From an uncultured Kordiimonas sp. (lineage in GTDB: Bacteria > Pseudomonadota > Alphaproteobacteria > Sphingomonadales > Kordiimonadaceae): DNA of 64,000 nucleotides. Both the position numbers and the translations under genes were made by a program. How positions within the stretch are numbered: the first letter of the stretch is position 1; each line of letters opens with the position of its first letter. The stretch is taken from NCBI GenBank assembly GCA_947492375.1, contig CANLMI010000004.1, forward strand, positions 248,001-312,000, read 5' to 3'. The notes under the pieces are model-generated. The model was given only the letters and a program-made list of their open reading frames with translations, made no database searches and was not told where the DNA came from. Below are positions 1-64,000 of the stretch, piece by piece.

Positions 1-657
1 TTTCGAGAACTCAATAGGCGTTTTTAAAATATACCAGTTAACCCCTTCTGTGCAGGGCGGGTATGTAAGGGAACCATTGTATCGATAATAGGATTTATTA
101 TGGGGTACCAGATCGCGTGCATTGATAAAGGTTGTTGTTAATGTACTGGTTTGGCCAGGTTCTAGGGGAAGATTAGTAATGAGTTCTTTTAACGCCTTAT
201 TTTCTGGCCCTTCTGACCCTAAAACACTCAGAATTGCTTTTGTGCCATCCACTCCGGTATGCTCGAATTGGATTTCTAATGGGTATGATTTTTCGGCGAT
301 TGTATGCTCAGCGGGGGTCCGAAATGTAAAGTTTCTCAATTCAAAGCGTTTGTCACCCACATGAAGAAAACTACCAGTTTTGTAATTTTGGATGATTTGT
401 TTGCCTGTATGACGCAGGTCAACTTCGTTAACATTATAATGTAATTGAAGAGCATGAAGTATTGCCGGGTCTGTTCCTTCGATGTTAATCGGTGATTGAT
501 AGTTTCCCGTATTACATGTTGCAAACTCGTTGGATAGTGACCCCCATTTTTCTGGTCCATTCGCTGGGTCATAAGACCATAAATCTTGGGCCTTAGTTTG
601 AGCCGAGAATAAAATGCCCGATAGAATGGCGATTATACTGAAAGAAAACCTAGTCAT
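1..657 (-). CDS. Alpha-carbonic-anhydrase-like periplasmic protein lacking the zinc histidines (3' end beyond window)
   Basis: An ATG at 657 on the minus strand opens 219 codons with no stop before base 1, so the gene runs off the window. Residues 1-24 look like a signal peptide, implying a periplasmic protein. Alpha-CA hallmarks are clear: WSYD and GPEKWGSL at 27-41, NYQSPINI at 52-59, TPAEHT at 114-119 and NGSLTYPPCTEGVNW at 194-208. The three zinc ligands are gone: the usual FHFH is FTFR (T111, R113) and the third His, in E-x-H, is Q130. The spacing of these positions matches bacterial alpha-CAs, so this is substitution and not misalignment. The segment before, normally carrying NNGHT, is also shortened. 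Family membership is secure; hydratase activity is unlikely, and a binding or structural role is inference. Confidence 0.85.
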   Translation of the reverse strand, partial: MTRFSFSIIAILSGILFSAQTKAQDLWSYDPANGPEKWGSLSNEFATCNTGNYQSPINIEGTDPAILHALQLHYNVNEVDLRHTGKQIIQNYKTGSFLHVGDKRFELRNFTFRTPAEHTIAEKSYPLEIQFEHTGVDGTKAILSVLGSEGPENKALKELITNLPLEPGQTSTLTTTFINARDLVPHNKSYYRYNGSLTYPPCTEGVNWYILKTPIEFSK

Positions 658-808
658 ATTGTGCCTGTCAGATGTATCAATTTTAACTCACACTCTTATT
701 TGTAGTTATCTGTATTATCTAAACAAATAAGGTTAACAACTAGTGTATTGGCCAGGTTGCTTATATGTTTGTGATATCGATTTAACATTATGTTTTGTGG
801 GGTGAGTT

Positions 809-1117
809 ATGCTTCAGCTTCGGTCCAGTTGTGAGAATTGTAATAAAGATCTAGCGTATGATAGTTGTGACGCTATGATTTGCTCATATGAATGCACTTT
901 CTGTGTTTCATGCGTTGATGAGGTCCTTGAGAATGTTTGCCCGAACTGCGGTGGAGGTTTTGTTATGCGCCCTATTCGCCCTAAAAGAGAATGGAGGCCG
1001 GGAGTGTCGGTAGAACATCAACCCCCGGTATTCAATAGGGTACACAAACCTGTTGATGTAGTAGAGCACAAGCTTTATGCAAAACGGATTAAAGATATTA
1101 GCCCTAATGAACGTTAG
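809..1117 (+). CDS. DUF1272 zinc-binding protein
   Basis: The 102-residue product carries nine cysteines in its first 47 residues (C8, C11, C20, C25, C29, C32, C35, C44, C47), a RING- or zinc-ribbon-like set. The ECTFCVSCV and VCPNCGG stretches are typical of the DUF1272 family. After the FVMRPIRP segment, which ends the known domain, there is a charged tail of about 40 residues with no recognisable domain. A GGGGTGAG-type ribosome site lies just before the ATG. It stands alone, convergent with the DnaJ-like gene 21 bases downstream. The family has no established function; protein or nucleic-acid binding through zinc is only a guess. Confidence 0.85.
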   Translation: MLQLRSSCENCNKDLAYDSCDAMICSYECTFCVSCVDEVLENVCPNCGGGFVMRPIRPKREWRPGVSVEHQPPVFNRVHKPVDVVEHKLYAKRIKDISPNER

Positions 1118-1138
1118 AAGGGCTTTGTGAACACGTAA

Positions 1139-1654
1139 CTAAAAAACAGGCCGTTCTTTTAATAAGTCATAAGCAGCTTGAATCTGTTGGAAACGTTCGG
1201 CTGCGGCCGGGTCACCCGGATTAGCATCAGGGTGGTATATTTTAGCGAGTTTACGGAACTGCCGTTTAATTTCTTCTTGTGTTGCTGTGTTGTCTAATTC
1301 GAGTGTATCAAAAGCGCTATTTTCGGTTGAAGAGAAGCCATCTTCGTCCAAACCGCCGCCCCATTCATATGTTTTTGCTTGGGAAAATGCATCTGATGAT
1401 TCACTGGTATCGTTCATGTGGCGCATTGCTTCTTCGTCGCTCATGCCCTGAAAAAAGTCCCAGTTTCTATTGTATTCAGCAGCGTGGGGCTTGCAAAAAT
1501 ACCAGCGTTCATTCGAGCCCGGTGACTTGGGTGCTGGATGTGCCCCTTTTTCATTGCAGCCACTATAATCACACATCCGTACTACTTCAGCTTCGCGTTC
1601 GCGGCCGTATTCGCCCCACCTGGGAAAACCGAAATTTTTTATATCACTTGGCAT
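1139..1654 (-). CDS. Small J-domain (DnaJ-like) cochaperone
   Basis: The 171-residue protein ends in a J domain (about residues 113-170) with the HPD motif at H141-P142-D143, the element that stimulates DnaK ATPase. The N-terminal half has a C..C...G.HPAP pattern followed by a Cys-x-x-His (WYFCKPHAAEYN) and an NWDFFQGMS stretch, the usual layout of a short alphaproteobacterial DnaJ-like family in which this part may bind zinc. There is no glycine-rich linker, central zinc domain or C-terminal client domain, so it is not the full-length DnaJ. It is divergent from the glycosylase gene, with about 100 bases between them. Partner choice is not visible from sequence. Confidence 0.88.
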   Translation of the reverse strand: MPSDIKNFGFPRWGEYGREREAEVVRMCDYSGCNEKGAHPAPKSPGSNERWYFCKPHAAEYNRNWDFFQGMSDEEAMRHMNDTSESSDAFSQAKTYEWGGGLDEDGFSSTENSAFDTLELDNTATQEEIKRQFRKLAKIYHPDANPGDPAAAERFQQIQAAYDLLKERPVF

Positions 1655-1756
1655 GTGCTACTCTTGATAAAATATTCAATGATGCAGTGCTTTACACCAT
1701 ATAAATATACTCGTCCAGACGCGAGAAAATTATGTCGAAGGTGAGGGGAGCGGTAG

Positions 1757-2425
1757 ATGAAAAAATTTGAAGATATATACAATATAGCTGCAACCAAAAA
1801 AGGTAGTATTGCACGTGTTGAAGAGTCGGTACCGATAATCAAATCAGCAGATCAACTTAGACAAATTTCTGACGATAGAGTTTTGTCTGAGATGACAAAA
1901 GCAGTTTTTAAAGCCGGCTTTAGCTGGAAAGTTATAGATAGTAAGTGGTCAGGTTTTGAAGAAGCTTTCGAAGGGTTTGAACCTGTTCGGTGGAAATTTA
2001 TGTCTGATGATGATTTAGAGGGACTGTTGAAAGACACGAGAATTGTTCGCAATGGTATGAAGATTGTAACGGTACGTGAGAATGCTTCCCTTATATGTGA
2101 TTTGCAGGACGAATTCGGTTCCGCTGCAACCTGTTTCGCAAACTGGCCGTCTGATGATTTTATAGGGTTACTCGATATGCTCAAGAAACGTGGCAGTAGA
2201 TTGGGCGGGGCAACGGCGCAATTATTCCTGAGGTTTCTTGGCTGTGATGGATATGTTTTGTCCACTGATGTGGTAAAAGCGCTGATAAGAGAGGGTATTG
2301 TTGATAAAAACCCCACATCTAAAGGGGCGATGAAGAAAGTTCAGGCTGCGTTTAATGAATGGAATGAGGAAAGTGGCCGACCCTACGCACATATTTCGCG
2401 AATTCTTGCATTAAGTATCGGATAA
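1757..2425 (+). CDS. DNA-3-methyladenine glycosylase I family protein (Tag-like)
   Basis: The 222-residue product matches the Tag helix-hairpin-helix glycosylase core: FKAGFSWKVIDSKW (about 52-65) corresponds to the AGLSW segment, FEPVRW.FMSDDDLEGLL follows, then RIVRNGMKI, equivalent to the IIRHRGKI segment. Tag enzymes remove 3-methyladenine from alkylated DNA. Unlike E. coli Tag, I do not see the N-terminal Cys or the C-terminal His/Cys zinc-snap residues, so this is the shorter, zinc-free branch of the family. A GGGGAG ribosome site sits six bases before the ATG. It is monocistronic, ending at a strong terminator shared with pckA. Substrate range is uncertain. Confidence 0.8.
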   Translation: MKKFEDIYNIAATKKGSIARVEESVPIIKSADQLRQISDDRVLSEMTKAVFKAGFSWKVIDSKWSGFEEAFEGFEPVRWKFMSDDDLEGLLKDTRIVRNGMKIVTVRENASLICDLQDEFGSAATCFANWPSDDFIGLLDMLKKRGSRLGGATAQLFLRFLGCDGYVLSTDVVKALIREGIVDKNPTSKGAMKKVQAAFNEWNEESGRPYAHISRILALSIG

Positions 2426-2433
2426 GGGCAACG

Positions 2434-2465
2434 TAAAGGCGCCTTGTTTTTCCTTGGCGCCTTTA
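2434..2465. terminator. Bidirectional intrinsic terminator between tag-like gene and pckA
   Basis: A perfect 10-bp stem, TAAAGGCGCC at 2434-2443 and GGCGCCTTTA at 2456-2465, encloses a T-rich 12-base loop. A/T-rich flanks on both sides suit termination of the two convergent genes. Confidence 0.85.
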
Positions 2466-2484
2466 AATTTATCTATATTCAAAC

Positions 2485-4101
2485 CTAAGTTACTTTAGGG
2501 CCGGCAGTTTTGACCTGCTCATCAACATGATCGATAAAAGTCTCGAAATTCTTGATAAATAGACCAACCAGATATTTGGCTTTCGCGTCGTACGCGGCTT
2601 TATCTGTCCATGTATCGCGTGGGTTAAGAATGCTTGTATCAACACCTGGAACTTCGGTTGGAACTTCAAAACCAAAATATGGATCTACCCGCATCGGTGC
2701 GTTATTCAAACTGCCATCAAGAGCAGCATGAAGAAGGGCCCGTGTGGCTTTAATCGGCATCCGGTTACCGGTGCCATATTCACCACCGGTCCAGCCTGTG
2801 TTGACAAGCCAACAGTTTACGCCGCCGTCTGCGATTTTCTGGCGAAGCAGGTTACCATACACACTTGGATGGCGCGGCATAAAAGGCGCCCCAAAACATG
2901 TTGAGAAAGTAGCTTGTGGTTCTTTAACGCCGATCTCTGTACCTGCAACTTTGGCTGTGTAGCCAGAAAGGAAATGATACATGGCTTGTTCAGGTGTTAA
3001 TCTTGCGATAGGAGGAAGCACTCCGAACGCGTCAGCGGTTAGCATGATGATATTTTTGGGCAATCCTCCACGGTTATGGTCGCTGGTGTTAGGAATGAAG
3101 TCGATTGGATATGCGCCGCGCGTATTTTCCGCTAAACTATTGTCGTTTAGGTCTAATTCGCGTGTTGCTTCGTCCATTACAACATTTTCCAGAATTGTTC
3201 CGTATTTGCGAGTTGTTGCATAAATCTCTGGCTCGGCCTCTTCTGAAAGGCGGATCATTTTAGCGTAACAACCACCTTCGAAATTAAATACGCTTTCATC
3301 AGACCAACCATGCTCGTCATCACCAATGAGGGTACGCGCGCTATCAGCAGATAATGTGGTTTTTCCTGTGCCGGATAGACCAAAGAAAATTGCAACATCC
3401 CCTGTCGGGCCAATGTTGGCCGAGCAATGCATCGGCATGATGCCCTTTTCAGGAAGGAGGTAATTTAAAATCGAGAAAACAGACTTTTTATTTTCGCCCG
3501 CGTATTCTGTGCCGCCAATAAGGACGAGCCCTTTAGCAAAATTTACCGCTATTACCGTCTCTGAACGTGTGCCCATGGTTGTGGGGTCTGCTTTAAAGCT
3601 GGGTAGGTTAATAATAGTAAATTGAGGTTTAAATTCTACCAACTCTTCTGGCTCTGGCCGAACCAGCATTGTGCGGCAAAACAGGCTGTGCCAAGCATAT
3701 TCTCCAATTGTACGAACAGCCACCCTGTTATCCGGGTCCGAGCCGCCCCAAAGGTCTTGTACAAAAATGTCTTTACCTTTGATATGGTTGAGAAATGCAG
3801 CATGAATAATATCGAATTGCTCTGGACTGATATCCCGGTTTACATCGCCCCACCAAACTGTGTTCTCGGTTGTGTTGTCACGAACTGTGAATTTGTCATT
3901 AGCTGATCGGCCTGTGTGCTTACCTGTTTTAACGACAAGAGGCCCATCCTTGGCAATTTTGCCTTCGCCGCGGCGGATTGCTTCTTCGTATAGTTGTGGG
4001 GTGTTTAAATTCCAATACTGAGCAGAAACATCTTTGATGCCCTGATCTTCAAGTGAAAAGCTACTTTTTTTCATACTGGTAACTGTGGCAGTTGAATTCA
4101 A
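2485..4101 (-). CDS. pckA: Phosphoenolpyruvate carboxykinase (ATP)
   Basis: ATP-dependent PEPCK converts oxaloacetate to PEP, the first committed step of gluconeogenesis. The kinase-1a P-loop [11 protein letters not shown] lies at about residues 238-248, followed by the metal-binding [20 protein letters not shown] segment. Upstream are [12 protein letters not shown] and [15 protein letters not shown], all family signatures. Length (538 residues from the chosen start) is normal. I chose TTG at 4101 because GGAGG at 4110-4114 sits eight bases before it; the ATG at 4074 is the alternative (529 residues) and lacks as good a ribosome site. The longer open frame to 4146 is not needed. It is divergent from chvI, a pairing conserved in alphaproteobacteria and suggestive of ChvI control. 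Confidence 0.97.
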
Positions 4102-4405
4102 TGTCAGGTCCTCCAGATAGGTTGCAAGTAGAAGGGCGAGGAACATGTTATATTTTGCGTACCCAAGCAGTGTATGACCTGACCCTTAAATATGGCGATA
4201 ACCTTGCGGAAAATGATTGGGAAATCAATATGATTTTGAAGATTTTACCCAATAAAATCAAATATTTAAAATGACAGCGCTGCCATTTATTAGGCATGAA
4301 TTTGCCATGTTTTTGTCGCAAATCGACCTTAAGTCATTTTCATATATGGTTTATTGGCTTATGGTTAGGGTTACAGCACCTGTTTTCTTGTAGAGGATAT
4401 GATAT
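4102..4405. promoter_or_regulatory. Divergent pckA/chvI control region with a near-perfect palindrome
   Basis: This 304-base AT-rich gap must hold the promoters of both pckA and chvI. It contains a 16-base inverted repeat, ATGACAGCGCTGCCAT at 4271-4286, with seven of eight pairs matching, roughly 170 bases from pckA and 120 from chvI. A second weaker dyad, GGCA-N6-TGCC, follows at about 4293. I see no convincing sigma-70 boxes and no gene; a 60-codon open frame across it overlaps the pckA start and has no family features. Confidence 0.4.
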
Positions 4406-5113
4406 ATGACAGCTTCAATCGCGCTTGTTGATGATGATCGCAACATCTTGACTTCAGTAACGATTGCCCTTGAGGCAGAGGGGTTTCGTGTACGAACATA
4501 TCCAGATGGCCAGAAAGCTTGGGAAGCGCTCTCTAAAAACCCTGCGGATCTCGCGGTTCTCGACGTTAAAATGCCTCGAATGGACGGTATGGAATTGTTG
4601 CGCCGATTGCGTGAAGTAACAGCAATGCCGGTCATATTTTTAACATCTAAAGATGAAGAAATTGACCAGTTGCTTGGCCTTCGTATGGGGGCGGATGATT
4701 ATATCGGCAAGCCATTTTCACAGCGCCTTTTAATTGAACGGATTAGGGCGTTACTGCGCAGAACTGAAATGCGTCAGGTCACTACAATTGAAGAAATTAA
4801 GGAAGAAGATGAAATTCTGGAGCGAGGTAATCTTACTCTGGACCCTGTAAGACACCGTGTTATCTGGAAAGGTAATGATGTTACTTTAACGGTGACAGAG
4901 TTTTTAATCTTGCAAACATTGGCTCTTCATCCCGGGCATGTTAAGAGCCGAGACCAATTGATGGATGCGGCCTATTCAGATGACGTTTATGTTGATGACC
5001 GCACTATCGATAGTCATATCAAACGGTTACGTAGAAAGTTTCGTATGACGGATTCTGATTTTATCGGTATTGAAACCTTATACGGTGTTGGATACCGTTT
5101 TAAGGAAGATTAA
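4406..5113 (+). CDS. chvI: Response regulator ChvI (OmpR/PhoB type)
   Basis: The product has a receiver domain (about 1-120) with the acidic pair DDD near residue 10, phosphoacceptor D53 in [11 protein letters not shown], and the conserved Thr/Ser and Lys (FLTS, GKPF). A winged-helix DNA-binding domain follows (about 140-235), ending TLYGVGYRF. Its place between pckA and a ChvG-type kinase, with hprK next, identifies it as ChvI, the regulator that in rhizobia and Agrobacterium controls envelope, acid and exopolysaccharide responses. The 108-base gap to chvG has no terminator hairpin, so the two are probably co-transcribed. Targets in this organism cannot be read from the window. Confidence 0.93.
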
Positions 5114-5221
5114 ACTTTCATAACCAAGAAATTTCTCTAACATGATAGCGTGGTTTATCTGTGCGGTATTATATATGAGATTCTCTTGTTTTAAATTAAC
5201 CCTAGATAGGAATGATGCGTT

Positions 5222-6844
5222 GTGAGTGATTATCAAAACGCATCTGTTAAGCCACGCCATTATACCCGGGGCCTGTCGCCTTTGATGGTACGCATTATGG
5301 CAGTTAATGCTATTGCACTTATCATTCTTGTTGGCGGGGTTTTATATCTTAACCAGTTTAGAGATAATCTTATTCGGGCCCGCACTGATGCATTGCTTGT
5401 ACAGGCAAAGATTATTTCCGGTGCAGTCGGCGAATCGGCATCTGGCGGCCCGGAAGCTTCCGAGATTGATTTACCTGCGGCAAGAAATATTTTAACGCGC
5501 CTCGTTGGCCCAACAGATTTACGTGCCCGGCTTTTTTCATTTGAAGGTGGGTTGCTTGTTGATAGCCGCTTTCTAGCTGGTGACAAGCGTTTGGTTGAAG
5601 AACCTCTTGGAGGGTTCGACGGTGAAATATCAATAAAATATCAGATTGAAGAAACCATTCTGGATATTTTGAATGTTTTCACCAGAAAACCAGACGCCCC
5701 GCTGAGTGTGGACCGGCCTGGCATGCGTGCAATTGACTTTGTTGAAGTTTTGAACGCTATTGAAGGGGTTGAGAAAAGCCAAATTCGTGTTCGGGAGGAT
5801 GGTCAGTATGTTGTTAATGTTGCCGTTCCTGTTCAGCGTTTCAGGCGCGTTTTGGGGGTTTTACTATTAAGTGGCCAAACAGAAGATATTGAAGCTATTG
5901 TTAGATCTGAGCAGTTGTTAACGGTACAGGTTTTTGCGGGTGCTTTTGCCGTAACACTTCTGTTGTCTTTCTTCCTTGGCCGTACTCTTGTTCGCCCTAT
6001 CAGGGTTCTTGCGCGTTCTGCTGAACGAGTTCGCAGAGGAATTGGCCGTGAAGAACGAATTCCGGAGTTTGCTGAGCGACTGGATGAAATTGGTGATTTA
6101 TCTCGTTCTCTATCTGATATGACGCGGGCTTTGTATAATCAGATAGATGCCGTTGAGAGGTTTGCGGCAGATGTGGCGCACGAGATCAAAAACCCACTCT
6201 CGAGCATGCGAAGTGCGCTGGAAACATTACAAATGACAGATAAGCCTGATGTGCAAATTCGTTTGCTTGCAATCTTGGCTGAAGATGTAAAAAGGGTTGA
6301 TCGCCTGATTAGTGATATTTCAGATGCATCACGATTAGATGCTGAGTTAACACGCGGTAAAATGGATGCTTTTGATCTTGGTGTTATGATGACTACATTG
6401 CTGGATGCTTATAGCACGATGAACATCCCAAGGAATGTATCTGTGCGCGCAGGTGAGCTTACAGATAGTGCTTTTTGGGTAAAAGGCATTGAGGCCCGTT
6501 TGGGACAGGTTTGGCGTAATTTAATTGATAACGCGATTAGTTTTAGCCCTGATGATGGTTCTGTTCGTATTTCCATGATGCTTAAAAACAAATATGTTAC
6601 TCTAATGGTTGATGATGATGGCCCAGGCTTGCCTGATGGTGCAGAGCAAAAGATCTTCAAACGGTTTTACTCTGAACGGCCAGACAATGAAGCCTTTGGC
6701 AGTCATTCAGGATTAGGCCTTGCCATATCAAAACAGGTTATCGAAGCTCATGGGGGGAGAATATCCGCTGAAAACAGGCGCGGAGATACCAACGAGATTT
6801 TGGGAGCCAGATTTACAGTACAACTACCTGCGGTAAATGAATGA
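5222..6844 (+). CDS. chvG: Sensor histidine kinase ChvG (ExoS)
   Basis: Membrane sensor partner of ChvI. A first membrane helix (about 22-43) is followed by a periplasmic domain to about residue 235, a second helix, and a HAMP linker (about 260-310). The dimerisation domain has H320 in VAHEIKNPLSS. The ATPase domain has N (RNLIDNAISF), G1 (DDDGPGL) and G2 (GSHSGLGLAIS) boxes, all intact. The start is GTG at 5222; a nearby ATG at 5214 runs straight into a stop. The 3' end overlaps hprK by eight bases, implying translational coupling. The 540-residue length suits ChvG. The signal sensed is unknown here; in Sinorhizobium the periplasmic inhibitor ExoR acts on it, but no exoR is visible. Confidence 0.93.
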   Translation: MSDYQNASVKPRHYTRGLSPLMVRIMAVNAIALIILVGGVLYLNQFRDNLIRARTDALLVQAKIISGAVGESASGGPEASEIDLPAARNILTRLVGPTDLRARLFSFEGGLLVDSRFLAGDKRLVEEPLGGFDGEISIKYQIEETILDILNVFTRKPDAPLSVDRPGMRAIDFVEVLNAIEGVEKSQIRVREDGQYVVNVAVPVQRFRRVLGVLLLSGQTEDIEAIVRSEQLLTVQVFAGAFAVTLLLSFFLGRTLVRPIRVLARSAERVRRGIGREERIPEFAERLDEIGDLSRSLSDMTRALYNQIDAVERFAADVAHEIKNPLSSMRSALETLQMTDKPDVQIRLLAILAEDVKRVDRLISDISDASRLDAELTRGKMDAFDLGVMMTTLLDAYSTMNIPRNVSVRAGELTDSAFWVKGIEARLGQVWRNLIDNAISFSPDDGSVRISMMLKNKYVTLMVDDDGPGLPDGAEQKIFKRFYSERPDNEAFGSHSGLGLAISKQVIEAHGGRISAENRRGDTNEILGARFTVQLPAVNE

Positions 6845-7283
6845 TATGCTCGTTCATGGCACAGCGGTTAAAATCAATGATAGAGGGGTGTTACTAAGAG
6901 GTAAGTCTGGTAGCGGTAAATCCGATCTGGCTCTTATCTTGGTTGACCGTGGTGGTACGCTGATTAGCGATGATCAGGTTTTGCTGGCTGAAACTGATGG
7001 TACGCTTGTTATGGAGCCACCAACCAGTTTAGCTGGATTACTTGAGGTAAGAGGGCTGGGCATAGTTCAGGTGCCGTATGAAGCCAGTATGCATCTGGAT
7101 TTGATTGTTGACCTGCGGCCAAGAACGGATATTGAAAGATTACCTGAGAAGCAATTCGAAGAGTATCATGGCATTAAGATACCAAAAATAACACTCCATG
7201 CATTTGAGCAGTCTACTCCGATAAAAATTGAATTGATGCTTGCCAAAAAAAATACGGTCTTGGATATTGATGTTCTGCCTTAG
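6837..7283 (+). CDS. hprK: Short HPr kinase/phosphatase
   Basis: HprK phosphorylates and dephosphorylates a serine of HPr. The 148-residue protein is the alphaproteobacterial short form, made of the catalytic domain only and lacking the N-terminal domain of the roughly 310-residue Gram-positive enzyme. The P-loop is GKSGSGKS at 22-29, followed by LISDDQVLL, and the signature LLEVRGLGIVQV lies around residue 64. It overlaps the chvG stop and is followed nine bases later by rapZ. Its substrate HPr, with the target serine present, is encoded 1.4 kb downstream. Regulation of a PTS that probably has no sugar permease is known for the group and inferred here. Confidence 0.93.
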   Translation: MNDMLVHGTAVKINDRGVLLRGKSGSGKSDLALILVDRGGTLISDDQVLLAETDGTLVMEPPTSLAGLLEVRGLGIVQVPYEASMHLDLIVDLRPRTDIERLPEKQFEEYHGIKIPKITLHAFEQSTPIKIELMLAKKNTVLDIDVLP

Positions 7284-7292
7284 GAGGATGTG

Positions 7293-8156
7293 ATGGAAGA
7301 CGAAAAGCGCACTATTGTAGTTGTAACGGGTCTTTCTGGCGCAGGAAAGTCAAGTGCCTTGCGAGCGTTTGAAGATATTTCCTATCACGCAATTGATAAT
7401 TTCCCCCTTACAATGCTTGGTAATCTTTTGTTGGACGCGGATAACGAACGTTCAAATATTCCCCTCGCTGTTGGGATTGATTCCAGAACTTTACATTTTT
7501 CACCAGATCATTTTGTACAGGAAATGAATGTGTTGAGGAAGCGGGGCGATATTACCTTGCATGTTCTGTTTATGGATGCTTCCAATGATGTTTTGATGAA
7601 ACGGTTTTCTGAAACCCGTAGGCGTCACCCCCTTGAACAAGGTAAGCCGCTTAGACAAGCAATAAAAGAAGAACGCCGTTTAATGTCGGAGTTAAGATTG
7701 GCATTAGATGGTATACTTGATACCAGCAGTCGGAGTGGTGCTGATACCCGAAGGATTATTGTAGAGCGCTTTTCTAAAGACCATGACAAGTCATTGGTTA
7801 TCACAACAAGTTCTTTTGGATTTTCTAAAGGGGTTCCCCGTGATGTTGATTTGGTTTTTGATGTTCGGTTTTTGCGTAATCCACACTATGTCGCCAAATT
7901 AAAAAATATGACGGGGCAAGATGAAGCGGTGGCAAATTATGTGCGAGCAGATGAAGGGTTTGCAGAATTTGTCGCAAAAGTAACTGACATGATCGAATTT
8001 TTACTACCCCGATATCAAATAGAAGGTAAGTCATATCTTACTATTGCATTTGGATGTACTGGCGGAAAACATCGATCTGTCATGATGGCGGAAACGTTCG
8101 CGAAAATAATTGATCAGTTTGGCCATAAAACAAATGTTTACCACCGGGATATCTAA
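7293..8156 (+). CDS. rapZ: RNase adapter / nucleotide-binding protein RapZ
   Basis: Product with an N-terminal P-loop, GLSGAGKS at 13-20, then the AIDNFPL and GIDSRT segments, and the C-terminal domain with FGCTGGKHRSV, all diagnostic of the RapZ (YvcJ) family. In E. coli RapZ guides RNase E to the sRNA GlmZ and senses glucosamine-6-phosphate; in alphaproteobacteria the role is not settled. I start at the ATG at 7293, five bases after TAGGAGG; a GTG three bases earlier is also open. It is placed between hprK and the PTS EIIA gene, as in many proteobacteria, consistent with a link to the regulatory PTS. Confidence 0.94.
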   Translation: MEDEKRTIVVVTGLSGAGKSSALRAFEDISYHAIDNFPLTMLGNLLLDADNERSNIPLAVGIDSRTLHFSPDHFVQEMNVLRKRGDITLHVLFMDASNDVLMKRFSETRRRHPLEQGKPLRQAIKEERRLMSELRLALDGILDTSSRSGADTRRIIVERFSKDHDKSLVITTSSFGFSKGVPRDVDLVFDVRFLRNPHYVAKLKNMTGQDEAVANYVRADEGFAEFVAKVTDMIEFLLPRYQIEGKSYLTIAFGCTGGKHRSVMMAETFAKIIDQFGHKTNVYHRDI

Positions 8157-8213
8157 GCTATATAATCAACTAAGAATTAACAAATATTAGAAGTAATTCC
8201 GGAGCAGAGTTTT

Positions 8214-8612
8214 ATGATTGGGATGGTATTGGTAACACATGGGCAACTGGCTGATGAATTTGTTGCGGCAACCGAGCATGTTGTTGGTGCTCAGGATGAC
8301 ATTCGTGCTATTTGCATAGGGCCTGATGATGATATGGAGCTTCGTAGAAGTGAAATTATGGAGGCTGTGAAGGCTGTAAACTCTGGTGAAGGTGTTGTTT
8401 TATTGACGGACATGTTTGGCGGGACCCCTTCAAATCTTGCGATTTCTTTGCTGGAAAAGGATAGTGTGGAGGTAATTGCAGGAATAAACCTGCCAATGCT
8501 GATTAAACTTGCCAGTGTGCGAACAAATTCGAATTTGACAGATACCGTAGCCGCAGCAAAGGATGCTGGTATTAAATATATTAATGTGGCGAGTGAAATT
8601 TTAGGGGCCTGA
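8214..8612 (+). CDS. PTS EIIA component, mannose family
   Basis: The 132-residue soluble EIIA-Man-type domain has H9 in LVTHGQLADEF as the phosphorylation site and the MFGGTPSNLA motif around residue 65. There is no EIIB, EIIC or EIID gene nearby, so it is not part of a sugar permease here; stand-alone EIIA-Man next to hprK and HPr is the usual alphaproteobacterial regulatory phosphorelay. GGAGCAGAG before the ATG serves as ribosome site. It lies 57 bases after rapZ and 38 before the HPr gene and is probably co-transcribed. Enzyme I (PtsI or PtsP) must be encoded elsewhere. Confidence 0.92.
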   Translation: MIGMVLVTHGQLADEFVAATEHVVGAQDDIRAICIGPDDDMELRRSEIMEAVKAVNSGEGVVLLTDMFGGTPSNLAISLLEKDSVEVIAGINLPMLIKLASVRTNSNLTDTVAAAKDAGIKYINVASEILGA

Positions 8613-8650
8613 AGTTGGTGATGATCAATTTCTAACTATTAGGGGCAATT

Positions 8651-8917
8651 ATGATTGAAACGGTTGAAATTACCAACAAGCGAGGATTACACGCCCGAGC
8701 ATCTGCAAAATTTGCCAAAATTGCTTCTGATTTTGATGCTGACCTTAAGGTTGAAAAAAATGGCGCATCTGTAACAGCAACATCCATCATGGGGCTAATG
8801 ATGCTTGGTGCTGCCAAAGGCGATATTATCTCAATTTCCGGCAATGGCGCACAGGTTCATGAAGCTATCAAAGCTTTGTGTGAACTGGTCGCTTTGAAAT
8901 TTCACGAAGCTGAATAG
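8651..8917 (+). CDS. ptsH: HPr phosphocarrier protein
   Basis: An 88-residue HPr. H14 in NKRGLHARAS is the residue phosphorylated by enzyme I. S45 in TATSIMGLMML aligns with regulatory Ser46 of Bacillus HPr and would be the HprK target, matching the hprK gene upstream. Length is normal. A GGGGCAATT ribosome site precedes the ATG. It is the last gene of the chvI-chvG-hprK-rapZ-EIIA-HPr run; an A/T-rich hairpin lies 51 bases downstream. It most likely acts as phosphocarrier for a nitrogen- or carbon-signalling PTS and not for sugar uptake. Confidence 0.95.
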   Translation: MIETVEITNKRGLHARASAKFAKIASDFDADLKVEKNGASVTATSIMGLMMLGAAKGDIISISGNGAQVHEAIKALCELVALKFHEAE

Positions 8918-8968
8918 CTACGGTTATCAGTTACCGGGTTTTGACCAGTTAATTGTAATGTTGCCGAT

Positions 8969-9012
8969 AAAAAGATAAAAAAAACTATATATAAGGATTT
9001 CTTTATCTTTTT
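8969..9012 (+). other. A/T-rich hairpin in the ahcY leader
   Basis: AAAAAGATAAA at 8969-8979 is exactly complementary to TTTATCTTTTT at 9002-9012 (11 bp, 22-base loop). It ends in a T-run, so it could be a weak terminator for the ptsH transcript, or a leader structure for ahcY, which starts 57 bases later. I could not match it to a known SAM or SAH riboswitch. Confidence 0.45.
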
Positions 9013-9069
9013 GATTTAGTCTGCTATGTACATCACAAATTTTAATCAAAGAATGAAAGAAACCCTCTG

Positions 9070-10356
9070 ATGGCTGATTATAAAATTGCAGATCTTTCTC
9101 TGGCTGAATGGGGCCGTAAAGAAATCAATATTGCAGAAACAGAAATGCCGGGTTTGATGGCATTGCGCTCAGAATATGGTGCTGAACAGCCACTTAAAGG
9201 TGCTCGCGTCGCCGGTTGTTTGCATATGACAATTCAAACAGCCGTTCTAATTGAAACGCTAACAGCGCTCGGCGCTGAGGTGCGTTGGTCCAGTTGCAAT
9301 ATTTTCTCGACACAGGATCAGGCAGCTGCTGCGATGGCAGAGGCTGGAATTCCTGTTTTTGCCTGGAAAGGTGAAACCGAGGAAGAAGCAGAATGGTGTA
9401 TTCATCAAACGATTAAAGGCCCTGATGGGTGGGTTCCAAATATTATTCTTGATGACGGCGGTGACCTCACAGCAATTATGCATCAGGATTATCCTGAATT
9501 GATGACTGATGTTCGCGGTATTTCTGAAGAAACAACAACGGGTGTTTTGCGTCTTTACGAAATGGCGAAAGAAGGTAAATTAATGGTGCCTGCGATTAAT
9601 GTAAACGACAGTGTTACTAAATCGAAATTTGATAATCTGTATGGCTGCCGCGAATCGCTAGTTGATGGCATCAAGCGTGCAACTGATGTGATGCTAGCTG
9701 GTAAAGTTGCTGTTGTTTGCGGTTACGGCGATGTTGGCAAGGGCAGCGCAGAATCTCTCAGAAGTCAGGGCGCCCGCGTTATGGTAACTGAGATTGATCC
9801 AATTTGTGCGCTTCAGGCGGCGATGCAGGGATATGAAGTGGTTACAATGGAAGACGCTGCGGCGCTTGGTGATGTGTTTGTAACGGCTACTGGTAATAAG
9901 GATGTTATTACCCTTGATCACATGCGCGATATGAAAGACCGCGCGATAGTTTGTAATATTGGTCACTTTGATAGTGAGATCCAGATTGCTAGCCTCAATA
10001 ACTACAAGTGGGAAGAAGTAAAGCCGCAAGTAGACGAGGTAGTTTTCCCTGATGGTAAAAGGCTGATTGTGCTTGCCAAAGGTCGATTGGTTAACCTTGG
10101 CTGTGCAACGGGCCATCCAAGTTTTGTAATGTCTGCAAGCTTCACTAATCAGGTTCTGGCCCAAATTGAGCTTTGGAATAATCATGAGAGCTATGGAAAA
10201 GAAGTTTATGTGTTGCCTAAGCATTTGGATGAGAAAGTGGCGGCGCTGCACCTTGAAAAACTTGGTGTAAAATTAACCGAACTTACAGAAGAGCAATCTC
10301 AGTATCTTGGATTGAATGCTGCCGGGCCGTTCAAGCCTGAACATTATCGTTACTAA
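9070..10356 (+). CDS. ahcY: Adenosylhomocysteinase
   Basis: S-adenosylhomocysteine hydrolase splits SAH into homocysteine and adenosine, relieving inhibition of methyltransferases. The N-terminal region shows [12 protein letters not shown] and [14 protein letters not shown]. The NAD-binding segment is [13 protein letters not shown] (about 218-230), and the C-terminus is PFKPEHYRY, the expected K-P-x-x-Y-R-Y end. The 428-residue length is normal for the shorter bacterial form. It is followed 20 bases later by metK. In rhizobia ahcY is likewise next to HPr and a divL-type kinase, which supports synteny. Confidence 0.97.
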
Positions 10357-10376
10357 AGTCTTGAGAGGATACTCAT

Positions 10377-11540
10377 ATGTCAGAATATCTTTTCACAAGC
10401 GAGTCTGTTTCTGAAGGGCACCCAGATAAAGTGGCCGACCGTATCTCTGACGGTATCGTCGACCTTTATCTTGGGCAAGACCCCGAAGCGCGCGTCGCTG
10501 CCGAAACAATGGTTACAACAAATCGTATCATTATTGCGGGTGAAGTACGAGGCCCCGATAGTATCACCAAGGACGATGTTGAAGCGGTGGCAAGAGATGC
10601 TGTGCGTGAAATTGGATACGAGCAAGACGGTTTTCACTGGAAAACGGCTGAGTTCGAGTCGCATCTTCATGAACAATCAGCAGATATTGCCGTTGGTGTC
10701 GATGCGGCTGAAGAAAAAGATGAGGGCGCAGGCGATCAGGGTATTATGTTTGGTTACGCATGTGATGAAACTGAAAGCCTGATGCCAGCGCCGATTGATT
10801 TTTCTCATAGAATTTTACGGTCACTAGCAGAAGAGCGGCATCAAAATGCTGATAGTATTTTAGAGCCTGATAGTAAAAGCCAGGTGACACTGCGTTATAT
10901 TGATGGTCGCCCTGTTGGCGCCACGAGTGTTGTGGTTTCAACGCAGCACAAAGAAGCAGCTTCACAAGAAGACCTGCGTGAAGTTGTGCGCCGGCATGTT
11001 GAAGGCGTTCTTCCAGAGGGTTGGATGTGCCCAGAGGAAGAGCTTTATGTAAACCCGACAGGTAATTTTGTTATTGGTGGCCCGGACGGCGATGCCGGTT
11101 TAACTGGTCGTAAAATTATCGTTGATACATACGGCGGTGCCGCGCCCCACGGCGGCGGTGCCTTTTCAGGCAAGGACCCAACCAAAGTTGATCGTTCTGC
11201 GGCTTATGCGGCGCGGTATCTTGCAAAAAACGTGGTTGCTGCCGGCTTAACAAGTAACTGTACTATCCAGCTTGCATATGCGATTGGGGTATCAAAACCA
11301 TTAGCTGTGTATGTTGATACATGGGGCAATACGCAGGTTGACGTAAAAAAGTTATCTAGTGTGCTTCAAGAGATGGTTGATTTGTCTCCGCGTGGTATTC
11401 GCGAACATCTTGAATTAAATAAACCGATCTATTCCCGCACCGCGGCTTACGGGCATTTTGGAAGAACACCAAGTGATGATGGTGGGTTTTCGTGGGAACG
11501 AACGGATCTTGTTGATCAACTCAGATCGGCTTTTTCCTGA
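10377..11540 (+). CDS. metK: S-adenosylmethionine synthetase
   Basis: Makes SAM from methionine and ATP. The three family signatures are present: [16 protein letters not shown] near the N-terminus (about 15-30), [16 protein letters not shown] (about 116-131) and [19 protein letters not shown] (about 259-277). The 387-residue length is normal. A GAGAGGAT ribosome site lies seven bases before the ATG. With ahcY 20 bases upstream it forms a two-gene SAM-cycle operon closed by a terminator. Insertion of metK between ahcY and divL is a local variation on the common alphaproteobacterial order. Confidence 0.97.
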
Positions 11541-11564
11541 TTTGCTCTAAATATAGTCTGTATT

Positions 11565-11598
11565 AGCAAGGGGATATGCGATCCTCTTGCTTGTTTTT
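11565..11598 (+). terminator. Intrinsic terminator after metK
   Basis: A 10-bp stem, AGCAAGGGGA at 11565-11574 with TCCTCTTGCT at 11582-11591 (one G-U pair) and a 7-base loop, is followed by TGTTTTTAT. Confidence 0.75.
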
Positions 11599-11655
11599 AT
11601 TTCTAGGACGGATTACCTTCTAAATCAGTTTTGATTCTATTTTGAAGGATTATTG

Positions 11656-14016
11656 ATGGCCCTGTCCTCGCTGCCAATTTACATTGTCTCAGCTGTACTG
11701 ATAGGGGTAGTCATTACATGGGCTAGCGCGGGGGTTTATGCCTTGTGGCGTGCAGGCCAGTTAAATGACAAGATCGGTGCTCTCACTAGCTTACAATTAT
11801 TTTTTGATAATATGATCAAGTCAGATCGCCGGCACCCGGTTTGGGTTTGGAGTGACGGGTCTATTCAAACGACATCAGAGGTCCATAATCTGTTAGGTTT
11901 TCAGGAAACAGTAGACACGCTTGAAGCGTTTTCTGCAAATTTTGATCTACTTGGTTTACCCAAAAAAGTGGTTGAAAGGATTCAGGCTGTACTTAGCGGT
12001 GAGAAGGTGGATCAAACCACCTTCCTTGCAGCACTGGGTGAAGATCGATCGCAAATCATCGTTGATATAAAAAAACTAATCCCGGTGGATGAAAGCTGGC
12101 CTGCTATTGTTGTTTGGCTAGAGGAATATGCGGGGAATAGTATAGTTCTGGGGCGATCGAGTGTTCATGCTATGCAATTTCGTGTCGAAAGCCTCTCGAC
12201 AGCACTGAATGGATTACCATTTGCGGTTTGGGTCTTGGATCAGGACCTTAAAATTGTTGATGTGAATGATGCTTATGTAAAAGCCGTTGATGGCCCGGGC
12301 ATCCGCGCAGTGATCCGTGATAACAAGCTATTGTTTGGTGGTAAACAAACACAATTAGCGCGGCAGGTTCAGAAAACTCAACAACGCGCAAGAGAGCGTA
12401 TTTTTGGGGTTGTTGATGGTCAACGCCGGGCCTTTTCAGTTACGCATATATACCTGCCTGAAGGGAGCAGAGTGCTGGGGTTGGCTGTTGATGTTACAGG
12501 AGAAGAAGAGGCATTATCAGAGCTTGGCCGTGTTTTGGAATCGCAGTCAGAAACCCTTAATCGATTACGCAGTCCGGTTGCTATTTTTGGCCCAAGCCAA
12601 ACGCTTCGCTTTTATAATAGCGCGTTTGCCCGCTTATCGCATCTGCCAGAAGATTTGTTATCTACTGAATTAAGGCATAGCGAATTGCTGGATATTATGT
12701 ATGAAAAGCGCCGCCTGCCTGAACAAGCTGACTTCCGTAAGTGGAAGGAAGATCTGCTTAAACAATATACAACTCTATTGGAACCATTTGAAGAAATGTG
12801 GCATTTGCCGGATGGTACGGCCCATCGGGTAGTTTCACAACCTCACCCCTTGGGTGGGCTGCTCATTCTGTTTGAAGATGTGACAGATCGATTGGCCCTT
12901 GAGAGGTCTTATAATACGTTGATTGCTGTGCAACAGGAAACGCTGGATAATATGCGTGAGAGTGTTGCTGTATTTGGTGGTGATGGTGCTTTAAGGTTGT
13001 CTAATCCAGCATTTGCAACCTTGTGGCAATTAGAGGCCGCTCATTTACAAAAAGAGGCGCGCTTAAGTGATTTGGTTGCTAACCTTAACACTAGTTCTGA
13101 TTTTGAAACAGAGAACGTCAAGTTCAAAACACAGTTGAAGGCATCTATTACCGAACGCACGCATCGTTCAGGCCGATGGTACCGTGCTGATAATATTGTG
13201 ATTGAGTATGCTTTAGTTCCCTTACCTGATGGGGGCATGATGTTGACCCAGACTGATATTACAGACAGCTTTCAGATTGAGAAAGCCCTGCGTGACCGGT
13301 CGAGGGCGCTTGAAATGGCAGATAAGCTGAAAAGCGAATTTATTACCAATATGAGCTATGAGCTCAGAACACCGCTTAACTCTATCATTGGGTTTTCTGA
13401 ATTACTCGATCAGGAGATATTTGGTGATTTGAACGCGCATCAAAAAGACTATGTTAAAAATATCCTGCAAGGCGCTGGTGAACTGAAAAGTATGATCACA
13501 GATGTTCTTGATCTCGCTGTAATTGAAGCCGGAGAAATGACACTGGATATCGATAAAGTTGATGTACTGGCTGCAATTGATCAAAGTGTCGCTATAGCAA
13601 GCGATATGATTGATAAGCGTAACGTTCGCCTTACATTTAATAAAAAACAGATAGGCACTGTCGAAGGTGACGTAAAACGCCTGTACCAAGCTTTTTACAA
13701 TATGATTTCTTCAATACTCAATCTTACGAATGTTGGCGCTGAATTGACGATAAAATGTCAGGCGAAAAAAGGGGAGGTTACCGTTTGTATGTATTCTGAT
13801 AAATGTAATTTATCCCCGCGTGAGAGGGATAGCCTTATTAGTACAATTGCAATGGGGATCAGTTCGGGCAGCAGACGTAGTAGCGGTCTTGATTTAGCAT
13901 TGGTTAGGAGCATTGTCACATTACACGGCGGCGCTGTAAGGCTTGAGGCCTTTGGTGCAGAAGGTGTGATGCTTGCCTGTGATTTACCCAAAAAAGCCGT
14001 TTTAGCGGTTGGTTAA
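11656..14016 (+). CDS. divL: DivL-type PAS pseudokinase with Tyr in place of the H-box His
   Basis: A 786-residue membrane protein: one N-terminal helix (about 8-30), several PAS-like repeats to about residue 540, then a kinase-like module. The H-box reads NMSYELRTPLNS, with Tyr568 where histidine kinases have His; Caulobacter DivL carries Tyr550 at this place. The ATPase domain is eroded: the N box is YNMISSILNLT and the G1 box has no DxGxG, while a G2-like SSGLDLALV remains. In Caulobacter DivL binds DivK and controls CckA, hence CtrA and cell-cycle polarity. A kinase gene at this position near ahcY and tsaE is typical of alphaproteobacteria. The ATG at 11656 follows GAAGGA; a TTG one codon earlier is possible. 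DivL identity is by motif, size and synteny. Confidence 0.88.
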   Translation: MALSSLPIYIVSAVLIGVVITWASAGVYALWRAGQLNDKIGALTSLQLFFDNMIKSDRRHPVWVWSDGSIQTTSEVHNLLGFQETVDTLEAFSANFDLLGLPKKVVERIQAVLSGEKVDQTTFLAALGEDRSQIIVDIKKLIPVDESWPAIVVWLEEYAGNSIVLGRSSVHAMQFRVESLSTALNGLPFAVWVLDQDLKIVDVNDAYVKAVDGPGIRAVIRDNKLLFGGKQTQLARQVQKTQQRARERIFGVVDGQRRAFSVTHIYLPEGSRVLGLAVDVTGEEEALSELGRVLESQSETLNRLRSPVAIFGPSQTLRFYNSAFARLSHLPEDLLSTELRHSELLDIMYEKRRLPEQADFRKWKEDLLKQYTTLLEPFEEMWHLPDGTAHRVVSQPHPLGGLLILFEDVTDRLALERSYNTLIAVQQETLDNMRESVAVFGGDGALRLSNPAFATLWQLEAAHLQKEARLSDLVANLNTSSDFETENVKFKTQLKASITERTHRSGRWYRADNIVIEYALVPLPDGGMMLTQTDITDSFQIEKALRDRSRALEMADKLKSEFITNMSYELRTPLNSIIGFSELLDQEIFGDLNAHQKDYVKNILQGAGELKSMITDVLDLAVIEAGEMTLDIDKVDVLAAIDQSVAIASDMIDKRNVRLTFNKKQIGTVEGDVKRLYQAFYNMISSILNLTNVGAELTIKCQAKKGEVTVCMYSDKCNLSPRERDSLISTIAMGISSGSRRSSGLDLALVRSIVTLHGGAVRLEAFGAEGVMLACDLPKKAVLAVG

Positions 14017-14032
14017 TACTCAGGTAAATAGC

Positions 14033-14521
14033 ATGGAACTATTATCTCATCAGCATATTGTGTCTCAGGAACAGATGGAGGCCTACGGTCGCCGCCTTGC
14101 TGGTAGCTTAGAGCCGGGTGATATTGTAGCGCTTACAGGTGATTTAGGGGCAGGTAAGAGTACATTTGCGCGTGTTGCTATTCGTGCGTTGCTCGATGAT
14201 GAGAAGATTGATGTCCCCAGCCCAACATTTACATTAGTACAAACATATACTGGCGGCGATGGCTGTGAAATCTGCCATGCAGACTTATACAGATTGGAAG
14301 ATGAAGAAGAATTATATGAGTTAGGCCTCGATGACCTAAGGGAACGTGCTATTTTTTTTATAGAATGGCCTGATAAATTGCCTACAGATTGGCATAATGA
14401 AGCTTTACATATTTTGATTAAGACACGAGCAGATTCCGAGAATGAGGAAGAGCGAGAATTGATGCTTGCTGGATCAATACAGTGGAAAAAGCGACTTTTA
14501 ATGGATGATGGATACAAATAA
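14033..14521 (+). CDS. tsaE: tRNA threonylcarbamoyladenosine biosynthesis ATPase TsaE
   Basis: P-loop ATPase that works with TsaB, TsaC and TsaD to make t6A37 in ANN-decoding tRNAs. The Walker A motif GDLGAGKSTFAR lies at about 38-49, then VPSPTFTLVQTY, the metal-binding HADLYRL (about 86-92) and FIEWPDKLP. From the ATG at 14033 it is 162 residues, a usual size; an upstream TTG at 14009 would overlap divL by eight bases but has no better ribosome site. The NTP-transferase gene begins five bases after the stop. In rhizobia an aminoglycoside-phosphotransferase-like gene sits between these two; it is absent here. Confidence 0.93.
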   Translation: MELLSHQHIVSQEQMEAYGRRLAGSLEPGDIVALTGDLGAGKSTFARVAIRALLDDEKIDVPSPTFTLVQTYTGGDGCEICHADLYRLEDEEELYELGLDDLRERAIFFIEWPDKLPTDWHNEALHILIKTRADSENEEERELMLAGSIQWKKRLLMDDGYK

Positions 14522-14526
14522 ATACG

Positions 14527-15282
14527 ATGGTTGAATATAAAACTGCACCATTGGCTCAAGCGATGATCCTTGCAGCAGGAAAGGGGACGCGCATGGGTAA
14601 TTTATCAGACCATACGCCCAAGCCTCTTACTGAAGTAGCGGGTGTCACACTGCTTGACCGTATTTTCACTCAGCTTTTAGATGTCAATATTCGGCCTGTT
14701 GTTATTAATACGCATCACTTGGCTGATAAATTGGAACATCATATTGCCCATTATGTTGCAAATGCGGATGCGGTTATATCTTGTGAGCGTGAAAAACTAT
14801 TAGAAACTGGCGGCGGTGTTAAAAATGCTATTCCCCTATTGGAACCTGAATTTTTTGTCATAAATAGTGATGTCTTATGGGCTGAAACCAAAGGCGCTCA
14901 AAGCACGCTGGAACGTTTAAGAAGCGCATGGAATCCTAGTGTCATGGATGTTCTTCTTCTTCTTATACCTGTTGAAAGTGCGTTTGGTTATGACGGCGTT
15001 GGCGATTTTTTCTATGAAGGAAAGAAAGGAGAGGCCAATACAATTCGTTTCCGGGATAACGCCAAAACGTCGCCCTTTATGTATGGCGGTATTCAGATTG
15101 TAAAAGCCTCAATGTACGAGAATATGCCTGATGGGTCATGGTCTAACCGCGAAATTTTTAGAAATGCAGCAAATGCTGGCCGATTGTATGGTCTACCTCA
15201 TGCTGGGCTGTGGGCACATGTAGGTACTAAGGCAGCGATTGGCGCTGCGGAAGCGCATTTGCGCTTATTTGAGCTGGGTTGA
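14527..15282 (+). CDS. Sugar-1-phosphate nucleotidyltransferase, MurU-like
   Basis: A 251-residue nucleotidyltransferase with N-terminal AMILAAGKGTRMG and TPKPLTEVAGVTLLDR (about 12-42), the signature of NDP-sugar pyrophosphorylases, and FFVINSDVLW around residue 112 with the metal-binding Asp. The short single-domain form at this locus corresponds to MurU, the N-acetylmuramate-1-phosphate uridylyltransferase of the cell-wall recycling route. MurU normally works with the kinase AmgK, whose gene usually precedes it, but here tsaE is directly upstream. The substrate is therefore inferred from family and position. Its end overlaps or abuts addB. Confidence 0.8.
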   Translation: MVEYKTAPLAQAMILAAGKGTRMGNLSDHTPKPLTEVAGVTLLDRIFTQLLDVNIRPVVINTHHLADKLEHHIAHYVANADAVISCEREKLLETGGGVKNAIPLLEPEFFVINSDVLWAETKGAQSTLERLRSAWNPSVMDVLLLLIPVESAFGYDGVGDFFYEGKKGEANTIRFRDNAKTSPFMYGGIQIVKASMYENMPDGSWSNREIFRNAANAGRLYGLPHAGLWAHVGTKAAIGAAEAHLRLFELG

Positions 15283-18200
15283 TTGTGCTAGGCAAACCAA
15301 AAATCTATTCAATCCCTCCAACGGCTTGTTTTGTCGATGCTCTTGCCTTTGGCATTTTGGAAGATGCGCAAAAAAAATCAATCAGCCTCACCGATTATAC
15401 GATTTTATTACCAAACCGTAGGGCGCAGCGAACCCTTAGGGAGGCATTTTTAAACCTTGCGGGCGATAAACCTATGTTGTTGCCGTCTATGCGCCCTATT
15501 GGTGATGTTGATGAAGACGAGGTTGAATTTCTTGGGGCTGGGCTTGAAGGGATTGATAGATCAGATTTTCTGCCTGCAATTTCGAGCACACGCAGGCTTG
15601 TGATCCTGACAAAAATATTGGTTGAGCAGAGCTTCCCTGTGAAAGCGTCACCAGCACAAGCATGGCGGTTGGCAAGGGAACTATCAAGATTTATGGATCA
15701 GGTTTCAGCAGAGGGTTTGAATTATAACGACCTTGAAAAACTGGTGCCTGAAGGTTTGGCCGAGCACTGGGAAGTAACGCTGGATTTCCTTCAAATACTT
15801 ACACGTACCTGGCCTGATATTTTACAGAGTCAAAATATGGTTGACCTTGTAACCCGCCGGGACATGTTAATCCGTGCATTATGTGAAATTTGGCGGGTTA
15901 AGCCACCGGAAGGGCCGATTATTGCAGCAGGTTCAACAGGCTCGGTTCCGGTTACGGCTGAATTGCTGGGGCTTGTATCAAGGCTTGAAAATGGATGCGT
16001 TGTCTTACCGGGGTTCGATGGCTCACTGGATGATTACGCTTGGCAAAATGTGGGGCCGACGCATCCGCAAAACGCGATGAAAACGCTTTTGGAGAAAATG
16101 GCGATTAATCGGCATGAAGTAAATGAATGGCAATTACCGCCTCAGCCCTTAAGGGAAAAGCAACAAGCAAGGTATGACCTTATTAGTGACGCTTTGCGAC
16201 CAGCCTATAATACTGATATCTGGCCAAATCTACCGTATCGTTCGATGCCAACTCAGGAGTTGTTTGACGGCGTTAGTAAGGTTGTAGCCCCTTCCAGACG
16301 AGAGGAAGCAGAAGCGATTGCGGTTATTATGCGCGAGGCTTTAGAAGTGCCCGGTAAAACCGCTGCCCTTGTAACCCCTGATCGATATCTGGCGCGATAT
16401 GTTCGCATGGCGCTTAAAAGATGGCATATCGATATTGACGATTCAGGTGGTGATAGGGCGTTAATTAGTTCTACTGGTCGTTTCATGAGTTTAATCACCC
16501 ATGCTGTAGCTTCTGATTTCAGCCCTGTAGCCTTTTTATCATTGTTACAACACCCAATGATCGCAGCAGGATATGAACGCCCTAAATTTTTAGCATTTGT
16601 GCGTCGTTTTGATCTTAATATTATGCGGGGTGCCCGACCCAAAGCTGGTATTGATGGCATTATCGAGAGAGCAAAGCAGGCCATTGCTGACCCTGTAGTT
16701 CAATTTAATCAGGAAGATTTAACATGCCTCTTGAAAATATGTGAGATTTTGGCGCCAATTGTTTCTGGCGTTAATAGCGCAACGGTTTTGTCTGACATCA
16801 TAAAAATTCATTTAGAGGTCGCAGAAGGTTTGGCGGCTACTACCTCAGACGGTTTATTAATACCCGGTGGTAAAACGCTATGGAAGGGTGATGCAGGGGC
16901 TGCTATTTCCAAGCGTCTAAGGGATTTAATCTCTGATAATCAGGATATCCATTTGGCCGAAAAGGTTGCGTTAAATCCAGAAGAGTATGCGGCTCTTTTT
17001 GATGAAATGCTTAGTGACGTTATGGTGCGGCCTCTTTGGAAAAAGCATCCGCGATTATCAATTTGGGGGCCTTTGGAAGCGCGATTACAGAATACAGATT
17101 TAATGATTCTTGGTGGGCTGAACGAAGGTGTTTGGCCATCAGACATCAAACCTGACCCCTGGATGAGCAAGTCGATGCGGGATGAATTTGGTTTACCTGT
17201 GCTTGAGCGTCGTATCGGGCAATCGGCGCATGATTTTGTTCAGGCAGTTTGTGCACCAAATGTTATTATCACGCGCGCTGAAAAGGTTGATGGCTCACCT
17301 ACAGTTCCCAGTCGGTGGTTGTTTAGAATAGAAGCTTTGGCTGGTCAGGAAATACCTCGGAAGAACTATTATTTGGACTGGGCTAAAGCGTTATCAATGC
17401 CTGATAAGGTACAGCCTGTGATGCCCCCTTCACCGACCCCTCCTCTGGATGCTAGGCCAAAAAAACTCTCCGTAACTCAGATAGAAACATGGATGCGGGA
17501 TCCCTATTCTATCTACGCCGGTAAGATATTAAATCTGAAGCCGCTACAACAAATTGATGAAAGACCCAATGCAGCACAAAAGGGAACATTGATTCACAAA
17601 GCCTTTGAACGCTTTATGAAGTTGGAAAATCAATTAAAGGGTGAAGCGGGTTATCATCAACTTGTAGAAATTGGAAAAGATGTCTTTCAAGAGATTATTG
17701 GCCAACCCACAGTATATGCTTTTTGGTGGCCAAGATTTAAAGATGCAGCGCGCTGGTTCATTGATCATGAGGGGCGTTGGCAGAAAAACTATGAAACAAT
17801 ACTGCTTGAAGAAAAGGCTGAACTTCGACTGACAGAACACGATTTTACTCTGACAGCAACTGCGGACCGCATTGACCGTAACCGCAGTACTAACGAACTG
17901 GCAATCATTGACTACAAAACGGGTAACATTCCAACTGAAAAAAGAATGCGGGCGGGGTATGCACCGCAACTGCCGCTTGAAGGTGTACTGGCAGAAAAAG
18001 GAGCCTTTAAAAACGTTGAAGCTGCAAATGTAGAGCGATTATTATTTTGGCTTATAAAGGGCGGTGCGGAACCGGGAGAAATTCAGGAAAAGATTAAGAA
18101 ACTAGATATTCCAGATACTATCTTGGATGCTGAGCAGGGCCTGTGTGCTCTTATTACCATATTTGCGAGTGAAGCAACACCTTATCTCTCTAATCCCCGG

Positions 18201-18293
18201 CCAAAGCATACTGGGTACGGTGATTATGATCATTTGGCGCGCGTAAAAGAGTGGCAAGCCGATGAAATTGATGGAGAGGGTGATGGCATCTAA
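15279..18293 (+). CDS. addB: Double-strand break repair protein AddB
   Basis: AddB pairs with AddA to process double-strand ends for RecA loading. The roughly 1,000-residue protein starts IYSIPPTACFVDALA and has TILLPNRRAQRTLREAF (about 43-60) in place of a functional Walker A loop. The middle contains ADLMILGGLNEGVWP-like helicase remnants (NTDLMILGGLNEGVWP near 610). The C-terminal RecB-type nuclease motif is AIIDYKTGN (about 878-886). I do not see the four-cysteine iron-sulfur pattern of Bacillus AddB. The start is uncertain: TTG at 15279 overlaps the previous stop, GTG at 15285 lies just after it. The 3' end overlaps addA by 11 bases. Confidence 0.94.
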   Translation: MIVLGKPKIYSIPPTACFVDALAFGILEDAQKKSISLTDYTILLPNRRAQRTLREAFLNLAGDKPMLLPSMRPIGDVDEDEVEFLGAGLEGIDRSDFLPAISSTRRLVILTKILVEQSFPVKASPAQAWRLARELSRFMDQVSAEGLNYNDLEKLVPEGLAEHWEVTLDFLQILTRTWPDILQSQNMVDLVTRRDMLIRALCEIWRVKPPEGPIIAAGSTGSVPVTAELLGLVSRLENGCVVLPGFDGSLDDYAWQNVGPTHPQNAMKTLLEKMAINRHEVNEWQLPPQPLREKQQARYDLISDALRPAYNTDIWPNLPYRSMPTQELFDGVSKVVAPSRREEAEAIAVIMREALEVPGKTAALVTPDRYLARYVRMALKRWHIDIDDSGGDRALISSTGRFMSLITHAVASDFSPVAFLSLLQHPMIAAGYERPKFLAFVRRFDLNIMRGARPKAGIDGIIERAKQAIADPVVQFNQEDLTCLLKICEILAPIVSGVNSATVLSDIIKIHLEVAEGLAATTSDGLLIPGGKTLWKGDAGAAISKRLRDLISDNQDIHLAEKVALNPEEYAALFDEMLSDVMVRPLWKKHPRLSIWGPLEARLQNTDLMILGGLNEGVWPSDIKPDPWMSKSMRDEFGLPVLERRIGQSAHDFVQAVCAPNVIITRAEKVDGSPTVPSRWLFRIEALAGQEIPRKNYYLDWAKALSMPDKVQPVMPPSPTPPLDARPKKLSVTQIETWMRDPYSIYAGKILNLKPLQQIDERPNAAQKGTLIHKAFERFMKLENQLKGEAGYHQLVEIGKDVFQEIIGQPTVYAFWWPRFKDAARWFIDHEGRWQKNYETILLEEKAELRLTEHDFTLTATADRIDRNRSTNELAIIDYKTGNIPTEKRMRAGYAPQLPLEGVLAEKGAFKNVEAANVERLLFWLIKGGAEPGEIQEKIKKLDIPDTILDAEQGLCALITIFASEATPYLSNPRPKHTGYGDYDHLARVKEWQADEIDGEGDGI

Positions 18294-21200
18294 GCCGAAT
18301 ATGACACGTGATCAGGCACGTGCTACGACCCCTAATCTAACCGCCTGGGTTGGTGCGAGTGCAGGCACTGGAAAAACACATGTTCTAACAGCACGGGTCT
18401 TGAGATTGATGTTAACGGGCACTCGGCCTGACAATATTCTATGCCTTACTTTTACGAAGGCTGGTGCCGCTGAGATGAAGACCCGAATCTTTGAAGAACT
18501 GGGTCGTTGGACCGGCATGCCGGATGATGAGCTTGCAAGCGAAATCAAAAGGCGAACGGAAGAAGTAGCCGATACATATATGTTGGTGCGGGCGCGGCAA
18601 TTATTTGCAGAAGTTCTGGAGCTAACAAATGGCCTTAGTATTCAGACATTTCATAGTTTCTGCCAGTCGCTTTTGGGGCGTTTCCCTTTAGAGGCCCAGC
18701 TAATGCCGGGTTTTGAAGGAATTGAAGAGAGCGCTGCCAGAGAGATCATGCAAGAGGCGCGTGATAGAATGCTATCACTGACACAAACACCAAGTGGTTT
18801 GGAATATCGAAGCGCGCTGGAAGTGGTGTCTGGCCTTGTTACTGAAAGTACATTTGATGAGGTGATGGGCCGGCTTGATTTTGAGGCTGTTACTCTTAAT
18901 CGTTTGTATGGCACATTTGGAAATGTTGAGGTGATTTTTGCAGCGCTTTACCGTGCATTAGGTCTGCGGCAGGGTGAGACCAAAGATACAGTTGTTCGGC
19001 ATGCTGTTGAAGATACGCAAATGGATATCAATGGTTTGAAGGCTTTAGCCCTTGATATGCTCAACGGAACTGCAGCGGAGGGAAAAAAAGGCCAGATACT
19101 TGCGAACTTTCTAGCGACAGACGCAACCGGACGCGCGGCTATGTTTGATGACTATCGGCAGATCTTTTTAACTAAAAGTGACAGTCAGCCTAAGAAACAG
19201 GTGGCTAATAAAAAAACCTTAACGAATAATCCGGCATTACAAAATGCGATAGATAAAGAACAGTCAAGGCTGGTACGCGCGAGCGAACGAATAATGAAGT
19301 GTGTCATGGCACAGGCCACCAGCGCTCTCTTGCGGTTGGGGTTTATGCAGCTTGATTATTATAACACCATTAAACGCGAACGAGGTCTTGTTGATTTTGA
19401 TGATATGATCCGTGATACCGTTGCGTTATTGGATCAGGCAAGTGTCGCCCCATGGATATTGTTCAAGCTGGATAGCACGATCGATCATATTCTGATTGAT
19501 GAAGCGCAGGATACGAATGATAACCAATGGAAAGTTGTTGAGGCAATTGCATCTGAATTTTATGCCGGAGAAGGCGCTCAGGATAAAAATCGGACGGTAT
19601 TTGCTGTTGGTGATACTAAACAATCCATATTTTCATTTCAGCGGGCTGACCCATCCGAGTTTTTAAAAGCGAAGAGCCGAATTTTTGTCAAGGCAAATGA
19701 TGCAGGTGCTTACGCAAGTGATGTGCCTCTTGATCTGTCATTTAGATCAACCGAAGCTGTTTTATCACTTGTTGACGCTACCTTTGCTAAAGATAGCTTA
19801 GGGTATGCAGGTCTCATAATGAATGATGAGGTTGTGCGTCATAATTTTATTCGCTCTGGTGAAGCGGGTTTGGTAGAAGTTTGGCCGCTAGAGCGACCTG
19901 CACTTCAGCCAGAAGAAGAAACATGGTTACCGCCTATCGCGCAAGAAACAACGGATGATGCGGAAGCGAGGTGTGCACGCAAAATTGCCCGGCGGATTCA
20001 TCATATGCTGTCTGAGGGAGAGTTATTGGAAGCCAAGGGCCGTCCTATCAAAGCCTCCGATATTCTGGTGCTGGTCAGGCGGCGTACCCCATTCATTGAT
20101 TACCTTGTTAAGGCGCTCAAATCCTTGGAAGTGCCTGTTGCTGGCCGCGACCGAATGGTCCTTTCGGAAGAATTGCCGATAATGGACCTGATGGTGCTGG
20201 GGCAATTTGCGCTTGCGCCCAATGATGATCTGACGCTCGCAACAGTTTTGAAAAGCCCGTTTGTTGGGATAAGCGAGGATGCTTTATTTGAACTGGCTTA
20301 CAAACGTGATGCCAGCCTTTGGAAAGCCTTGAATAAACAGTCTGAAAATACGGTGTGTCGGTTTCAACAGGAATTCAAAATAGCATTGCGATATCTTGGT
20401 CAGGTTTTGAATGCAGCGGATATGATGACGCCCTTTGAATTTTATAGCCTCATTTTGAATGAAATGGGTGGCAGAAAAGCTATCATCGGAAGGCTGGGCA
20501 ATGATATTCAGGATTCGGTTGATGAATTCATGGAACAAGCCTTGAAGTATGAAGAAGGTAACGCGCCGTCGCTTCAAATGTTTTTACGCACTATTCAGGA
20601 AGGCCATACCCAGATAAAGCGAGACATGGAAAACGAAACGAATAGTGTGCGAATTATGACGGTTCATAGCTCTAAAGGGTTACAGGCACCAATCGTATTT
20701 CTTTCAGATACTGTTTCTACTCCTGACATCATAAAAGATGGCAGGATTTTATCGTTTAACTCGACAGAAGGGGTACCGGCAGAGTTTCTGCTATGGACCA
20801 CGCCCGGAAAGAATTTACCAATGATTTCTGAAATGAAATCTGTTGTAAAACAAAAGGCATTTGCCGAATACTATCGGTTGCTTTATGTGGCACTAACACG
20901 CGCTGAAGACCGATTATATATTGTAGGTTGGCAAGGGGCGAGGGAACCAGAACTTGAAAGCTGGCAGCGTTTGGTTGAGGCTGGATTTGCCCGGCTGAAT
21001 GCTGTGGAATTGCCTGATGGTTTTGGTGGTAATGTTCTAAGGTACTCCACTGGAGTATCGAGCTCGGTTCAATTTGATGAACATCAGGAAGAACAGGAAA
21101 AAGTATCAGATACTCGTGATATACCTGTTTGGTTACATACGGAAATGCCGTCTGAACCGCTTCCCCCCAAGCCACTTACGCCGTCTCGGCCTGATGATGA

Positions 21201-21750
21201 CGAAGAAATATACAGTCCGTTAGTGCATCTATCAGATACTCGTTTTTTAAGAGGGCGTATTATCCACAGCCTTTTGGAATGGTTACCTGAAATGCCGGAT
21301 CAATTTCGGGAACAATCTGCAAAACGTTTTCTTCAAAAGCATTATGGCGATCTGGACGCTGAGCACAGGGATACCTATTGGAATGAGGTGAAAAATATAC
21401 TGTCTCATCCTGAGTTTGGGGTTCTTTTTACACCAGAAAGCCGCGCGGAGGTTCCTATCGCTGGAATGGTTGGTGATAGGGTTATCTCTGGCCAGGTTGA
21501 TCGGCTCGTTATTACAGATAAAGAAGTTCTGGTTGTTGATTATAAGACTAATAGGCCGCCGCCCGAGAGCTTGGACGGCGTTGCAAATGTAAACCTGCGC
21601 CAAATGGGTTTGTATGCTGAGGCATTGAAACTGATATATCCCGACAAGCAGATAAGAACAGCGCTTTTATGGACAGATGATGTAAGGCTGATGGAATTAC
21701 CTCAAGAGTTAACACAAGAAGCTATTAGGCATTTAATTTTGCCTTTATAA
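18283..21750 (+). CDS. addA: ATP-dependent helicase-nuclease AddA
   Basis: UvrD-like helicase fused to a RecB-type nuclease. From the ATG at 18283 (preceded by GGAGAGGG) it is 1,155 residues. Walker A is GASAGTGKTHVL (about 24-35), motif Ia is CLTFTKAGAAEMK, motif II is HILIDEAQDTND (about 403), motif III is FAVGDTKQSIFSFQRA, motif V/VI include VRIMTVHSSKGLQAPIV and LLYVALTRAEDRLY. The nuclease motif VLVVDYKTNRPP lies near the C-terminus (about 1085). All helicase motifs are intact. It overlaps addB, so AddAB are translationally coupled. In several alphaproteobacteria this pair replaces RecBCD; whether that holds here needs the whole genome. Confidence 0.96.
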   Translation: MASKPNMTRDQARATTPNLTAWVGASAGTGKTHVLTARVLRLMLTGTRPDNILCLTFTKAGAAEMKTRIFEELGRWTGMPDDELASEIKRRTEEVADTYMLVRARQLFAEVLELTNGLSIQTFHSFCQSLLGRFPLEAQLMPGFEGIEESAAREIMQEARDRMLSLTQTPSGLEYRSALEVVSGLVTESTFDEVMGRLDFEAVTLNRLYGTFGNVEVIFAALYRALGLRQGETKDTVVRHAVEDTQMDINGLKALALDMLNGTAAEGKKGQILANFLATDATGRAAMFDDYRQIFLTKSDSQPKKQVANKKTLTNNPALQNAIDKEQSRLVRASERIMKCVMAQATSALLRLGFMQLDYYNTIKRERGLVDFDDMIRDTVALLDQASVAPWILFKLDSTIDHILIDEAQDTNDNQWKVVEAIASEFYAGEGAQDKNRTVFAVGDTKQSIFSFQRADPSEFLKAKSRIFVKANDAGAYASDVPLDLSFRSTEAVLSLVDATFAKDSLGYAGLIMNDEVVRHNFIRSGEAGLVEVWPLERPALQPEEETWLPPIAQETTDDAEARCARKIARRIHHMLSEGELLEAKGRPIKASDILVLVRRRTPFIDYLVKALKSLEVPVAGRDRMVLSEELPIMDLMVLGQFALAPNDDLTLATVLKSPFVGISEDALFELAYKRDASLWKALNKQSENTVCRFQQEFKIALRYLGQVLNAADMMTPFEFYSLILNEMGGRKAIIGRLGNDIQDSVDEFMEQALKYEEGNAPSLQMFLRTIQEGHTQIKRDMENETNSVRIMTVHSSKGLQAPIVFLSDTVSTPDIIKDGRILSFNSTEGVPAEFLLWTTPGKNLPMISEMKSVVKQKAFAEYYRLLYVALTRAEDRLYIVGWQGAREPELESWQRLVEAGFARLNAVELPDGFGGNVLRYSTGVSSSVQFDEHQEEQEKVSDTRDIPVWLHTEMPSEPLPPKPLTPSRPDDDEEIYSPLVHLSDTRFLRGRIIHSLLEWLPEMPDQFREQSAKRFLQKHYGDLDAEHRDTYWNEVKNILSHPEFGVLFTPESRAEVPIAGMVGDRVISGQVDRLVITDKEVLVVDYKTNRPPPESLDGVANVNLRQMGLYAEALKLIYPDKQIRTALLWTDDVRLMELPQELTQEAIRHLILPL

Positions 21751-21811
21751 TAGAAAAATATGGTTACTCTGATCGTAAATATAAATATGATCACGCCTCT
21801 GTGTACAAACC

Positions 21812-21840
21812 TTGACCCTGGTTCAATTGCTCCCTACTTT
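21812..21840 (+). promoter_or_regulatory. Candidate sigma-70 promoter of trxA
   Basis: TTGACC at 21812-21817 and TACTTT at 21835-21840 are separated by 17 bases, a near-consensus arrangement, about 70 bases before the trxA ATG in the 160-base gap after addA. Confidence 0.45.
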
Positions 21841-21910
21841 AAGCGGGAATTTGGCGATTAATATTAAAGCCATGATCTAATTTTGAGCCTTGAACAAAGA
21901 GAGTGAAAAA

Positions 21911-22228
21911 ATGGCAACAATTACCGTTACAGACGAGACATTTGAAAAAGATGTTTTAAATGCAGATAAGCCAGTTGTGTTGGATTTTTGGGCGCAGTGG
22001 TGTGGTCCGTGTAAGATGATTGGCCCGGTTTTAGAAGAAATTTCCGGCGAACGTGATGATGTTATCATTGCTAAAATGGATATTGATGCAAACCCGGAAA
22101 CACCAACAAAATTTGGCGTGCGGTCAATTCCAACGCTCCTGATTTTTAAAGGCGGCGAAAGCGTTGCAACAACAATGGGCGCTAAACCAAAGGCTCAGCT
22201 TTCACAGTGGATTGATAGCGCTGTATAA
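21911..22228 (+). CDS. trxA: Thioredoxin 1
   Basis: Cytoplasmic thiol-disulfide reductant for ribonucleotide reductase, PAPS reductase and other enzymes. The 105-residue protein has the active site W30-C31-G32-P33-C34, the buried Asp in VLDFWAQWC, and the cis-proline loop RSIPTLLIFKGG (about 73-84). I start at the ATG at 21911, after GAGAGTG; an upstream TTG at 21890 would add seven residues without family match. It has its own probable promoter and a terminator 28 bases after the stop. In rhizobia trxA also lies between addA and folC, though the cupin gene is an addition here. Confidence 0.97.
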   Translation: MATITVTDETFEKDVLNADKPVVLDFWAQWCGPCKMIGPVLEEISGERDDVIIAKMDIDANPETPTKFGVRSIPTLLIFKGGESVATTMGAKPKAQLSQWIDSAV

Positions 22229-22239
22229 GCTTTAGAGGC

Positions 22240-22605
22240 CTAATGGGTTATGATGAAGGCGGCTTTTGTGGTCGCCTTTTTTAATGCCCTGTATGTACGA
22301 TTGTAATGATTATATATAAGGAACGCTATTGCAGTATTTTTAAATGGATTTGCAATGGAGTGCGGCGTATTTCTTGGAATGATAAAGTGCTCGTTTTCTT
22401 TGAGCGATATTGTCTCTGTTTCAAAGTGTATGTTGAGGCTGCCATGCTCACAAAATATAAGTTCGTCAGCGTTGTCATGTATATGAAAGTCAGCGCTTTG
22501 GTTTGGATTAATAGTCATCCTGGCCGTTGAATTACCAAACTTTTCCCTCTCATTTTGATCAAGGTGCCATACCATTTCGCCCCAGTGAAACTGATCTATA
22601 TGCAT
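22240..22605 (-). CDS. Cupin-domain protein
   Basis: A 121-residue single-domain cupin. Motif 1 is spread over ADFHIHDNADELIFCEHG (about 39-56), with two His and a Glu placed as metal ligands; motif 2 is FIIPRNTPHSIANPF (about 74-88). The N-terminus, HWGEMVWHLDQNEREKFGNS, is not recognised as any enzyme. A possible ribosome site, AAGGG, lies eight bases before the ATG at 22605. Its last codons run through the trxA terminator hairpin, so the C-terminal KKATTKAAF segment is encoded by the stem. No substrate can be assigned; small cupins may be isomerases, dioxygenases or sensors. Confidence 0.75.
   Translation of the reverse strand: MHIDQFHWGEMVWHLDQNEREKFGNSTARMTINPNQSADFHIHDNADELIFCEHGSLNIHFETETISLKENEHFIIPRNTPHSIANPFKNTAIAFLIYNHYNRTYRALKKATTKAAFIITH
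22256..22282 (+). terminator. Intrinsic terminator of trxA, inside the 3' end of the cupin gene
   Basis: AAGGCGGC at 22256-22263 pairs with GTCGCCTT at 22271-22278 (8 bp, one G-U) around a 7-base loop, followed by a T-run to 22282. It overlaps the end of the opposite-strand coding region. Confidence 0.8.
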
Positions 22606-22681
22606 CCTCTGTACCCTTACGAGTTATCTAATTAACAACGGTATAGTGACTAATCCGCTAAAACTCTAATCGGTTCAAATC

Positions 22682-24001
22682 TTAATCGGGTAGAATGTTA
22701 GCGTGCTTTAATACCTGACCTGCAAGATACAAGGATCCGCCGATTAAAACAAACGGTGGGGTTTGCCGTGATGATTGTAGATTAATCATGGATAATGCTG
22801 CTTCGAAATCTTTGGCAATTACACCGTTTATCCCAAGGTCGGTTGCTGTTGCTGCAAGGTCTGCTGCTTTAGCGGCTCCTTCTTCGCCGTTAATTGGAAC
22901 TGCAATCACCTTTGTGAGCAAATTGGTAAGCGGTTTTAGGTATCCTTCTACATCTTTGGTACCCATCATACCTAAAATCAAGAAAATGGGTTGTTCTGTA
23001 GGGTCTACAGTTTGAAGGAATGTTCTGATTACACCAGCTGCGGCTGGGTTGTGTCCACCGTCGAGCCACAAGAGTGAATTTTCAGGTAAGAGCGTATTTA
23101 AGGATGTGTTTTCGATTTTTTGCAGGCGTGCTGGCCAACGTACCCATCCTAACCCTGCACGGATTGCGGCTTCTGAAATTTTAACGGCCTTTTGCGTCAA
23201 GGCAATTTTGATTGCGAGGCCAGCATTACTAACTTGATGAATCCCGATAAGGTTTGGCTTGGGTAACGAAAGTTTGGTGTTTTTGTCTGTATAGAGAAAA
23301 TGGTCGCTGTCATTGGTTAATTCAACATGCCAGTCATCTTTATAAAAATATCCAACTGTATTTTCTGCTTTAATTTTCTCTGAGATTACTTTTTGGGCTG
23401 TATCTAATTGGGGGCCAACGATAACAGGAGCGTTGCCTTTTATAATGCCTGCTTTTTCACTGGCAATACTCTCGATGGTGTTGCCTAAAAACTGCTCATG
23501 ATCAAAACTAATGGGGGTAATGCAGGAGGCGGCTATGTTTTCGATCACATTTGTTGCGTCCAATCGACCACCGAGGCCTACTTCCAGAATACATAAATCA
23601 GCAGAAACACGTGAAAAAGCAAGGAATGCAGCAGCTGTAGTAATTTCAAAGAAAGTGATAGGGGCATCACCATTAGCGCGCTCACATTCTGTTAGTATAT
23701 CGGCGAGTGTTTCATCATCAATTAAGCTGCCAGCAATACGAATACGCTCATTAAACCGGACAAGGTGCGGTGATGTATATACATGAACTCTATAGCCTGC
23801 CGCTTCTGATATTGCCCGTAAAGTTGAAACAGTAGAGCCTTTGCCGTTTGTACCGGCAATATGGATAACGGGCGGAAGTTTTTTATGTGGGTTACCGAGT
23901 TTATCCAGTAACCCGTTTAGGCGATCAAGAGACAGGTCGATCTTCTTGGGATGCAACTTCATCAGGCGCGAAAAAATAGCATCGCTGTCATTCACTGTCA
24001 T
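22682..24001 (-). CDS. folC: Bifunctional folylpolyglutamate / dihydrofolate synthase
   Basis: Adds glutamate to dihydropteroate and to tetrahydrofolate. The 439-residue Mur-ligase-fold protein has the P-loop HIAGTNGKGSTVSTLR (about 47-62), YTSPHLVRFNERIRI, the DHEQFLGNTIESIA segment (about 171-185) and the C-terminal-domain LLWLDGGHNPAAA. It starts 35 bases after accD and is the last gene of the trpF-trpB-trpA-accD-folC run conserved in alphaproteobacteria. The MurC-F families share the fold but not the SPHL segment, so the assignment is firm. Confidence 0.96.
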   Translation of the reverse strand: MTVNDSDAIFSRLMKLHPKKIDLSLDRLNGLLDKLGNPHKKLPPVIHIAGTNGKGSTVSTLRAISEAAGYRVHVYTSPHLVRFNERIRIAGSLIDDETLADILTECERANGDAPITFFEITTAAAFLAFSRVSADLCILEVGLGGRLDATNVIENIAASCITPISFDHEQFLGNTIESIASEKAGIIKGNAPVIVGPQLDTAQKVISEKIKAENTVGYFYKDDWHVELTNDSDHFLYTDKNTKLSLPKPNLIGIHQVSNAGLAIKIALTQKAVKISEAAIRAGLGWVRWPARLQKIENTSLNTLLPENSLLWLDGGHNPAAAGVIRTFLQTVDPTEQPIFLILGMMGTKDVEGYLKPLTNLLTKVIAVPINGEEGAAKAADLAATATDLGINGVIAKDFEAALSMINLQSSRQTPPFVLIGGSLYLAGQVLKHANILPD

Positions 24002-24036
24002 GTGTTGGCCTTTGATTTAGGCAGAAATATCTTAGT

Positions 24037-24912
24037 TTATTCTGCGGCTTTTGGCGCCCGGTGCCTACCACCCATAAGTAGGGTTAATATTGTACCAAGC
24101 TCTTTAGCCATCTGGTGACGGTGGGTCACCATATCGACCATACCATGTTCCAGAAGATATTCAGCCCGTTGGAAACCCTCAGGTAATTTCTCACGAATTG
24201 TTTGTTCAATAACCCGTGGACCAGAGAAGGCAATCATCGCCCCTGGTTCTGCAATTTGAACATCACCCAGCATAGCGTATGATGCGGAAACACCGCCTGA
24301 TGTTGGGTCGGTTAGAACAACAATATAAGGCAGGCCTGCATCACGGAGCATCTGAATAGCAACAGTTGTACGAGGCATTTGCATCAAGGAAAGGATACCT
24401 TCCTGCATACGAGCGCCGCCAGACGCTGTGAACATAACATAAGGCGCATTAATCTTAAGCGCGTGGCGGGCACCAGCAATAATGCCTTCACCGACTGCCA
24501 TACCCATTGAACCACCCATAAAGAAAAAATTCTGAATGGCGACAACTGTTTCTTGACCGCCGATTTTGCCCACGGCTACTTTGATGGCGTCTTCATCACC
24601 AGTGCCGTTACGAGCTGTTTTTAGGCGATCAGTATATTTCTTCGTATCGCGGAATTTAAGCGGATCCTGCTTCACAGATGGCAGATCGATTAGTTCATAA
24701 TTTTTATTATCGAACAGGGCGTCAAATCTGTTTGTTGGAGGCACGCGGTCATGATGCTCGCAGTGCGCGCATACATAAAGGTTTGCAACAAACTCCTTTT
24801 GGAAAATCATTTGGCCGCAATTTTTACATTTATGCCAAAGATTGTCTGGTGTTTCCTTGGAATTTAGTACTTTTTGCAATTTTGGCTTTACGTAATTGGT
24901 TAGCCAGCTCAT
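24037..24912 (-). CDS. accD: Acetyl-CoA carboxylase carboxyltransferase subunit beta
   Basis: With AccA it transfers carboxyl from biotin to acetyl-CoA, giving malonyl-CoA for fatty-acid synthesis. The N-terminal zinc ribbon is C29-x2-C32 and C48-x2-C51. The crotonase-like carboxyltransferase domain has [11 protein letters not shown] (about 131-141), [12 protein letters not shown] (about 161-172) and the [18 protein letters not shown] segment. The 291-residue length is normal. It sits between trpA (61 bases upstream) and folC. Biotin for the partner subunit AccB is made by the bio genes 16 kb away in this window. Confidence 0.97.
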
Positions 24913-24973
24913 TGCATTTCTCCCTTGTTCAGATCGTTACATCTGCATAGTTCATTTATGTGCTTACCGTGTT

Positions 24974-25801
24974 TTATCCATTTCGTCCAGAATGGGCACC
25001 GTTTGCGAGCGTTTTAACAAAATTAAGCACATCGTCAACCAAATCAGTTTTCAGAGCACCATTGTCTCCAATACCGTCCTCAATCATTGAAACAATTGCA
25101 GAACCGACAACAACACCATCTGCATATTTTGCCATCACGGCAGCCTGTTCTGGCGTTTTAATACCAAATCCAACAGCAACCGGGAGGTTAGTATGTTGTC
25201 TTATATGGGTAATGGCGCTTTCAATGTCACCCTCTGTTGCGGATTTTCCGCCAGTTACACCTGCGACAGCAACATAATAAACAAATCCGCTAGCTCCTTC
25301 TAAAACTTTGGGAAGGCGCTTGTTATCTGATGTTGGGGTTGCAAGGCGAATAACATCGATACCTGCTTCGTTGGCGGGAATACGTAGCTCTTCGTCTTCT
25401 TCAGGTGGTAGATCGACAATAATGAGGCCGTCAACGCCTGCGTTTGATGCATCTGTGGCAAAACGCTCAATACCATACGCAAAAACCGGATTGAAATATC
25501 CCATCAATACGATAGGTGTTTCATTATTATCTTCTCTAAAGGCGCGAACCATATCGAGCGTTTTCTTAAGCGACATACCGCCAGCTAGCGCACGCTGTGC
25601 TGCACGGTCAATTGCCGGACCATCAGCGGATGGGTCGGTGAATGGCATACCAAGTTCAATTATATCAACGCCTTGACTTGGTAAGCCCTTTAGAACCTTT
25701 AGGGATGTATCGTAATCTGGGTCGCCTGCCGTTATGAATGCAACAAAGCCTGCTTTGTTTTCAGCGCGTAGTGCCGCGAATTTTGTTTCTAATCTGCTCA
25801 T
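24974..25801 (-). CDS. trpA: Tryptophan synthase alpha subunit
   Basis: TIM-barrel subunit that cleaves indole-3-glycerol phosphate to indole and glyceraldehyde-3-phosphate. The catalytic Glu and Asp lie in [18 protein letters not shown] (about 40-57), and the phosphate-binding [11 protein letters not shown] is near residue 175. Length 275 is normal. Its ATG lies two bases after the trpB stop, with GAGGAGAT inside the end of trpB as ribosome site, so it is translationally coupled to the beta subunit with which it forms the alpha2beta2 channelled complex. Confidence 0.97.
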
Positions 25802-25803
25802 GA

Positions 25804-27018
25804 TTATATCTCCTCACCGAGAGCATCAGCGACAGTAAAGATATCCTTGTCGCCGCGCCCAGAAAGGTTAAGAACAATAAGATGTTCCTTTGGCAGCGTT
25901 GGTGCGAGCTTGGTTATGTGCGCAAGTGCATGGCTTGTCTCAAGAGCCGGAATAATACCTTCGGTTTGGCAACAGAATTGAAAGGCCTCCAAGGCCTCGC
26001 TATCAGTTACTGAAACATATTCAACTCGCTTTTGTTCATGTAACCAGACATGCTCAGGTCCGATACCGGGGTAGTCAAGGCCTGCTGAAATCGAATGAGC
26101 TTCCTGAATTTGACCATCCTCATTTTGCAGAAGATACGTGCGGTTGCCGTGAAGGACACCTGGTGTTCCGCCTGTAATTGATGCTGCATGCTTGTCCGTA
26201 TTTACGCCGTGCCCAGCAGCCTCTACAGCAATTGCGCGCACATCCTTGTCATTTAGAAATGGATGAAACAGACCAATTGCATTTGAACCGCCACCAACAC
26301 AGGCGATTAACGTATCAGGTAAACGGCCTTCAGCTTCCATCATTTGTGCCTTTGTTTCGCGGCCAATAATGCTTTGAAAATCACGTACCATCATCGGGTA
26401 TGGGTGCGGGCCTGCAACGGTGCCAATTATGTAAAACGTATCGTGTACATTGGTTACCCAGTCACGGAGTGCTTCGTTCATCGCGTCTTTTAGTGTTGAG
26501 GAACCGCTTGTTACAGGGCGAACCTCAGCGCCTAATAATTTCATACGAAATACATTTGGCTTTTGGCGTTCAATATCGGTCGCGCCCATAAAAACTGTAC
26601 ATTTTAAGCCAAAGCGTGCAGCCACAGTCGCGGTTGCAACGCCGTGCTGACCGGCGCCGGTTTCTGCGATGATGCGTGTTTTCCCCATCCGGCGCGCGAG
26701 CAAAATTTGACCAATTGCATGGTTAATTTTGTGGGCACCGGTGTGGTTTAATTCTTCACGCTTGAAGTAAACTTTTGCACCGCCTAGTTTTTCCGTCAGG
26801 CGTTCGGCAAAATAGAGCGGGCTTGGTCGTCCGACATAAACACGATTTAACTCGTCTAGTTCTTCAAGGAATGAAGGGTCCTGCATCGCTTCCTTATAAG
26901 ACTTTTCTACATTTAGAACGAGTGGCATCAATGTTTCAGAAACATAGCGTCCACCGTATTTGCCAAAATGGCCTTTTTCGTCAGGGCCCTGAGTGAAACT
27001 ATTTACTTGATTATTCAT
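25804..27018 (-). CDS. trpB: Tryptophan synthase beta subunit
   Basis: PLP enzyme that condenses indole with serine. From the ATG at 27018 it is 404 residues, a normal length, starting [10 protein letters not shown]; the frame stays open to 27072 but the extra 18 residues do not match the family. The N-terminal [17 protein letters not shown] is typical, K97 in [10 protein letters not shown] is the PLP lysine, and [16 protein letters not shown] (about 229-244) is the phosphate cup. A 75-base gap separates it from trpF. I see no leader peptide with Trp codons upstream. Confidence 0.97.
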
Positions 27019-27093
27019 AATTCTAACCTGTAATCGCAGGTAACTTTTGTGCACATCTTTATATTGGTGCAACGGTTACCATTCTTTTCGTTG

Positions 27094-27738
27094 TTAAGTT
27101 AGCGCTTTCGCTGTTCTTAAAAATTCTTGGATTTTCTCATGGGACTTAACGCCGGGTGCGCTCTCAACTCCGGAAGAAACATCTACGGCTAGTGCGCCGC
27201 TTGACTTTACAGCTTCCTGAAGGTTTTCAGAGGTCAAACCGCCAGCCAACAGCCACGGTTTTTCAATAGGGCGTGTTTGCATGATTTGCCAAGGGAAGCT
27301 TATTGCATTCCCGCCAGGGAGCTTGGCACCGCGCGGCGGTTTGGCGTCGAAAAGGCTTAGATCTGTAACTTTATCAAAATCTTCGGTATACCCAAGATCG
27401 TTCTCTTCCCGGATGCCATAGGCTTTGATTACTGAAACACCAAGTTCGTCTCTTATCCTTTGGGCCTCTGACGGGTATTCCAACCCATGCAATTGAACAT
27501 AATCCAGATCAAGTGCATCAACTGCTGCTTCTATACGCGAAAACGGTGCATCAACAAACACACCAACCCGCTCTACGCTTGATGGTAGCTGTGGGCGTAA
27601 CTTCATTGCGTCTTGCATGGTAATATCGCGGGGAGATGCCTCAAAAAACACAAAGCCAAGCCAGCGGGCACCTGCCTTTGCAGCAATATTTGCTGTTTCA
27701 GCATCAGTTATCCCACAGATTTTTACATGTACGGACAT
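27094..27738 (-). CDS. trpF: Phosphoribosylanthranilate isomerase
   Basis: Isomerises phosphoribosylanthranilate in tryptophan synthesis. The 214-residue TIM barrel opens with VKICGITDAETA, whose Cys is the general base; Asp in VDAPF/ LDYVQLHG context and the C-terminal LLAGGLTSENL and AVDVSSGVESAPGVKSHEKI segments complete the active site. It is first in the trpF-trpB-trpA-accD-folC run. The other tryptophan genes (trpE, G, D, C) are not in this window, the usual split in alphaproteobacteria. Confidence 0.96.
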   Translation of the reverse strand: MSVHVKICGITDAETANIAAKAGARWLGFVFFEASPRDITMQDAMKLRPQLPSSVERVGVFVDAPFSRIEAAVDALDLDYVQLHGLEYPSEAQRIRDELGVSVIKAYGIREENDLGYTEDFDKVTDLSLFDAKPPRGAKLPGGNAISFPWQIMQTRPIEKPWLLAGGLTSENLQEAVKSSGALAVDVSSGVESAPGVKSHEKIQEFLRTAKALT

Positions 27739-27848
27739 TAATTTGACTTTCCGTTTATGGCTTAATGTTTCTTGGTCAAGGTTTATGGCTATATAAATCG
27801 CTGTGATCCATTATGCACGATTTTTTTGATTTAGTCGCTTAATGGTGA

Positions 27849-28676
27849 TCACTTTGTATCTGGTAGTAAATCTTCGAAAAAGGGTGTTTCTTTTTTGAGA
27901 GTAGCCATCGCGGCTTTTGGTAAGTCGTCGCCCAACATCATACCGCTATTCCATGTTGCAACATAATCAAGGCCGTCGTGAACACTATGGTCACGGGCAT
28001 GTATGAGAACTTTTTTAGTGCCAGCTACAGCAACGGGACTTTTTTCCGAGATAGTTTTTGCTATTTCAAAGGCTTTGGCCAATGCTGTGTCTTTCGAATT
28101 TTCAATATGATTAATAAAGCCATATTGTTTGGTTTCGTCTACAGATACCTTGCGGCCGGTTAATGCCCATTCGCGTAAGATACCTTGTGGTACAAGTGTG
28201 CCTGCTCTTTGCAGGGTACCAAGGTCGGCTACTATAGCCACGTTGATTTCCTGAATACAAAACCAAGCGTCGTTGCTTGCTACTCGAATATCGCACGCTG
28301 CGATCAAGTCGATGCCGCCGCCAACGCATGCGCCGTGGATTGCGGCGATAACTGGCGCGTTAGCTTTCTCAATTACATTAAAGCATTCTTGAAGCCAAAT
28401 AATATGACGCCGCAGTTTTTCGTGTTCGCGCGCAGGGTCACCGTCTTTAGTGCTCATAATAGCGTTATTTTCTTTGAGGTCTAAACCTGCGGTGAAATGT
28501 TTGCCATTGCCGGATAAAATAATCGCCCTAACTGCGTGATTACGGTCAAGTGTTTCAAAGGCTTCTTTGATTTCTTTGAAAAAGATGCTGTTCATGGCAT
28601 TTAAGCTGTCTGGTCGGTTTAGCGCAACATGTGCGATTTGCCCTTCAACCGTTACATCCAGTGTTTCGTATGCCAT
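27849..28676 (-). CDS. Delta(3,5)-delta(2,4)-dienoyl-CoA isomerase-like crotonase
   Basis: A 275-residue crotonase. The acidic residues D123, E143 and D151 (in GGGIDLIAACD and QEINVAIVADLGTLQR) have exactly the spacing of the catalytic Asp176, Glu196 and Asp204 of rat ECH1, and the HSVHDGLDYVATWN stretch near residue 230 also resembles ECH1. That enzyme shifts double bonds when unsaturated fatty acids with odd-numbered double bonds are degraded. The oxyanion-hole segment is HFTAGLDLKE (about 60-69). It lies 16 bases after the M1-like gene and in the same direction, with the fad operon upstream. A plain enoyl-CoA hydratase is the alternative, but the ADLGTLQR motif argues against it. Confidence 0.85.
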   Translation of the reverse strand: MAYETLDVTVEGQIAHVALNRPDSLNAMNSIFFKEIKEAFETLDRNHAVRAIILSGNGKHFTAGLDLKENNAIMSTKDGDPAREHEKLRRHIIWLQECFNVIEKANAPVIAAIHGACVGGGIDLIAACDIRVASNDAWFCIQEINVAIVADLGTLQRAGTLVPQGILREWALTGRKVSVDETKQYGFINHIENSKDTALAKAFEIAKTISEKSPVAVAGTKKVLIHARDHSVHDGLDYVATWNSGMMLGDDLPKAAMATLKKETPFFEDLLPDTK

Positions 28677-28692
28677 GCTTTATCCTTTATAT

Positions 28693-30093
28693 TTATTTAA
28701 ACTGACCTGCGAAGGCTGCAAATGTATCTGCCTTGTTGACTGCTTTCATTATACGACCCTTATTCATCCAGTCGATCACCAATTTACGGTTCTTTTTATT
28801 TTTGATAGAACTCTTAAGGTGCTCATAAAGGTCTTCGTCACTGGCACCAAAGTCTGCAAATTCGTTGCGGAACGATTTCATAATTTGCCAGAAAGTATCT
28901 TTTCCAAGGGTTTCATGAAGTACTGCAAACAGAAACGCGTAGGCATTTGTGGATTGTTTGGCATAACCTTTTTCAGCATATGCTTTTAAAGCTGTGCCAG
29001 CGAGTTTTTTGTCGAGTTTTAGTGTTTGTTTAATTGTTTTAAAACTTATCTCACCTAATTTATCGATTTCATTATTATTTTTCAAAAGGTCAGTAAGCGC
29101 TACGTGCCAGCCATTGTCATTATCGCTGTAGTTCTTTATTTGCCATAACCGGGATAATTGCGCTTGTAAGTTGACAGAGTTATAATTGCCAAATGTAACA
29201 AAATCATACCCTGCTGCCCCTGATGTTTGATAAGCGTTCCCAAGATCCGCAAGAATGTATTTTTTATTTGCGGCGTTTTCACCTAGTAAGGCTGTGTATT
29301 TGTTACTTATCGTTGCTGCTTTGGCATTTGCAGCGAGTGCAGCCTCACTATTTTCACCTAAATAATACTGCGTGAGCGCAGACGTGCTAATTTTGCTATA
29401 TCTACCGAGGCCAAGAATAAATCCATATGATGGTGCAATTGCTTTAAGTTCGATTTGTTCTCTGGTGCCAGACAAAACTCGCTTGCGCTCAACTGCATTG
29501 CCTGCAAGCGAATAGCCCTGTGGAACGGTGATTTTTGCTGTTGGGCTATACCGTTGATGTTTTTTATATGTTTCAAGTGCTTTGGCTGACGGTTCACTAA
29601 TAACTGGATAGATGAAGCTATCCATACGAATCATGGTGAAATCAGGATTGAGTGTATCGATGGGGAAAGTATCACCATATAAATTAAGGGATTTCAGGTC
29701 GCCTTTATATTGTACTGAAAACTCTGTACTGTCGCTTGGCTTAAGCGGTGAAGAGAGTTTTACGCTAATACTATTCAGCTCTAAATCGCTGTTATCGATA
29801 TCTTTTAGCTTTGTCGAAAAACGTAAAGTGCGGTTTCGTGTACCAACGATTTTGGTAACGGTTAAATTTGGATTTAATAGCAGTGTTATGTTTGAAATTG
29901 GCGCTGAGGAGGTGTTTCTGAAACGTACCCAGGCGGCTGCACTAACGCCGCGGTTTTTCGGTTGGTTGCTGAGGAAGGTTTCCATGGTTAAATGCATATT
30001 CTGCATCTTGATATCCATTGGAAACGGCTGTGTCTGTGATAACAGAGTGGTTGAGAAAGCAAGTAAACTAAAGCATAAAAACAGAACGCGCAT
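28693..30093 (-). CDS. Secreted M1-aminopeptidase-like protein with a lost HEXXH motif
   Basis: A 466-residue protein with a signal peptide (about 1-20). No confident family by plain reading, but its layout recalls M1 metallopeptidases: an N-terminal beta-rich part with NITLLLNPNLTVTKIVG, a middle segment in which AQLSRLW (311-317) falls where HELAHQW would be, and a C-terminal helical part with ETLGKDTFWQIMKSFRNEF (about 392-410) followed by DEDLYEHLKS, like the usual GxxxFWxxLRxYxxxxxxxxAtxxDf repeat. If so, all zinc ligands and the catalytic Glu are lost. The relation is inference. It lies between the B3/B4 gene and the dienoyl-CoA isomerase gene. Confidence 0.6.
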   Translation of the reverse strand: MRVLFLCFSLLAFSTTLLSQTQPFPMDIKMQNMHLTMETFLSNQPKNRGVSAAAWVRFRNTSSAPISNITLLLNPNLTVTKIVGTRNRTLRFSTKLKDIDNSDLELNSISVKLSSPLKPSDSTEFSVQYKGDLKSLNLYGDTFPIDTLNPDFTMIRMDSFIYPVISEPSAKALETYKKHQRYSPTAKITVPQGYSLAGNAVERKRVLSGTREQIELKAIAPSYGFILGLGRYSKISTSALTQYYLGENSEAALAANAKAATISNKYTALLGENAANKKYILADLGNAYQTSGAAGYDFVTFGNYNSVNLQAQLSRLWQIKNYSDNDNGWHVALTDLLKNNNEIDKLGEISFKTIKQTLKLDKKLAGTALKAYAEKGYAKQSTNAYAFLFAVLHETLGKDTFWQIMKSFRNEFADFGASDEDLYEHLKSSIKNKKNRKLVIDWMNKGRIMKAVNKADTFAAFAGQFK

Positions 30094-30164
30094 ATTTATA
30101 TATCCCCCTATAAATTTCTCTTAAATTTATAGGCATTTGAAGAGTTGATGCAAGAGTTAGCTTG

Positions 30165-30815
30165 TCATTCTTTTGGCTGATGATCGATACAAAAACTGGT
30201 GATAAGTGTGTCAGCGATCTCTGCTGCCGCTTCTACATGTTCAATATCGACGTTTAAGCCATAAAGAACAAAAATCAGGTTTTTGCACTCTGAGCCAACG
30301 GGAGTACGTACACTATCAGAATAAGGTGTCCCAAACGGACCGTTTGTATCTACAAGGACAGGAAGCCCTTCGAGGTTTACTTCATCGCGACCAAGGCCTT
30401 CGTAGGCTTCACCTTTTTCACCAATACGCAAAGTAATATCGCTGGTTATTTTATCGGCATCATAACAGCCAACCGGAATACCTGTCATCAAGGAAACAAG
30501 GTTGCCGCAATCGACAACATTATTGATGCTCGAAATACCCTTGCCAGAAATAACACGACGGGTTATCGCCTCGGATGATGGCCTGTAACGGCTGGGGTCT
30601 TTACCTGTTTGTTTGAAAACATCACGCACACTCGCGATAACCGGATCACTCGCTGCCGCTTCGCCCATTAACTCCTCGATCCGAAGGCTCATGGCTTCAC
30701 GCATTGTTGTAAATAATCCATCGTCAGATGCTGCAACACTCACCTTATAATCCAGCATACCGATATTCATCGCCATTTTAAGTTCAGCTAGCTTTGGATC
30801 AATTTTTAACTGCAT
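30165..30815 (-). CDS. B3/B4 tRNA-binding domain protein
   Basis: A 216-residue protein consisting of a single B3/B4 domain, the module found as the editing domain in the phenylalanyl-tRNA synthetase beta chain. Recognisable segments are KDPSRYRPSSEAITRRVI (about 92-109), SINNVVDCGNLVSL (about 116-129) and IPVGCYDADKI. Stand-alone versions occur in many bacteria and archaea and may edit misacylated tRNA or have another role; the function is not established. It starts 3' of the fadJ terminator and is followed 71 bases later by the M1-like gene. Confidence 0.85.
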   Translation of the reverse strand: MQLKIDPKLAELKMAMNIGMLDYKVSVAASDDGLFTTMREAMSLRIEELMGEAAASDPVIASVRDVFKQTGKDPSRYRPSSEAITRRVISGKGISSINNVVDCGNLVSLMTGIPVGCYDADKITSDITLRIGEKGEAYEGLGRDEVNLEGLPVLVDTNGPFGTPYSDSVRTPVGSECKNLIFVLYGLNVDIEHVEAAAEIADTLITSFCIDHQPKE

Positions 30816-30868
30816 GTAAACTCCGGCGCTTCATTATTGTTACAATAATTTCAGGAAGAATTAGATAT

Positions 30869-30897
30869 AAAAAAGGGTCGCAAAAAGCGACCCTTTT
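30869..30897 (-). terminator. Intrinsic terminator of the fad operon
   Basis: A perfect 11-bp stem (AAAAGGGTCGC at 30871-30881 with GCGACCCTTTT at 30887-30897, 5-base loop). On the minus strand it ends in a T-run, 21 bases after the fadJ stop. Confidence 0.9.
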
Positions 30898-30917
30898 ATC
30901 AAGATATTTCAGAAAGC

Positions 30918-33137
30918 TTATGCAGCTTTGGCAAGGCGCCCGCGTGTGTCGCCTTTCGTGTAGAAAGTTTCGCCTTTTTCAGCCATGTCGCGGAGCATTT
31001 GTGGCGGCGTAAAGCGCGGTCCGTATGCTTGGGCAAGGCGGTCTGCTTCACGAACAAACTCGGTAACGCCCATTGTATCAATGAAGCTGAACGGGCCACC
31101 AGTGAAGGGTGCAAAGCCCCAACCAAAGATCGCGCCGATATCACCGGATGATGCATCGATTAACACACCTTCTTCAAAGCAGCGCGCTGCTTCAACGGCT
31201 TGGCGAACCATCAGGCGTGTTTCTACTTCCTCAAGGCTTGGCTGATCGGCTGCAACCGGGAAATGCTCGCCCAGGCCAGGCCAAAGGTGCTTCTTAGAGC
31301 CGTCTTCGGGATATACATAGTTACCTTTACCGTTTTTGCGGCCAAAGCGCTCAAGTTCAATAACCATTTTTTCGACAAAGCTGTCTGCGGGGGATGGGAT
31401 GTATTTATCACCAAGTGCTTTCTTAGTTGCCATACCAACTTTATAGGATAGATCGAGCGCAACTTCGTCACCAACTGCAAGGGGCCCAACAGGCATACCA
31501 GACATCTTACCAGCATTTTCAATAAGTGCCGGTTTAACACCTTCTTGTACCATCGCGTAGCCTTCTTGGACATATGTACCAAAACAACGGCTTGTGTAGA
31601 AACCACGGCTGTCATTCACAACGATCGGTGTTTTCTTGATCTGTGCTACATAGTCAAGCGCTAGCGCCAATGTTTCATCGTCTGTTTTCTCACCCATGAT
31701 GATTTCAACCAAAGGCATTTTGTCTACCGGCGAGAAGAAGTGAATACCGATGAACTGGTGCGGACGGGTGAAGTTTTTAGCGAGACCCGTAATCGGAAGT
31801 GTGGATGTGTTTGATGCGAACACAATATCTTTGCCAATAACGGCTTCAGTTTTCTCGGTAACGTCTTTTTTAATGTCATCAGCTTCGAAAACTGCTTCGA
31901 TGATCAGATCACAGTCTTTTAAATCATCATAAGAGGATGTTGTCTGAATGCGGTCCAGAAGTGCATCCCCTTTTTCTTTGGTGACTTTGCCGCGGCTAAT
32001 GCCTTTCTCGACAAGCTTGCGGGAATAATCCTTCCCTTTTTCGGCAGCCGCTTCATCGCGGTCAAGAAGAACAACATCCATGCCAACCTTTGCTGATACA
32101 TAGGCAACACCAGCCCCCATGAGGCCTGCGCCCAACATACCGAGGCGCTTAACAGTTTTACGCTCGAATCCTTCAGGGCGGAGTGATCCTTTTTCCACCG
32201 CTTGCTTGTTTACAAACAATGAGCGGATCATATTTCCAGCAACAGGGTCGTTCAGAAGTTTAAGGAAGTATTTTGATTCGATTTTGATTGCTGTATCAAA
32301 ATTAACGATACCGCCCTCATACATGCATGAAAGGATCGCCTGAATAGCCGGGTAATTGTGTTGGGTTTGCTTTTGCGCCATTGCGTTGGCGCCGATAAAT
32401 GTTTGTACCGAACCAGGGTGCATCGCGCCCGAACCGCCAGGGAATTTAAAGCCTTTCTTATCCCACGGTGCAATAGCGCTTGATGTGTTTTTAACCCATT
32501 CGGTTGCCGTTTTCACAACGTCTTCAAGCGGGACAACAGCCTGAACGATGCCAAGGCCTTGTGCTGTAACTGGATTAAATGGTTTGCCTGTTGTGATGGC
32601 ACCAGCCGCTGCCTGAATACCGATAAGGCGTGGAAGGCGCTGTGTGCCACCACCACCCGGAAGCAGGCCAACTTGAACTTCAGGAAGACCAAGTTGGATT
32701 TTCGGGTTGTCTGCGACCACACGGTGGTGACAAGCAAGCACAAGTTCAAGGCCGCCGCCAAGTGCTAGGCCGTTCACGGCTGCTGCAAATGGTTTAGTGC
32801 CTTCTTTCGCAAGAACCTTGGCAGGTTTACCGCCAGTTTCCATTTTACGAAGAATGCTGTTTAAGCGGAAAGTGCCGGCAAATTGCTCTTCAAGTGAAGC
32901 TTCTTCACCGCCGGCTTGACCGCCGAGCATATTAAGGTCAGCGCCCGCAAGGAAGGCAGGTTTTCCTGAGGTGATTACAGCGCCTTTGACGGCGTCATCT
33001 GCAAGAACTTTATCTACACATGTTTCCAGATCGTCAATCAATTGCCCGTTGAAAACATTCATGTTGGCGTTTGGTAGATCAATGGTCAAAAGGGCAATGC
33101 CATCGCCGTCTACTTCAAAACGAATTGTTTCGGTCAT
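30918..33137 (-). CDS. fadJ: Fatty acid oxidation multifunctional protein (enoyl-CoA hydratase / 3-hydroxyacyl-CoA dehydrogenase)
   Basis: A 739-residue two-domain enzyme for the second and third steps of beta-oxidation. The N-terminal crotonase domain has catalytic glutamates E131 (LALGGGLELVLAC) and E153 (LPEVQVGLLPGGGGTQRLP). The dehydrogenase domain begins at about residue 330 with the NAD-binding LGMLGAGLMGAGVAY and has the catalytic His in HFFSPVDKMPLVEII. The C-terminal domain follows to the end. It belongs to the FadJ/FadB-type group but, in lacking long insertions, resembles the common alphaproteobacterial form. It lies 33 bases after the thiolase, its partner for the last step, and ends at a strong terminator. 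Confidence 0.94.
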   Translation of the reverse strand: MTETIRFEVDGDGIALLTIDLPNANMNVFNGQLIDDLETCVDKVLADDAVKGAVITSGKPAFLAGADLNMLGGQAGGEEASLEEQFAGTFRLNSILRKMETGGKPAKVLAKEGTKPFAAAVNGLALGGGLELVLACHHRVVADNPKIQLGLPEVQVGLLPGGGGTQRLPRLIGIQAAAGAITTGKPFNPVTAQGLGIVQAVVPLEDVVKTATEWVKNTSSAIAPWDKKGFKFPGGSGAMHPGSVQTFIGANAMAQKQTQHNYPAIQAILSCMYEGGIVNFDTAIKIESKYFLKLLNDPVAGNMIRSLFVNKQAVEKGSLRPEGFERKTVKRLGMLGAGLMGAGVAYVSAKVGMDVVLLDRDEAAAEKGKDYSRKLVEKGISRGKVTKEKGDALLDRIQTTSSYDDLKDCDLIIEAVFEADDIKKDVTEKTEAVIGKDIVFASNTSTLPITGLAKNFTRPHQFIGIHFFSPVDKMPLVEIIMGEKTDDETLALALDYVAQIKKTPIVVNDSRGFYTSRCFGTYVQEGYAMVQEGVKPALIENAGKMSGMPVGPLAVGDEVALDLSYKVGMATKKALGDKYIPSPADSFVEKMVIELERFGRKNGKGNYVYPEDGSKKHLWPGLGEHFPVAADQPSLEEVETRLMVRQAVEAARCFEEGVLIDASSGDIGAIFGWGFAPFTGGPFSFIDTMGVTEFVREADRLAQAYGPRFTPPQMLRDMAEKGETFYTKGDTRGRLAKAA

Positions 33138-33170
33138 AATAATCTCTCTTTTTTCGTCTTGTGATGGGCG

Positions 33171-34376
33171 TTAAACGCGCTCGATAATTGTTGCTGTACC
33201 CATTCCTGCACCGATGCAAAGGGTTGTAAGTGCTGTTGATTTGCCTGAGCGTTCCAGCTCATCAAGAACAGTACCGAGAACCATCGCACCTGTTGCACCC
33301 AGTGGGTGGCCCATGGCAATTGCGCCGCCGTTGACATTGATATCACTGTGATCAATGTCTAAAGCTTCCATAAAGCGGAGAACAACAGAAGCAAAAGCTT
33401 CATTAAGTTCCCAAACATCAATATCAGATGTGCTCATGCCCGCGCGTTTCATCGCTTTTTCAGCAGCGAAACTTGGACCTGTTAGCATGATGGTTGGTTC
33501 TGAACCCACAGACGCCATAGAGCGGATACGTGCTCGTGGTTTGATACCTAACTTTTCACCAATCTCTTTGTTACCAATCAGAACACCAGCAGCACCGTCA
33601 ACGATGCCTGAACTGTTTCCAGCATGGTGAACATGGTTGATTTTCTCAATTTCAGGGTATTTTTGAATAGCGACACTATCAAATCCAAGGTCACCCATTT
33701 GAGCAAACGATGGTTTCAGTGCCCCTAGCGACTGCATTGTTGTTTCCGGGCGCATGAATTCGTCATGATCAAGCGCTGTCATACCCGCAACGTCTTTAAT
33801 CGGGATGATTGATTTTTCAAAACGCTTGTCATCCCAAGCGGCCTTGGCGCGCTTTTGGCTTTCAACGGCGTATGCGTCAACATCATCACGGCTATAGCCA
33901 TATTTTGTTGCGATCAAATCGGCCGAAATGCCTTGTGGTACAAAATATGTGTCAAATGCGACGCTTGGATCTGTCGGCCATGCACCGCCGTCTGAACCCA
34001 TAGGGACGCGCGACATTGCCTCTACGCCGCCGCCAATTGCCATATCAGCTTCACCTGACATTACTTTTGCGGCTGCAATATTTGCAGCTTCAAGGCCGGA
34101 CGCGCAGAAACGGTTGATTTGGAAACCTGCTGTTGTTTCAGCGTAGCCTGCATTCATGGCGGCAACACGGGCAATATTAGAGCCTTGTTCACCAACAGGT
34201 GAAACACAGCCCATAATAACATCTTCTACATTCGCTGTATCAATTTCGTTACGGTTACGGATTGATTCCAGAACTTGAGTTGCAAGTTGAACCGGCGTAA
34301 CTTCATTGAGTGAACCATCTGCACGCCCACGTCCGCGTGGGGTTCTGACGGCATCGTAAATATAAGCGTCTGTCAT
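33171..34376 (-). CDS. Acetyl-CoA C-acyltransferase (thiolase)
   Basis: A 401-residue thiolase: nucleophile C91 in [11 protein letters not shown]357 in GHPLGATGA and C387 in LCIGAGMG form the complete catalytic set. The N-terminal [11 protein letters not shown] is the usual start. In this operon, between an acyl-CoA dehydrogenase (52 bases upstream) and FadJ (33 bases downstream), it is best read as the 3-ketoacyl-CoA thiolase of beta-oxidation (FadA/FadI role) and not the biosynthetic PhaA type. Sequence alone does not separate these roles. Confidence 0.93.
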
Positions 34377-34428
34377 GATATTTCCTTATTTCTCTCTCTC
34401 AAATTAGCTCTAAAAGTATAAGTCTTGA

Positions 34429-36222
34429 TTAGAAGTTTGCTGCGTCAAGCGCCATCAATTCATCTGATCCAGCTTGTATTTCTGCGAGTAAAGCACCCGT
34501 TTCAATTATGCGGCGTTTCATGTAGTAACGGCCGGTAATCATTTTATTCTCATGGAATGTCGGGTCTTCGGTACCACCAGATAGCGCTGCTGATGAAACC
34601 TTGGCAATTTTTGTCCACATCAGACCAAGAAGTACGTGGCCAAAAAGGTGCATGTAAGCGACAGAACCAGCACCAGCGTTATCAGGGTTGGTCATTGCGT
34701 TTTGCATGAACCAGAAAGTTGCTGTTTGTAGATCACCAATGGCTTTTTCAAGTGGGCCTGTGAAATCAGCGAGTGCTTCGTTCTCTTTATTCTCAGCAAT
34801 AATTTCTGAGACATATTTGAAGAATGCCTGAATGCCGCGGCCACCATTTGCCCCTAATTTACGCCCTACGAGGTCAAGTGCCTGAATGCCGTTTGTGCCC
34901 TCATAAATTTGTGCGATACGGGCATCACGAACAAACTGTTCCATTCCCCACTCAGAGATATAGCCGTGGCCGCCGAATACTTGTTGTGCTGCGGTTGCAT
35001 TTTCATAGCCGCGATCAGTGAATACGCCTTTTATAACAGGTGTTAGAAGGCCAACAATGTCATCTGCCCATTCACGCTCTTTCTCATCTTCGGCTTTTCG
35101 TGACAAGTCAACAAGAAGGGCTGCCCAGCTTGCTGCTGCACGGGCTGCTTCGTTGAAGGAACGGCTGTTTAAAAGGTTTCGGCGAACATCAGGGTGAACG
35201 ATAATTGGATCAGCCGCTTTATCAGGTGATGTTGCCCCTTTGAGTGAACGGCCCTGGATGCGGTCATTTGCGTAATCAACAGCGTTTTGATAGCTCACCT
35301 CGGAAAGGCCAAGGCCTTGAACACCAACGCCGAGGCGCGCTGCATTCATCATGATGAACATTGCACGCAGGCCTTTGTGTGGTTCGCCGAGCATATAGCC
35401 AGTTGCGCCGTCATAGTTCAGAACGCATGTTGAGTTGCCGTGGATGCCCATTTTCTCTTCGATTGAACCGCAAACAACGCCGTTGCGGTCACCAAGGGAA
35501 CCATCGTCGTTAACAATATATTTTGGTACGATAAATAGAGAGATACCTTTCACACCTTTTGGTGCGTCGGGTAGTTTGGCGAGGACCAAGTGAATGATAT
35601 TGTCACTCATGTCGTGTTCACCAGCCGAGATGAAGATCTTGGTGCCACTGATTGCAAATGTCCCATCGTCATTTGGCTCTGCTTTTGTGCGCAAAAGGCC
35701 GAGGTCAGTACCACAGTGTGGTTCGGTCAGGTTCATTGTACCTGTCCAGCTACCTTCAACCATTTTTGGTAAATATTTTTCTTTTTGCTTGTCTGTACCT
35801 TCAATAATGATGGATGCCATAGCGCCTTGTGATAGGCCTGGGTACATAGCAAATGCCATGTTGGATGATACAAGCATTTCTTCCATACACATGCCGATTA
35901 CATGTGACATACCTTGACCGCCAAATTCTTCTGGGCCTGTTAAGCCAACCCAACCGCCTTCAACATATTTTTGATATGCTTCTTTAAAGCCTTTTGGTGT
36001 CGTAACCGAGCCATCATCATGGCGTGTACAGCCTTCATGATCGCCGGAAAGATTAAGAGGCTGAAGCTCGTTTTCACAAAACTTGGCACCTTCTTCCAAA
36101 ATTGCACTAACAAGGTCGGGGGTTGCTTCTGCATAACCGGGGAGGTTGGAGTATTGAGCAATATTTAAAACATCGTTCAGTACAAACTGCATATCTTTTA
36201 CGGGGGCGCGGTATGTAGGCAT
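34429..36222 (-). CDS. Acyl-CoA dehydrogenase, long (597-residue) DmdC/FadE-like type
   Basis: FAD enzyme that introduces the trans-2 double bond. Recognisable parts are EEFGGQGMSHVIGM (about 97-110), MNLTEPHCGTDLGLL (about 157-171) for FAD and substrate contacts, NAARLGVGVQGLGLSE and the catalytic-base region IAQIYEGTNGIQALDLVGRK (about 459-478). The roughly 600-residue length with an extra C-terminal helical region places it with the DmdC/AcdA-type group, larger than the 380-residue short-chain enzymes. DmdC acts on 3-methylmercaptopropionyl-CoA, but in a MerR-thiolase-fadJ operon fatty acyl-CoA is the likelier substrate. The upstream gap carries a copy of the merR 3' end. Confidence 0.92.
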   Translation of the reverse strand: MPTYRAPVKDMQFVLNDVLNIAQYSNLPGYAEATPDLVSAILEEGAKFCENELQPLNLSGDHEGCTRHDDGSVTTPKGFKEAYQKYVEGGWVGLTGPEEFGGQGMSHVIGMCMEEMLVSSNMAFAMYPGLSQGAMASIIIEGTDKQKEKYLPKMVEGSWTGTMNLTEPHCGTDLGLLRTKAEPNDDGTFAISGTKIFISAGEHDMSDNIIHLVLAKLPDAPKGVKGISLFIVPKYIVNDDGSLGDRNGVVCGSIEEKMGIHGNSTCVLNYDGATGYMLGEPHKGLRAMFIMMNAARLGVGVQGLGLSEVSYQNAVDYANDRIQGRSLKGATSPDKAADPIIVHPDVRRNLLNSRSFNEAARAAASWAALLVDLSRKAEDEKEREWADDIVGLLTPVIKGVFTDRGYENATAAQQVFGGHGYISEWGMEQFVRDARIAQIYEGTNGIQALDLVGRKLGANGGRGIQAFFKYVSEIIAENKENEALADFTGPLEKAIGDLQTATFWFMQNAMTNPDNAGAGSVAYMHLFGHVLLGLMWTKIAKVSSAALSGGTEDPTFHENKMITGRYYMKRRIIETGALLAEIQAGSDELMALDAANF

Positions 36223-36238
36223 TGTCTCTCTATTCCTT

Positions 36239-36354
36239 AAAAGTTTTATTATATAATTTTATATTTAGTGGGGGAGGCTTGATGGTTTACCTGTTGAGGG
36301 GCAACCCACTGCTGGGTATCTTTACAATATTCAAGGTTATCCAACAAACCACAA
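36239..36354. repeat. Diverged second copy of the merR 3' end (tandem duplicate, copy A)
   Basis: This stretch aligns base for base, with an offset of 114-115 and about one indel, to 36355-36471, which is the 3' end of merR. Read on the minus strand it still encodes CGLLDNLEYCKDTQQWV, against CGLLDNLEYCRDTQKWI in merR, then a different tail and its own stop. There is no start codon or upstream domain, so it is a gene fragment in the gap before the acyl-CoA dehydrogenase. Confidence 0.8.
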
Positions 36355-36471
36355 AAGTTTTACCACATAATTTTACGTTGAGTGAGGCGGGTTTGGCGGT
36401 TTGCCAGTTGAGGGTTCAATCCATTTCTGGGTGTCTCTGCAATATTCGAGGTTATCCAATAAACCACAAAA
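36355..36471. repeat. Tandem duplicate, copy B (within merR 3' end and downstream)
   Basis: Direct partner of 36239-36354. Shared blocks include AAGTTTTA, ATAATTTTA, CAATATTC-AGGTTATCCAA and AAACCACAAAA. It covers the last 33 or so codons of the MerR-family gene plus its stop and the bases after it. Confidence 0.8.
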
Positions 36472-36846
36472 TTCATTCAATTCTGCGATTGTTGCATCGA
36501 TATCCTCTTTTTGGGCTTTGAGTGCATTGATCCGCTCTTCGCAGCGCGTGAGCGTGACGTTTCGCTGGGTTTCACGTTCATCCCCTATATCATAGAGATC
36601 TAACATTTCACCGATTTCCGTTAACGAAAAGCCTACGCGTTTTCCGCGTAATATCCATGCTAGGCGTACCCGGTCAGCGTGGTGGTATACGCGGGTTTGG
36701 CCGATCCGCTCAGGTGATATCAGCCCTTGATCTTCATAGTGACGAAGAGTTCTAGGGGTTATATCAAACTCGTCAGAAAGGTCTTTAATTGTGAAGGTGT
36801 CATGTTTCTTGAGTTTGCCGTTTTCAATCATTTTGATCACTTCCAT
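36373..36846 (-). CDS. MerR-family regulator of the acyl-CoA operon (LiuR-like)
   Basis: From the ATG at 36846 the protein has about 157 residues (a GTG at 36855 is also open). The N-terminal MerR winged helix is FTIKDLSDEFDITPRTLRHYEDQGLISP, followed by RLAWILRGKRVGFSLTEIGEML and a coiled-coil dimerisation helix. The C-terminus lacks the metal-binding cysteine pattern of MerR or SoxR. MerR proteins of this kind (LiuR) repress branched-chain and fatty-acid degradation genes until acyl-CoA binds. The palindrome in its own promoter suggests autoregulation. It is the first gene of the run with acyl-CoA dehydrogenase, thiolase and fadJ. A diverged copy of its 3' end follows it. Confidence 0.88.
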   Translation of the reverse strand: MEVIKMIENGKLKKHDTFTIKDLSDEFDITPRTLRHYEDQGLISPERIGQTRVYHHADRVRLAWILRGKRVGFSLTEIGEMLDLYDIGDERETQRNVTLTRCEERINALKAQKEDIDATIAELNEFCGLLDNLEYCRDTQKWIEPSTGKPPNPPHST

Positions 36847-36873
36847 TAATTTCACTAAAATATGTAGGTTACG

Positions 36874-36889
36874 TTTACGTTAACGTCAA
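36874..36889. promoter_or_regulatory. Palindromic operator, likely bound by the MerR/LiuR-like protein
   Basis: TTTACGTTAACGTCAA is an inverted repeat with seven of eight pairs matching around the central ACGTTAACGT. It lies 28 bases before the merR ATG and 138 bases before the divergent Mpo1-like gene. The shape and sequence resemble the LiuR-type motif known from proteobacterial branched-chain and fatty-acid regulons (from memory). Confidence 0.6.
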
Positions 36890-37026
36890 GTACCAGAATT
36901 ACGATTTCCCAGTTTGAAACAAAAGCGGCTGAAAAATATGTGAAATTTTCGCTGGATCGATCACGGCTAGGGTGTTTGGTAGTGGTTGAATAGAATGAAT
37001 AATGATAGACATAAGGGCGAATCAGC

Positions 37027-37389
37027 ATGGAAAGACAAGTTATGGTCCCAAAATTTGAAACATTTGAAGCTTTTTTTCCTTATTATCTTGCTGAACACGC
37101 CAACCCCACATGTCGTCGGCTGCATTATGTTGGTACAATACTCGCAACATCGATATTAATAGCCGCTATTGTGATGACTACATGGTGGTTGTTGATATTG
37201 TTTCCTGTGATTGGATATGGATTTGCGTGGGTTGGCCATTTCAAGTTTGAACGCAATCGGCCTGCTACTTTTGACTATCCACGTTGGTCTTTAATGGGTG
37301 ATTATAAGATGTTGTATCTTTTTCTAACACGCCAGTTAGATCCCATATTGCGTGAAGCAATCGTAAGGTACGGCAAGATTGCGCATTAA
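37027..37389 (+). CDS. Mpo1-like (DUF962) small membrane protein
   Basis: A 120-residue protein with two hydrophobic segments (about 34-52 and 55-72). The family hallmarks are present: FFPYYLAEHANPTCRRLHYVG (His and neighbours, about 16-36) and WVGHFKFERNRPATFDYPRWSL (about 68-89). Yeast Mpo1 is an iron-dependent dioxygenase that alpha-oxidises 2-hydroxy fatty acids; conserved His residues seen here fit metal binding. Bacterial members are uncharacterised. An internal ATG at 37042 could be the start. Position divergent from the acyl-CoA regulator suits a role with fatty acids, but that is inference. Confidence 0.85.
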   Translation: MERQVMVPKFETFEAFFPYYLAEHANPTCRRLHYVGTILATSILIAAIVMTTWWLLILFPVIGYGFAWVGHFKFERNRPATFDYPRWSLMGDYKMLYLFLTRQLDPILREAIVRYGKIAH

Positions 37390-37563
37390 TCAGACAAGAA
37401 TATTCTGCCAAATAGCTTTGGGTTAGTTTGAAAGCAAACGCCCTGTACCTTTAGAACCATAAGCTTACGTTTCACAGGTCATTCATAAAAGTCACAATAT
37501 TTGCAATCAGTTATAAACTCGGGTACGAGTAAATAAAGACTTTAGCTACCGGACAAACGATTC

Positions 37564-38499
37564 ATGACGCTATATTTGCCAATTGCCGAATTATCGATGA
37601 ATATATTCTTCATTATCGGTATGGGGGCGATTGTCGGTTTTCTCTCGGGTATGTTTGGTGTAGGCGGTGGTTTTCTAATGACGCCGCTGCTTATTTTCTC
37701 GGGTATTCCTCCTATTATTGCAGTTGCAACAGAATCTAATGAAATCACTGCGGCATCGGTTTCAGGTGCACTTGCGCACCATCGGCGCGGCGGTGTTGAT
37801 ATGAAAATGGGCCTTGTCCTTGTTTTGGGCGGGGCGGTCGGCGCTTTAATAGGTGTTCAAACACTTACAATTTTAAAGGCACTAGGTCAGGAAGACCTGA
37901 TTATTAAACTCGCTTATTTTCTGTTTTTAGGAACAGTGGGTTTCTTGATGTTTTGGGAGAGTGTGCGAGCGATTGTGCGACAGCGCTCGGGTTATATTCC
38001 CCCTCCAATCAACCGTGAGGACCGCCATAAAGCATGGATTCATAAACTTCCTTTTAAAATCAGATTCCGTAAATCCCGGCTCTACATCTCTATTCTTTTG
38101 CCGATAGGAATCGGCATGTTGGTTGGGGTTCTGTCAGGTATTATGGGCGTTGGCGGTGGGTTTATCATGGTGCCTGCTATGATTTATATTCTTGGTATGC
38201 CGACGAATGTGGTTGTTGGGACGTCCCTGTTTCAGATCATTTTTGTTACATCGCTTGCGACGATAAATCATTCGATCAATACACAGTCTGTTGATGTGTT
38301 TCTGGCCGTACTTTTGTTAACGGGCGCAGTAATTGGTGCGCAGGTTGGGGTGCGTGCGGGTGCAAAATTGAAAGGTGAGCAGTTGCGGGCCTTGCTTGCG
38401 TTGATGGTTGTCTTAGTGGGTATAAAAATGGGTTATGACCTGATTGCAGACCCTGCAGAGATGTACACGGAAGCGTCGATTGAAGGCGGAGGGCATTAA
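37564..38499 (+). CDS. TSUP-family (TauE/SafE) membrane transporter
   Basis: A 311-residue integral membrane protein with about eight helices and two copies of the GxxxGxxxGxGGGF motif: FLSGMFGVGGGFLMTPLL (about 30-47) and VLSGIMGVGGGFIMVPAM (about 188-205). The family exports sulfite, sulfoacetate or other organic anions, or takes up sulfur compounds. The TIGR02186 gene starts four bases after the stop and a TusA-like gene is convergent after that, so a sulfur-related role is plausible. The substrate is not visible. The 174-base gap upstream has no obvious promoter. Confidence 0.9.
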   Translation: MTLYLPIAELSMNIFFIIGMGAIVGFLSGMFGVGGGFLMTPLLIFSGIPPIIAVATESNEITAASVSGALAHHRRGGVDMKMGLVLVLGGAVGALIGVQTLTILKALGQEDLIIKLAYFLFLGTVGFLMFWESVRAIVRQRSGYIPPPINREDRHKAWIHKLPFKIRFRKSRLYISILLPIGIGMLVGVLSGIMGVGGGFIMVPAMIYILGMPTNVVVGTSLFQIIFVTSLATINHSINTQSVDVFLAVLLLTGAVIGAQVGVRAGAKLKGEQLRALLALMVVLVGIKMGYDLIADPAEMYTEASIEGGGH

Positions 38500-38503
38500 G
38501 ATT

Positions 38504-39274
38504 ATGATGCGTAAAGCTTGTTCATTGATTGCTTTAACCGTGATGCTTTTTCTGGCACTAGCGCCGGCGGCACATGCACTTGTGCTTGACCTGTCAAACA
38601 AGCGGATCGAGATTCGCTATAGTTTTGATGGTGCTGATATTATTTTGTTTGGCACGGTTGGGTCTTCCGCTGCAGGCTCTATCAATGACCCTTTTGATGT
38701 GGTGGTCGTGGTGCGGGGCCCTGAAGAAGCCATGATTGTTCGCCGTAAAGAAAAGCTGGGTTTTATTTGGATTAACGGCGAAAGTATAGAGTTTCCTGCG
38801 GCGCCAGGGTATTATGCTGTAGCTGCAAACCGTCCGCTCAATGAAATCGCTGCGACTAATGAGTTCTTGGCAACAGGTATTGGTTTTGAAAATCTGCATT
38901 TGGCATTTGAAGGCGGGGCGCGCCGTAGCCAGACAGTGCCGGAGTTCAAACAAGCGCTATTTGATCTTCGAACCTCGAAAGGTTTGTATCGTCAGGAAGA
39001 AGATTCGGTTACCATGATTGGTGAAGGTTTGTTTCGTATGGATGTTCATCTTCCTGCCAATGTACCGGTGGGCGAATTTCAGATTGATGCGTATGTTTTC
39101 CAAAATGGTCAGTTCAAGGTTCGTGAACGTATCCCGCTTGTTGTTGATAAGGAGGGGTTTGAGCGAGCTGTTTTTAATTTCGCCCACGAATCGCCGTTTC
39201 TCTATGGTTTAATGGCGGTAGTAATTGCCCTTGTAGCGGGATGGGTTGCTGGAGTTGTTGGCAAGAAGTCGTAA
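38504..39274 (+). CDS. TIGR02186-family envelope protein
   Basis: From the ATG at 38504 the protein has 256 residues, with a signal peptide (about 1-27, ending AAHA) and one C-terminal membrane helix (about 232-252), so most of it faces the periplasm. The IEIRYSFDGADIILFGT opening and the DVVVVVRGPEE and ERIPLVVDKEGFER segments are typical of this alphaproteobacterial family, which has no known function. It is nearly always encoded directly after a TSUP transporter, as here, so it is probably an accessory subunit. The frame stays open back to 38444 inside the TSUP gene, but GGAGG at 38487-38491 favours the start I chose. Confidence 0.85.
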   Translation: MMRKACSLIALTVMLFLALAPAAHALVLDLSNKRIEIRYSFDGADIILFGTVGSSAAGSINDPFDVVVVVRGPEEAMIVRRKEKLGFIWINGESIEFPAAPGYYAVAANRPLNEIAATNEFLATGIGFENLHLAFEGGARRSQTVPEFKQALFDLRTSKGLYRQEEDSVTMIGEGLFRMDVHLPANVPVGEFQIDAYVFQNGQFKVRERIPLVVDKEGFERAVFNFAHESPFLYGLMAVVIALVAGWVAGVVGKKS

Positions 39275-39306
39275 AATATAATCTAGCGAACCATCATATC
39301 ACGTAC

Positions 39307-39585
39307 TCACGGAATATTATCGTTTGCTTCGTTATTCGGGCTTTCGTTTGACCATTTTTGTATCTTGAACACAAATGTATTACCGTTTGCTTCTGCCATT
39401 ACAAGTGTGTGGCGTGACATCTGACAAAAAGCGGGGATATCCCTAACACTTGCCGGGTCAGTCGCAGTAATTTTCAAAATATCGCCGTTATTCATATCAT
39501 CCAAAATACGGCGCGCCCTTAGAACCGGTAAAGGGCAAAGCATACCTGTTGCGTCAAGGGTAATGGTGACGACCTCAGAAGGCAT
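39307..39585 (-). CDS. TusA/SirA-like sulfur-carrier family protein
   Basis: From the ATG at 39585 (with GAGGA seven bases before it) the product has 92 residues. It carries the CPxP motif C17-P18-L19-P20 in ATGMLCPLPVLRAR, where the Cys of TusA carries persulfide, followed by DDMNNGDILKITATDPASVRDIPAFC, the usual second half of the fold. TusA passes sulfur to tRNA thiolation and other pathways. The open frame to 39636 is not needed. It is convergent with the TSUP-TIGR02186 pair, which supports but does not prove a sulfur role. Confidence 0.88.
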   Translation of the reverse strand: MPSEVVTITLDATGMLCPLPVLRARRILDDMNNGDILKITATDPASVRDIPAFCQMSRHTLVMAEANGNTFVFKIQKWSNESPNNEANDNIP

Positions 39586-39719
39586 ATATCGGTCCTCTAG
39601 GCAAATACTTGTTGATCTATAATTAAATATTCTCATGGCCGCTATTATGAGAATAAAATCTCAACACCAAGTTAATGTAAAATAGCAAATTAATCGATTA
39701 TTTTCTGTGGCAAGAATTT

Positions 39720-39820
39720 AGGCCCACCCTTGGGTATAGGGTGGGCCTATTGACCGGAATTGGGTATTTTCCGGTTGAGAGCATGAAGCTGGGTGTTGGA
39801 TGCTGAGTGCCTCATGCTCT
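39720..39820. other. Three consecutive perfect hairpins in an intergenic region
   Basis: Hairpin 1 is AGGCCCACCCT/AGGGTGGGCCT (39720-39730 and 39738-39748, 11 bp). Hairpin 2 is GACCGGAA/TTCCGGTT (39752-39759 and 39769-39776, 8 bp with one G-T). Hairpin 3 is AGAGCATGA/TCATGCTCT (39778-39786 and 39812-39820, 9 bp). The loops of the first two contain the same heptamer, TGGGTAT. No long T-run follows on either strand, so these are not simple terminators. It fills most of the 250-base gap between the tusA-like gene and the small gene at 39836. Confidence 0.6.
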
Positions 39821-39835
39821 AAAACTGTAATAAGT

Positions 39836-40060
39836 TTAATGAAGAATTACATTTTCCCCGCGTGTATTAACACTCGATTTTTCGATAAGATGTTGATGAA
39901 TAGATAACCAGAGGTCAAATCCTTCATTATCACCAATAGACCGCATTTTTTTGAGTGCATGATCTGCATAAACTAACGCTTTGTCGCCTAGGTTTTTGAG
40001 AAGATTCTCAGCGACATATCCAAAGTAAATATTAGGATCAAAAGGCAGGGGTTGTTGCAT
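39836..40060 (-). CDS. Small hypothetical protein
   Basis: A 74-residue product from the ATG at 40060 (a TTG at 40072 is also open). It begins MQQPLPFDPNIYFGYVAENLL and is predicted largely helical, with no signal peptide, cysteines or membrane segment. I do not recognise a family. It stands alone on the minus strand, with 183 bases to bioD upstream and the three-hairpin element downstream. Its codon use looks like that of its neighbours and the sequence is not low-complexity, so I treat it as a real gene. Confidence 0.55.
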   Translation of the reverse strand: MQQPLPFDPNIYFGYVAENLLKNLGDKALVYADHALKKMRSIGDNEGFDLWLSIHQHLIEKSSVNTRGENVILH

Positions 40061-40243
40061 GGCGATACTCAACTCATTATATCATTAAATTTATTGCCAA
40101 GTACAAAAGCAATGAGTATGCCAATCAAAATTTTTAAAATTACCTATGCTTTACAATGAGTTGGTATCGATATTTTGATGATGAAATATATGCCCTGGTT
40201 ATTTTTTGCCCGGGATTAAATAGATTGCGGATTTAATTGCCTA

Positions 40244-40960
40244 CTATTGAATAGAAAGCAATGATAGAATATTCGGCGCTGAGCGCCATGGCCGATCACC
40301 AGTTATTCTGGGTAATATCACTGGTTTAATATTAGTATGATATTGTATTTGTTTAGCTGTTTCCTCGATATCAGGGTGGCCATTACCATTACTGTTATAA
40401 TTACTGGCACTTTCACTGATAATTATAGAAATTTTGGAAAGACTGCGGTTACGCATTGCCTCGATGGTGGCTATTGTGTGCGATATGGTGCCTAGATAAC
40501 TGCCTGCGACTACTATTGAGGCTAGTTCTAATTCTTTGATCCAGTCTACTACCAGCTTGTCTTCGGTAAGGGGCACAAAACTACCACCTACACCTTCTAT
40601 TAATGTAACACCGTCGTATTTAAGAGCCCTGTGGCATATATGGATGACTTCATTATAGTCCAGCTTTTTACCTTCCAGCTTTGCTGCCATAGCAGGAGCT
40701 AGCGGTGCTGTATAACGAAGCGGTGAGACTGCATTCACAGTATCGCTGGATAGGCTTTGGTCCAGACTGTCAAGAATTGCGGCAGTATCAGTACCTGCCA
40801 TATCTTCGACGATATCACCGTTTGACGGAATACCGCTGATTATGGGTTTGATAGCTTTTACACGATGGCCAGCTGCCCGTAATTGATATGCGAGTGTAGC
40901 CGTTACCATTGTTTTGCCAATCTCGGTGCCTGTTGACGTAATGAAAAGCTTATTGTTCAC
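40244..40960 (-). CDS. bioD: Dethiobiotin synthetase
   Basis: Closes the ureido ring of 7,8-diaminopelargonate with CO2 and ATP. The 238-residue protein starts KLFITSTGTEIGKTMVTATL, whose GTEIGKT is the P-loop (usual form GTDTGVGKT), and has IKPIISG and the LIEGVGGSFVPL motif at about 120-131. Its start overlaps the bioF stop by 11 bases, so the two are coupled. The C-terminal part is a little diverged. The gene order bioF-bioD, divergent from bioB-bioA, gives the last four steps of biotin synthesis. Confidence 0.94.
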   Translation of the reverse strand: MNNKLFITSTGTEIGKTMVTATLAYQLRAAGHRVKAIKPIISGIPSNGDIVEDMAGTDTAAILDSLDQSLSSDTVNAVSPLRYTAPLAPAMAAKLEGKKLDYNEVIHICHRALKYDGVTLIEGVGGSFVPLTEDKLVVDWIKELELASIVVAGSYLGTISHTIATIEAMRNRSLSKISIIISESASNYNSNGNGHPDIEETAKQIQYHTNIKPVILPRITGDRPWRSAPNILSLLSIQ

Positions 40961-42140
40961 GGGAAGGGTTTCCTAAGTTAAGATTTAGACAGGCTGTGAT
41001 GAGGTTATCGACATCACTATCAAGGTGAGTTGCAGAGAAAGTAAATCTTAATCTCGATGTGCCGACCGGAACCGTTGGTGGTCTGATAGCCGTAACCTGA
41101 AACCCTTGACGAGCGAGCGCTTCTGCGGCCAGCAATGTTGGCCTCTCTTTACCAATAAACACAGGAACGATGGGGCTATCTGGGGCTGGAAGGTTCAGGT
41201 CTTTGGCGAACTTTTGTGCTAATTGTAATGGTCGTTCTACTCTGCGTGGCTCACTTTCAATAATTTCGATTGCTTTGATAGCTGCAGCGATTGTACCGGG
41301 CGGTAAGCCTGTCGTGTAAATAAGCGAGCGTGCGCGGCTTTTCATCAATTCAATCACTGGTTTTGGCCCTGCCAAATACCCACCGTAAGCACCGATCGCT
41401 TTTGATAATGTGCCCATTTGCAGTGGAACTAGATCGTGTGCTTTAGTGGCTATCGCAGAACCTCTTCCGCCCCCGATAGTACCAAGCGCGTGTGCATCAT
41501 CATTCATCAGCCATGCATCGAACATTTGCGATAGCACTCCTAGTTCCTTTAGGGGGGCAATGTCGCCGTCCATCGAATAAACACCGTCCACAATGATCAT
41601 TGCCTTTTGAAAATGAGAACGATACGTCTCTAGCAGTTGCTTGGCATGGACTGTGTCATTATGTTTGAAAAAGTGACAGGTTGCGTTTGATAACGCCATT
41701 CCCGAGCGGATGCATGTGTGAACCAACTCATCAGCGATAATCAGATCACTTGATGCCATGAGAGCCGGAATAATACCGATATTCGCCATATACCCTGAGC
41801 CAAAGATTATCGCGGCTTCACATTGTTTGAAAGACGCAATTTTCTTTTCCAGCCTATCATAGAGAGGGTGATTGCCGCTTACTAATCTACTGGCACCCGC
41901 ACCCACGCCGTAGGTTTTAGTTGCCTTGATTGATGCATTGATAACTTCTGGATGCGTTGAAAGGCCGAGATAATCGTTATCAGTAAAGCTGATTAAGTCT
42001 TGATTGTCACATTTGGTGCGCATACCGGTTGATCGCGCACTTGTTTTTAAAGAGCGGCGTCTACTTTTTCTCTCTAAGTCGTGCAGTTTATTATCTACGA
42101 AATTTAATAGACTTTTATGGTGTGCTGGAGATTGTTTCAT
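40950..42140 (-). CDS. bioF: 8-amino-7-oxononanoate synthase
   Basis: PLP enzyme joining pimeloyl-ACP (or -CoA) and alanine. The 396-residue protein has ISFTDNDYLGLSTHPEV (about 50-66), the cofactor-contacting NDDAHALGTIGGGRGS (about 213-228), the PLP lysine in GTLSKAIGAYGG (about 239-250) and the C-terminal AIRPPTVPVGTSRLRFT. All conserved parts are intact. It is the first gene on the minus-strand side of the divergent bio locus, and its ATG is 124 bases from that of bioB. Confidence 0.95.
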   Translation of the reverse strand: MKQSPAHHKSLLNFVDNKLHDLERKSRRRSLKTSARSTGMRTKCDNQDLISFTDNDYLGLSTHPEVINASIKATKTYGVGAGASRLVSGNHPLYDRLEKKIASFKQCEAAIIFGSGYMANIGIIPALMASSDLIIADELVHTCIRSGMALSNATCHFFKHNDTVHAKQLLETYRSHFQKAMIIVDGVYSMDGDIAPLKELGVLSQMFDAWLMNDDAHALGTIGGGRGSAIATKAHDLVPLQMGTLSKAIGAYGGYLAGPKPVIELMKSRARSLIYTTGLPPGTIAAAIKAIEIIESEPRRVERPLQLAQKFAKDLNLPAPDSPIVPVFIGKERPTLLAAEALARQGFQVTAIRPPTVPVGTSRLRFTFSATHLDSDVDNLITACLNLNLGNPSREQ

Positions 42141-42264
42141 GCAAAGTGAGATAGGTGGATACTATTAGTCGGTCAAGGGCTCAAATTGCATAGCTGGTAA
42201 GCGATTTTTCTTGACTTAGGGACGCTCAGCGGCAAGGTTGCAGCCGATATCTAGGAGTCATATA

Positions 42265-43257
42265 ATGAACGCACCAACCGCTATTACCACACCAGATACG
42301 ATGTCAGCTATTCCCTCGCGGCATGATTGGAATCGACCTGAAATCATGGATCTTTTTAATAAGCCATTTATGGATCTGGTGTATGAAGCGCAAAGTGTTC
42401 ACCGTGTTTACCATGACCCTAATAAAGTACAACTTTCGCAGCTTATTTCGATCAAAACGGGTGGTTGCGCAGAGGATTGTGGCTATTGCTCGCAGTCGGC
42501 GAAATATAAGGACGGTACGGGCCTTCAGGCGACCAAACTAATGGAAGTTGAGCGGGTGTTGGAGGATGCAAAGCGGGCGAAAGCAGGGGGGGCATCACGG
42601 TATTGTATGGGTGCTGCCTGGACGAGCCCTAAAGATAGGGACCTCGATCAAATTGAAGCCATGATCAAAGGTGTTAAAGACCTTGGTCTGGAATCATGTA
42701 TGACGCTTGGCATGCTGACGAAATGTCAGGCAGAACGCCTTAAGGGTGCTGGCCTTGATTATTACAACCATAATGTAGATACATCTGAAGAGTTTTACGG
42801 TGAGATCATCACAACGCGCACATATCAGGAACGTTTGGATACGCTTGATCATGTTCGTACTGCTGGAATTAATGTGTGTTCGGGTGGTATTGTTGGATTG
42901 GGTGAAAAACGTGAAGACCGTGCAGGGATGCTTCAAACATTGGCAAATTTGCCAGAACATCCACAGTCTGTTCCCATTAACATGCTTGTTGCAGTACCTG
43001 GCACGCCGCTTGAGAATGTAGATAAGCTGGACCCGTTTGAGTTTGTAAGGACTATTGCTGTCGCTCGTATCATGATGCCAAAGGCTGAGGTTCGTTTGTC
43101 AGCTGGGCGTCAGAGTATGAGCGAAGAGTTGCAATCTTTGTGTTTTCTTGCTGGCGCAAGCTCAATTTTCTATGGCGAGCAGCTTTTGACCACGCCAAAT
43201 CCAGAAAACAACAAAGACATGAAGCTTTTTGATAAGCTTGGTTTGTCCCCGGCATAG
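42265..43257 (+). CDS. bioB: Biotin synthase
   Basis: Radical-SAM enzyme inserting sulfur into dethiobiotin. From the ATG at 42265 (AGGAG eight bases before it) it is 330 residues. The radical-SAM cluster ligands are C68-x3-C72-x2-C75 in [11 protein letters not shown], and the [12 protein letters not shown] and [11 protein letters not shown] segments are conserved. The frame is open to 42238 but those residues are not family-like. The bioA ATG follows immediately after the stop, so the two are coupled. I saw no BioR-type box in the bioF-bioB gap. Confidence 0.97.
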
Positions 43258-44532
43258 ATGACAGATACCCAGCAAATTTTCCCCGATTGGTATCGTTTAG
43301 GCATCAATAATATCTGGCTGCCTTACACGCAGATGCAAACAGTCACACCGCCGCTTCCGATTGTGAAAAGCGAAGGGGTGCGCCTGACACTTGCAGATGG
43401 GCGTGAATTAATCGATGGTATTGCGAGCTGGTGGGCTGCTGCTCATGGCTATAATCACCCCCATATTATGAATGCGGTGGAAATGCAGTTAAGGCAGATG
43501 CCACATGTCATGTTTGGTGGTTTGGTTAATGAGCCTGCACTCAAACTTTCTCAGCGTCTGGCTAATTTATTGCCTGGCGACTTAAACCGTTGCTTTATTG
43601 CAGAATCAGGATCGGTTTCTGTAGAGATTGCAATGAAAATGGCTGTTCAGTATTTTCTAAATAAAGGCGAGCGGCGAAGCAAATTTATCCACTTTCGTGG
43701 CTGCTATCACGGCGATACACTTGGTACAATGGGGGTATGTGACCCGGAAGAGGGGATGCATAGTCTTTTTGGGGATGTAATTGCAGATAATATTCTATGT
43801 GACTTACCGCGCAGCGAAGGCGAAGCGGAAAGGTTTACAGAGTATTTGAAGGAAAACGCCGAGAATGTTGCAGCGGTTATTACGGAGCCACTGGTTCTTG
43901 GGGCTGGTGGGATGGTTTTTTATCCCCCTGAAACCTTAAAATGGTTACGCATCGCTTGTGATGCTGCTGGTGTTTTATTAATTATTGATGAGATTTTTAC
44001 AGGTTTTTGCCGTACAGGAACGATGTTTGCGATAGAGCAGGCTGGTATTGTACCAGATATTGTAACGCTTTCTAAGGCGCTTTCGGGTGGTGTATCCCCG
44101 TTATCAGTTTGTGTGGCACGTGATCATGTTTTTGAGGCGTTTCTGGATGATGATCCGTTAAAAGCTTTAATGCATGGCCCCACGTATATGGGGCATGCAC
44201 TGGGCTGTGCAGCGGCAAATGCTTCACTTGATTTGTTTGAGAGCGAGGACCGATTGGGGCAAGTAGCTCAAATTGAGAGGCAGTTAAAGGCGGAACTGGA
44301 GCCATGCCGTAATTTACCTAATGTAAAAGATGTGCGCATATTAGGGGCGATTGGTGTTGTACAGCTTCATGACGCTTCTGCTATTGAGGCTTTAAAGCCT
44401 CAGTTTGTTGATGCGGGAGTTTGGATAAGACCGTTTAGAGATATTGTATATTTAACTCCTGCTTTGACTATTTCTGAGGATGACTTGAGAGTGTTAACAC
44501 AGACGGTATATCAAGTTTTAAATCAATCTTAG
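43258..44532 (+). CDS. bioA: Adenosylmethionine-8-amino-7-oxononanoate aminotransferase
   Basis: PLP transaminase that uses SAM as amino donor to make 7,8-diaminopelargonate. The 424-residue class-III enzyme has WLPYTQM and ASWWAAAHGYNHP (about 60-72), AESGSVSVEIAMKMA (about 118-132), HFRGCYHGDTLGTMGVCD and the PLP lysine in TLSKALSGG near residue 271. Its start codon abuts the bioB stop. The SAM supply gene metK is in the same window but far away. Confidence 0.96.
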   Translation: MTDTQQIFPDWYRLGINNIWLPYTQMQTVTPPLPIVKSEGVRLTLADGRELIDGIASWWAAAHGYNHPHIMNAVEMQLRQMPHVMFGGLVNEPALKLSQRLANLLPGDLNRCFIAESGSVSVEIAMKMAVQYFLNKGERRSKFIHFRGCYHGDTLGTMGVCDPEEGMHSLFGDVIADNILCDLPRSEGEAERFTEYLKENAENVAAVITEPLVLGAGGMVFYPPETLKWLRIACDAAGVLLIIDEIFTGFCRTGTMFAIEQAGIVPDIVTLSKALSGGVSPLSVCVARDHVFEAFLDDDPLKALMHGPTYMGHALGCAAANASLDLFESEDRLGQVAQIERQLKAELEPCRNLPNVKDVRILGAIGVVQLHDASAIEALKPQFVDAGVWIRPFRDIVYLTPALTISEDDLRVLTQTVYQVLNQS

Positions 44533-44546
44533 TCGGTTCACTTGGG

Positions 44547-45770
44547 TCACTGTTTCTTTTGATTCTTGTTATTGTCCTTACTTTTGTCATCCGTGTCACC
44601 ATGGCTGACTTCTTCTATTTTCACGTTGGGGTTAACATTCAGTCGTTGACGTTGGAATTTTTTCTGCAGGCCTTTTTGAAAGGCCCTCAAAAGTGGGTGC
44701 CCTGCCAAGTCAGTAAATGCGCCATAATCTTGACGGTAATTTCTAAGATTTATTGTTGGGTTTGGCGCAATAATATCACCAACTGCTTCCGGTAAATCGA
44801 GTAAAATATAGGGTTGGCCATTGTATAGGTCATTGATTGATCCATCTTGGACGGTGATTTTTATTCTTTCAGCTTTTTCTAACCAGCCTTTTAATTTACG
44901 ATCTGCATATCTGTGTAAATGGGCATATATTTCGCCTTCTGAAGCTAAAAGCTGAGGGGCAGCAAAATTGTAATGCTCAGAAATTCGAAGCGTCTTTCCC
45001 CATATCTGAGTACCTCGTATGCTATTAGTGAATTCCTCTGCATTACTGCGTAATTGTTCCCAAACTGTTTTGCCTTTATAGGCAGATTCGCGAATATTTG
45101 GCCCGCCAATGTACCCCATATACAGCCCGTATATTACAAGTGGGTCTGACCAGTTTTCTAAAATATGGCGGCGTAATTGACCGAGGCTGGTACGTTGGCC
45201 AGATATAAAAATGGCCGTTTGATCAAGTTCGCCAGCGCAATGGTTTTTTAGGGTTGTTTCACAGCTAGAGTCAGATGAATAAAGTTTCTGGATATCAGTG
45301 ATCGGATAACGCTTTGAAACCTCATAAATGACAACGATATTATGTAAATTCAACCAATAAGCCAATTGTTCATCCTTGGAAAACTGATCGAGAGATACTT
45401 CTTGACTTACTCTTTGTAGGCGAAGAATAATTTCCTTAATGTATGACCGGGTTCCTTCAGTAAAGTGGCTATATAATATCCGGTTACTTTCTAACCATGT
45501 CGATTTTTGGTTACCCCGCCTGAACTTTGTGCCAGTTTGGCTTACTTTGTTTTGTGCATGCACATGCAAAGAACGCCCGATATTGAGGACAACGCCTCCT
45601 AAAATTTCATTCAGGTCATCATAACGAATAACATATGGTGAATTGTTTTTATAGCTTTCGGGAAATTTGTAGAGTTGCTCGCAATCACTGGCTCTGGATT
45701 GCTTGATGAAAAGGGTTGAAGCCAGAAGCATGATTCCAACTATTTGTATAGTTGATTTGTGTAATATCAT
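44547..45770 (-). CDS. Secreted DUF547 protein (copy 1 of tandem pair)
   Basis: From the ATG at 45770 (GGGGG just upstream) the protein has about 407 residues, with a signal peptide ending near SRAS. The DUF547 core is seen in QLAYWLNLHNIVVIYEV, YGLYMGYIGGPNIR and SIRGTQIWGKTLRISEHYNFAAPQL. The C-terminal tail of about 20 residues is very charged (Asp/Lys/Asn/Gln). The family has no established function. It lies 56 bases after its paralogue and ends 14 bases before the bioA stop, convergent. The longer frame to 45824 starts inside the gap and is not preferred. Confidence 0.85.
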   Translation of the reverse strand: MILHKSTIQIVGIMLLASTLFIKQSRASDCEQLYKFPESYKNNSPYVIRYDDLNEILGGVVLNIGRSLHVHAQNKVSQTGTKFRRGNQKSTWLESNRILYSHFTEGTRSYIKEIILRLQRVSQEVSLDQFSKDEQLAYWLNLHNIVVIYEVSKRYPITDIQKLYSSDSSCETTLKNHCAGELDQTAIFISGQRTSLGQLRRHILENWSDPLVIYGLYMGYIGGPNIRESAYKGKTVWEQLRSNAEEFTNSIRGTQIWGKTLRISEHYNFAAPQLLASEGEIYAHLHRYADRKLKGWLEKAERIKITVQDGSINDLYNGQPYILLDLPEAVGDIIAPNPTINLRNYRQDYGAFTDLAGHPLLRAFQKGLQKKFQRQRLNVNPNVKIEEVSHGDTDDKSKDNNKNQKKQ

Positions 45771-45826
45771 AACAACCCCCAAGTTTTGTAAGACAGAAAA
45801 TTGGTTATATATAAAGCCAGTCAAAT

Positions 45827-46954
45827 TTAATTTGATAACTCTTCAATGGTTACGCTTGGATTCTTATTAATGTTTCTGCGCTTCTGTCGTTTAAGTTTTT
45901 CTTTGATGTATTTGAAAAATTCAACTGAGGCCGGTAACCTGGCCAGAGGTATATTTCTGCCATTAGGGTCGAGACTGACGCCAAAATTAAGACCAATTAA
46001 TTCGCCATTGTATAGATCTGTAATGCCCCAATTATTGATTGTTGGTACAACAGTTTTTGGTTCTCTGTGGAGCCATTTTATTAATCGGCCGCGTGCATAC
46101 TTTTGAAGATGTTTTTTTAAATCCGTTCCAAAATTAGGAAAAAATCTTTTGGCGAATAAAAAATGCTCTGAAACCTTTAAAGTTCTCCCCCATATTTGGG
46201 TGCCACGTATACTATTGATAAATTCCTTTGCATTGTCTTCTAATTGGCTCCAGATGTCGGTGCCATTATACGCTGAAGGCCGAAGGTTAGGGCCACCTAT
46301 ATATCCCATATAGAAACCATAAATCACATTTGGATTGGACCAGTTAGAAATAACATGCTCTCTAATTTCGTGAAGGGTTGTTGTTTTATTTTGGATGGTG
46401 ATTTTAAATGTAGAGAAATTAGGATCAATTGGATCATTTCGGCACTTAAAAGTGTTCAGGCAACTTTGAGTGCCTGTGTATAGAGATTCTAGATCTGACA
46501 ATGGATATTGGCGAGCAAGCAGATAATAAACACTAATATTATGAAGGTTTAGCCAATAAGCTAATTGTTCATTTTTGGTGAATTTTGTTAGCGGTAAGTA
46601 ATTAGGCACACTTCCCAGTTGGGCGATAATGCTTTTTAAATAAACAATATCTGCCTCTGAGAAATTTGTGAAATCAACACGGTTTGCCTCAAATCGTGAG
46701 GCTTTTTTGTTTCCATATACAAATCGTGTACCCCTAGCAGGTTTAGGTCGTTGGGCTCTAATATGTTCTGATGGGCCAATGTTAATAACCGTGTCTGCTA
46801 AAGTTTGGTTCCAATTTCGAAAGTCTATGCGATATTCAGAATGATGTGAAAATTCAGTTGGGAAAATATATTTATGTTTTTCTGGTCCTCTATTTGATAA
46901 TGCCGCAGTTGATATGAAAACAAAGCATAACGGTAAATAAATAGATTTTAACAT
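45827..46954 (-). CDS. Secreted DUF547 protein (copy 2 of tandem pair)
   Basis: Paralogue of the next gene: QLAYWLNLHNISVYYLL, YGFYMGYIGGPNLRPSAYNG and NSIRGTQIWGRTLKVSEHFLFA align with it without gaps. From the ATG at 46954 (GGAGGG seven bases before it) it has about 375 residues with a signal peptide (about 1-20). It lacks the charged C-terminal tail of the other copy and has an extra Cys pair, SCLNTFKC. It is first in the pair; upstream is the terminator of the Bax-inhibitor gene. Function unknown; duplication looks old because many positions differ. Confidence 0.85.
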   Translation of the reverse strand: MLKSIYLPLCFVFISTAALSNRGPEKHKYIFPTEFSHHSEYRIDFRNWNQTLADTVINIGPSEHIRAQRPKPARGTRFVYGNKKASRFEANRVDFTNFSEADIVYLKSIIAQLGSVPNYLPLTKFTKNEQLAYWLNLHNISVYYLLARQYPLSDLESLYTGTQSCLNTFKCRNDPIDPNFSTFKITIQNKTTTLHEIREHVISNWSNPNVIYGFYMGYIGGPNLRPSAYNGTDIWSQLEDNAKEFINSIRGTQIWGRTLKVSEHFLFAKRFFPNFGTDLKKHLQKYARGRLIKWLHREPKTVVPTINNWGITDLYNGELIGLNFGVSLDPNGRNIPLARLPASVEFFKYIKEKLKRQKRRNINKNPSVTIEELSN

Positions 46955-47050
46955 TATATAACCCTCCAATCGATTAAATTAAACCAGAGAGTGTTTAGGG
47001 TGTCAATCACTTTATACTACACATGTAGTTTATAGAATAAATAACCTAAT

Positions 47051-47079
47051 AAAAAAGGCCTGACGAAGTCAGACCTTTT
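47051..47079 (-). terminator. Intrinsic terminator after the Bax-inhibitor-type gene
   Basis: AAAAGGCCTGAC at 47053-47064 pairs with GTCAGACCTTTT at 47068-47079 (one G-U), 27 bases after the stop of the upstream gene. On the minus strand a T-run follows. Confidence 0.85.
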
Positions 47080-47105
47080 GAAATGAATTCTGTTTATTTG
47101 CAGTA

Positions 47106-47864
47106 TTATTCCCGATTACCGAGGAACTGTAAGAGGTACATAAATAAATTTACGAAATCGAGATACAGCGTAACGGCGCCCATGATGGCACCTTTTTTAA
47201 CCATTTCACCCGTAGACATCATAAAATACTGGTTTTTAATCATTTGCGTGTCGTATGCTGTTAGGCCTGCAAAGATCAATACACCGATAACCGATGTTAT
47301 GAAATGTAGCATGCTTGACCCAAGGAACATGTTAACAACGCTGGCAATAATAAGACCAATAAGTCCCATAAACAGGAATGTTCCCATACCAGAAAGGCTT
47401 TTCTTGGTTGTGTAGCCATATAGGCTTAGGCCGCCAAATGATGCTGCTGTAATAAAGAAAGTTCGGGCAACACTAACGCCTGTATATTGGAACAAGATCG
47501 AAGATAGGGAAATGCCAAAGCAGGCTGCAAATGCCCAGAAGATCATCTGCATTGCACTACTCGATAGCTTGTGCGCGCCAAAGCTGAGAACCAGAATAAA
47601 CGCAAGTGGTGACAGTGCGGCTATCCAGCCAAGGCCCGTACGGCCTGCAATGGCGTATTGGCTATCACTGACTTGAACGACATTGTAGAATAGTTCTACA
47701 GCCGCTGGGTTTTTATATAATACCAAGGCAACAATGCCAGTGAGCAATACACCGGATGCCATGTAGTTATAAACTTTGAGCATATAGGCACGAAGACCCG
47801 CATCAAACTCTTTCGCTTGTGCGTCCGTGTTTGCCCCATATGCAGAATTGTAACGATTGACCAT
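47106..47864 (-). CDS. Bax inhibitor-1 / YccA family membrane protein
   Basis: A 252-residue protein with seven predicted membrane helices, from about residue 32 to the end. The start, AKEFDAGLRAYMLKVYNYMASG, and the segments RTFFITAASFGGLSLYGYTTKK and ILIFAGLTAYDTQMIK are typical of the BI-1/YccA/YbhL family, in which the Asp of the AYDTQ motif takes part in pH-dependent calcium leak. The C-terminus has the LYLDFVNLFMYLLQFLGNR pattern. It is a single gene with its own terminator. Physiological role in bacteria is not settled; E. coli YccA modulates FtsH. Confidence 0.92.
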   Translation of the reverse strand: MVNRYNSAYGANTDAQAKEFDAGLRAYMLKVYNYMASGVLLTGIVALVLYKNPAAVELFYNVVQVSDSQYAIAGRTGLGWIAALSPLAFILVLSFGAHKLSSSAMQMIFWAFAACFGISLSSILFQYTGVSVARTFFITAASFGGLSLYGYTTKKSLSGMGTFLFMGLIGLIIASVVNMFLGSSMLHFITSVIGVLIFAGLTAYDTQMIKNQYFMMSTGEMVKKGAIMGAVTLYLDFVNLFMYLLQFLGNRE

Positions 47865-47902
47865 TTTTGCTCCTTAAAACATGATTGGATTTCACTATAA
47901 TA

Positions 47903-47931
47903 TGGGTTGAAACAGTATAATTTTCAACCCA
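47903..47931. other. 10-bp perfect hairpin between ABC permease gene and Bax-inhibitor gene
   Basis: TGGGTTGAAA at 47903-47912 and TTTCAACCCA at 47922-47931 enclose a 9-base loop. It lies 39 bases upstream of the BI-1 ATG (minus strand). No T-run follows on either strand, so it may be a promoter-proximal operator or leader structure. Confidence 0.5.
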
Positions 47932-47945
47932 AATCGATAATTCTA

Positions 47946-50504
47946 TTATTCGCTTCTTAATACTTCGTTCGGTTTTACTGAAAGTGCCCTAAAGCTTGCC
48001 CCTAGACCAAAAATAATGGTGACGGTTAAGCTCACTCCAACAATTGTCATCATCGGGCCGGGGAGTGCTCTAAATTCTGACTCCCACAATTGTGTAATAA
48101 CCAACCAACCAGCAAGTGTTCCAAGAGCAAGGGCAATGAATGCTGTAATAAGGCCGATCAGGGTATATTCAAGCAAATATGCCCTTAGAATTTGGCTGCG
48201 TACAGCACCAACAACTTTCAGAATTACAGATTCGTAAACTCGTTGACGAAAGCCGGCTGCAATTGCTCCAGCGAGTACAAATATGCCAGAGAATATTGCA
48301 ACAAACCCTGTTGCTTCTACGGCTATTGAGACTTGAGATACAATCGTATTTACGCTTGATAGCACCTCTTTCATGCGAATAGCTGTAATATTTTTAAATT
48401 CCCGGGTCAGGGTGCGGTAAGCTAGTTTTTCTGTCTCGCCGTTTGCTTTCAATGTTGCTGTGTAGGTGTGGGGGGCTGCCTTAAGGGTGTATGGATCAAA
48501 CAATATGACAAAGTTAAACCCAAAAGTGCTCCAGTTGATTTGGCGAGTTGAGCGGATCGTTGCCTGTATTTCACGCCCTAAGATAGAAATTGTCATTGTG
48601 TCACCAATAGTTAACCCCAATCCGTCCGCAGCCTCCTTGCCAAGGCTGATTTCGGGGGTGCCTGCATAGTCTTCAGGCCACCATTCACCGTCAACAATTT
48701 CATTGCTTTCAGGTAAGTCTGCTTGATAGGTAAAGCCCCGATCACCTCTAAGAACCCAGCGAAATTCACTATTTGGGACTTCGTATTCAGATGCATCAAT
48801 CCCCTTAACCTTGGTAACACGGCCACGAAGTGAGGGAATGGTTATTACATCCTCTACACCCGGTACAGCTTGTGCTTTCTCGCGGAAGTATTCAATCTGA
48901 TTAGATTGAATATCAAGAATGAAAAATGCAGGTGCTTCTTCCGGAACTTCAGTGCCAAGCTGCTTCTGGAGATTACCTTCGATAAGGGTGATTGTTGCAA
49001 ACAATGTTAATCCCAAGCCGAGCGAAATAACAACGGCACCGGTTGCCGCCCCGGGTCGGTGTAGGTTAGCAATTGCCATTCGCACCAAGGCATTTTGTGA
49101 TCGTGGTAGTTTTGCGGCAAATTTTTGCAATAACCAGCTAGTAAAGAGCAATATGCCAAGAGCAATCATGGCAGATAGTAAAAAGCCAAATGCGAAAACT
49201 GGATTGTTGGCGAGGCCAACAGCCATCGCTACTACGGCTGCGATGGCGCCTGCTATCAATAATAAATAGCTCAGTCTGGGTTTGCCTTTTTCTGGTGCAA
49301 CGAGTGCTCGAAAAAGTCGAACTGCAGGAAGGTCGCGGGCTTTGCCAAGTGGCCATGCAGTGAACGCAACGGTAATCATGAGACCATATGCTGCGGCTAA
49401 TAATAGAGCGACCGGGTATATACCCCCTTCAGGTTTGATTGGAAGTGTATCCGGAAGGACTGAACCAAGGATCGCGGGCATGAATGTACCAACCATGAGC
49501 CCAATGATGATGGAGACAATCCCGATCAGGAGTACCTGTATGAAATATGTTGCAAAGATTGTGGTGCCATCAGCGCCGAGAATTTTCATGGTGGCAATGG
49601 TACGTGTTTTGCGGTCCATATACCCTTTAACAGCATTGCCAACACCAACACCGCCAACGATCAAAGCTGCCAAGCCAACAATAACCAAAAATTCACCCAT
49701 GCGTTCAATGAAGGTGCGCAGGCCTGCCGCGCTATTGCTCCGGTCTCGGATGCGCCAGCGCTCATTGGGCCAGGTTTCTTTAATTTCTTCGCGCATGGCA
49801 TCAAGGTCTGTAGTTGGGGCAACACGGACTTTATAGTAATAATTCACCAAACTTCCGAGAGTGATCAACCCTGTTTGTTCTAGTGCTTGGCGGCGAATTA
49901 ATACTGATGGCCCAAGCTGAAACCCTTGATTGGCTTTGTCGGGTTCGCGCTCGATGAAGGCACGGATATCGGCTTGAATATTCCCGAATGTTAGAGTGTC
50001 GCCAAGGTTGACGTTCAAGCGTTCTGCAAGTAACGGGTCAACGGCTGCCCCCCATGTGTTTCCACGCTTGTCAAAAAGAGCCTTGTTATCTAGTTGCGGG
50101 CTGGTGTCTAGCGATCCATATAATGGATACGCTTCGTCAACTGCCCGTAATTCGACCAGTGTCGATGTGTCACCTGTAACAGTTTCTGACGTGTCGCCGT
50201 CTATGCGTGCCATTGTTCTAAGGCGGGCAGAGGTGGAAACCTGACCTCTCTCTTCAGCCCATCTAAGTAAATCGGGTCCTGGGTCACGTTGAAAACTGTT
50301 CACTTCCAAGTCACCGCCCAGAATTGTTTGACCTTCGCGCTCTAAACCTTCTTCGATAGCTTTCGTGAGCGAGCCAACGGTTGCGATTGCAGCAACGCCG
50401 AGGATCAGGCACGCCATAAAAATACGAAACCCGTTAAGACCGCCCCTAAGTTCACGCAGGGCAAAACGGATCGCGATTGGTAAGTTTGGTGATCTGGATA
50501 GCAT
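47946..50504 (-). CDS. ABC transporter permease, FtsX-like (YbbP type)
   Basis: An 852-residue MacB/FtsX-type permease with one helix near the N-terminus, a long periplasmic domain, three helices at about 255-395, two more around 410-460, another periplasmic domain and three helices at the end (about 715-850). This is the double FtsX-domain layout of YbbP. It overlaps the ATPase stop by one base (TAATG). In E. coli ybbA-ybbP is divergent from tesA, and the same arrangement occurs here. Such systems are thought to move lipids or lipoproteins or do mechanical work on the envelope; the substrate is not established. Confidence 0.92.
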   Translation of the reverse strand: MLSRSPNLPIAIRFALRELRGGLNGFRIFMACLILGVAAIATVGSLTKAIEEGLEREGQTILGGDLEVNSFQRDPGPDLLRWAEERGQVSTSARLRTMARIDGDTSETVTGDTSTLVELRAVDEAYPLYGSLDTSPQLDNKALFDKRGNTWGAAVDPLLAERLNVNLGDTLTFGNIQADIRAFIEREPDKANQGFQLGPSVLIRRQALEQTGLITLGSLVNYYYKVRVAPTTDLDAMREEIKETWPNERWRIRDRSNSAAGLRTFIERMGEFLVIVGLAALIVGGVGVGNAVKGYMDRKTRTIATMKILGADGTTIFATYFIQVLLIGIVSIIIGLMVGTFMPAILGSVLPDTLPIKPEGGIYPVALLLAAAYGLMITVAFTAWPLGKARDLPAVRLFRALVAPEKGKPRLSYLLLIAGAIAAVVAMAVGLANNPVFAFGFLLSAMIALGILLFTSWLLQKFAAKLPRSQNALVRMAIANLHRPGAATGAVVISLGLGLTLFATITLIEGNLQKQLGTEVPEEAPAFFILDIQSNQIEYFREKAQAVPGVEDVITIPSLRGRVTKVKGIDASEYEVPNSEFRWVLRGDRGFTYQADLPESNEIVDGEWWPEDYAGTPEISLGKEAADGLGLTIGDTMTISILGREIQATIRSTRQINWSTFGFNFVILFDPYTLKAAPHTYTATLKANGETEKLAYRTLTREFKNITAIRMKEVLSSVNTIVSQVSIAVEATGFVAIFSGIFVLAGAIAAGFRQRVYESVILKVVGAVRSQILRAYLLEYTLIGLITAFIALALGTLAGWLVITQLWESEFRALPGPMMTIVGVSLTVTIIFGLGASFRALSVKPNEVLRSE

Positions 50505-51241
50505 TAGCTTTTCACCTCAACTTTGCCTGTAGCTGTAACCTGTATCGATTTTGTGTTACCTGTATCGTCAATGATATTACCATCAGCCATTGACATAACG
50601 CGGTCGCATTTATCTGCAAGCGATGGATCATGAGTTACCAAAATCAGGGTTGAGTTCTTACGGCTTGCAAGATCAAAAATAAGATCAATGACATCATGGC
50701 CGGTTTTGCCGTCCAGATTACCGGTTGGTTCATCACCGAAGAGAATACCGGGTTCTGGCGCCAAGGCACGCGCGAGCGCAACGCGCTGCTGTTCACCGCC
50801 TGATAACTGTGCCGGGTAATGATCCATTCTGTGCGCTAAACCAACTGCTTCGAGCTCATGGGCTGCCCGGTCGAATGCATCGTTTACTTTCGCAAGCTCA
50901 AGAGGTACTGCAACGTTTTCGAGCGCAGTCATCGTTGGAATAAGATGGAACGCCTGCATAACAATACCAATGCGTGATAAACGGTGACGAGCAAGGTCGT
51001 CTTCGCTAGCGCCGCCAAGGTTAAGGCCGTCAACCCATACATTGCCGCTTGTTGCTTGTTCCAGCCCTGTCATTAAACTCATGAGTGATGATTTGCCCGA
51101 GCCACTGGGGCCAACGATACCGATGGTTTCGCCGCTCATGATATCAAAGCTCAGGCTTTTTAGAATATTTACCGGGCCTGCACCTGATTCCAGAGTTAGA
51201 GAGACATCTTCTAGTTTGATGATGGTCTTTTGATCTTGCAT
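50504..51241 (-). CDS. ABC transporter ATP-binding protein (YbbA type)
   Basis: A 245-residue ATPase: Walker [10 protein letters not shown] (about 40-48), signature [15 protein letters not shown] (about 145-159), Walker [14 protein letters not shown] (about 164-176) and the switch His in LVTHD. It belongs to the MacB/LolD-type subgroup, in which one ATPase dimer serves FtsX-like permeases. It is translationally coupled to the permease gene. Divergent promoters with tesA lie in the 131-base gap. Confidence 0.94.
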
Positions 51242-51372
51242 TGTATTTTATCCTTCGCTGCCATTTTATTGTTATAAATTGAATGCAATCTATTATTGGT
51301 CGTAGTTTCGTATATTATGGTATTTCGTTATACTATTGTTACGATCACGCACATTTCCATGTAGAGGTTTTT

Positions 51373-52083
51373 ATGCGCAATTTTTTACAGTACACTCAAA
51401 ATTCACTTTTTTATCGACGTTTTATTACGATATTTTTCGCTTTTTGGGTCACTTTTGCGTCATTTGGTGTCGTTTCTGCGACAGTTCAAGATAACACTGG
51501 CAAAGCCGCTGTGGAAATTCTTGCCTTTGGGGATAGTTTAACGGCAGGCTATGGCCTTGGCCCGGGTGAAGGCTTTACCGAGCAGTTACAGAAATGGCTT
51601 AATGCCAATATGAATGTTTCTGTTAAGGTTATTAATGCGGGCGTTTCTGGTGATACGTCAACAGGGGGGCGTTCACGCCTTGACTGGGCACTTGCACCGA
51701 TTAAAGGCGGTAAGCCTGATTTGGTTATTTTGGAACTTGGTGCCAACGATGCACTAAGAGGCGTATCGCCTGAAATTACGCGTGATAATATATTTGCAAT
51801 GGTGAAAACTTTAAAAGAACGTAATATTTCAACATTGGTTGCAGGTATGCTTGCAACACCGAGTTGGGGTGCAGATTACGGTAAGAAGTTTAATACGATT
51901 TTCCCTGATGTCAGTAAGGAGTATGCTGTTCCATTATATCCCTTCTTTCTTGACGGCGTGGCGGCAGATTCTGCGTTAAATCAAGCTGATGGCTTGCATC
52001 CGAACGTCGAGGGTGTCTCGATCATCATTGAGCGTATGGGGCCTATTATTAAGCGTCAGTTAGCGGCGGCTTTATCTGACTAA
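51373..52083 (+). CDS. tesA: Arylesterase / acyl-CoA thioesterase I-like SGNH hydrolase
   Basis: From the ATG at 51373 (GAGG five bases before it) the protein has 236 residues with a signal peptide or anchor helix at about 15-40. The SGNH blocks are FGDSLTAGYGLG (Ser nucleophile, about residue 60), the Gly in GVSGDTSTGG, Asn in ELGANDALRG and the Asp-His pair in DGLHPNVEG (about 209-217). TesA/arylesterases hydrolyse esters and acyl-CoA in the periplasm. It is divergent from the ybbA-ybbP-type pair, as in E. coli. The open frame to 51283 is upstream of any family match. Confidence 0.93.
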   Translation: MRNFLQYTQNSLFYRRFITIFFAFWVTFASFGVVSATVQDNTGKAAVEILAFGDSLTAGYGLGPGEGFTEQLQKWLNANMNVSVKVINAGVSGDTSTGGRSRLDWALAPIKGGKPDLVILELGANDALRGVSPEITRDNIFAMVKTLKERNISTLVAGMLATPSWGADYGKKFNTIFPDVSKEYAVPLYPFFLDGVAADSALNQADGLHPNVEGVSIIIERMGPIIKRQLAAALSD

Positions 52084-52098
52084 CTATTAAGGTGATTT

Positions 52099-52689
52099 AT
52101 GATACGTCTTTTTGTTGGGTTAGAAATTCCTGATGAGATGATCACAGGGCTGGAAGGCTTGAGAGAAGGCGTTGAAGGTGCGCGTTGGCAGCGTGATGAT
52201 CAGCTTCATTTGACACTTGCCTTCATTGGTGAAGTACCCAACAGGCATCTGATTGATATTGCTGATACATTATCGTGCATTGAAATTCATCCTTTTGATT
52301 TTGTGTTAAAAGGAGTGAATTTTTTCGGAAAGCCGGGCAAGCCAAAGGCCTTGTGGGCTGGGGTTGAGGACAAGAAGCCGCTTTTGCATCTGCATGAAAA
52401 GGTCAATCATGCTTTGCAGGAAATGGGGCTTGATGTTGAAACAAGAAAATTTACACCTCATGTTACTCTTGCACGTTTTAGGCGAAGTTCAACAGCGCGT
52501 ATCGGCGAGTGGCTTAGTCGCAACGAAACATTAAAAACCGAGCCAGCGCGGGTAAACGAGTTTTGCCTGTTTTCCAGTCAGCTCACAAGTGAGCGTGCTT
52601 ATTATAATGTTGAAGCAAGTTTTAAAAACCGTGCTTATACGGCGCATACAATTGATATGCCTGAGACAGAAACCTCGTTTGTTACTTAA
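52099..52689 (+). CDS. thpR: RNA 2',3'-cyclic phosphodiesterase
   Basis: A 196-residue 2H phosphoesterase. Both HxTx catalytic motifs are present: HLTLAFIGEV (about 37) and HVTLARFRR (about 118), with MIRLFVGLEIP at the N-terminus and the KPLLHLHEKVNHAL helix between them. The family opens 2',3'-cyclic phosphate at RNA ends; older annotation calls it 2'-5' RNA ligase. It lies 15 bases after tesA and overlaps the end of the convergent hydrolase gene by eight bases. Confidence 0.93.
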   Translation: MIRLFVGLEIPDEMITGLEGLREGVEGARWQRDDQLHLTLAFIGEVPNRHLIDIADTLSCIEIHPFDFVLKGVNFFGKPGKPKALWAGVEDKKPLLHLHEKVNHALQEMGLDVETRKFTPHVTLARFRRSSTARIGEWLSRNETLKTEPARVNEFCLFSSQLTSERAYYNVEASFKNRAYTAHTIDMPETETSFVT

Positions 52690-53644
52690 GGCTTTTAAAA
52701 ACCTTGCCGGGCGGTGGTCCGCTCGATCTTTGTACAGGATCCCAGGTAAGAGTTTCATCAATGATTGTATCTGCCTCAATGCCGTTTAGATGATTTGATA
52801 ATTTTCTAATTTCTGTCATCAATGTTGGTTGTGAGTTCCATGGCAGGAAGTGATCGACCCCCTCCAGAGTGACAACCTTGAGCGACGCAGCATTGATAAA
52901 TGTTTTTTGCATGTAGGGAACATTATCATATGGCACTAAGCTATCGTCAGTCGCATGAATGATGGTTACAGGCTGAGTAATGCGATCCAGTTTTTCGGCT
53001 AATAGATTTAATTCACCCTCTAACCAGATCAGCTCTTTGTTCGAATTACTGGCCGCTTTTGGTAATAGCCATGAAATAGGCGGTGTATTACCAATATATT
53101 GGATGAACAGAACGTCTTCGAGGCCCGGGTCAACGGCGCTTGCCAATTGAATTACAGCCCCGACTTTATCAGGATAATTTGCTGCCGCTGCCGCAACAAT
53201 TGGCCCACCTAGCGAGTGGCCAATTAATATTGGTGGTTTACCGTTTCCGCTTTTGAGAAGCGGCAATAGCACTGCCGCTTGCTCATCGAGTGACACAACG
53301 GCCCGTTTTGGCCGTGTTTTGCCAAAACCTGGGCGGTCAATAGCGATAAATTCCATATCTGTAGGTGTGTTATAGAGATACTCTTTCCAGCCGGCTGCGT
53401 CACCAGGCGTGCCATGGACAAAGATCACACGCTGCCCTTTAGGGTTGCCACTGATTAGGTAACTCAGATCAAAATCCCTGACCCCGCTATTAACGGTTAA
53501 AGTCTTGCGGTCAATGCGCTCATTGCTGACAAAATCACTTTCAAAATCAGGTAAAATACTTGAACATGCTACAAGTAACAGAGGAACAAGCAACGCCCAT
53601 GTTGCTTTCTTCTTCAATAGTTTTAACGGGTTATTCTTTTTCAT
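52682..53644 (-). CDS. Alpha/beta hydrolase lipoprotein
   Basis: A 320-residue alpha/beta hydrolase. The N-terminus is a lipoprotein signal with a hydrophobic helix and lipobox LLLVAC (Cys at about residue 27). HGTPGDAAGW is the oxyanion loop, GHSLGG (about 143-148) holds the nucleophile Ser, DDSLV (about 233) the acid and VDHFLPW (about 262) the His, so the triad is complete. The residue after the lipobox Cys is Ser, suggesting outer-membrane sorting. The substrate is not identifiable. The 3' end overlaps thpR convergently by eight bases. Confidence 0.88.
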   Translation of the reverse strand: MKKNNPLKLLKKKATWALLVPLLLVACSSILPDFESDFVSNERIDRKTLTVNSGVRDFDLSYLISGNPKGQRVIFVHGTPGDAAGWKEYLYNTPTDMEFIAIDRPGFGKTRPKRAVVSLDEQAAVLLPLLKSGNGKPPILIGHSLGGPIVAAAAANYPDKVGAVIQLASAVDPGLEDVLFIQYIGNTPPISWLLPKAASNSNKELIWLEGELNLLAEKLDRITQPVTIIHATDDSLVPYDNVPYMQKTFINAASLKVVTLEGVDHFLPWNSQPTLMTEIRKLSNHLNGIEADTIIDETLTWDPVQRSSGPPPGKVFKSLK

Positions 53645-53750
53645 TATATGCTCGCTGTTGGCATTCGTCGTGTATCAGCGGTTATATAGGTGTATATATG
53701 CACAGGCCAAGCAGCTTAAATTCACTTTTCTTTGAGTATGAGTGCTACAA

Positions 53751-54623
53751 TCAAATAAAGCGATCTAATATGTTTTCAGCGTCGTGAACATATCCGCCGC
53801 CAAAAAGTTTGATATGCACTAGAAGAGGCCATAGTTGATAAATGGCCTTGCGTTCTTCATGGAACCCGCTTTCTATCGGGGCAAGTTCATTATAAGTATC
53901 GAAAAATGCTGGATGTAAACCACCCATCATGTCAATAAAAGCAAGGTCCATTTCATAATGCCCATATGAAATGGCTGGATCGATAAAACCCGCAATCTCA
54001 TTATCCTGAAACAGCATGTTACCGCGCCATACGTCACCGTGTAGCAATGAGCTTTTGGGGTTGGATGGGATAAGCTCTTCGAGTTTGCTGATGACGATAT
54101 CAAGCTTGCTCATAAATGCTTTGGTCACACGGCCGGTTCGGGCAATCTGATCTCCCATCGCGAATAATCGGTTTTGCCCAAAACACTCAACCCAATTTGT
54201 TGTAGGTGCATTCCGTTGATCAAGTGGCCCAATAAAGGTGTCGCTTTTAAAACCATAGGGGTTTTTCGTATCAGTATTTTGAACGCTGTGCAGTTTGTTT
54301 AAGTGCTCAGCAACACTTTTTGCAGCCGCTTTATCGTCAGTAATGCGATTGTTTTCAATATACTCTATCACCAAAAGGCCGGCTTCTTGATGCAAAACAG
54401 CAGGCACAGGTAATAGGGAGTTATCCTTAAGGTGCCCCAGCATCATGGCTTCAACGCTTGTTGTATCAGGTTGGTCCATGCGCGGGCGCTTCGCGACTAT
54501 ATTTCTGCCACCCTCAAGCGTAATTCTGGATACATCAGCGATGTCGCCGCCGTCAAGAAAGCGTGATTTTATCGGTTTCGCCCCAAATTTTTTCTCGAGT
54601 GTTTTTGCAAATGTACCAACCAT
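53751..54623 (-). CDS. Fructosamine kinase family protein
   Basis: A 290-residue kinase of the choline/fructosamine kinase fold. LLHGDVWRGNMLF (about 190-202) holds the catalytic Asp, and FIDPAISYGHYEMDLAF (about 209-225) the metal-binding Asp. RNIVAKRPRMDQP near residue 40 is the ATP-binding lysine region and VIEYIENN the hinge. Family members phosphorylate ketosamines so that glycated proteins can be deglycated. The start is joined to the phosphatase stop by TAATG, a pair also found in other proteobacteria, which suggests joint repair of glycated proteins. Not AmgK: that gene is missing from its usual place at tsaE. Confidence 0.9.
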   Translation of the reverse strand: MVGTFAKTLEKKFGAKPIKSRFLDGGDIADVSRITLEGGRNIVAKRPRMDQPDTTSVEAMMLGHLKDNSLLPVPAVLHQEAGLLVIEYIENNRITDDKAAAKSVAEHLNKLHSVQNTDTKNPYGFKSDTFIGPLDQRNAPTTNWVECFGQNRLFAMGDQIARTGRVTKAFMSKLDIVISKLEELIPSNPKSSLLHGDVWRGNMLFQDNEIAGFIDPAISYGHYEMDLAFIDMMGGLHPAFFDTYNELAPIESGFHEERKAIYQLWPLLVHIKLFGGGYVHDAENILDRFI

Positions 54624-55099
54624 TATTGATCCAGTTTCTCTTTTTTGATGAGGTCAAGTAACGCCGCGGATGCATCTACGGCTGCCGCGTAGCATTGATC
54701 AAATTGACTGTGATGGCCATAATAAGGGTCGGGCATTTCATCGATTGGAATATCTTTTGCGTGGCTGAGAAATAAACTAAGAGCTGCTTTCCCGCCAGTT
54801 CTGCGGCCTTTTAGGTCAGCTATATTTTCATTGTCCATGGCAAGGATATAATCAAATTCATGAAAATCGTTTTCTGTAACCTTGCGCGATCGTTGGCCAG
54901 AGATATCGATACCGTTTTTCTTTGCTGTTTCCTGCGCCCGAGGATCAGGGGCAGAGCCAGCGTGATAGCCAATCGTGCCAGCGCTATCGATCATGAAGTG
55001 TTCTTCTAGCTCTGCGTCTTCAACGGCTTTTCTAAAGGCGCCTTCAGCCATGGGAGAGCGACAGATATTGCCCATGCAGACAAACAACACATTGATCAC
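54623..55099 (-). CDS. Low-molecular-weight protein-tyrosine phosphatase
   Basis: A 158-residue LMW-PTP. The P-loop C8-x5-R14 is in VCMGNICRSPMAEG, and the general-acid Asp is in MPDPYYGHHSQFDQC (about 122-136). All catalytic residues are present. In the fructosamine-kinase context it may be the phosphatase partner that recycles phosphorylated sugar adducts, or an ordinary tyrosine phosphatase. The two genes overlap by one base. Confidence 0.94.
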   Translation of the reverse strand: MINVLFVCMGNICRSPMAEGAFRKAVEDAELEEHFMIDSAGTIGYHAGSAPDPRAQETAKKNGIDISGQRSRKVTENDFHEFDYILAMDNENIADLKGRRTGGKAALSLFLSHAKDIPIDEMPDPYYGHHSQFDQCYAAAVDASAALLDLIKKEKLDQ

Positions 55100-55227
55100 A
55101 CTTTACTCCTGTTTGTGATTTTCTTTGTTTGAAATTTTCCCTGTTTGAGATTTTCTATGAAAGAAGTAGCTTAGAGTATCTGAAATCCAAAGCATTAAAT
55201 CAAAGATGTGAACAGGTGAGGCCCTTA

Positions 55228-55932
55228 ATGCAATACCGAAATATCGTTATATTAACTGGCGCAGGAATATCAGCTGAATCCGGCGTTGCTACATTCCGCG
55301 ATAATGGTGGATTATGGGAAAGTCACAGGATTGAAGAGGTAGCAACACCAGAAGCCTTTGCGGCTGACCCTATTCTTGTACACAATTTCTATAATATGCG
55401 GCGGGCGCAGCTTCCAACAGTTCAACCAAATGATGCCCATAAGGCCCTTGCAAGGCTTGAGCGTGAATTGAATGGTAAATGCACCATTATTACCCAGAAT
55501 GTTGATAACCTTCACGAGCGGGCTGGGTCAGAGAGCGTTATTCATATGCACGGCGAGTTATCTAAAATCAGGTGTGAAGCGTGTAAAAGCATTCATTTAT
55601 GGGAGATCGATTGTCTAACAGAAACACCGTGCCCAAATTGCGAGCAAGCTGCCCTGCGACCTCATATTGTTTGGTTCGGTGAAATGCCATTTTATATGGA
55701 TGATATATACGGTTTGCTAAGAAGTTGTGATGTATTTATATCTGTGGGCACCAGCGGCAATGTTTATCCGGCGGCGGGTTTTGTCAGCGAAGTCCGTCGA
55801 CTTGGGAATGCCCACACGGTTGAAGTGAACCTTGAACCAAGCGAGGGCACGAGTTTATTTGCAGAATGCCGTCACGGCAAAGCAGGTGACTTGTTACCCA
55901 AATTGGTTGATGAAATTCTCCGATTAAACTAA
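55228..55932 (+). CDS. cobB: NAD-dependent protein deacylase (sirtuin)
   Basis: Class-III sirtuin. From the ATG at 55228 (GAGG six bases before it) it has 234 residues. GAGISAESGVATFRD (about 11-25) binds NAD; QNVDNLHERAG and the catalytic His in IHMHGEL follow; the zinc site is CEACKS and CPNCE. FYNMRRAQL (about 54-62) has the Tyr and Arg that mark desuccinylases/demalonylases such as SIRT5 and CobB. The frame open to 55129 adds residues outside the family. It likely reverses lysine succinylation or acetylation on metabolic enzymes. Confidence 0.94.
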   Translation: MQYRNIVILTGAGISAESGVATFRDNGGLWESHRIEEVATPEAFAADPILVHNFYNMRRAQLPTVQPNDAHKALARLERELNGKCTIITQNVDNLHERAGSESVIHMHGELSKIRCEACKSIHLWEIDCLTETPCPNCEQAALRPHIVWFGEMPFYMDDIYGLLRSCDVFISVGTSGNVYPAAGFVSEVRRLGNAHTVEVNLEPSEGTSLFAECRHGKAGDLLPKLVDEILRLN

Positions 55933-55965
55933 AATTACGCCATATGCTTATATAAAGGAATAATA

Positions 55966-56256
55966 ATGAGCGATCAATTAACTGAACAGGAAATCAATCA
56001 GGCGCTAAGTAACCTTGCAGGCTGGGCGTATGTTACTGACGAGAAAGCAATTAAGAAGACATTTCTGTTCAAAAATTTCTCAGAAGCATGGGGTTTCATG
56101 AACCGTGTGGCGTTGCTTGCTGAAAAAATGGATCATCATCCTGAATGGTTTAATGTCTATAACCGTGTTGAAGTTACCATGACAACACATGATGAAGACG
56201 GGGTAACCCTTAAGGATGTCACAATGGCAACTGCTATGAATGGTTTTGCCGGTTAA
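55966..56256 (+). CDS. Pterin-4a-carbinolamine dehydratase
   Basis: A 96-residue PCD. The diagnostic segment [24 protein letters not shown] has the three His-centred residues of the active site (about residues 63-64 and 80), with LSNLAGW near the start. It recycles the carbinolamine form of tetrahydropterin after aromatic amino-acid hydroxylases; a phenylalanine hydroxylase gene is not in the window. It is 33 bases after cobB and is convergent with nudC, overlapping by four bases. Confidence 0.94.
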
Positions 56257-57179
56257 TCATTCTCTATAAGCCAGTGTTCAAGCAATGAACGGGCAATCGC
56301 GATATCCGGCGGTAACATCAAGTCTGTTGCCTCGCCGGAGCGTGCTTTAAGAATTTCCGCACGCTCAAACCAGCGTAAATCTTCGAGTTCACCGTCATTG
56401 ATTTTTATATCAGTTGTTGTGGCATCTGCGATACAGCCAATCATCAGGCTCGATGGCCATGGCCACGGTTGGTTGTTGATATACCTTACGTTACTAACGT
56501 TGATGCTTGCTTCTTCATAAGTTTCGCGTGCAACGGCGGCTTCGATGGTTTCACCTGGTTCCATAAAGCCCGCGAGTGCCGAGAAAAAGTTTGGCGGAAA
56601 ATGTGGTCCGCGGCCCATTAAAACTTTATCGCCGTTTGTGACCAACATAATCACAACCGGGTCGGTTCTCGGAAAATGGCTGGTGTCGCACTCAGGGCAT
56701 TTCCGTTCGTACCCTGCTTTCACAATATCAGTTTTACAACCGCATTTGGCACAAAATCCATGGCTTTCATGCCATGCCAGCATTGATTTTGCTTGTGCAA
56801 TAGCGCCGAGCGATGGATGAGAAGCGCCTTGGGCTATATTGGTTAGTTTCATTGCGGTTGCGCGCACATCCCTAAATTTTGCACCTTCAAACATATCGTC
56901 AAACTCGTGCGGTGTACCATTTAGACTGGCGGCATATCGCATTTCACCTTCTTCAAGCCCTAAAAAGATTGTTTCATGAACTGGTAAAAATCTCAGACTT
57001 GAAGGAGAAATCCATTCAATATCGCCGATATCATTGCCTAAAATCTCTCCACTCGCAAACAAAAGGCACTTTGATGTCTCACTTCGTAAATGTGATCCCA
57101 ATATTTCAGGGTCAGTGCGAAGGTGGTCAGCACGGTCAAGTACATTTGTTGCAAAGGCTGGTGGGGGTAATGTTTTCAT
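56253..57179 (-). CDS. nudC: NAD+ diphosphatase / NADH pyrophosphatase NudC
   Basis: A 308-residue Nudix enzyme. The zinc ribbon is CAKCGCKTD and [14 protein letters not shown] (about 141-166). The Nudix box is [20 protein letters not shown] (about 202-221), matching GX5EX7REUXEE, and the NudC-specific Q.WPWPSSLM follows, which binds the NAD moiety. Enzymes of this group hydrolyse NAD(H) and remove NAD caps from RNA. It is convergent with the PCD gene and 130 bases before ffs. Confidence 0.95.
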
Positions 57180-57260
57180 ATGTTTTTCGCTTTGATTATA
57201 TCCCTAGAACCTTAAGCCATTCCGGCTTTCAATCAAGATACAAGTTTTTCACAATCAATT

Positions 57261-57291
57261 TTGATGATTCCACTTGCAATATACGTATAAA
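57261..57291 (+). promoter_or_regulatory. Candidate promoter of the SRP RNA gene
   Basis: TTGATG at 57261-57266 and TATAAA at 57286-57291 with a 19-base spacer (18 if the -10 is GTATAA). Transcription would start near 57298-57302, just before the RNA. Confidence 0.45.
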
Positions 57292-57309
57292 AAAGCCATA
57301 TACCCGACC

Positions 57310-57400
57310 GGGAGAGCAGGCGGACAGGCCTCTCGCCAATCCGGTCAGGTCCGAAAGGAAGCAGCCGTAACGAGTCCGGTTTGGGTCGTTTTGTTCTCCC
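57310..57400 (+). ncRNA. ffs: Signal recognition particle RNA (4.5S-like, small)
   Basis: The universal SRP domain IV core GGTCAGGTCC-GAAA-GGAAGCAGCC is at about 57343-57366, with the GGAAGCAGCC asymmetric loop intact. The ends GGGAGA (57310) and TCTCCC (57400) pair to close the hairpin. The tetraloop is GAAA in place of GGAA, an allowed GNRA form. About 91 bases, the usual size in proteobacteria, and ffs immediately before dnaX is common in alphaproteobacteria. The exact ends are approximate. Confidence 0.93.
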
Positions 57401-57502
57401 ACCTTCCAGAAAATCAATTAATTCTTATTCAGCTCTGAAAAGTCTTTTCGCAGCCCTTTGATCCTGCTAGTCATATAAGCAAGTTTTAGGGAGCGATACT
57501 AT

Positions 57503-59311
57503 ATGGCTGAAGATCAAAATAATCAGGAATACCGGGTTCTTGCGCGAAAGTATCGCCCTGCTGATTTTGATAGCCTTATTGGTCAAGAAGCGATGGTTCA
57601 AACGCTTTCAAATGCGATTGATACCGGGCGCTTGGCTCATGCCTTTATTTTAACGGGTGTTCGCGGTGTTGGTAAAACGACAACAGCGCGTATTATCGCT
57701 AAAGCACTTAATTGTCTGAAAACGGATGGACCATCGATTAATCCTTGCGGCGAATGTGAGAATTGTAAGTCTATTGCCGAATCGCGCCATGTTGATGTTT
57801 TGGAAATGGATGCCGCCTCCAGAACCGGCGTTGACGATATCCGTGAAATTATTGAAAGCGTGCGGTACGCGCCTGTATCAGCGCGCTTTAAAATCTATAT
57901 TATCGATGAAGTGCATATGCTTTCAAAGTCGGCCTTTAATGCACTTCTTAAAACGCTTGAAGAGCCGCCAGCCCACGTCAAATTTATTTTTGCTACCACT
58001 GAAATTAGGAAACTGCCTGTAACGGTTTTATCACGCTGTCAACGATTTGACCTGAAGCGCGTAGAGGCCGAGACACTGATTGCGCACCTTGCAAAATTGG
58101 TTGCGAATGAGAATTGTGAAGCGGATGAAAGTGCCTTGAAACTTATTGCGCGCGCGGCTGAGGGCTCTGTTCGGGATAGTTTATCATTACTTGATCAGGC
58201 AATCGCACACGGCGCTGGTAAGGTCAGTGAAAATCAAGTTCGTGATATGCTTGGTCTCGCTGACCGCGCGCAAATTCTTGATCTGTTTGAACAGATTATG
58301 AAGGGCGATATCAAGGCTGCGATCACAACCTTGAGGGCGCAGTATGACAGGGGCGCAGATCCAAGTGTTGTTATTAATGATCTTCTTGAGGTTTCGCATT
58401 GGCTGACACGTTTGAAGGTTACGCCTGATACGGGTGTTGATACGCTTGTATCGGAAGCAGAGAAATCACAAGGCGGCGCTATGGCTGAAAAGCTTGGTAT
58501 GCCGCATTTAACACGCGCTTGGCAGATGCTTCTGAAAGGCCTTGGTGAAGTGCGGGTGGCACCAAGTCCAATTGCCGCTGCTGAAATGGTGCTTATCCGC
58601 CTTGCTTATGCTGCGAACGGCCCAAGCCCTGCTGATCTTGTTAAAAAGTTACAAGCGTCTGGCGCTGGGGTGCCTAGTGCTGCACCAGCCTCTAGTGGCG
58701 GTATGGGTAATGGAATGAGTGCACCAGCACCAAATGCGCAATTCAATCAGAGTTCACAACCAACAATGCAAAGCGGGAACGCGGCACCCACGGCACAAAG
58801 CCAAAGTGCGCAGGTGCTCGCCTTCAAGCAAAATGATGCCGGCGACCACGCTAAATACCCAATGCCTGTTACCTTTGAAAAAATGGTGGAAATGTTCAGG
58901 CAGGAACGCGAGGGTGTTTTGGCGGTTTCCCTAAAGGATCATGTGCGGCTTGTTGATTTTAAACCTGGTCAGTTGACGATTAACCCATCCAATCGGGCGC
59001 CGCAGGATTTGGTTATGCGGGTCAAAATGTGCCTAAAAGAATGGACAGGTGATGACTGGGTAATCGCCATTGAGAAAGAAGGCGGTGAAACTACAATCCG
59101 TGACAAGGAAATTGCCCGTGATAAGAAAATGCGGGACGAGGCGCTTGAGGAACCTATTGTTAAGGCATTGATGGAAACATTTGAAGGCATAGAATTGTTG
59201 GCAGTTCGTGAATTTTTGGATGCGGGTGATGATATGATGATGGCGTTACCTACCGAAGTGCAAGATAATGAAGTTGCCGGGAGCGGTGATACTGGCGATT
59301 TTGATTTTTAG
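57503..59311 (+). CDS. dnaX: DNA polymerase III subunit gamma/tau
   Basis: Clamp-loader ATPase, 602 residues. YRPADFDSLIGQEAMVQTL opens the AAA+ domain; Walker A is GVRGVGKTTTARII (about 52-65), the zinc module is CGECENC (about 85), Walker B/sensor are IIDEVHMLSKSAFNALLKTLEEPP (about 132-155) and SVRDSLSLLDQ the sensor-2 part. A Gly/Ala/Ser/Gln-rich linker (about 390-440) follows, then the tau C-terminal domain that binds the polymerase. I see no slippery A-run suggesting a programmed frameshift. It begins the dnaX-ybaB-...-recR run. Confidence 0.97.
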   Translation: MAEDQNNQEYRVLARKYRPADFDSLIGQEAMVQTLSNAIDTGRLAHAFILTGVRGVGKTTTARIIAKALNCLKTDGPSINPCGECENCKSIAESRHVDVLEMDAASRTGVDDIREIIESVRYAPVSARFKIYIIDEVHMLSKSAFNALLKTLEEPPAHVKFIFATTEIRKLPVTVLSRCQRFDLKRVEAETLIAHLAKLVANENCEADESALKLIARAAEGSVRDSLSLLDQAIAHGAGKVSENQVRDMLGLADRAQILDLFEQIMKGDIKAAITTLRAQYDRGADPSVVINDLLEVSHWLTRLKVTPDTGVDTLVSEAEKSQGGAMAEKLGMPHLTRAWQMLLKGLGEVRVAPSPIAAAEMVLIRLAYAANGPSPADLVKKLQASGAGVPSAAPASSGGMGNGMSAPAPNAQFNQSSQPTMQSGNAAPTAQSQSAQVLAFKQNDAGDHAKYPMPVTFEKMVEMFRQEREGVLAVSLKDHVRLVDFKPGQLTINPSNRAPQDLVMRVKMCLKEWTGDDWVIAIEKEGGETTIRDKEIARDKKMRDEALEEPIVKALMETFEGIELLAVREFLDAGDDMMMALPTEVQDNEVAGSGDTGDFDF

Positions 59312-59356
59312 AAGAGCTGAAAAAGATAAACTTAGACCATTGGTTTGGAGTGGAAG

Positions 59357-59680
59357 ATGAAAAACCTAAGTGAAATGATGAAAAAAGCGCAGGAAATGCA
59401 GTCCAAAATGGGTGAAATGCAGGCGCAAATGGATGATATGGACGTTGAGGGTGTGGCAGGTGCTGGCCTTGTAAAGGTCGTGCTATCGGGTAAGGGCGAT
59501 ATGAAATCGCTTTCAATTGACGATAGCTTGTTTTCAAGCGAAGACCGCGAAGTGCTTGAGGACTTGATTGTTGCTGCCCATACGCAGGCCAAAGCTCGTG
59601 CCGCAGACTTGATGCAGGAACAGATGAAAAACCTGACAGGTGGGATGCCACTTCCTGATGGATTTAAAATGCCGTTTTGA
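59357..59680 (+). CDS. YbaB/EbfC nucleoid-associated protein
   Basis: From the ATG at 59357, following GGAG, the protein has 107 residues: MKNLSEMMKKAQEMQSKMGE coiled helix, then GLVKVVLSGKGDMKSLSID strands and EVLEDLIVAAHTQAKARA helix, as in YbaB. The family binds DNA as a dimer with tweezer-like helices. Position between dnaX and recR is conserved in most bacteria. 25 bases to the next gene. Confidence 0.95.
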   Translation: MKNLSEMMKKAQEMQSKMGEMQAQMDDMDVEGVAGAGLVKVVLSGKGDMKSLSIDDSLFSSEDREVLEDLIVAAHTQAKARAADLMQEQMKNLTGGMPLPDGFKMPF

Positions 59681-59704
59681 TGATTTAACTTAGATGGGGG
59701 AGTT

Positions 59705-60361
59705 ATGGCGAATAATAGTGAACTGAATAGATTTGTTGAGCGATCACTTGAAAAGGGTTTAACAAAGGATGCAATCAGAGTAGTCTTAAGTTCGGCAAAA
59801 TGGGAATCGAAAGACATAGACCGAAGTCTGTCGAGTTATGCTGACATCGAATTCCCGCTTGCGGTTCCAGCGCCAAAATTTTCGTTGGCTGCGAGGGGTA
59901 CCGTTTTTTACCTGTTTCTTTTCACATTGTTATATGTGGTTAGTGTTGGGTTTATATTCTTAGCTTTTTATATTATCGAACTTTCTTTCCCTATACCTAC
60001 TGATTATAGCACTCCTGAATCTCTTCAAGGGAGTATTCGTTACTGGGTTTCTTGGTGCTTAGTTTTTACACCAGCTTATCTCTTCACTTCATGGCGTTCA
60101 ATTTTGCAAGATAGAAGCAATCCATCAGGTATAGTCTCAGCTGGGCGTCAGTGGTTAACTTATCTAACAATATTTGTTGCTGCTGTGACAGGATTGAGTG
60201 ATTTTGTAGTATTGATATACGGCGTTCTTGATGGAGAGTTAACAACTCGGTTCTTTTTAAAGATTGCTGTAGTTGCTGTCCTATCTTCTTCAATCATATG
60301 CTATTATTTATATGATATAAAACGGGCAGAAAACTCCGTAGGAGTTAATTGTGAAAGTTAA
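59705..60361 (+). CDS. DUF5671-like multi-pass membrane protein
   Basis: A 218-residue protein with a soluble N-terminal part (about 1-55), with ELNRFVERSLEKGLTKDAI, and four membrane helices (about 62-86, 113-130, 146-170 and 180-202). The layout of a helical binding module followed by ARGTVFYLFLFTLLY is that of DUF5671 proteins. Function unknown. It and the next gene are inserted between ybaB and recR, which are normally adjacent, and their third positions look more A/T-rich than those of the neighbours. GGGGGAG precedes the ATG. Confidence 0.72.
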   Translation: MANNSELNRFVERSLEKGLTKDAIRVVLSSAKWESKDIDRSLSSYADIEFPLAVPAPKFSLAARGTVFYLFLFTLLYVVSVGFIFLAFYIIELSFPIPTDYSTPESLQGSIRYWVSWCLVFTPAYLFTSWRSILQDRSNPSGIVSAGRQWLTYLTIFVAAVTGLSDFVVLIYGVLDGELTTRFFLKIAVVAVLSSSIICYYLYDIKRAENSVGVNCES

Positions 60362-60785
60362 ACCAAACCTTCTGTTCTTTGGGGTGGTAGTCATATTATT
60401 TGGAGCACTGATAATATGCGGAATCAGTATAATTGACAGTCCTACTACCGTACGGCAAAAGAAATTAGATGATGCACGTACGCGAAACCTCGCCCATATA
60501 TCGCGTCAAGTTCTACAATATTACCGTGATAATTCTAACCTTCCGGAAAGACTATCTGAAATTGTACCGGGAAATTCAAATTGGTTCTCGCTCTATGATC
60601 CGGAAACTAATGATCCATACGAATATGAAATAGTTGATAAATTGAGTTTCAGATTGTGCGGAAACTTCACGAGGGCGAGACAATTAACTGGTAAAAGTAT
60701 AATTTATTATTTGCCGGAAGAAACGCATATAGACTGGTCTCATATCGCAGGTAAACATTGTTTTTTAATTCCGGTTAAGTCATGA
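60351..60785 (+). CDS. Membrane-anchored hypothetical protein, partner of DUF5671 gene
   Basis: A 144-residue protein starting at GTG 60351 (TAGGAG seven bases before it), overlapping the previous gene by 11 bases, so the two are probably coupled. One N-terminal membrane helix (about 7-28) anchors a soluble part with LSEIVPGNSNWFSLYDPETNDPYEYEIVDKLSFRLCGNF. The phrase DPxTxxPYEYxxxxxxxxxLCxxF occurs in partners of DUF5671 genes elsewhere, as far as I recall. Two cysteines are in this part. No enzyme motif. Probably a periplasmic subunit of a two-protein membrane unit. Confidence 0.65.
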   Translation: MKVKPNLLFFGVVVILFGALIICGISIIDSPTTVRQKKLDDARTRNLAHISRQVLQYYRDNSNLPERLSEIVPGNSNWFSLYDPETNDPYEYEIVDKLSFRLCGNFTRARQLTGKSIIYYLPEETHIDWSHIAGKHCFLIPVKS

Positions 60786-60822
60786 ATGGCTTATAATATT
60801 TCGTTTTAAATAAGATTAAATA

Positions 60823-61428
60823 ATGCCCAAATCTCACGGTTCCGATATTGATGTTTTAATTCAGCTTTTGGCAAAATTGCCGGGGCTTGGGCCGCGGTCT
60901 GCACGCCGGTCAACCTTGCAGCTTTTGAAGAAGCGCGAGAGCGTGATGTTGCCTTTATCTGATGCGCTTAGGAATGTGGCTGATGCCATTCGGATTTGCT
61001 CTAAATGCAGTAATATCGATACATCTGATCCGTGCCATGTCTGTATTGATCCGCGCCGGGACCAGACAACAGTTTGTGTTGTTGAGGATGTCGCGGATCT
61101 ATGGGCGCTTGATCGCTCTGAAACATACCGGGGGCATTATCATGTTCTTGGTGGCACGTTATCAGCGCTTGATGGTGTTGGGCCTGATGATTTGAATATT
61201 GATAACTTGATCGCCCGTGTGGCATCCGGCGGCGTTAAAGAAGTTATTTTAGCGCTTAATGCAACGGTGGACGGTCAAACAACCAGCCATTATATCGCCG
61301 AGCGACTTGGTGATTTTGAGGTTAAAGTGACAGCGCTTGCACACGGTGTTCCGGTAGGGGGTGAGCTTGATTATCTTGATGATGGCACGCTTGCTGCTGC
61401 TCTGAAGGCACGCGGTGATGTGGTATAA
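60823..61428 (+). CDS. recR: Recombination protein RecR
   Basis: With RecO and RecF, loads RecA at single-strand gaps. The 201-residue protein has the N-terminal [11 protein letters not shown] helix-hairpin-helix (about 17-27), the zinc finger [16 protein letters not shown] (about 57-72), and the Toprim domain with [14 protein letters not shown] (about 87-100) and [18 protein letters not shown]. All conserved parts present. It closes the dnaX-ybaB-recR run and is followed 17 bases later by the GFA gene. Confidence 0.97.
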
Positions 61429-61445
61429 CTGGAGGCAGCGGTACC

Positions 61446-61823
61446 GTGGATAAAGTTACACATAAAGGGGCATGCCACTGCGGTGCCGTGACCATTTTGG
61501 TTAAAACGCCAAGGGATATTGAAATTTTAAGGTGTTCATGCAGCATTTGCAGCATGTCGGGGCACTTACATTTGATCGTTGATGAAGCTGATTTTGAATT
61601 ATTGTCAGGAGAGAATAATCTGACAGAATATCGGTTTAATACCAAAACAGCACGGCACTTATTTTGTAAAACTTGCGGGGTTAAACCGTTTTATAAGCCG
61701 CGCAGTCATCCGGACGGCTGGTCGGTTAACTTAAATGTTTTGGATCAGACTAGTTTCCAAAACATTATCATAAAGGATTTCGACGGGGCGAATTGGGAAC
61801 AGAATATTAATCAGATCAGATAA
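61446..61823 (+). CDS. GFA-family protein (glutathione-dependent formaldehyde-activating-like)
   Basis: A 125-residue GFA/CENP-V domain protein. The zinc pattern is CHCG near residue 10 (GACHCGAV), CSCSICSMSG (about 31-40) and HLFCKTCGVKPFYKPRSHPDG (about 75-95). Members are small zinc proteins of varied or unknown function, the named one adding glutathione to formaldehyde. It starts at GTG 61446 with GGAGG about ten bases upstream, and follows recR closely. Confidence 0.88.
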   Translation: MDKVTHKGACHCGAVTILVKTPRDIEILRCSCSICSMSGHLHLIVDEADFELLSGENNLTEYRFNTKTARHLFCKTCGVKPFYKPRSHPDGWSVNLNVLDQTSFQNIIIKDFDGANWEQNINQIR

Positions 61824-61838
61824 CTATTCGGTTTCTTA

Positions 61839-62195
61839 TTAAGCGCAACTATTATTGTTTTGCCCGGTATTTTCCGCAATCTCATAAATAACTTCGCCGG
61901 TAGAGCGGAAAACACAGTGATTTGAAAAACTGTCGTAGCTACTTAAGTAAAATCTGCCGCAATATGTATGTTCATAATCAGTGATTCTTAGATTTAAATA
62001 ATGCCGATTAATGAAGGCCTCTTTGAGGTAATCGGGCATGCTATGATCATTACATTTAATTTGGCCCATTATAACAAGGCTGTGTAAATCTAAAAAGGTT
62101 GTGATGATTGCGCTCGAAGGAATAAAGCCGAGGCAAATAAGCTGCTTGCCACGGATGTCTTGCCATATTTCAAAAGTTTTCTTGTCTTCTGGCAC
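61839..62195 (-). CDS. Hypothetical protein, no family recognised
   Basis: A 118-residue product starting at GTG 62195 (GGAG nine bases upstream). No signal peptide; a moderately hydrophobic IPSSAIITTFLDLHSLVIMGQ segment near residues 25-45 is not a clear membrane helix. Contains several Cys and His (CNDHS, YEHTYCGRFY, NHCVF) but no motif I can name. It is convergent with the GFA gene and lies 127 bases from dapE. Coding potential is moderate: reasonable length for an isolated gene, but no family match. Confidence 0.5.
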   Translation of the reverse strand: MPEDKKTFEIWQDIRGKQLICLGFIPSSAIITTFLDLHSLVIMGQIKCNDHSMPDYLKEAFINRHYLNLRITDYEHTYCGRFYLSSYDSFSNHCVFRSTGEVIYEIAENTGQNNNSCA

Positions 62196-62322
62196 CTTAA
62201 AAGTCTCCAGACTATTTACTCAAGACTTTCATGACTATAACGGTAAAAGAAGACTTTTGAAACCCAAAATTGAATTAATCTATATTACTTTTTTACTTGG
62301 GCTATCACTTAGGCAAATAAAT

Positions 62323-63480
62323 CTACCCTGCTAAATCCTTTATAATATCTTGGTATATGTTAGTTAGCATTTCTATATCTGCGACAGCTACGTGTTCATC
62401 GACTTTATGCATGGTGGCTCCTACAAGGCCAAACTCTACAACGGGGCACATGTTTTTTATGAACCGCGCGTCGGATGTACCGCCTGTTGTTGACAATTCA
62501 GGTTTGCGGCCCGTTTGAGTTTCAACCGCCTGTGAAACGGCGTCAGACAATGCGCACACTGGTGTAAGAAAACTATCACCTGAAACCCACCAACTTATGT
62601 CATAAGGTGCCTCGGCGCGGTCCATACGACGGATCAATTCTGCTTGTAGCGTTTCAGGGGTGAACTCGTTATTAAACCGGATGTTGAAGCGCGCTTTGGC
62701 CTCTGCCGGAATGATATTATGGCTTTCATTACCCACATGCATGTCAACAATTTCTAGATTGGATGGCTGAAAATGCTCATTCCCATCGTCTAACGGCTCT
62801 TTATTTAATTCTGCCAGAACTTTCACAAGGTCTGGGATCGGGTTATGTGCCATATGGGGGTAGGCCACATGCCCTTGTGTACCGGTGCATTTTACATATC
62901 CGTGCATACTACCCCGGCGGCCAATTTTGATCATATCGCCCATTTCATTTGGGTTTGTAGGTTCACCTACGAGGCAATAGTCAATTTTTTCACCGCGTTC
63001 CTGCATCCATTCCAAAACCTTGATGGTTCCGTTGATGGCAGGGCCTTCTTCATCGCCTGTGATGAGAAGCGATATTGATCCGTTGATTTGATCAGCAGTA
63101 TCAAGTGTTCGAGCTATAGCAGAAACAAAGGCTGCAATCGCTGATTTCATATCGGAAGCGCCGCGGCCATATAGTTGACCGTCTTTTATTTCGGCAGCGA
63201 AAGGATCTGTGCTCCACAGCCCTTGTGCACCAACAGGGACAACGTCAGTATGACCAGCAAAGCAGAAATTAGGCGCGCTTGTACCTCTGCGGGCATATAG
63301 ATTAGCAACCGGTTCTGTACCCTTTTCCTCAAAAATCAACTTATGACACGTGAAACCCATTGGTTCCAACAAACTGGATAAGTAATCCAGAGTATCGCCT
63401 TGATCTGGTGTGACGCTTTCAAAACGGATAAGAGCGCGCGATAGCTCAATAGGGTCAAAGGCGATATTCGTATTGGTCAT
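62323..63480 (-). CDS. dapE: Succinyl-diaminopimelate desuccinylase
   Basis: Zinc enzyme of the succinylase branch of lysine/meso-diaminopimelate synthesis. The 385-residue M20 protein has FAGHTDVVPVG (His-x-Asp, about 73-83), LYGRGASDMKSAIAAF (about 108-123), TGDEEGPAINGT with the catalytic Glu (about 142-153), and GATMHKVDEHV (C-terminal His ligand, about 354-364). The start lies four bases after the dapD stop, so dapD and dapE are co-transcribed. DAP also feeds peptidoglycan. Confidence 0.96.
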   Translation of the reverse strand: MTNTNIAFDPIELSRALIRFESVTPDQGDTLDYLSSLLEPMGFTCHKLIFEEKGTEPVANLYARRGTSAPNFCFAGHTDVVPVGAQGLWSTDPFAAEIKDGQLYGRGASDMKSAIAAFVSAIARTLDTADQINGSISLLITGDEEGPAINGTIKVLEWMQERGEKIDYCLVGEPTNPNEMGDMIKIGRRGSMHGYVKCTGTQGHVAYPHMAHNPIPDLVKVLAELNKEPLDDGNEHFQPSNLEIVDMHVGNESHNIIPAEAKARFNIRFNNEFTPETLQAELIRRMDRAEAPYDISWWVSGDSFLTPVCALSDAVSQAVETQTGRKPELSTTGGTSDARFIKNMCPVVEFGLVGATMHKVDEHVAVADIEMLTNIYQDIIKDLAG

Positions 63481-63484
63481 TAAA

Positions 63485-64000
63485 TTAATCTCTTAGAAGG
63501 TCATTGATAGAGGTTTTAGAGCGAGTGCGCTCGTCAACACGCTTCACGATTACCGCACAATACAAGCCAGGGCATTCACTGCCATCTGCCATTTTCTTAC
63601 CGGGAAGCGAGCCTGGCACCACAACACTGTATGCAGGAACACGGCCGATGAATATTTCGCCTGTTTCACGGTCTACAATTTTGGTTGAGGCGCCCAAATA
63701 TACGCCCATCGAAAGAACGGAACCTTCTTCAACGACAACACCTTCAGCGACTTCGCTTCGTGCACCAATGAAACAATTATCTTCGATAATTACCGGGCCT
63801 GCCTGCAAAGGCTCCAAAACGCCGCCAATACCAGCGCCGCCAGAAATATGAACATTGGCACCGATTTGTGCGCAGCTTCCAACCGTTGCCCATGTATCAA
63901 CCATGGTTCCTTCACCGACATAGGCACCAAGGTTTACAAAAGATGGCATTAATACAGCGCCTTTTGCAATATGAGCTGATCTACGCACGATAGCGCCCGG
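63485..64000 (-). CDS. dapD: Tetrahydrodipicolinate N-succinyltransferase (N-terminal part beyond window)
   Basis: The frame is open through base 64000 (four more codons before the GTG at 63988), so the start is off the window; about 172 residues are visible. The left-handed beta-helix hexapeptide repeats are plain: [38 protein letters not shown]-like and [22 protein letters not shown], then the C-terminal [20 protein letters not shown]. DapD succinylates tetrahydrodipicolinate using succinyl-CoA, the step before DapC and DapE. The truncation is due to the window edge. Confidence 0.95.

Follow-up and report, generated by a model that had tools for sequence, protein, structure and literature searches.

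The alpha-carbonic anhydrase (alpha-CA) encoded at the start of the window, by which we mean the whole stretch of 64,000 nucleotides of Kordiimonas DNA that was analysed, carries Thr, Arg and Gln at the three positions of the zinc-binding histidines. Judged from the sequences compared, the best explanation is that the zinc site was lost step by step among the Kordiimonadaceae, and that this copy stands at one end of the series. The T/R/Q set is beyond chance, since at least one ligand His is missing in 22 of the 28 alpha-CAs of the family and the ligand sets follow the tree. On balance, we judge it probable that this acatalytic protein with a CA fold has been kept for a non-enzymatic role in the cell envelope, together with a SPOR-like lipoprotein as its partner.

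The gene and its zinc site

The ORF listing of the window gives a minus-strand reading frame that starts with an ATG at positions 655-657 and is still open at window base 1. The full gene was obtained from the window's own genome, where it runs past the window edge and encodes 249 amino acids (L001:2241..1492, minus strand). The protein matches PF00194 across the domain (positions 1-242 of the 254-position profile; E 1.4e-31; score 110.5 bits, cut-off 27), and a fold was predicted for the T/R/Q relative L035 (pLDDT 89.2), for which the 50 structural matches shown are alpha-CAs, a dioscorin and the CA-like domain of PTPRZ. An NCBIfam search gave no match for the CA-like protein or for the partner protein. 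The profile match and the fold predicted for this close relative thus identify the window protein as an alpha-CA, in line with the fold named in the initial annotation of the DNA. The signal peptide proposed there also agrees with the appearance of the N-terminus, as judged by eye, and the protein would accordingly be a candidate for export to the periplasm.

Thr111, Arg113 and Gln130 occupy columns which we take to be those of His94, His96 and His119 in human CA II numbering; ligand sets are given below in this order. The columns were set by alignments with relatives that have three His (HHH) and by a match, at the level of the family profile, to the solved bacterial CA 6im0. The initial annotation had claimed the loss of all three zinc histidines, and this is borne out by both codons and alignments; its ligand spacing of 2 and 17 is correct, and the alignment with bacterial alpha-CAs places no alternative three-His set. 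The NGHT segment, on the other hand, had been described as shortened, and proved to be replaced by HTGKQ with no gap in the 27-row family alignment. His118 and His133 of the ORF were considered as a new zinc set and rejected, since both positions are invariant in the 27-row alignment and the His133 position is His in 80 of 80 rows of the wider alignment, HHH relatives included. A column screen for a new metal site made of conserved Cys or His showed no new conserved His or Cys.

The three His zinc ligands of an alpha-CA enzyme are therefore replaced in the window protein, which also lacks the equivalents of Gln92, of the proton shuttle and of Val121. Lys is found at the shuttle position of His64, which is not universally His among HHH alpha-CAs (69 of 77 distinct proteins outside the clade of paired proteins). 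The His-His-Gln site of the eta-CAs is likewise absent (Thr-Arg-Gln); L015 and L020 are HHQ. The gate residues are kept, with Glu117 corresponding to Glu106 and Thr198 to Thr199, as are two invariant Cys. The T/R/Q protein would be unable to hold zinc or to hydrate CO2 at a useful rate. Fold, gate Glu/Thr and the two Cys are common to the window protein and the bacterial alpha-CAs of PF00194 (Thermovibrio 4coq/4c3t, Persephonella 6im0, Neisseria 1kop), and the predicted model of L035 superimposes on Thermovibrio 4coq_B with Z 33.6 and 1.3 A over 224 residues at 34% identity. Unlike these enzymes, the window protein has neither the zinc ligands nor the proton-shuttle His, and its second shell is eroded.

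Table 1. Location of the CA-like gene, its codons of interest and nearby genes (window coordinates)
Feature	Position	Strand	Basis or remark
alpha-CA-like gene, 5' part (219 of 249 codons)	1..657	-	remainder beyond window edge; whole gene L001:1492-2241, minus
Probable signal peptide, residues 1-23	589..657	-	judged by eye from translation
Lys86 codon, proton-shuttle (His64) position	400..402	-	column comparison with HHH alpha-CAs
Thr111 codon, His94 ligand position	325..327	-	ACA on minus strand; alignments
Arg113 codon, His96 ligand position	319..321	-	CGG on minus strand; alignments
Gln130 codon, His119 ligand position	268..270	-	CAA on minus strand; alignments
DUF1272 protein gene	809-1117	+	E 4.3e-28; near CA-like gene
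DnaJ-domain protein gene	1139-1654	-	E 5.4e-19; near CA-like gene

Ligand replacement in Kordiimonadaceae and beyond

A profile search gave exactly one PF00194 match in 28 of 29 genomes of the family, whose named members are Kordiimonas marina, K. sediminis, K. gwangyangensis, Pseudokordiimonas caeni and Eilatimonas milleporae; G006 is the genome with no alpha-CA. L005 belongs to another family and was left out of the ligand count. The 28 proteins have the sets HHH (6), HHQ (2), NHH (1), NHE (2), DHQ (2), KHQ (2), THQ (1), SHQ (1), VHQ (1), TRQ (3), TKQ (1), ERQ (1) and VRQ (5), which can be arranged as a series HHH, HHQ, xHQ, xRQ, and the family thus provides close homologues with T/R/Q or similar sets. 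A pseudogene or a sequencing error was rejected as the cause, since similar sets are common to related genomes and dN/dS is low.

By our own sorting of the sets, 15 of the 28 members are left without a plausible set of three ligands (position 94 is Lys, Thr, Ser or Val, or position 96 is Arg or Lys), and 7 are altered yet might still hold a metal. The latter bear on an explanation in which the protein is a metalloprotein with altered coordination, either eta-CA-like His-His-Gln or with Asp, Glu or Asn as ligands, that works as a slow CA. HHQ, DHQ, NHE and NHH members do occur in the family, and in PMC5437132 the P. falciparum eta-CA with Gln at the third position is described as active, and human CA II His94Asn as keeping a markedly reduced activity. 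Thr/Arg/Gln in the window protein, however, leaves no three-ligand site and no new conserved His or Cys has taken its place, and with 15 of 28 members in the class without three ligands such coordination may hold for the 7 intermediate members only. We regard this explanation as very unlikely for the window protein.

One family protein, L003 of genome G008, is an HHH alpha-CA that groups with sphingomonad proteins in the tree and has no partner gene; by its sequence it is apparently a replacement or a separate acquisition. A beta-CA gene was found in 26 of the 29 family genomes, that of the window included, and could cover CO2 hydration there. The beta-CA match is absent from G007, G015 and G020, of which G015 has a VRQ protein, and no pattern was seen between ligand loss and beta-CA absence among the family genomes.

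The tree comprises 97 proteins, was built without the ligand columns and was rooted on L113/L115; it leaves out the duplicates L030-L043 and L077, the loci L138-L143, and further HHH loci including the 889-aa L086. The 27 paired family CAs and L044/L045 form one clade (support 98/95). On the best tree the triad was broken 7 times within this clade, or at least 3 times when only starred branches are counted, and 18 times in the whole tree, with at least 10 losses on starred branches; these counts are loss-only, and assume that a lost His never returns.

Selection was estimated for 13 chosen pairs by a simple counting method with the first 25 residues omitted, 3 pairs being saturated for the CA gene. 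The dN/dS values were 0.04-0.15 for non-HHH pairs (8 pairs with a value, dS below 1 in 4), 0.04-0.12 in the four pairs that have lost all three His on both sides, and 0.23-0.25 in the 2 HHH pairs. The 27-row family CA alignment has 40 invariant columns, and none of the 28 family matches contains a stop. As far as these substitution ratios tell, the gene is kept under purifying selection. The repeated erosion of ligands and second shell, and the truncation of one partner gene, could also be seen as signs of a decaying carbonic anhydrase relic heading for pseudogenisation, but the low dN/dS of the non-HHH pairs, the invariant columns, the lack of stops and the retention of a single copy in 28 of 29 genomes all speak against decay. 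The relic reading is already disfavoured, and we hold it to be most improbable.

The erosion of the second shell is seen when the 22 non-HHH paired proteins are compared with the other HHH CAs, a set of 77 distinct proteins (79 rows minus two duplicates). The Gln92 equivalent is found in 77/77 of the latter versus 0/22 of the former, the His64 equivalent in 69/77 versus 3/22, and the Val121 equivalent in 75/77 versus 2/22. At least one of the three is already changed in 4 of the 5 HHH family members of the pair clade, only L006 being canonical at all three; the HHH protein of Kordiimonas marina (L030), for one, carries Ser in place of Gln92. V76, E158, R181, Y209 and R239, by comparison, show no variation among the paired proteins, whether non-HHH (22 of 22) or HHH (7 of 7), and occur in 2, 8, 8, 7 and 2 of the 77 other HHH CAs, respectively. 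Clade residues that are kept together with a second shell that is eroded would be the pattern expected if a non-catalytic role, older than the loss of the zinc site, is under selection.

In the 22 non-HHH paired proteins Glu106 is always kept, and position 199 is Thr in 19 and Ser in 3, so that the pocket may still bind something. This touches on the main rival explanation, CO2/bicarbonate sensing, in which an acatalytic sensor would bind CO2, bicarbonate or another small anion in its pocket and signal to the SPOR-like lipoprotein or to a sodium symporter. Besides the two gate residues, Arg or Lys at position 96 could hold an anion, and the ligand-deficient CA-like domains of RPTPgamma/zeta offer a precedent, as they are suggested, in PMC11215419, to still bind CO2 or HCO3-. 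The wall of the CO2 pocket has nevertheless largely gone, as the counts for the Val121 and Gln92 equivalents indicate, and position 94 tolerates a wide range of residues, which would be unusual in a site specific for a small ligand. Nor has a signalling output been linked to the genes, and overall we find a sensor unlikely.

Outside the family, an alpha-CA was found in 1 of 30 sampled genomes of the same order, and a class-wide sample had PF00194 in 32 of 385 genomes. Apart from the window's genome this sample gave 36 matches; the triad could be read in 35 of them, and in 9 at least one ligand is substituted: DHH, THQ, QRQ, EHQ, DRQ, DRQ, HHQ, HRQ and EHH. The nine proteins are spread over 8 genomes, and not every one is an independent case, the DRQ pair being close relatives. 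Catalytically dead alpha-CAs had been called uncommon in bacteria in the initial annotation, a view not supported by these 9 of 35; judged by sequence, ligand loss in alpha-CAs of the class is not rare. The same sample warns against calling a bacterial PF00194 gene a carbonic anhydrase before its ligands have been checked.

A genome-wide scan for the loci nearest to the family, of which the best 80 were taken and which is hence biased to similarity, gave VRQ in a Thiomicrospira MAG, RRQ in a Rhodocyclaceae MAG and SRQ in a Rubrivivax MAG. These, and proteins from three genomes of the class, are x-R-Q proteins outside the family in which all three His are replaced (L055, L076, L085, L129, L136 and L137), and no match to the partner profile was present in the available flanks of these six loci. 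A phage origin of the gene was also considered, and was rejected as an IMG/VR scan gave 40 pattern matches, none of them a relative.

In total, 126 distinct readable alpha-CA proteins were compared, 87 of them HHH and 39 non-HHH. L138 is the same gene as L048 and was counted once; L030-L043 (14 loci) and L077 as duplicate genes, L084 as identical to L082, and L144 as a fragment with no triad were removed before the count. Across this set a lost His119 is replaced by Gln (32) or Glu (2), the sole replacements observed, and a lost His96 by Arg (16) or Lys (1), all 17 of these proteins being also devoid of His119, while position 94 takes many residues. Only two of the eight non-synonymous single-base changes of a His codon lead to Gln. 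Since His119 was lost independently at least 11 times (starred branches, one tree), an outcome restricted to Gln and Glu is not what would be expected from drift alone; the argument is post hoc and not a preplanned test.

The SPOR-like lipoprotein gene

The partner is a protein of 256-299 aa with a lipobox, a predicted TPR-like region, a low-confidence linker and a C-terminal beta-alpha-beta-beta-alpha-beta domain; from its sequence and model it is probably a lipoprotein that combines a TPR-like region with a SPOR-like (peptidoglycan-binding) domain. The lipobox Cys, Cys19 in the window's partner, is present in 27 of 29 rows of the partner alignment. It is missing in the partners of the NHE lineage (L008:2160-2972 and L010:2160-2975, the latter from Pseudokordiimonas caeni), which would then be free periplasmic proteins. 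In one further partner gene, at L027 (about 2164-2931), a single TAA inside the match removes the end of the SPOR-like domain.

Pfam SPOR matches to the partners are weak, with 21 of 29 at E<=0.1, a best value of 6e-5, and E 0.0087, below the cut-off, for the window's partner. When the predicted model of the L035 partner was used in Foldseek, SPOR domains of RlpA, DedD and DamX were found at ranks 1, 3, 5 and 8, the top row being the RlpA SPOR domain 6i05 (probability 1.00, E 0.019), with DedD at rank 5 and DamX at rank 8; no row reached E<=0.001. The TPR-like region dominates the structural list (best Z 9.8), which may reflect only a common helical arrangement. The glycan-binding Ser and Arg of the FtsN SPOR domain presumably have their counterparts in the invariant Ser218 and Arg257 of the partner. 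The predicted C-terminal fold may thus be like that of RlpA, DedD and DamX, from which the partner differs in its weak sequence match, its N-terminal TPR-like region and, within the family, its strict link to a CA-like gene.

At 27 of the 28 family loci the next gene directly downstream of the CA is that of the partner, with a stop-to-start gap of -17 to +15 nt for partner start codons chosen by us; the exception is L003 (G008). Of the 29 family genomes, the 27 that have a paired CA, and no others, encode a full-length partner, and G006 (no alpha-CA) and G008 (unpaired CA) have only short SPOR-region matches and no full-length partner. With at most 6 candidates scored per genome, a close partner at E<=1e-15 was found in 1 of 385 genomes of the class, the window's own, and in 27 of 396 genomes of the order, all of them in the family.

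This strict co-occurrence and the near-overlap of the two genes argue against a storage or structural envelope protein that has no specific partner, as the plant dioscorins would exemplify, and the clade-specific invariant residues also point to a specific role. Dioscorin 5 (4twl) is nonetheless found among both the structural (Z 29.3) and the sequence matches, and we consider a protein of this kind quite unlikely.

The same partner, in the same place, follows the HHH CAs of two Rhodospirillales MAGs (L044, L045). Another family of the class has four genomes in which an HHH alpha-CA (L130, L132, L133, L141) is followed 11-14 nt past its stop by a lipoprotein-like ORF, with the ATG starts chosen by us; these ORFs differ from the partner at the N-terminus, and their C-terminal region is recognised by the SPOR-like portion of its profile at E 1e-12 to 2e-5. 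Pfam found no SPOR domain in these four neighbours, and a lipoprotein attachment site, below cut-off, in 2 of the 4. Some 2.5 kb from the HHH CA at L047, the opposite strand encodes a TPR-SPOR lipoprotein, which matches the partner profile over its C-terminal part only (E 3e-26) and Pfam SPOR at 0.0015, below cut-off. A Sel1-SPOR gene (Pfam SPOR E 1.4e-6) was noticed near L115, also on the other strand.

The location of an alpha-CA gene beside that of a SPOR-like lipoprotein is thus not confined to proteins that have lost their zinc ligands. Because HHH relatives (L044, L045 and the four outside loci) are also paired, the pairing probably predates the loss of the ligands, as far as can be read from these genes. 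The outside pairs support the link to the partner and not the loss of activity. The possibility that the partner is a general companion of acatalytic CAs was rejected, since the partner profile gave no match at L048, L055, L059, L061, L076, L083, L085, L089 and L109 (flanks of at most 5 kb) or at L121, L128, L129, L134, L136, L137, L138, L142 and L143 (flanks of at most 1-1.5 kb).

Beyond the partner, 24 of 27 family loci have a sodium symporter gene downstream on the same strand (two of the other three end earlier), and 21 of 27 have a MocR-type regulator gene upstream, also on this strand; the MocR-type identity (GntR plus aminotransferase-like) is our assumption from the type of sequence. 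In the window's genus and at L022 a DnaJ-domain gene takes the place of the regulator gene, and the same search found neither symporter nor regulator at L044/L045. Since the pair travels with the symporter and often with the regulator, the functional link could also lie elsewhere. Gene pairing and co-occurrence are no proof of a physical interaction, and the link to the partner does not by itself need an inactive CA, as HHH CAs are also paired.

Proposed role and relation to known proteins

A binding or structural role in the periplasm, as suggested in the initial annotation, stays the best reading of the sequences, and the non-enzymatic envelope role with the SPOR-like lipoprotein that we favour is a more specific form of it. 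The evidence that speaks most strongly for it, the paired SPOR-like gene beyond the window edge and the graded losses among relatives, was out of reach of the initial annotation. The CA fold would serve in the periplasm as a module that binds, or acts as an adaptor for, the protein encoded by the next gene, with which it may interact physically, and the pair would have its role in the envelope. Probably the joint role of CA and SPOR-like lipoprotein came first and enzyme activity became dispensable afterwards, given that the pairing seems to predate the ligand loss. Replacement of His119 by Gln could plausibly have been a permissive first step, and HHQ intermediates may still be enzymes, since the Plasmodium eta-CA with Gln at the third position is active according to PMC5437132. 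A likely reason why only Gln or Glu is seen at 119, and only Arg or Lys at 96, would be that Gln119 could still hold a metal at first, and that Arg96 would later supply the positive charge that the pocket formerly had from zinc.

A bolder version of the proposal would be a bacterial family of CA-related proteins, in which a zinc-free receptor or adaptor with a CA fold has arisen several times in one bacterial family and steers a peptidoglycan-binding lipoprotein, possibly in response to CO2, bicarbonate or some other anion that Arg96 would hold where zinc used to be. Behind it would stand an association between alpha-CAs and SPOR-like lipoproteins that is of greater age in the alphaproteobacteria. 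This version is speculative, and we think it unlikely.

As far as its sequence tells, the window protein would work like the animal CA-related proteins (CARPs) and the CA-like domains of receptor phosphatases. It has the features by which the CARPs are recognised, namely a CA fold, lost ligand His and a conserved sequence. In CARPs VIII, X and XI the fold is kept and at least one ligand His is lost, according to PMC2873310; in PMC9032886 the three CARPs are said to lack one, two and three His, respectively, the last of them being printed there as 'CARP IX'. These proteins differ from ours in their animal setting, whereas here a bacterial gene pair with intermediate states is found; the origin is probably separate. 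The CA-like domains of RPTPgamma and PTPRZ have lost two ligand His, have Gln175 (mouse RPTPgamma) at a ligand position and bind contactins, as stated in PMC11215419. The PTPRZ-type structure 3jxf_B is matched by the L035 model with Z 28.7 and 1.7 A over 225 residues, but these domains belong to a receptor phosphatase and the window protein would be free-standing and exported.

Toxoplasma TgCA_RP and the Plasmodium eta-CA resemble the window protein in having Gln at the third position. In TgCA_RP the first His is also replaced and Lys stands at the proton-shuttle position (PMC5437132), both as in the window protein. TgCA_RP, however, is a GPI-anchored protist protein with two of three His substituted, whereas all three are substituted in the window protein with Arg in the middle, and the settings are unrelated. 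Among the matches listed from the open-licence PMC literature (titles and starts of abstracts), none was concerned with acatalytic bacterial alpha-CAs or with the pairing of a CA gene and a SPOR gene.

Bacterial PF00194 genes of this family offer a view of pseudoenzyme formation that is seldom available, as one single-copy gene shows the start (HHH), intermediates (HHQ, xHQ, NHE) and endpoints (xRQ), with repeats. To our knowledge, the change from enzyme to pseudoenzyme is usually visible only as its two endpoints. Some of the states of the series are found in named strains (Kordiimonas, Eilatimonas, Pseudokordiimonas). The presence of the same partner in 27 of 28 genomes suggests what selection has kept, and the order of events, that is, whether a binding role preceded the loss of catalysis, becomes testable. 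Bacterial HHQ alpha-CAs were found at L015, L020, L048 (= L138) and L089; they have the same set as the Plasmodium eta-CA, and are natural test cases for the activity of that site.
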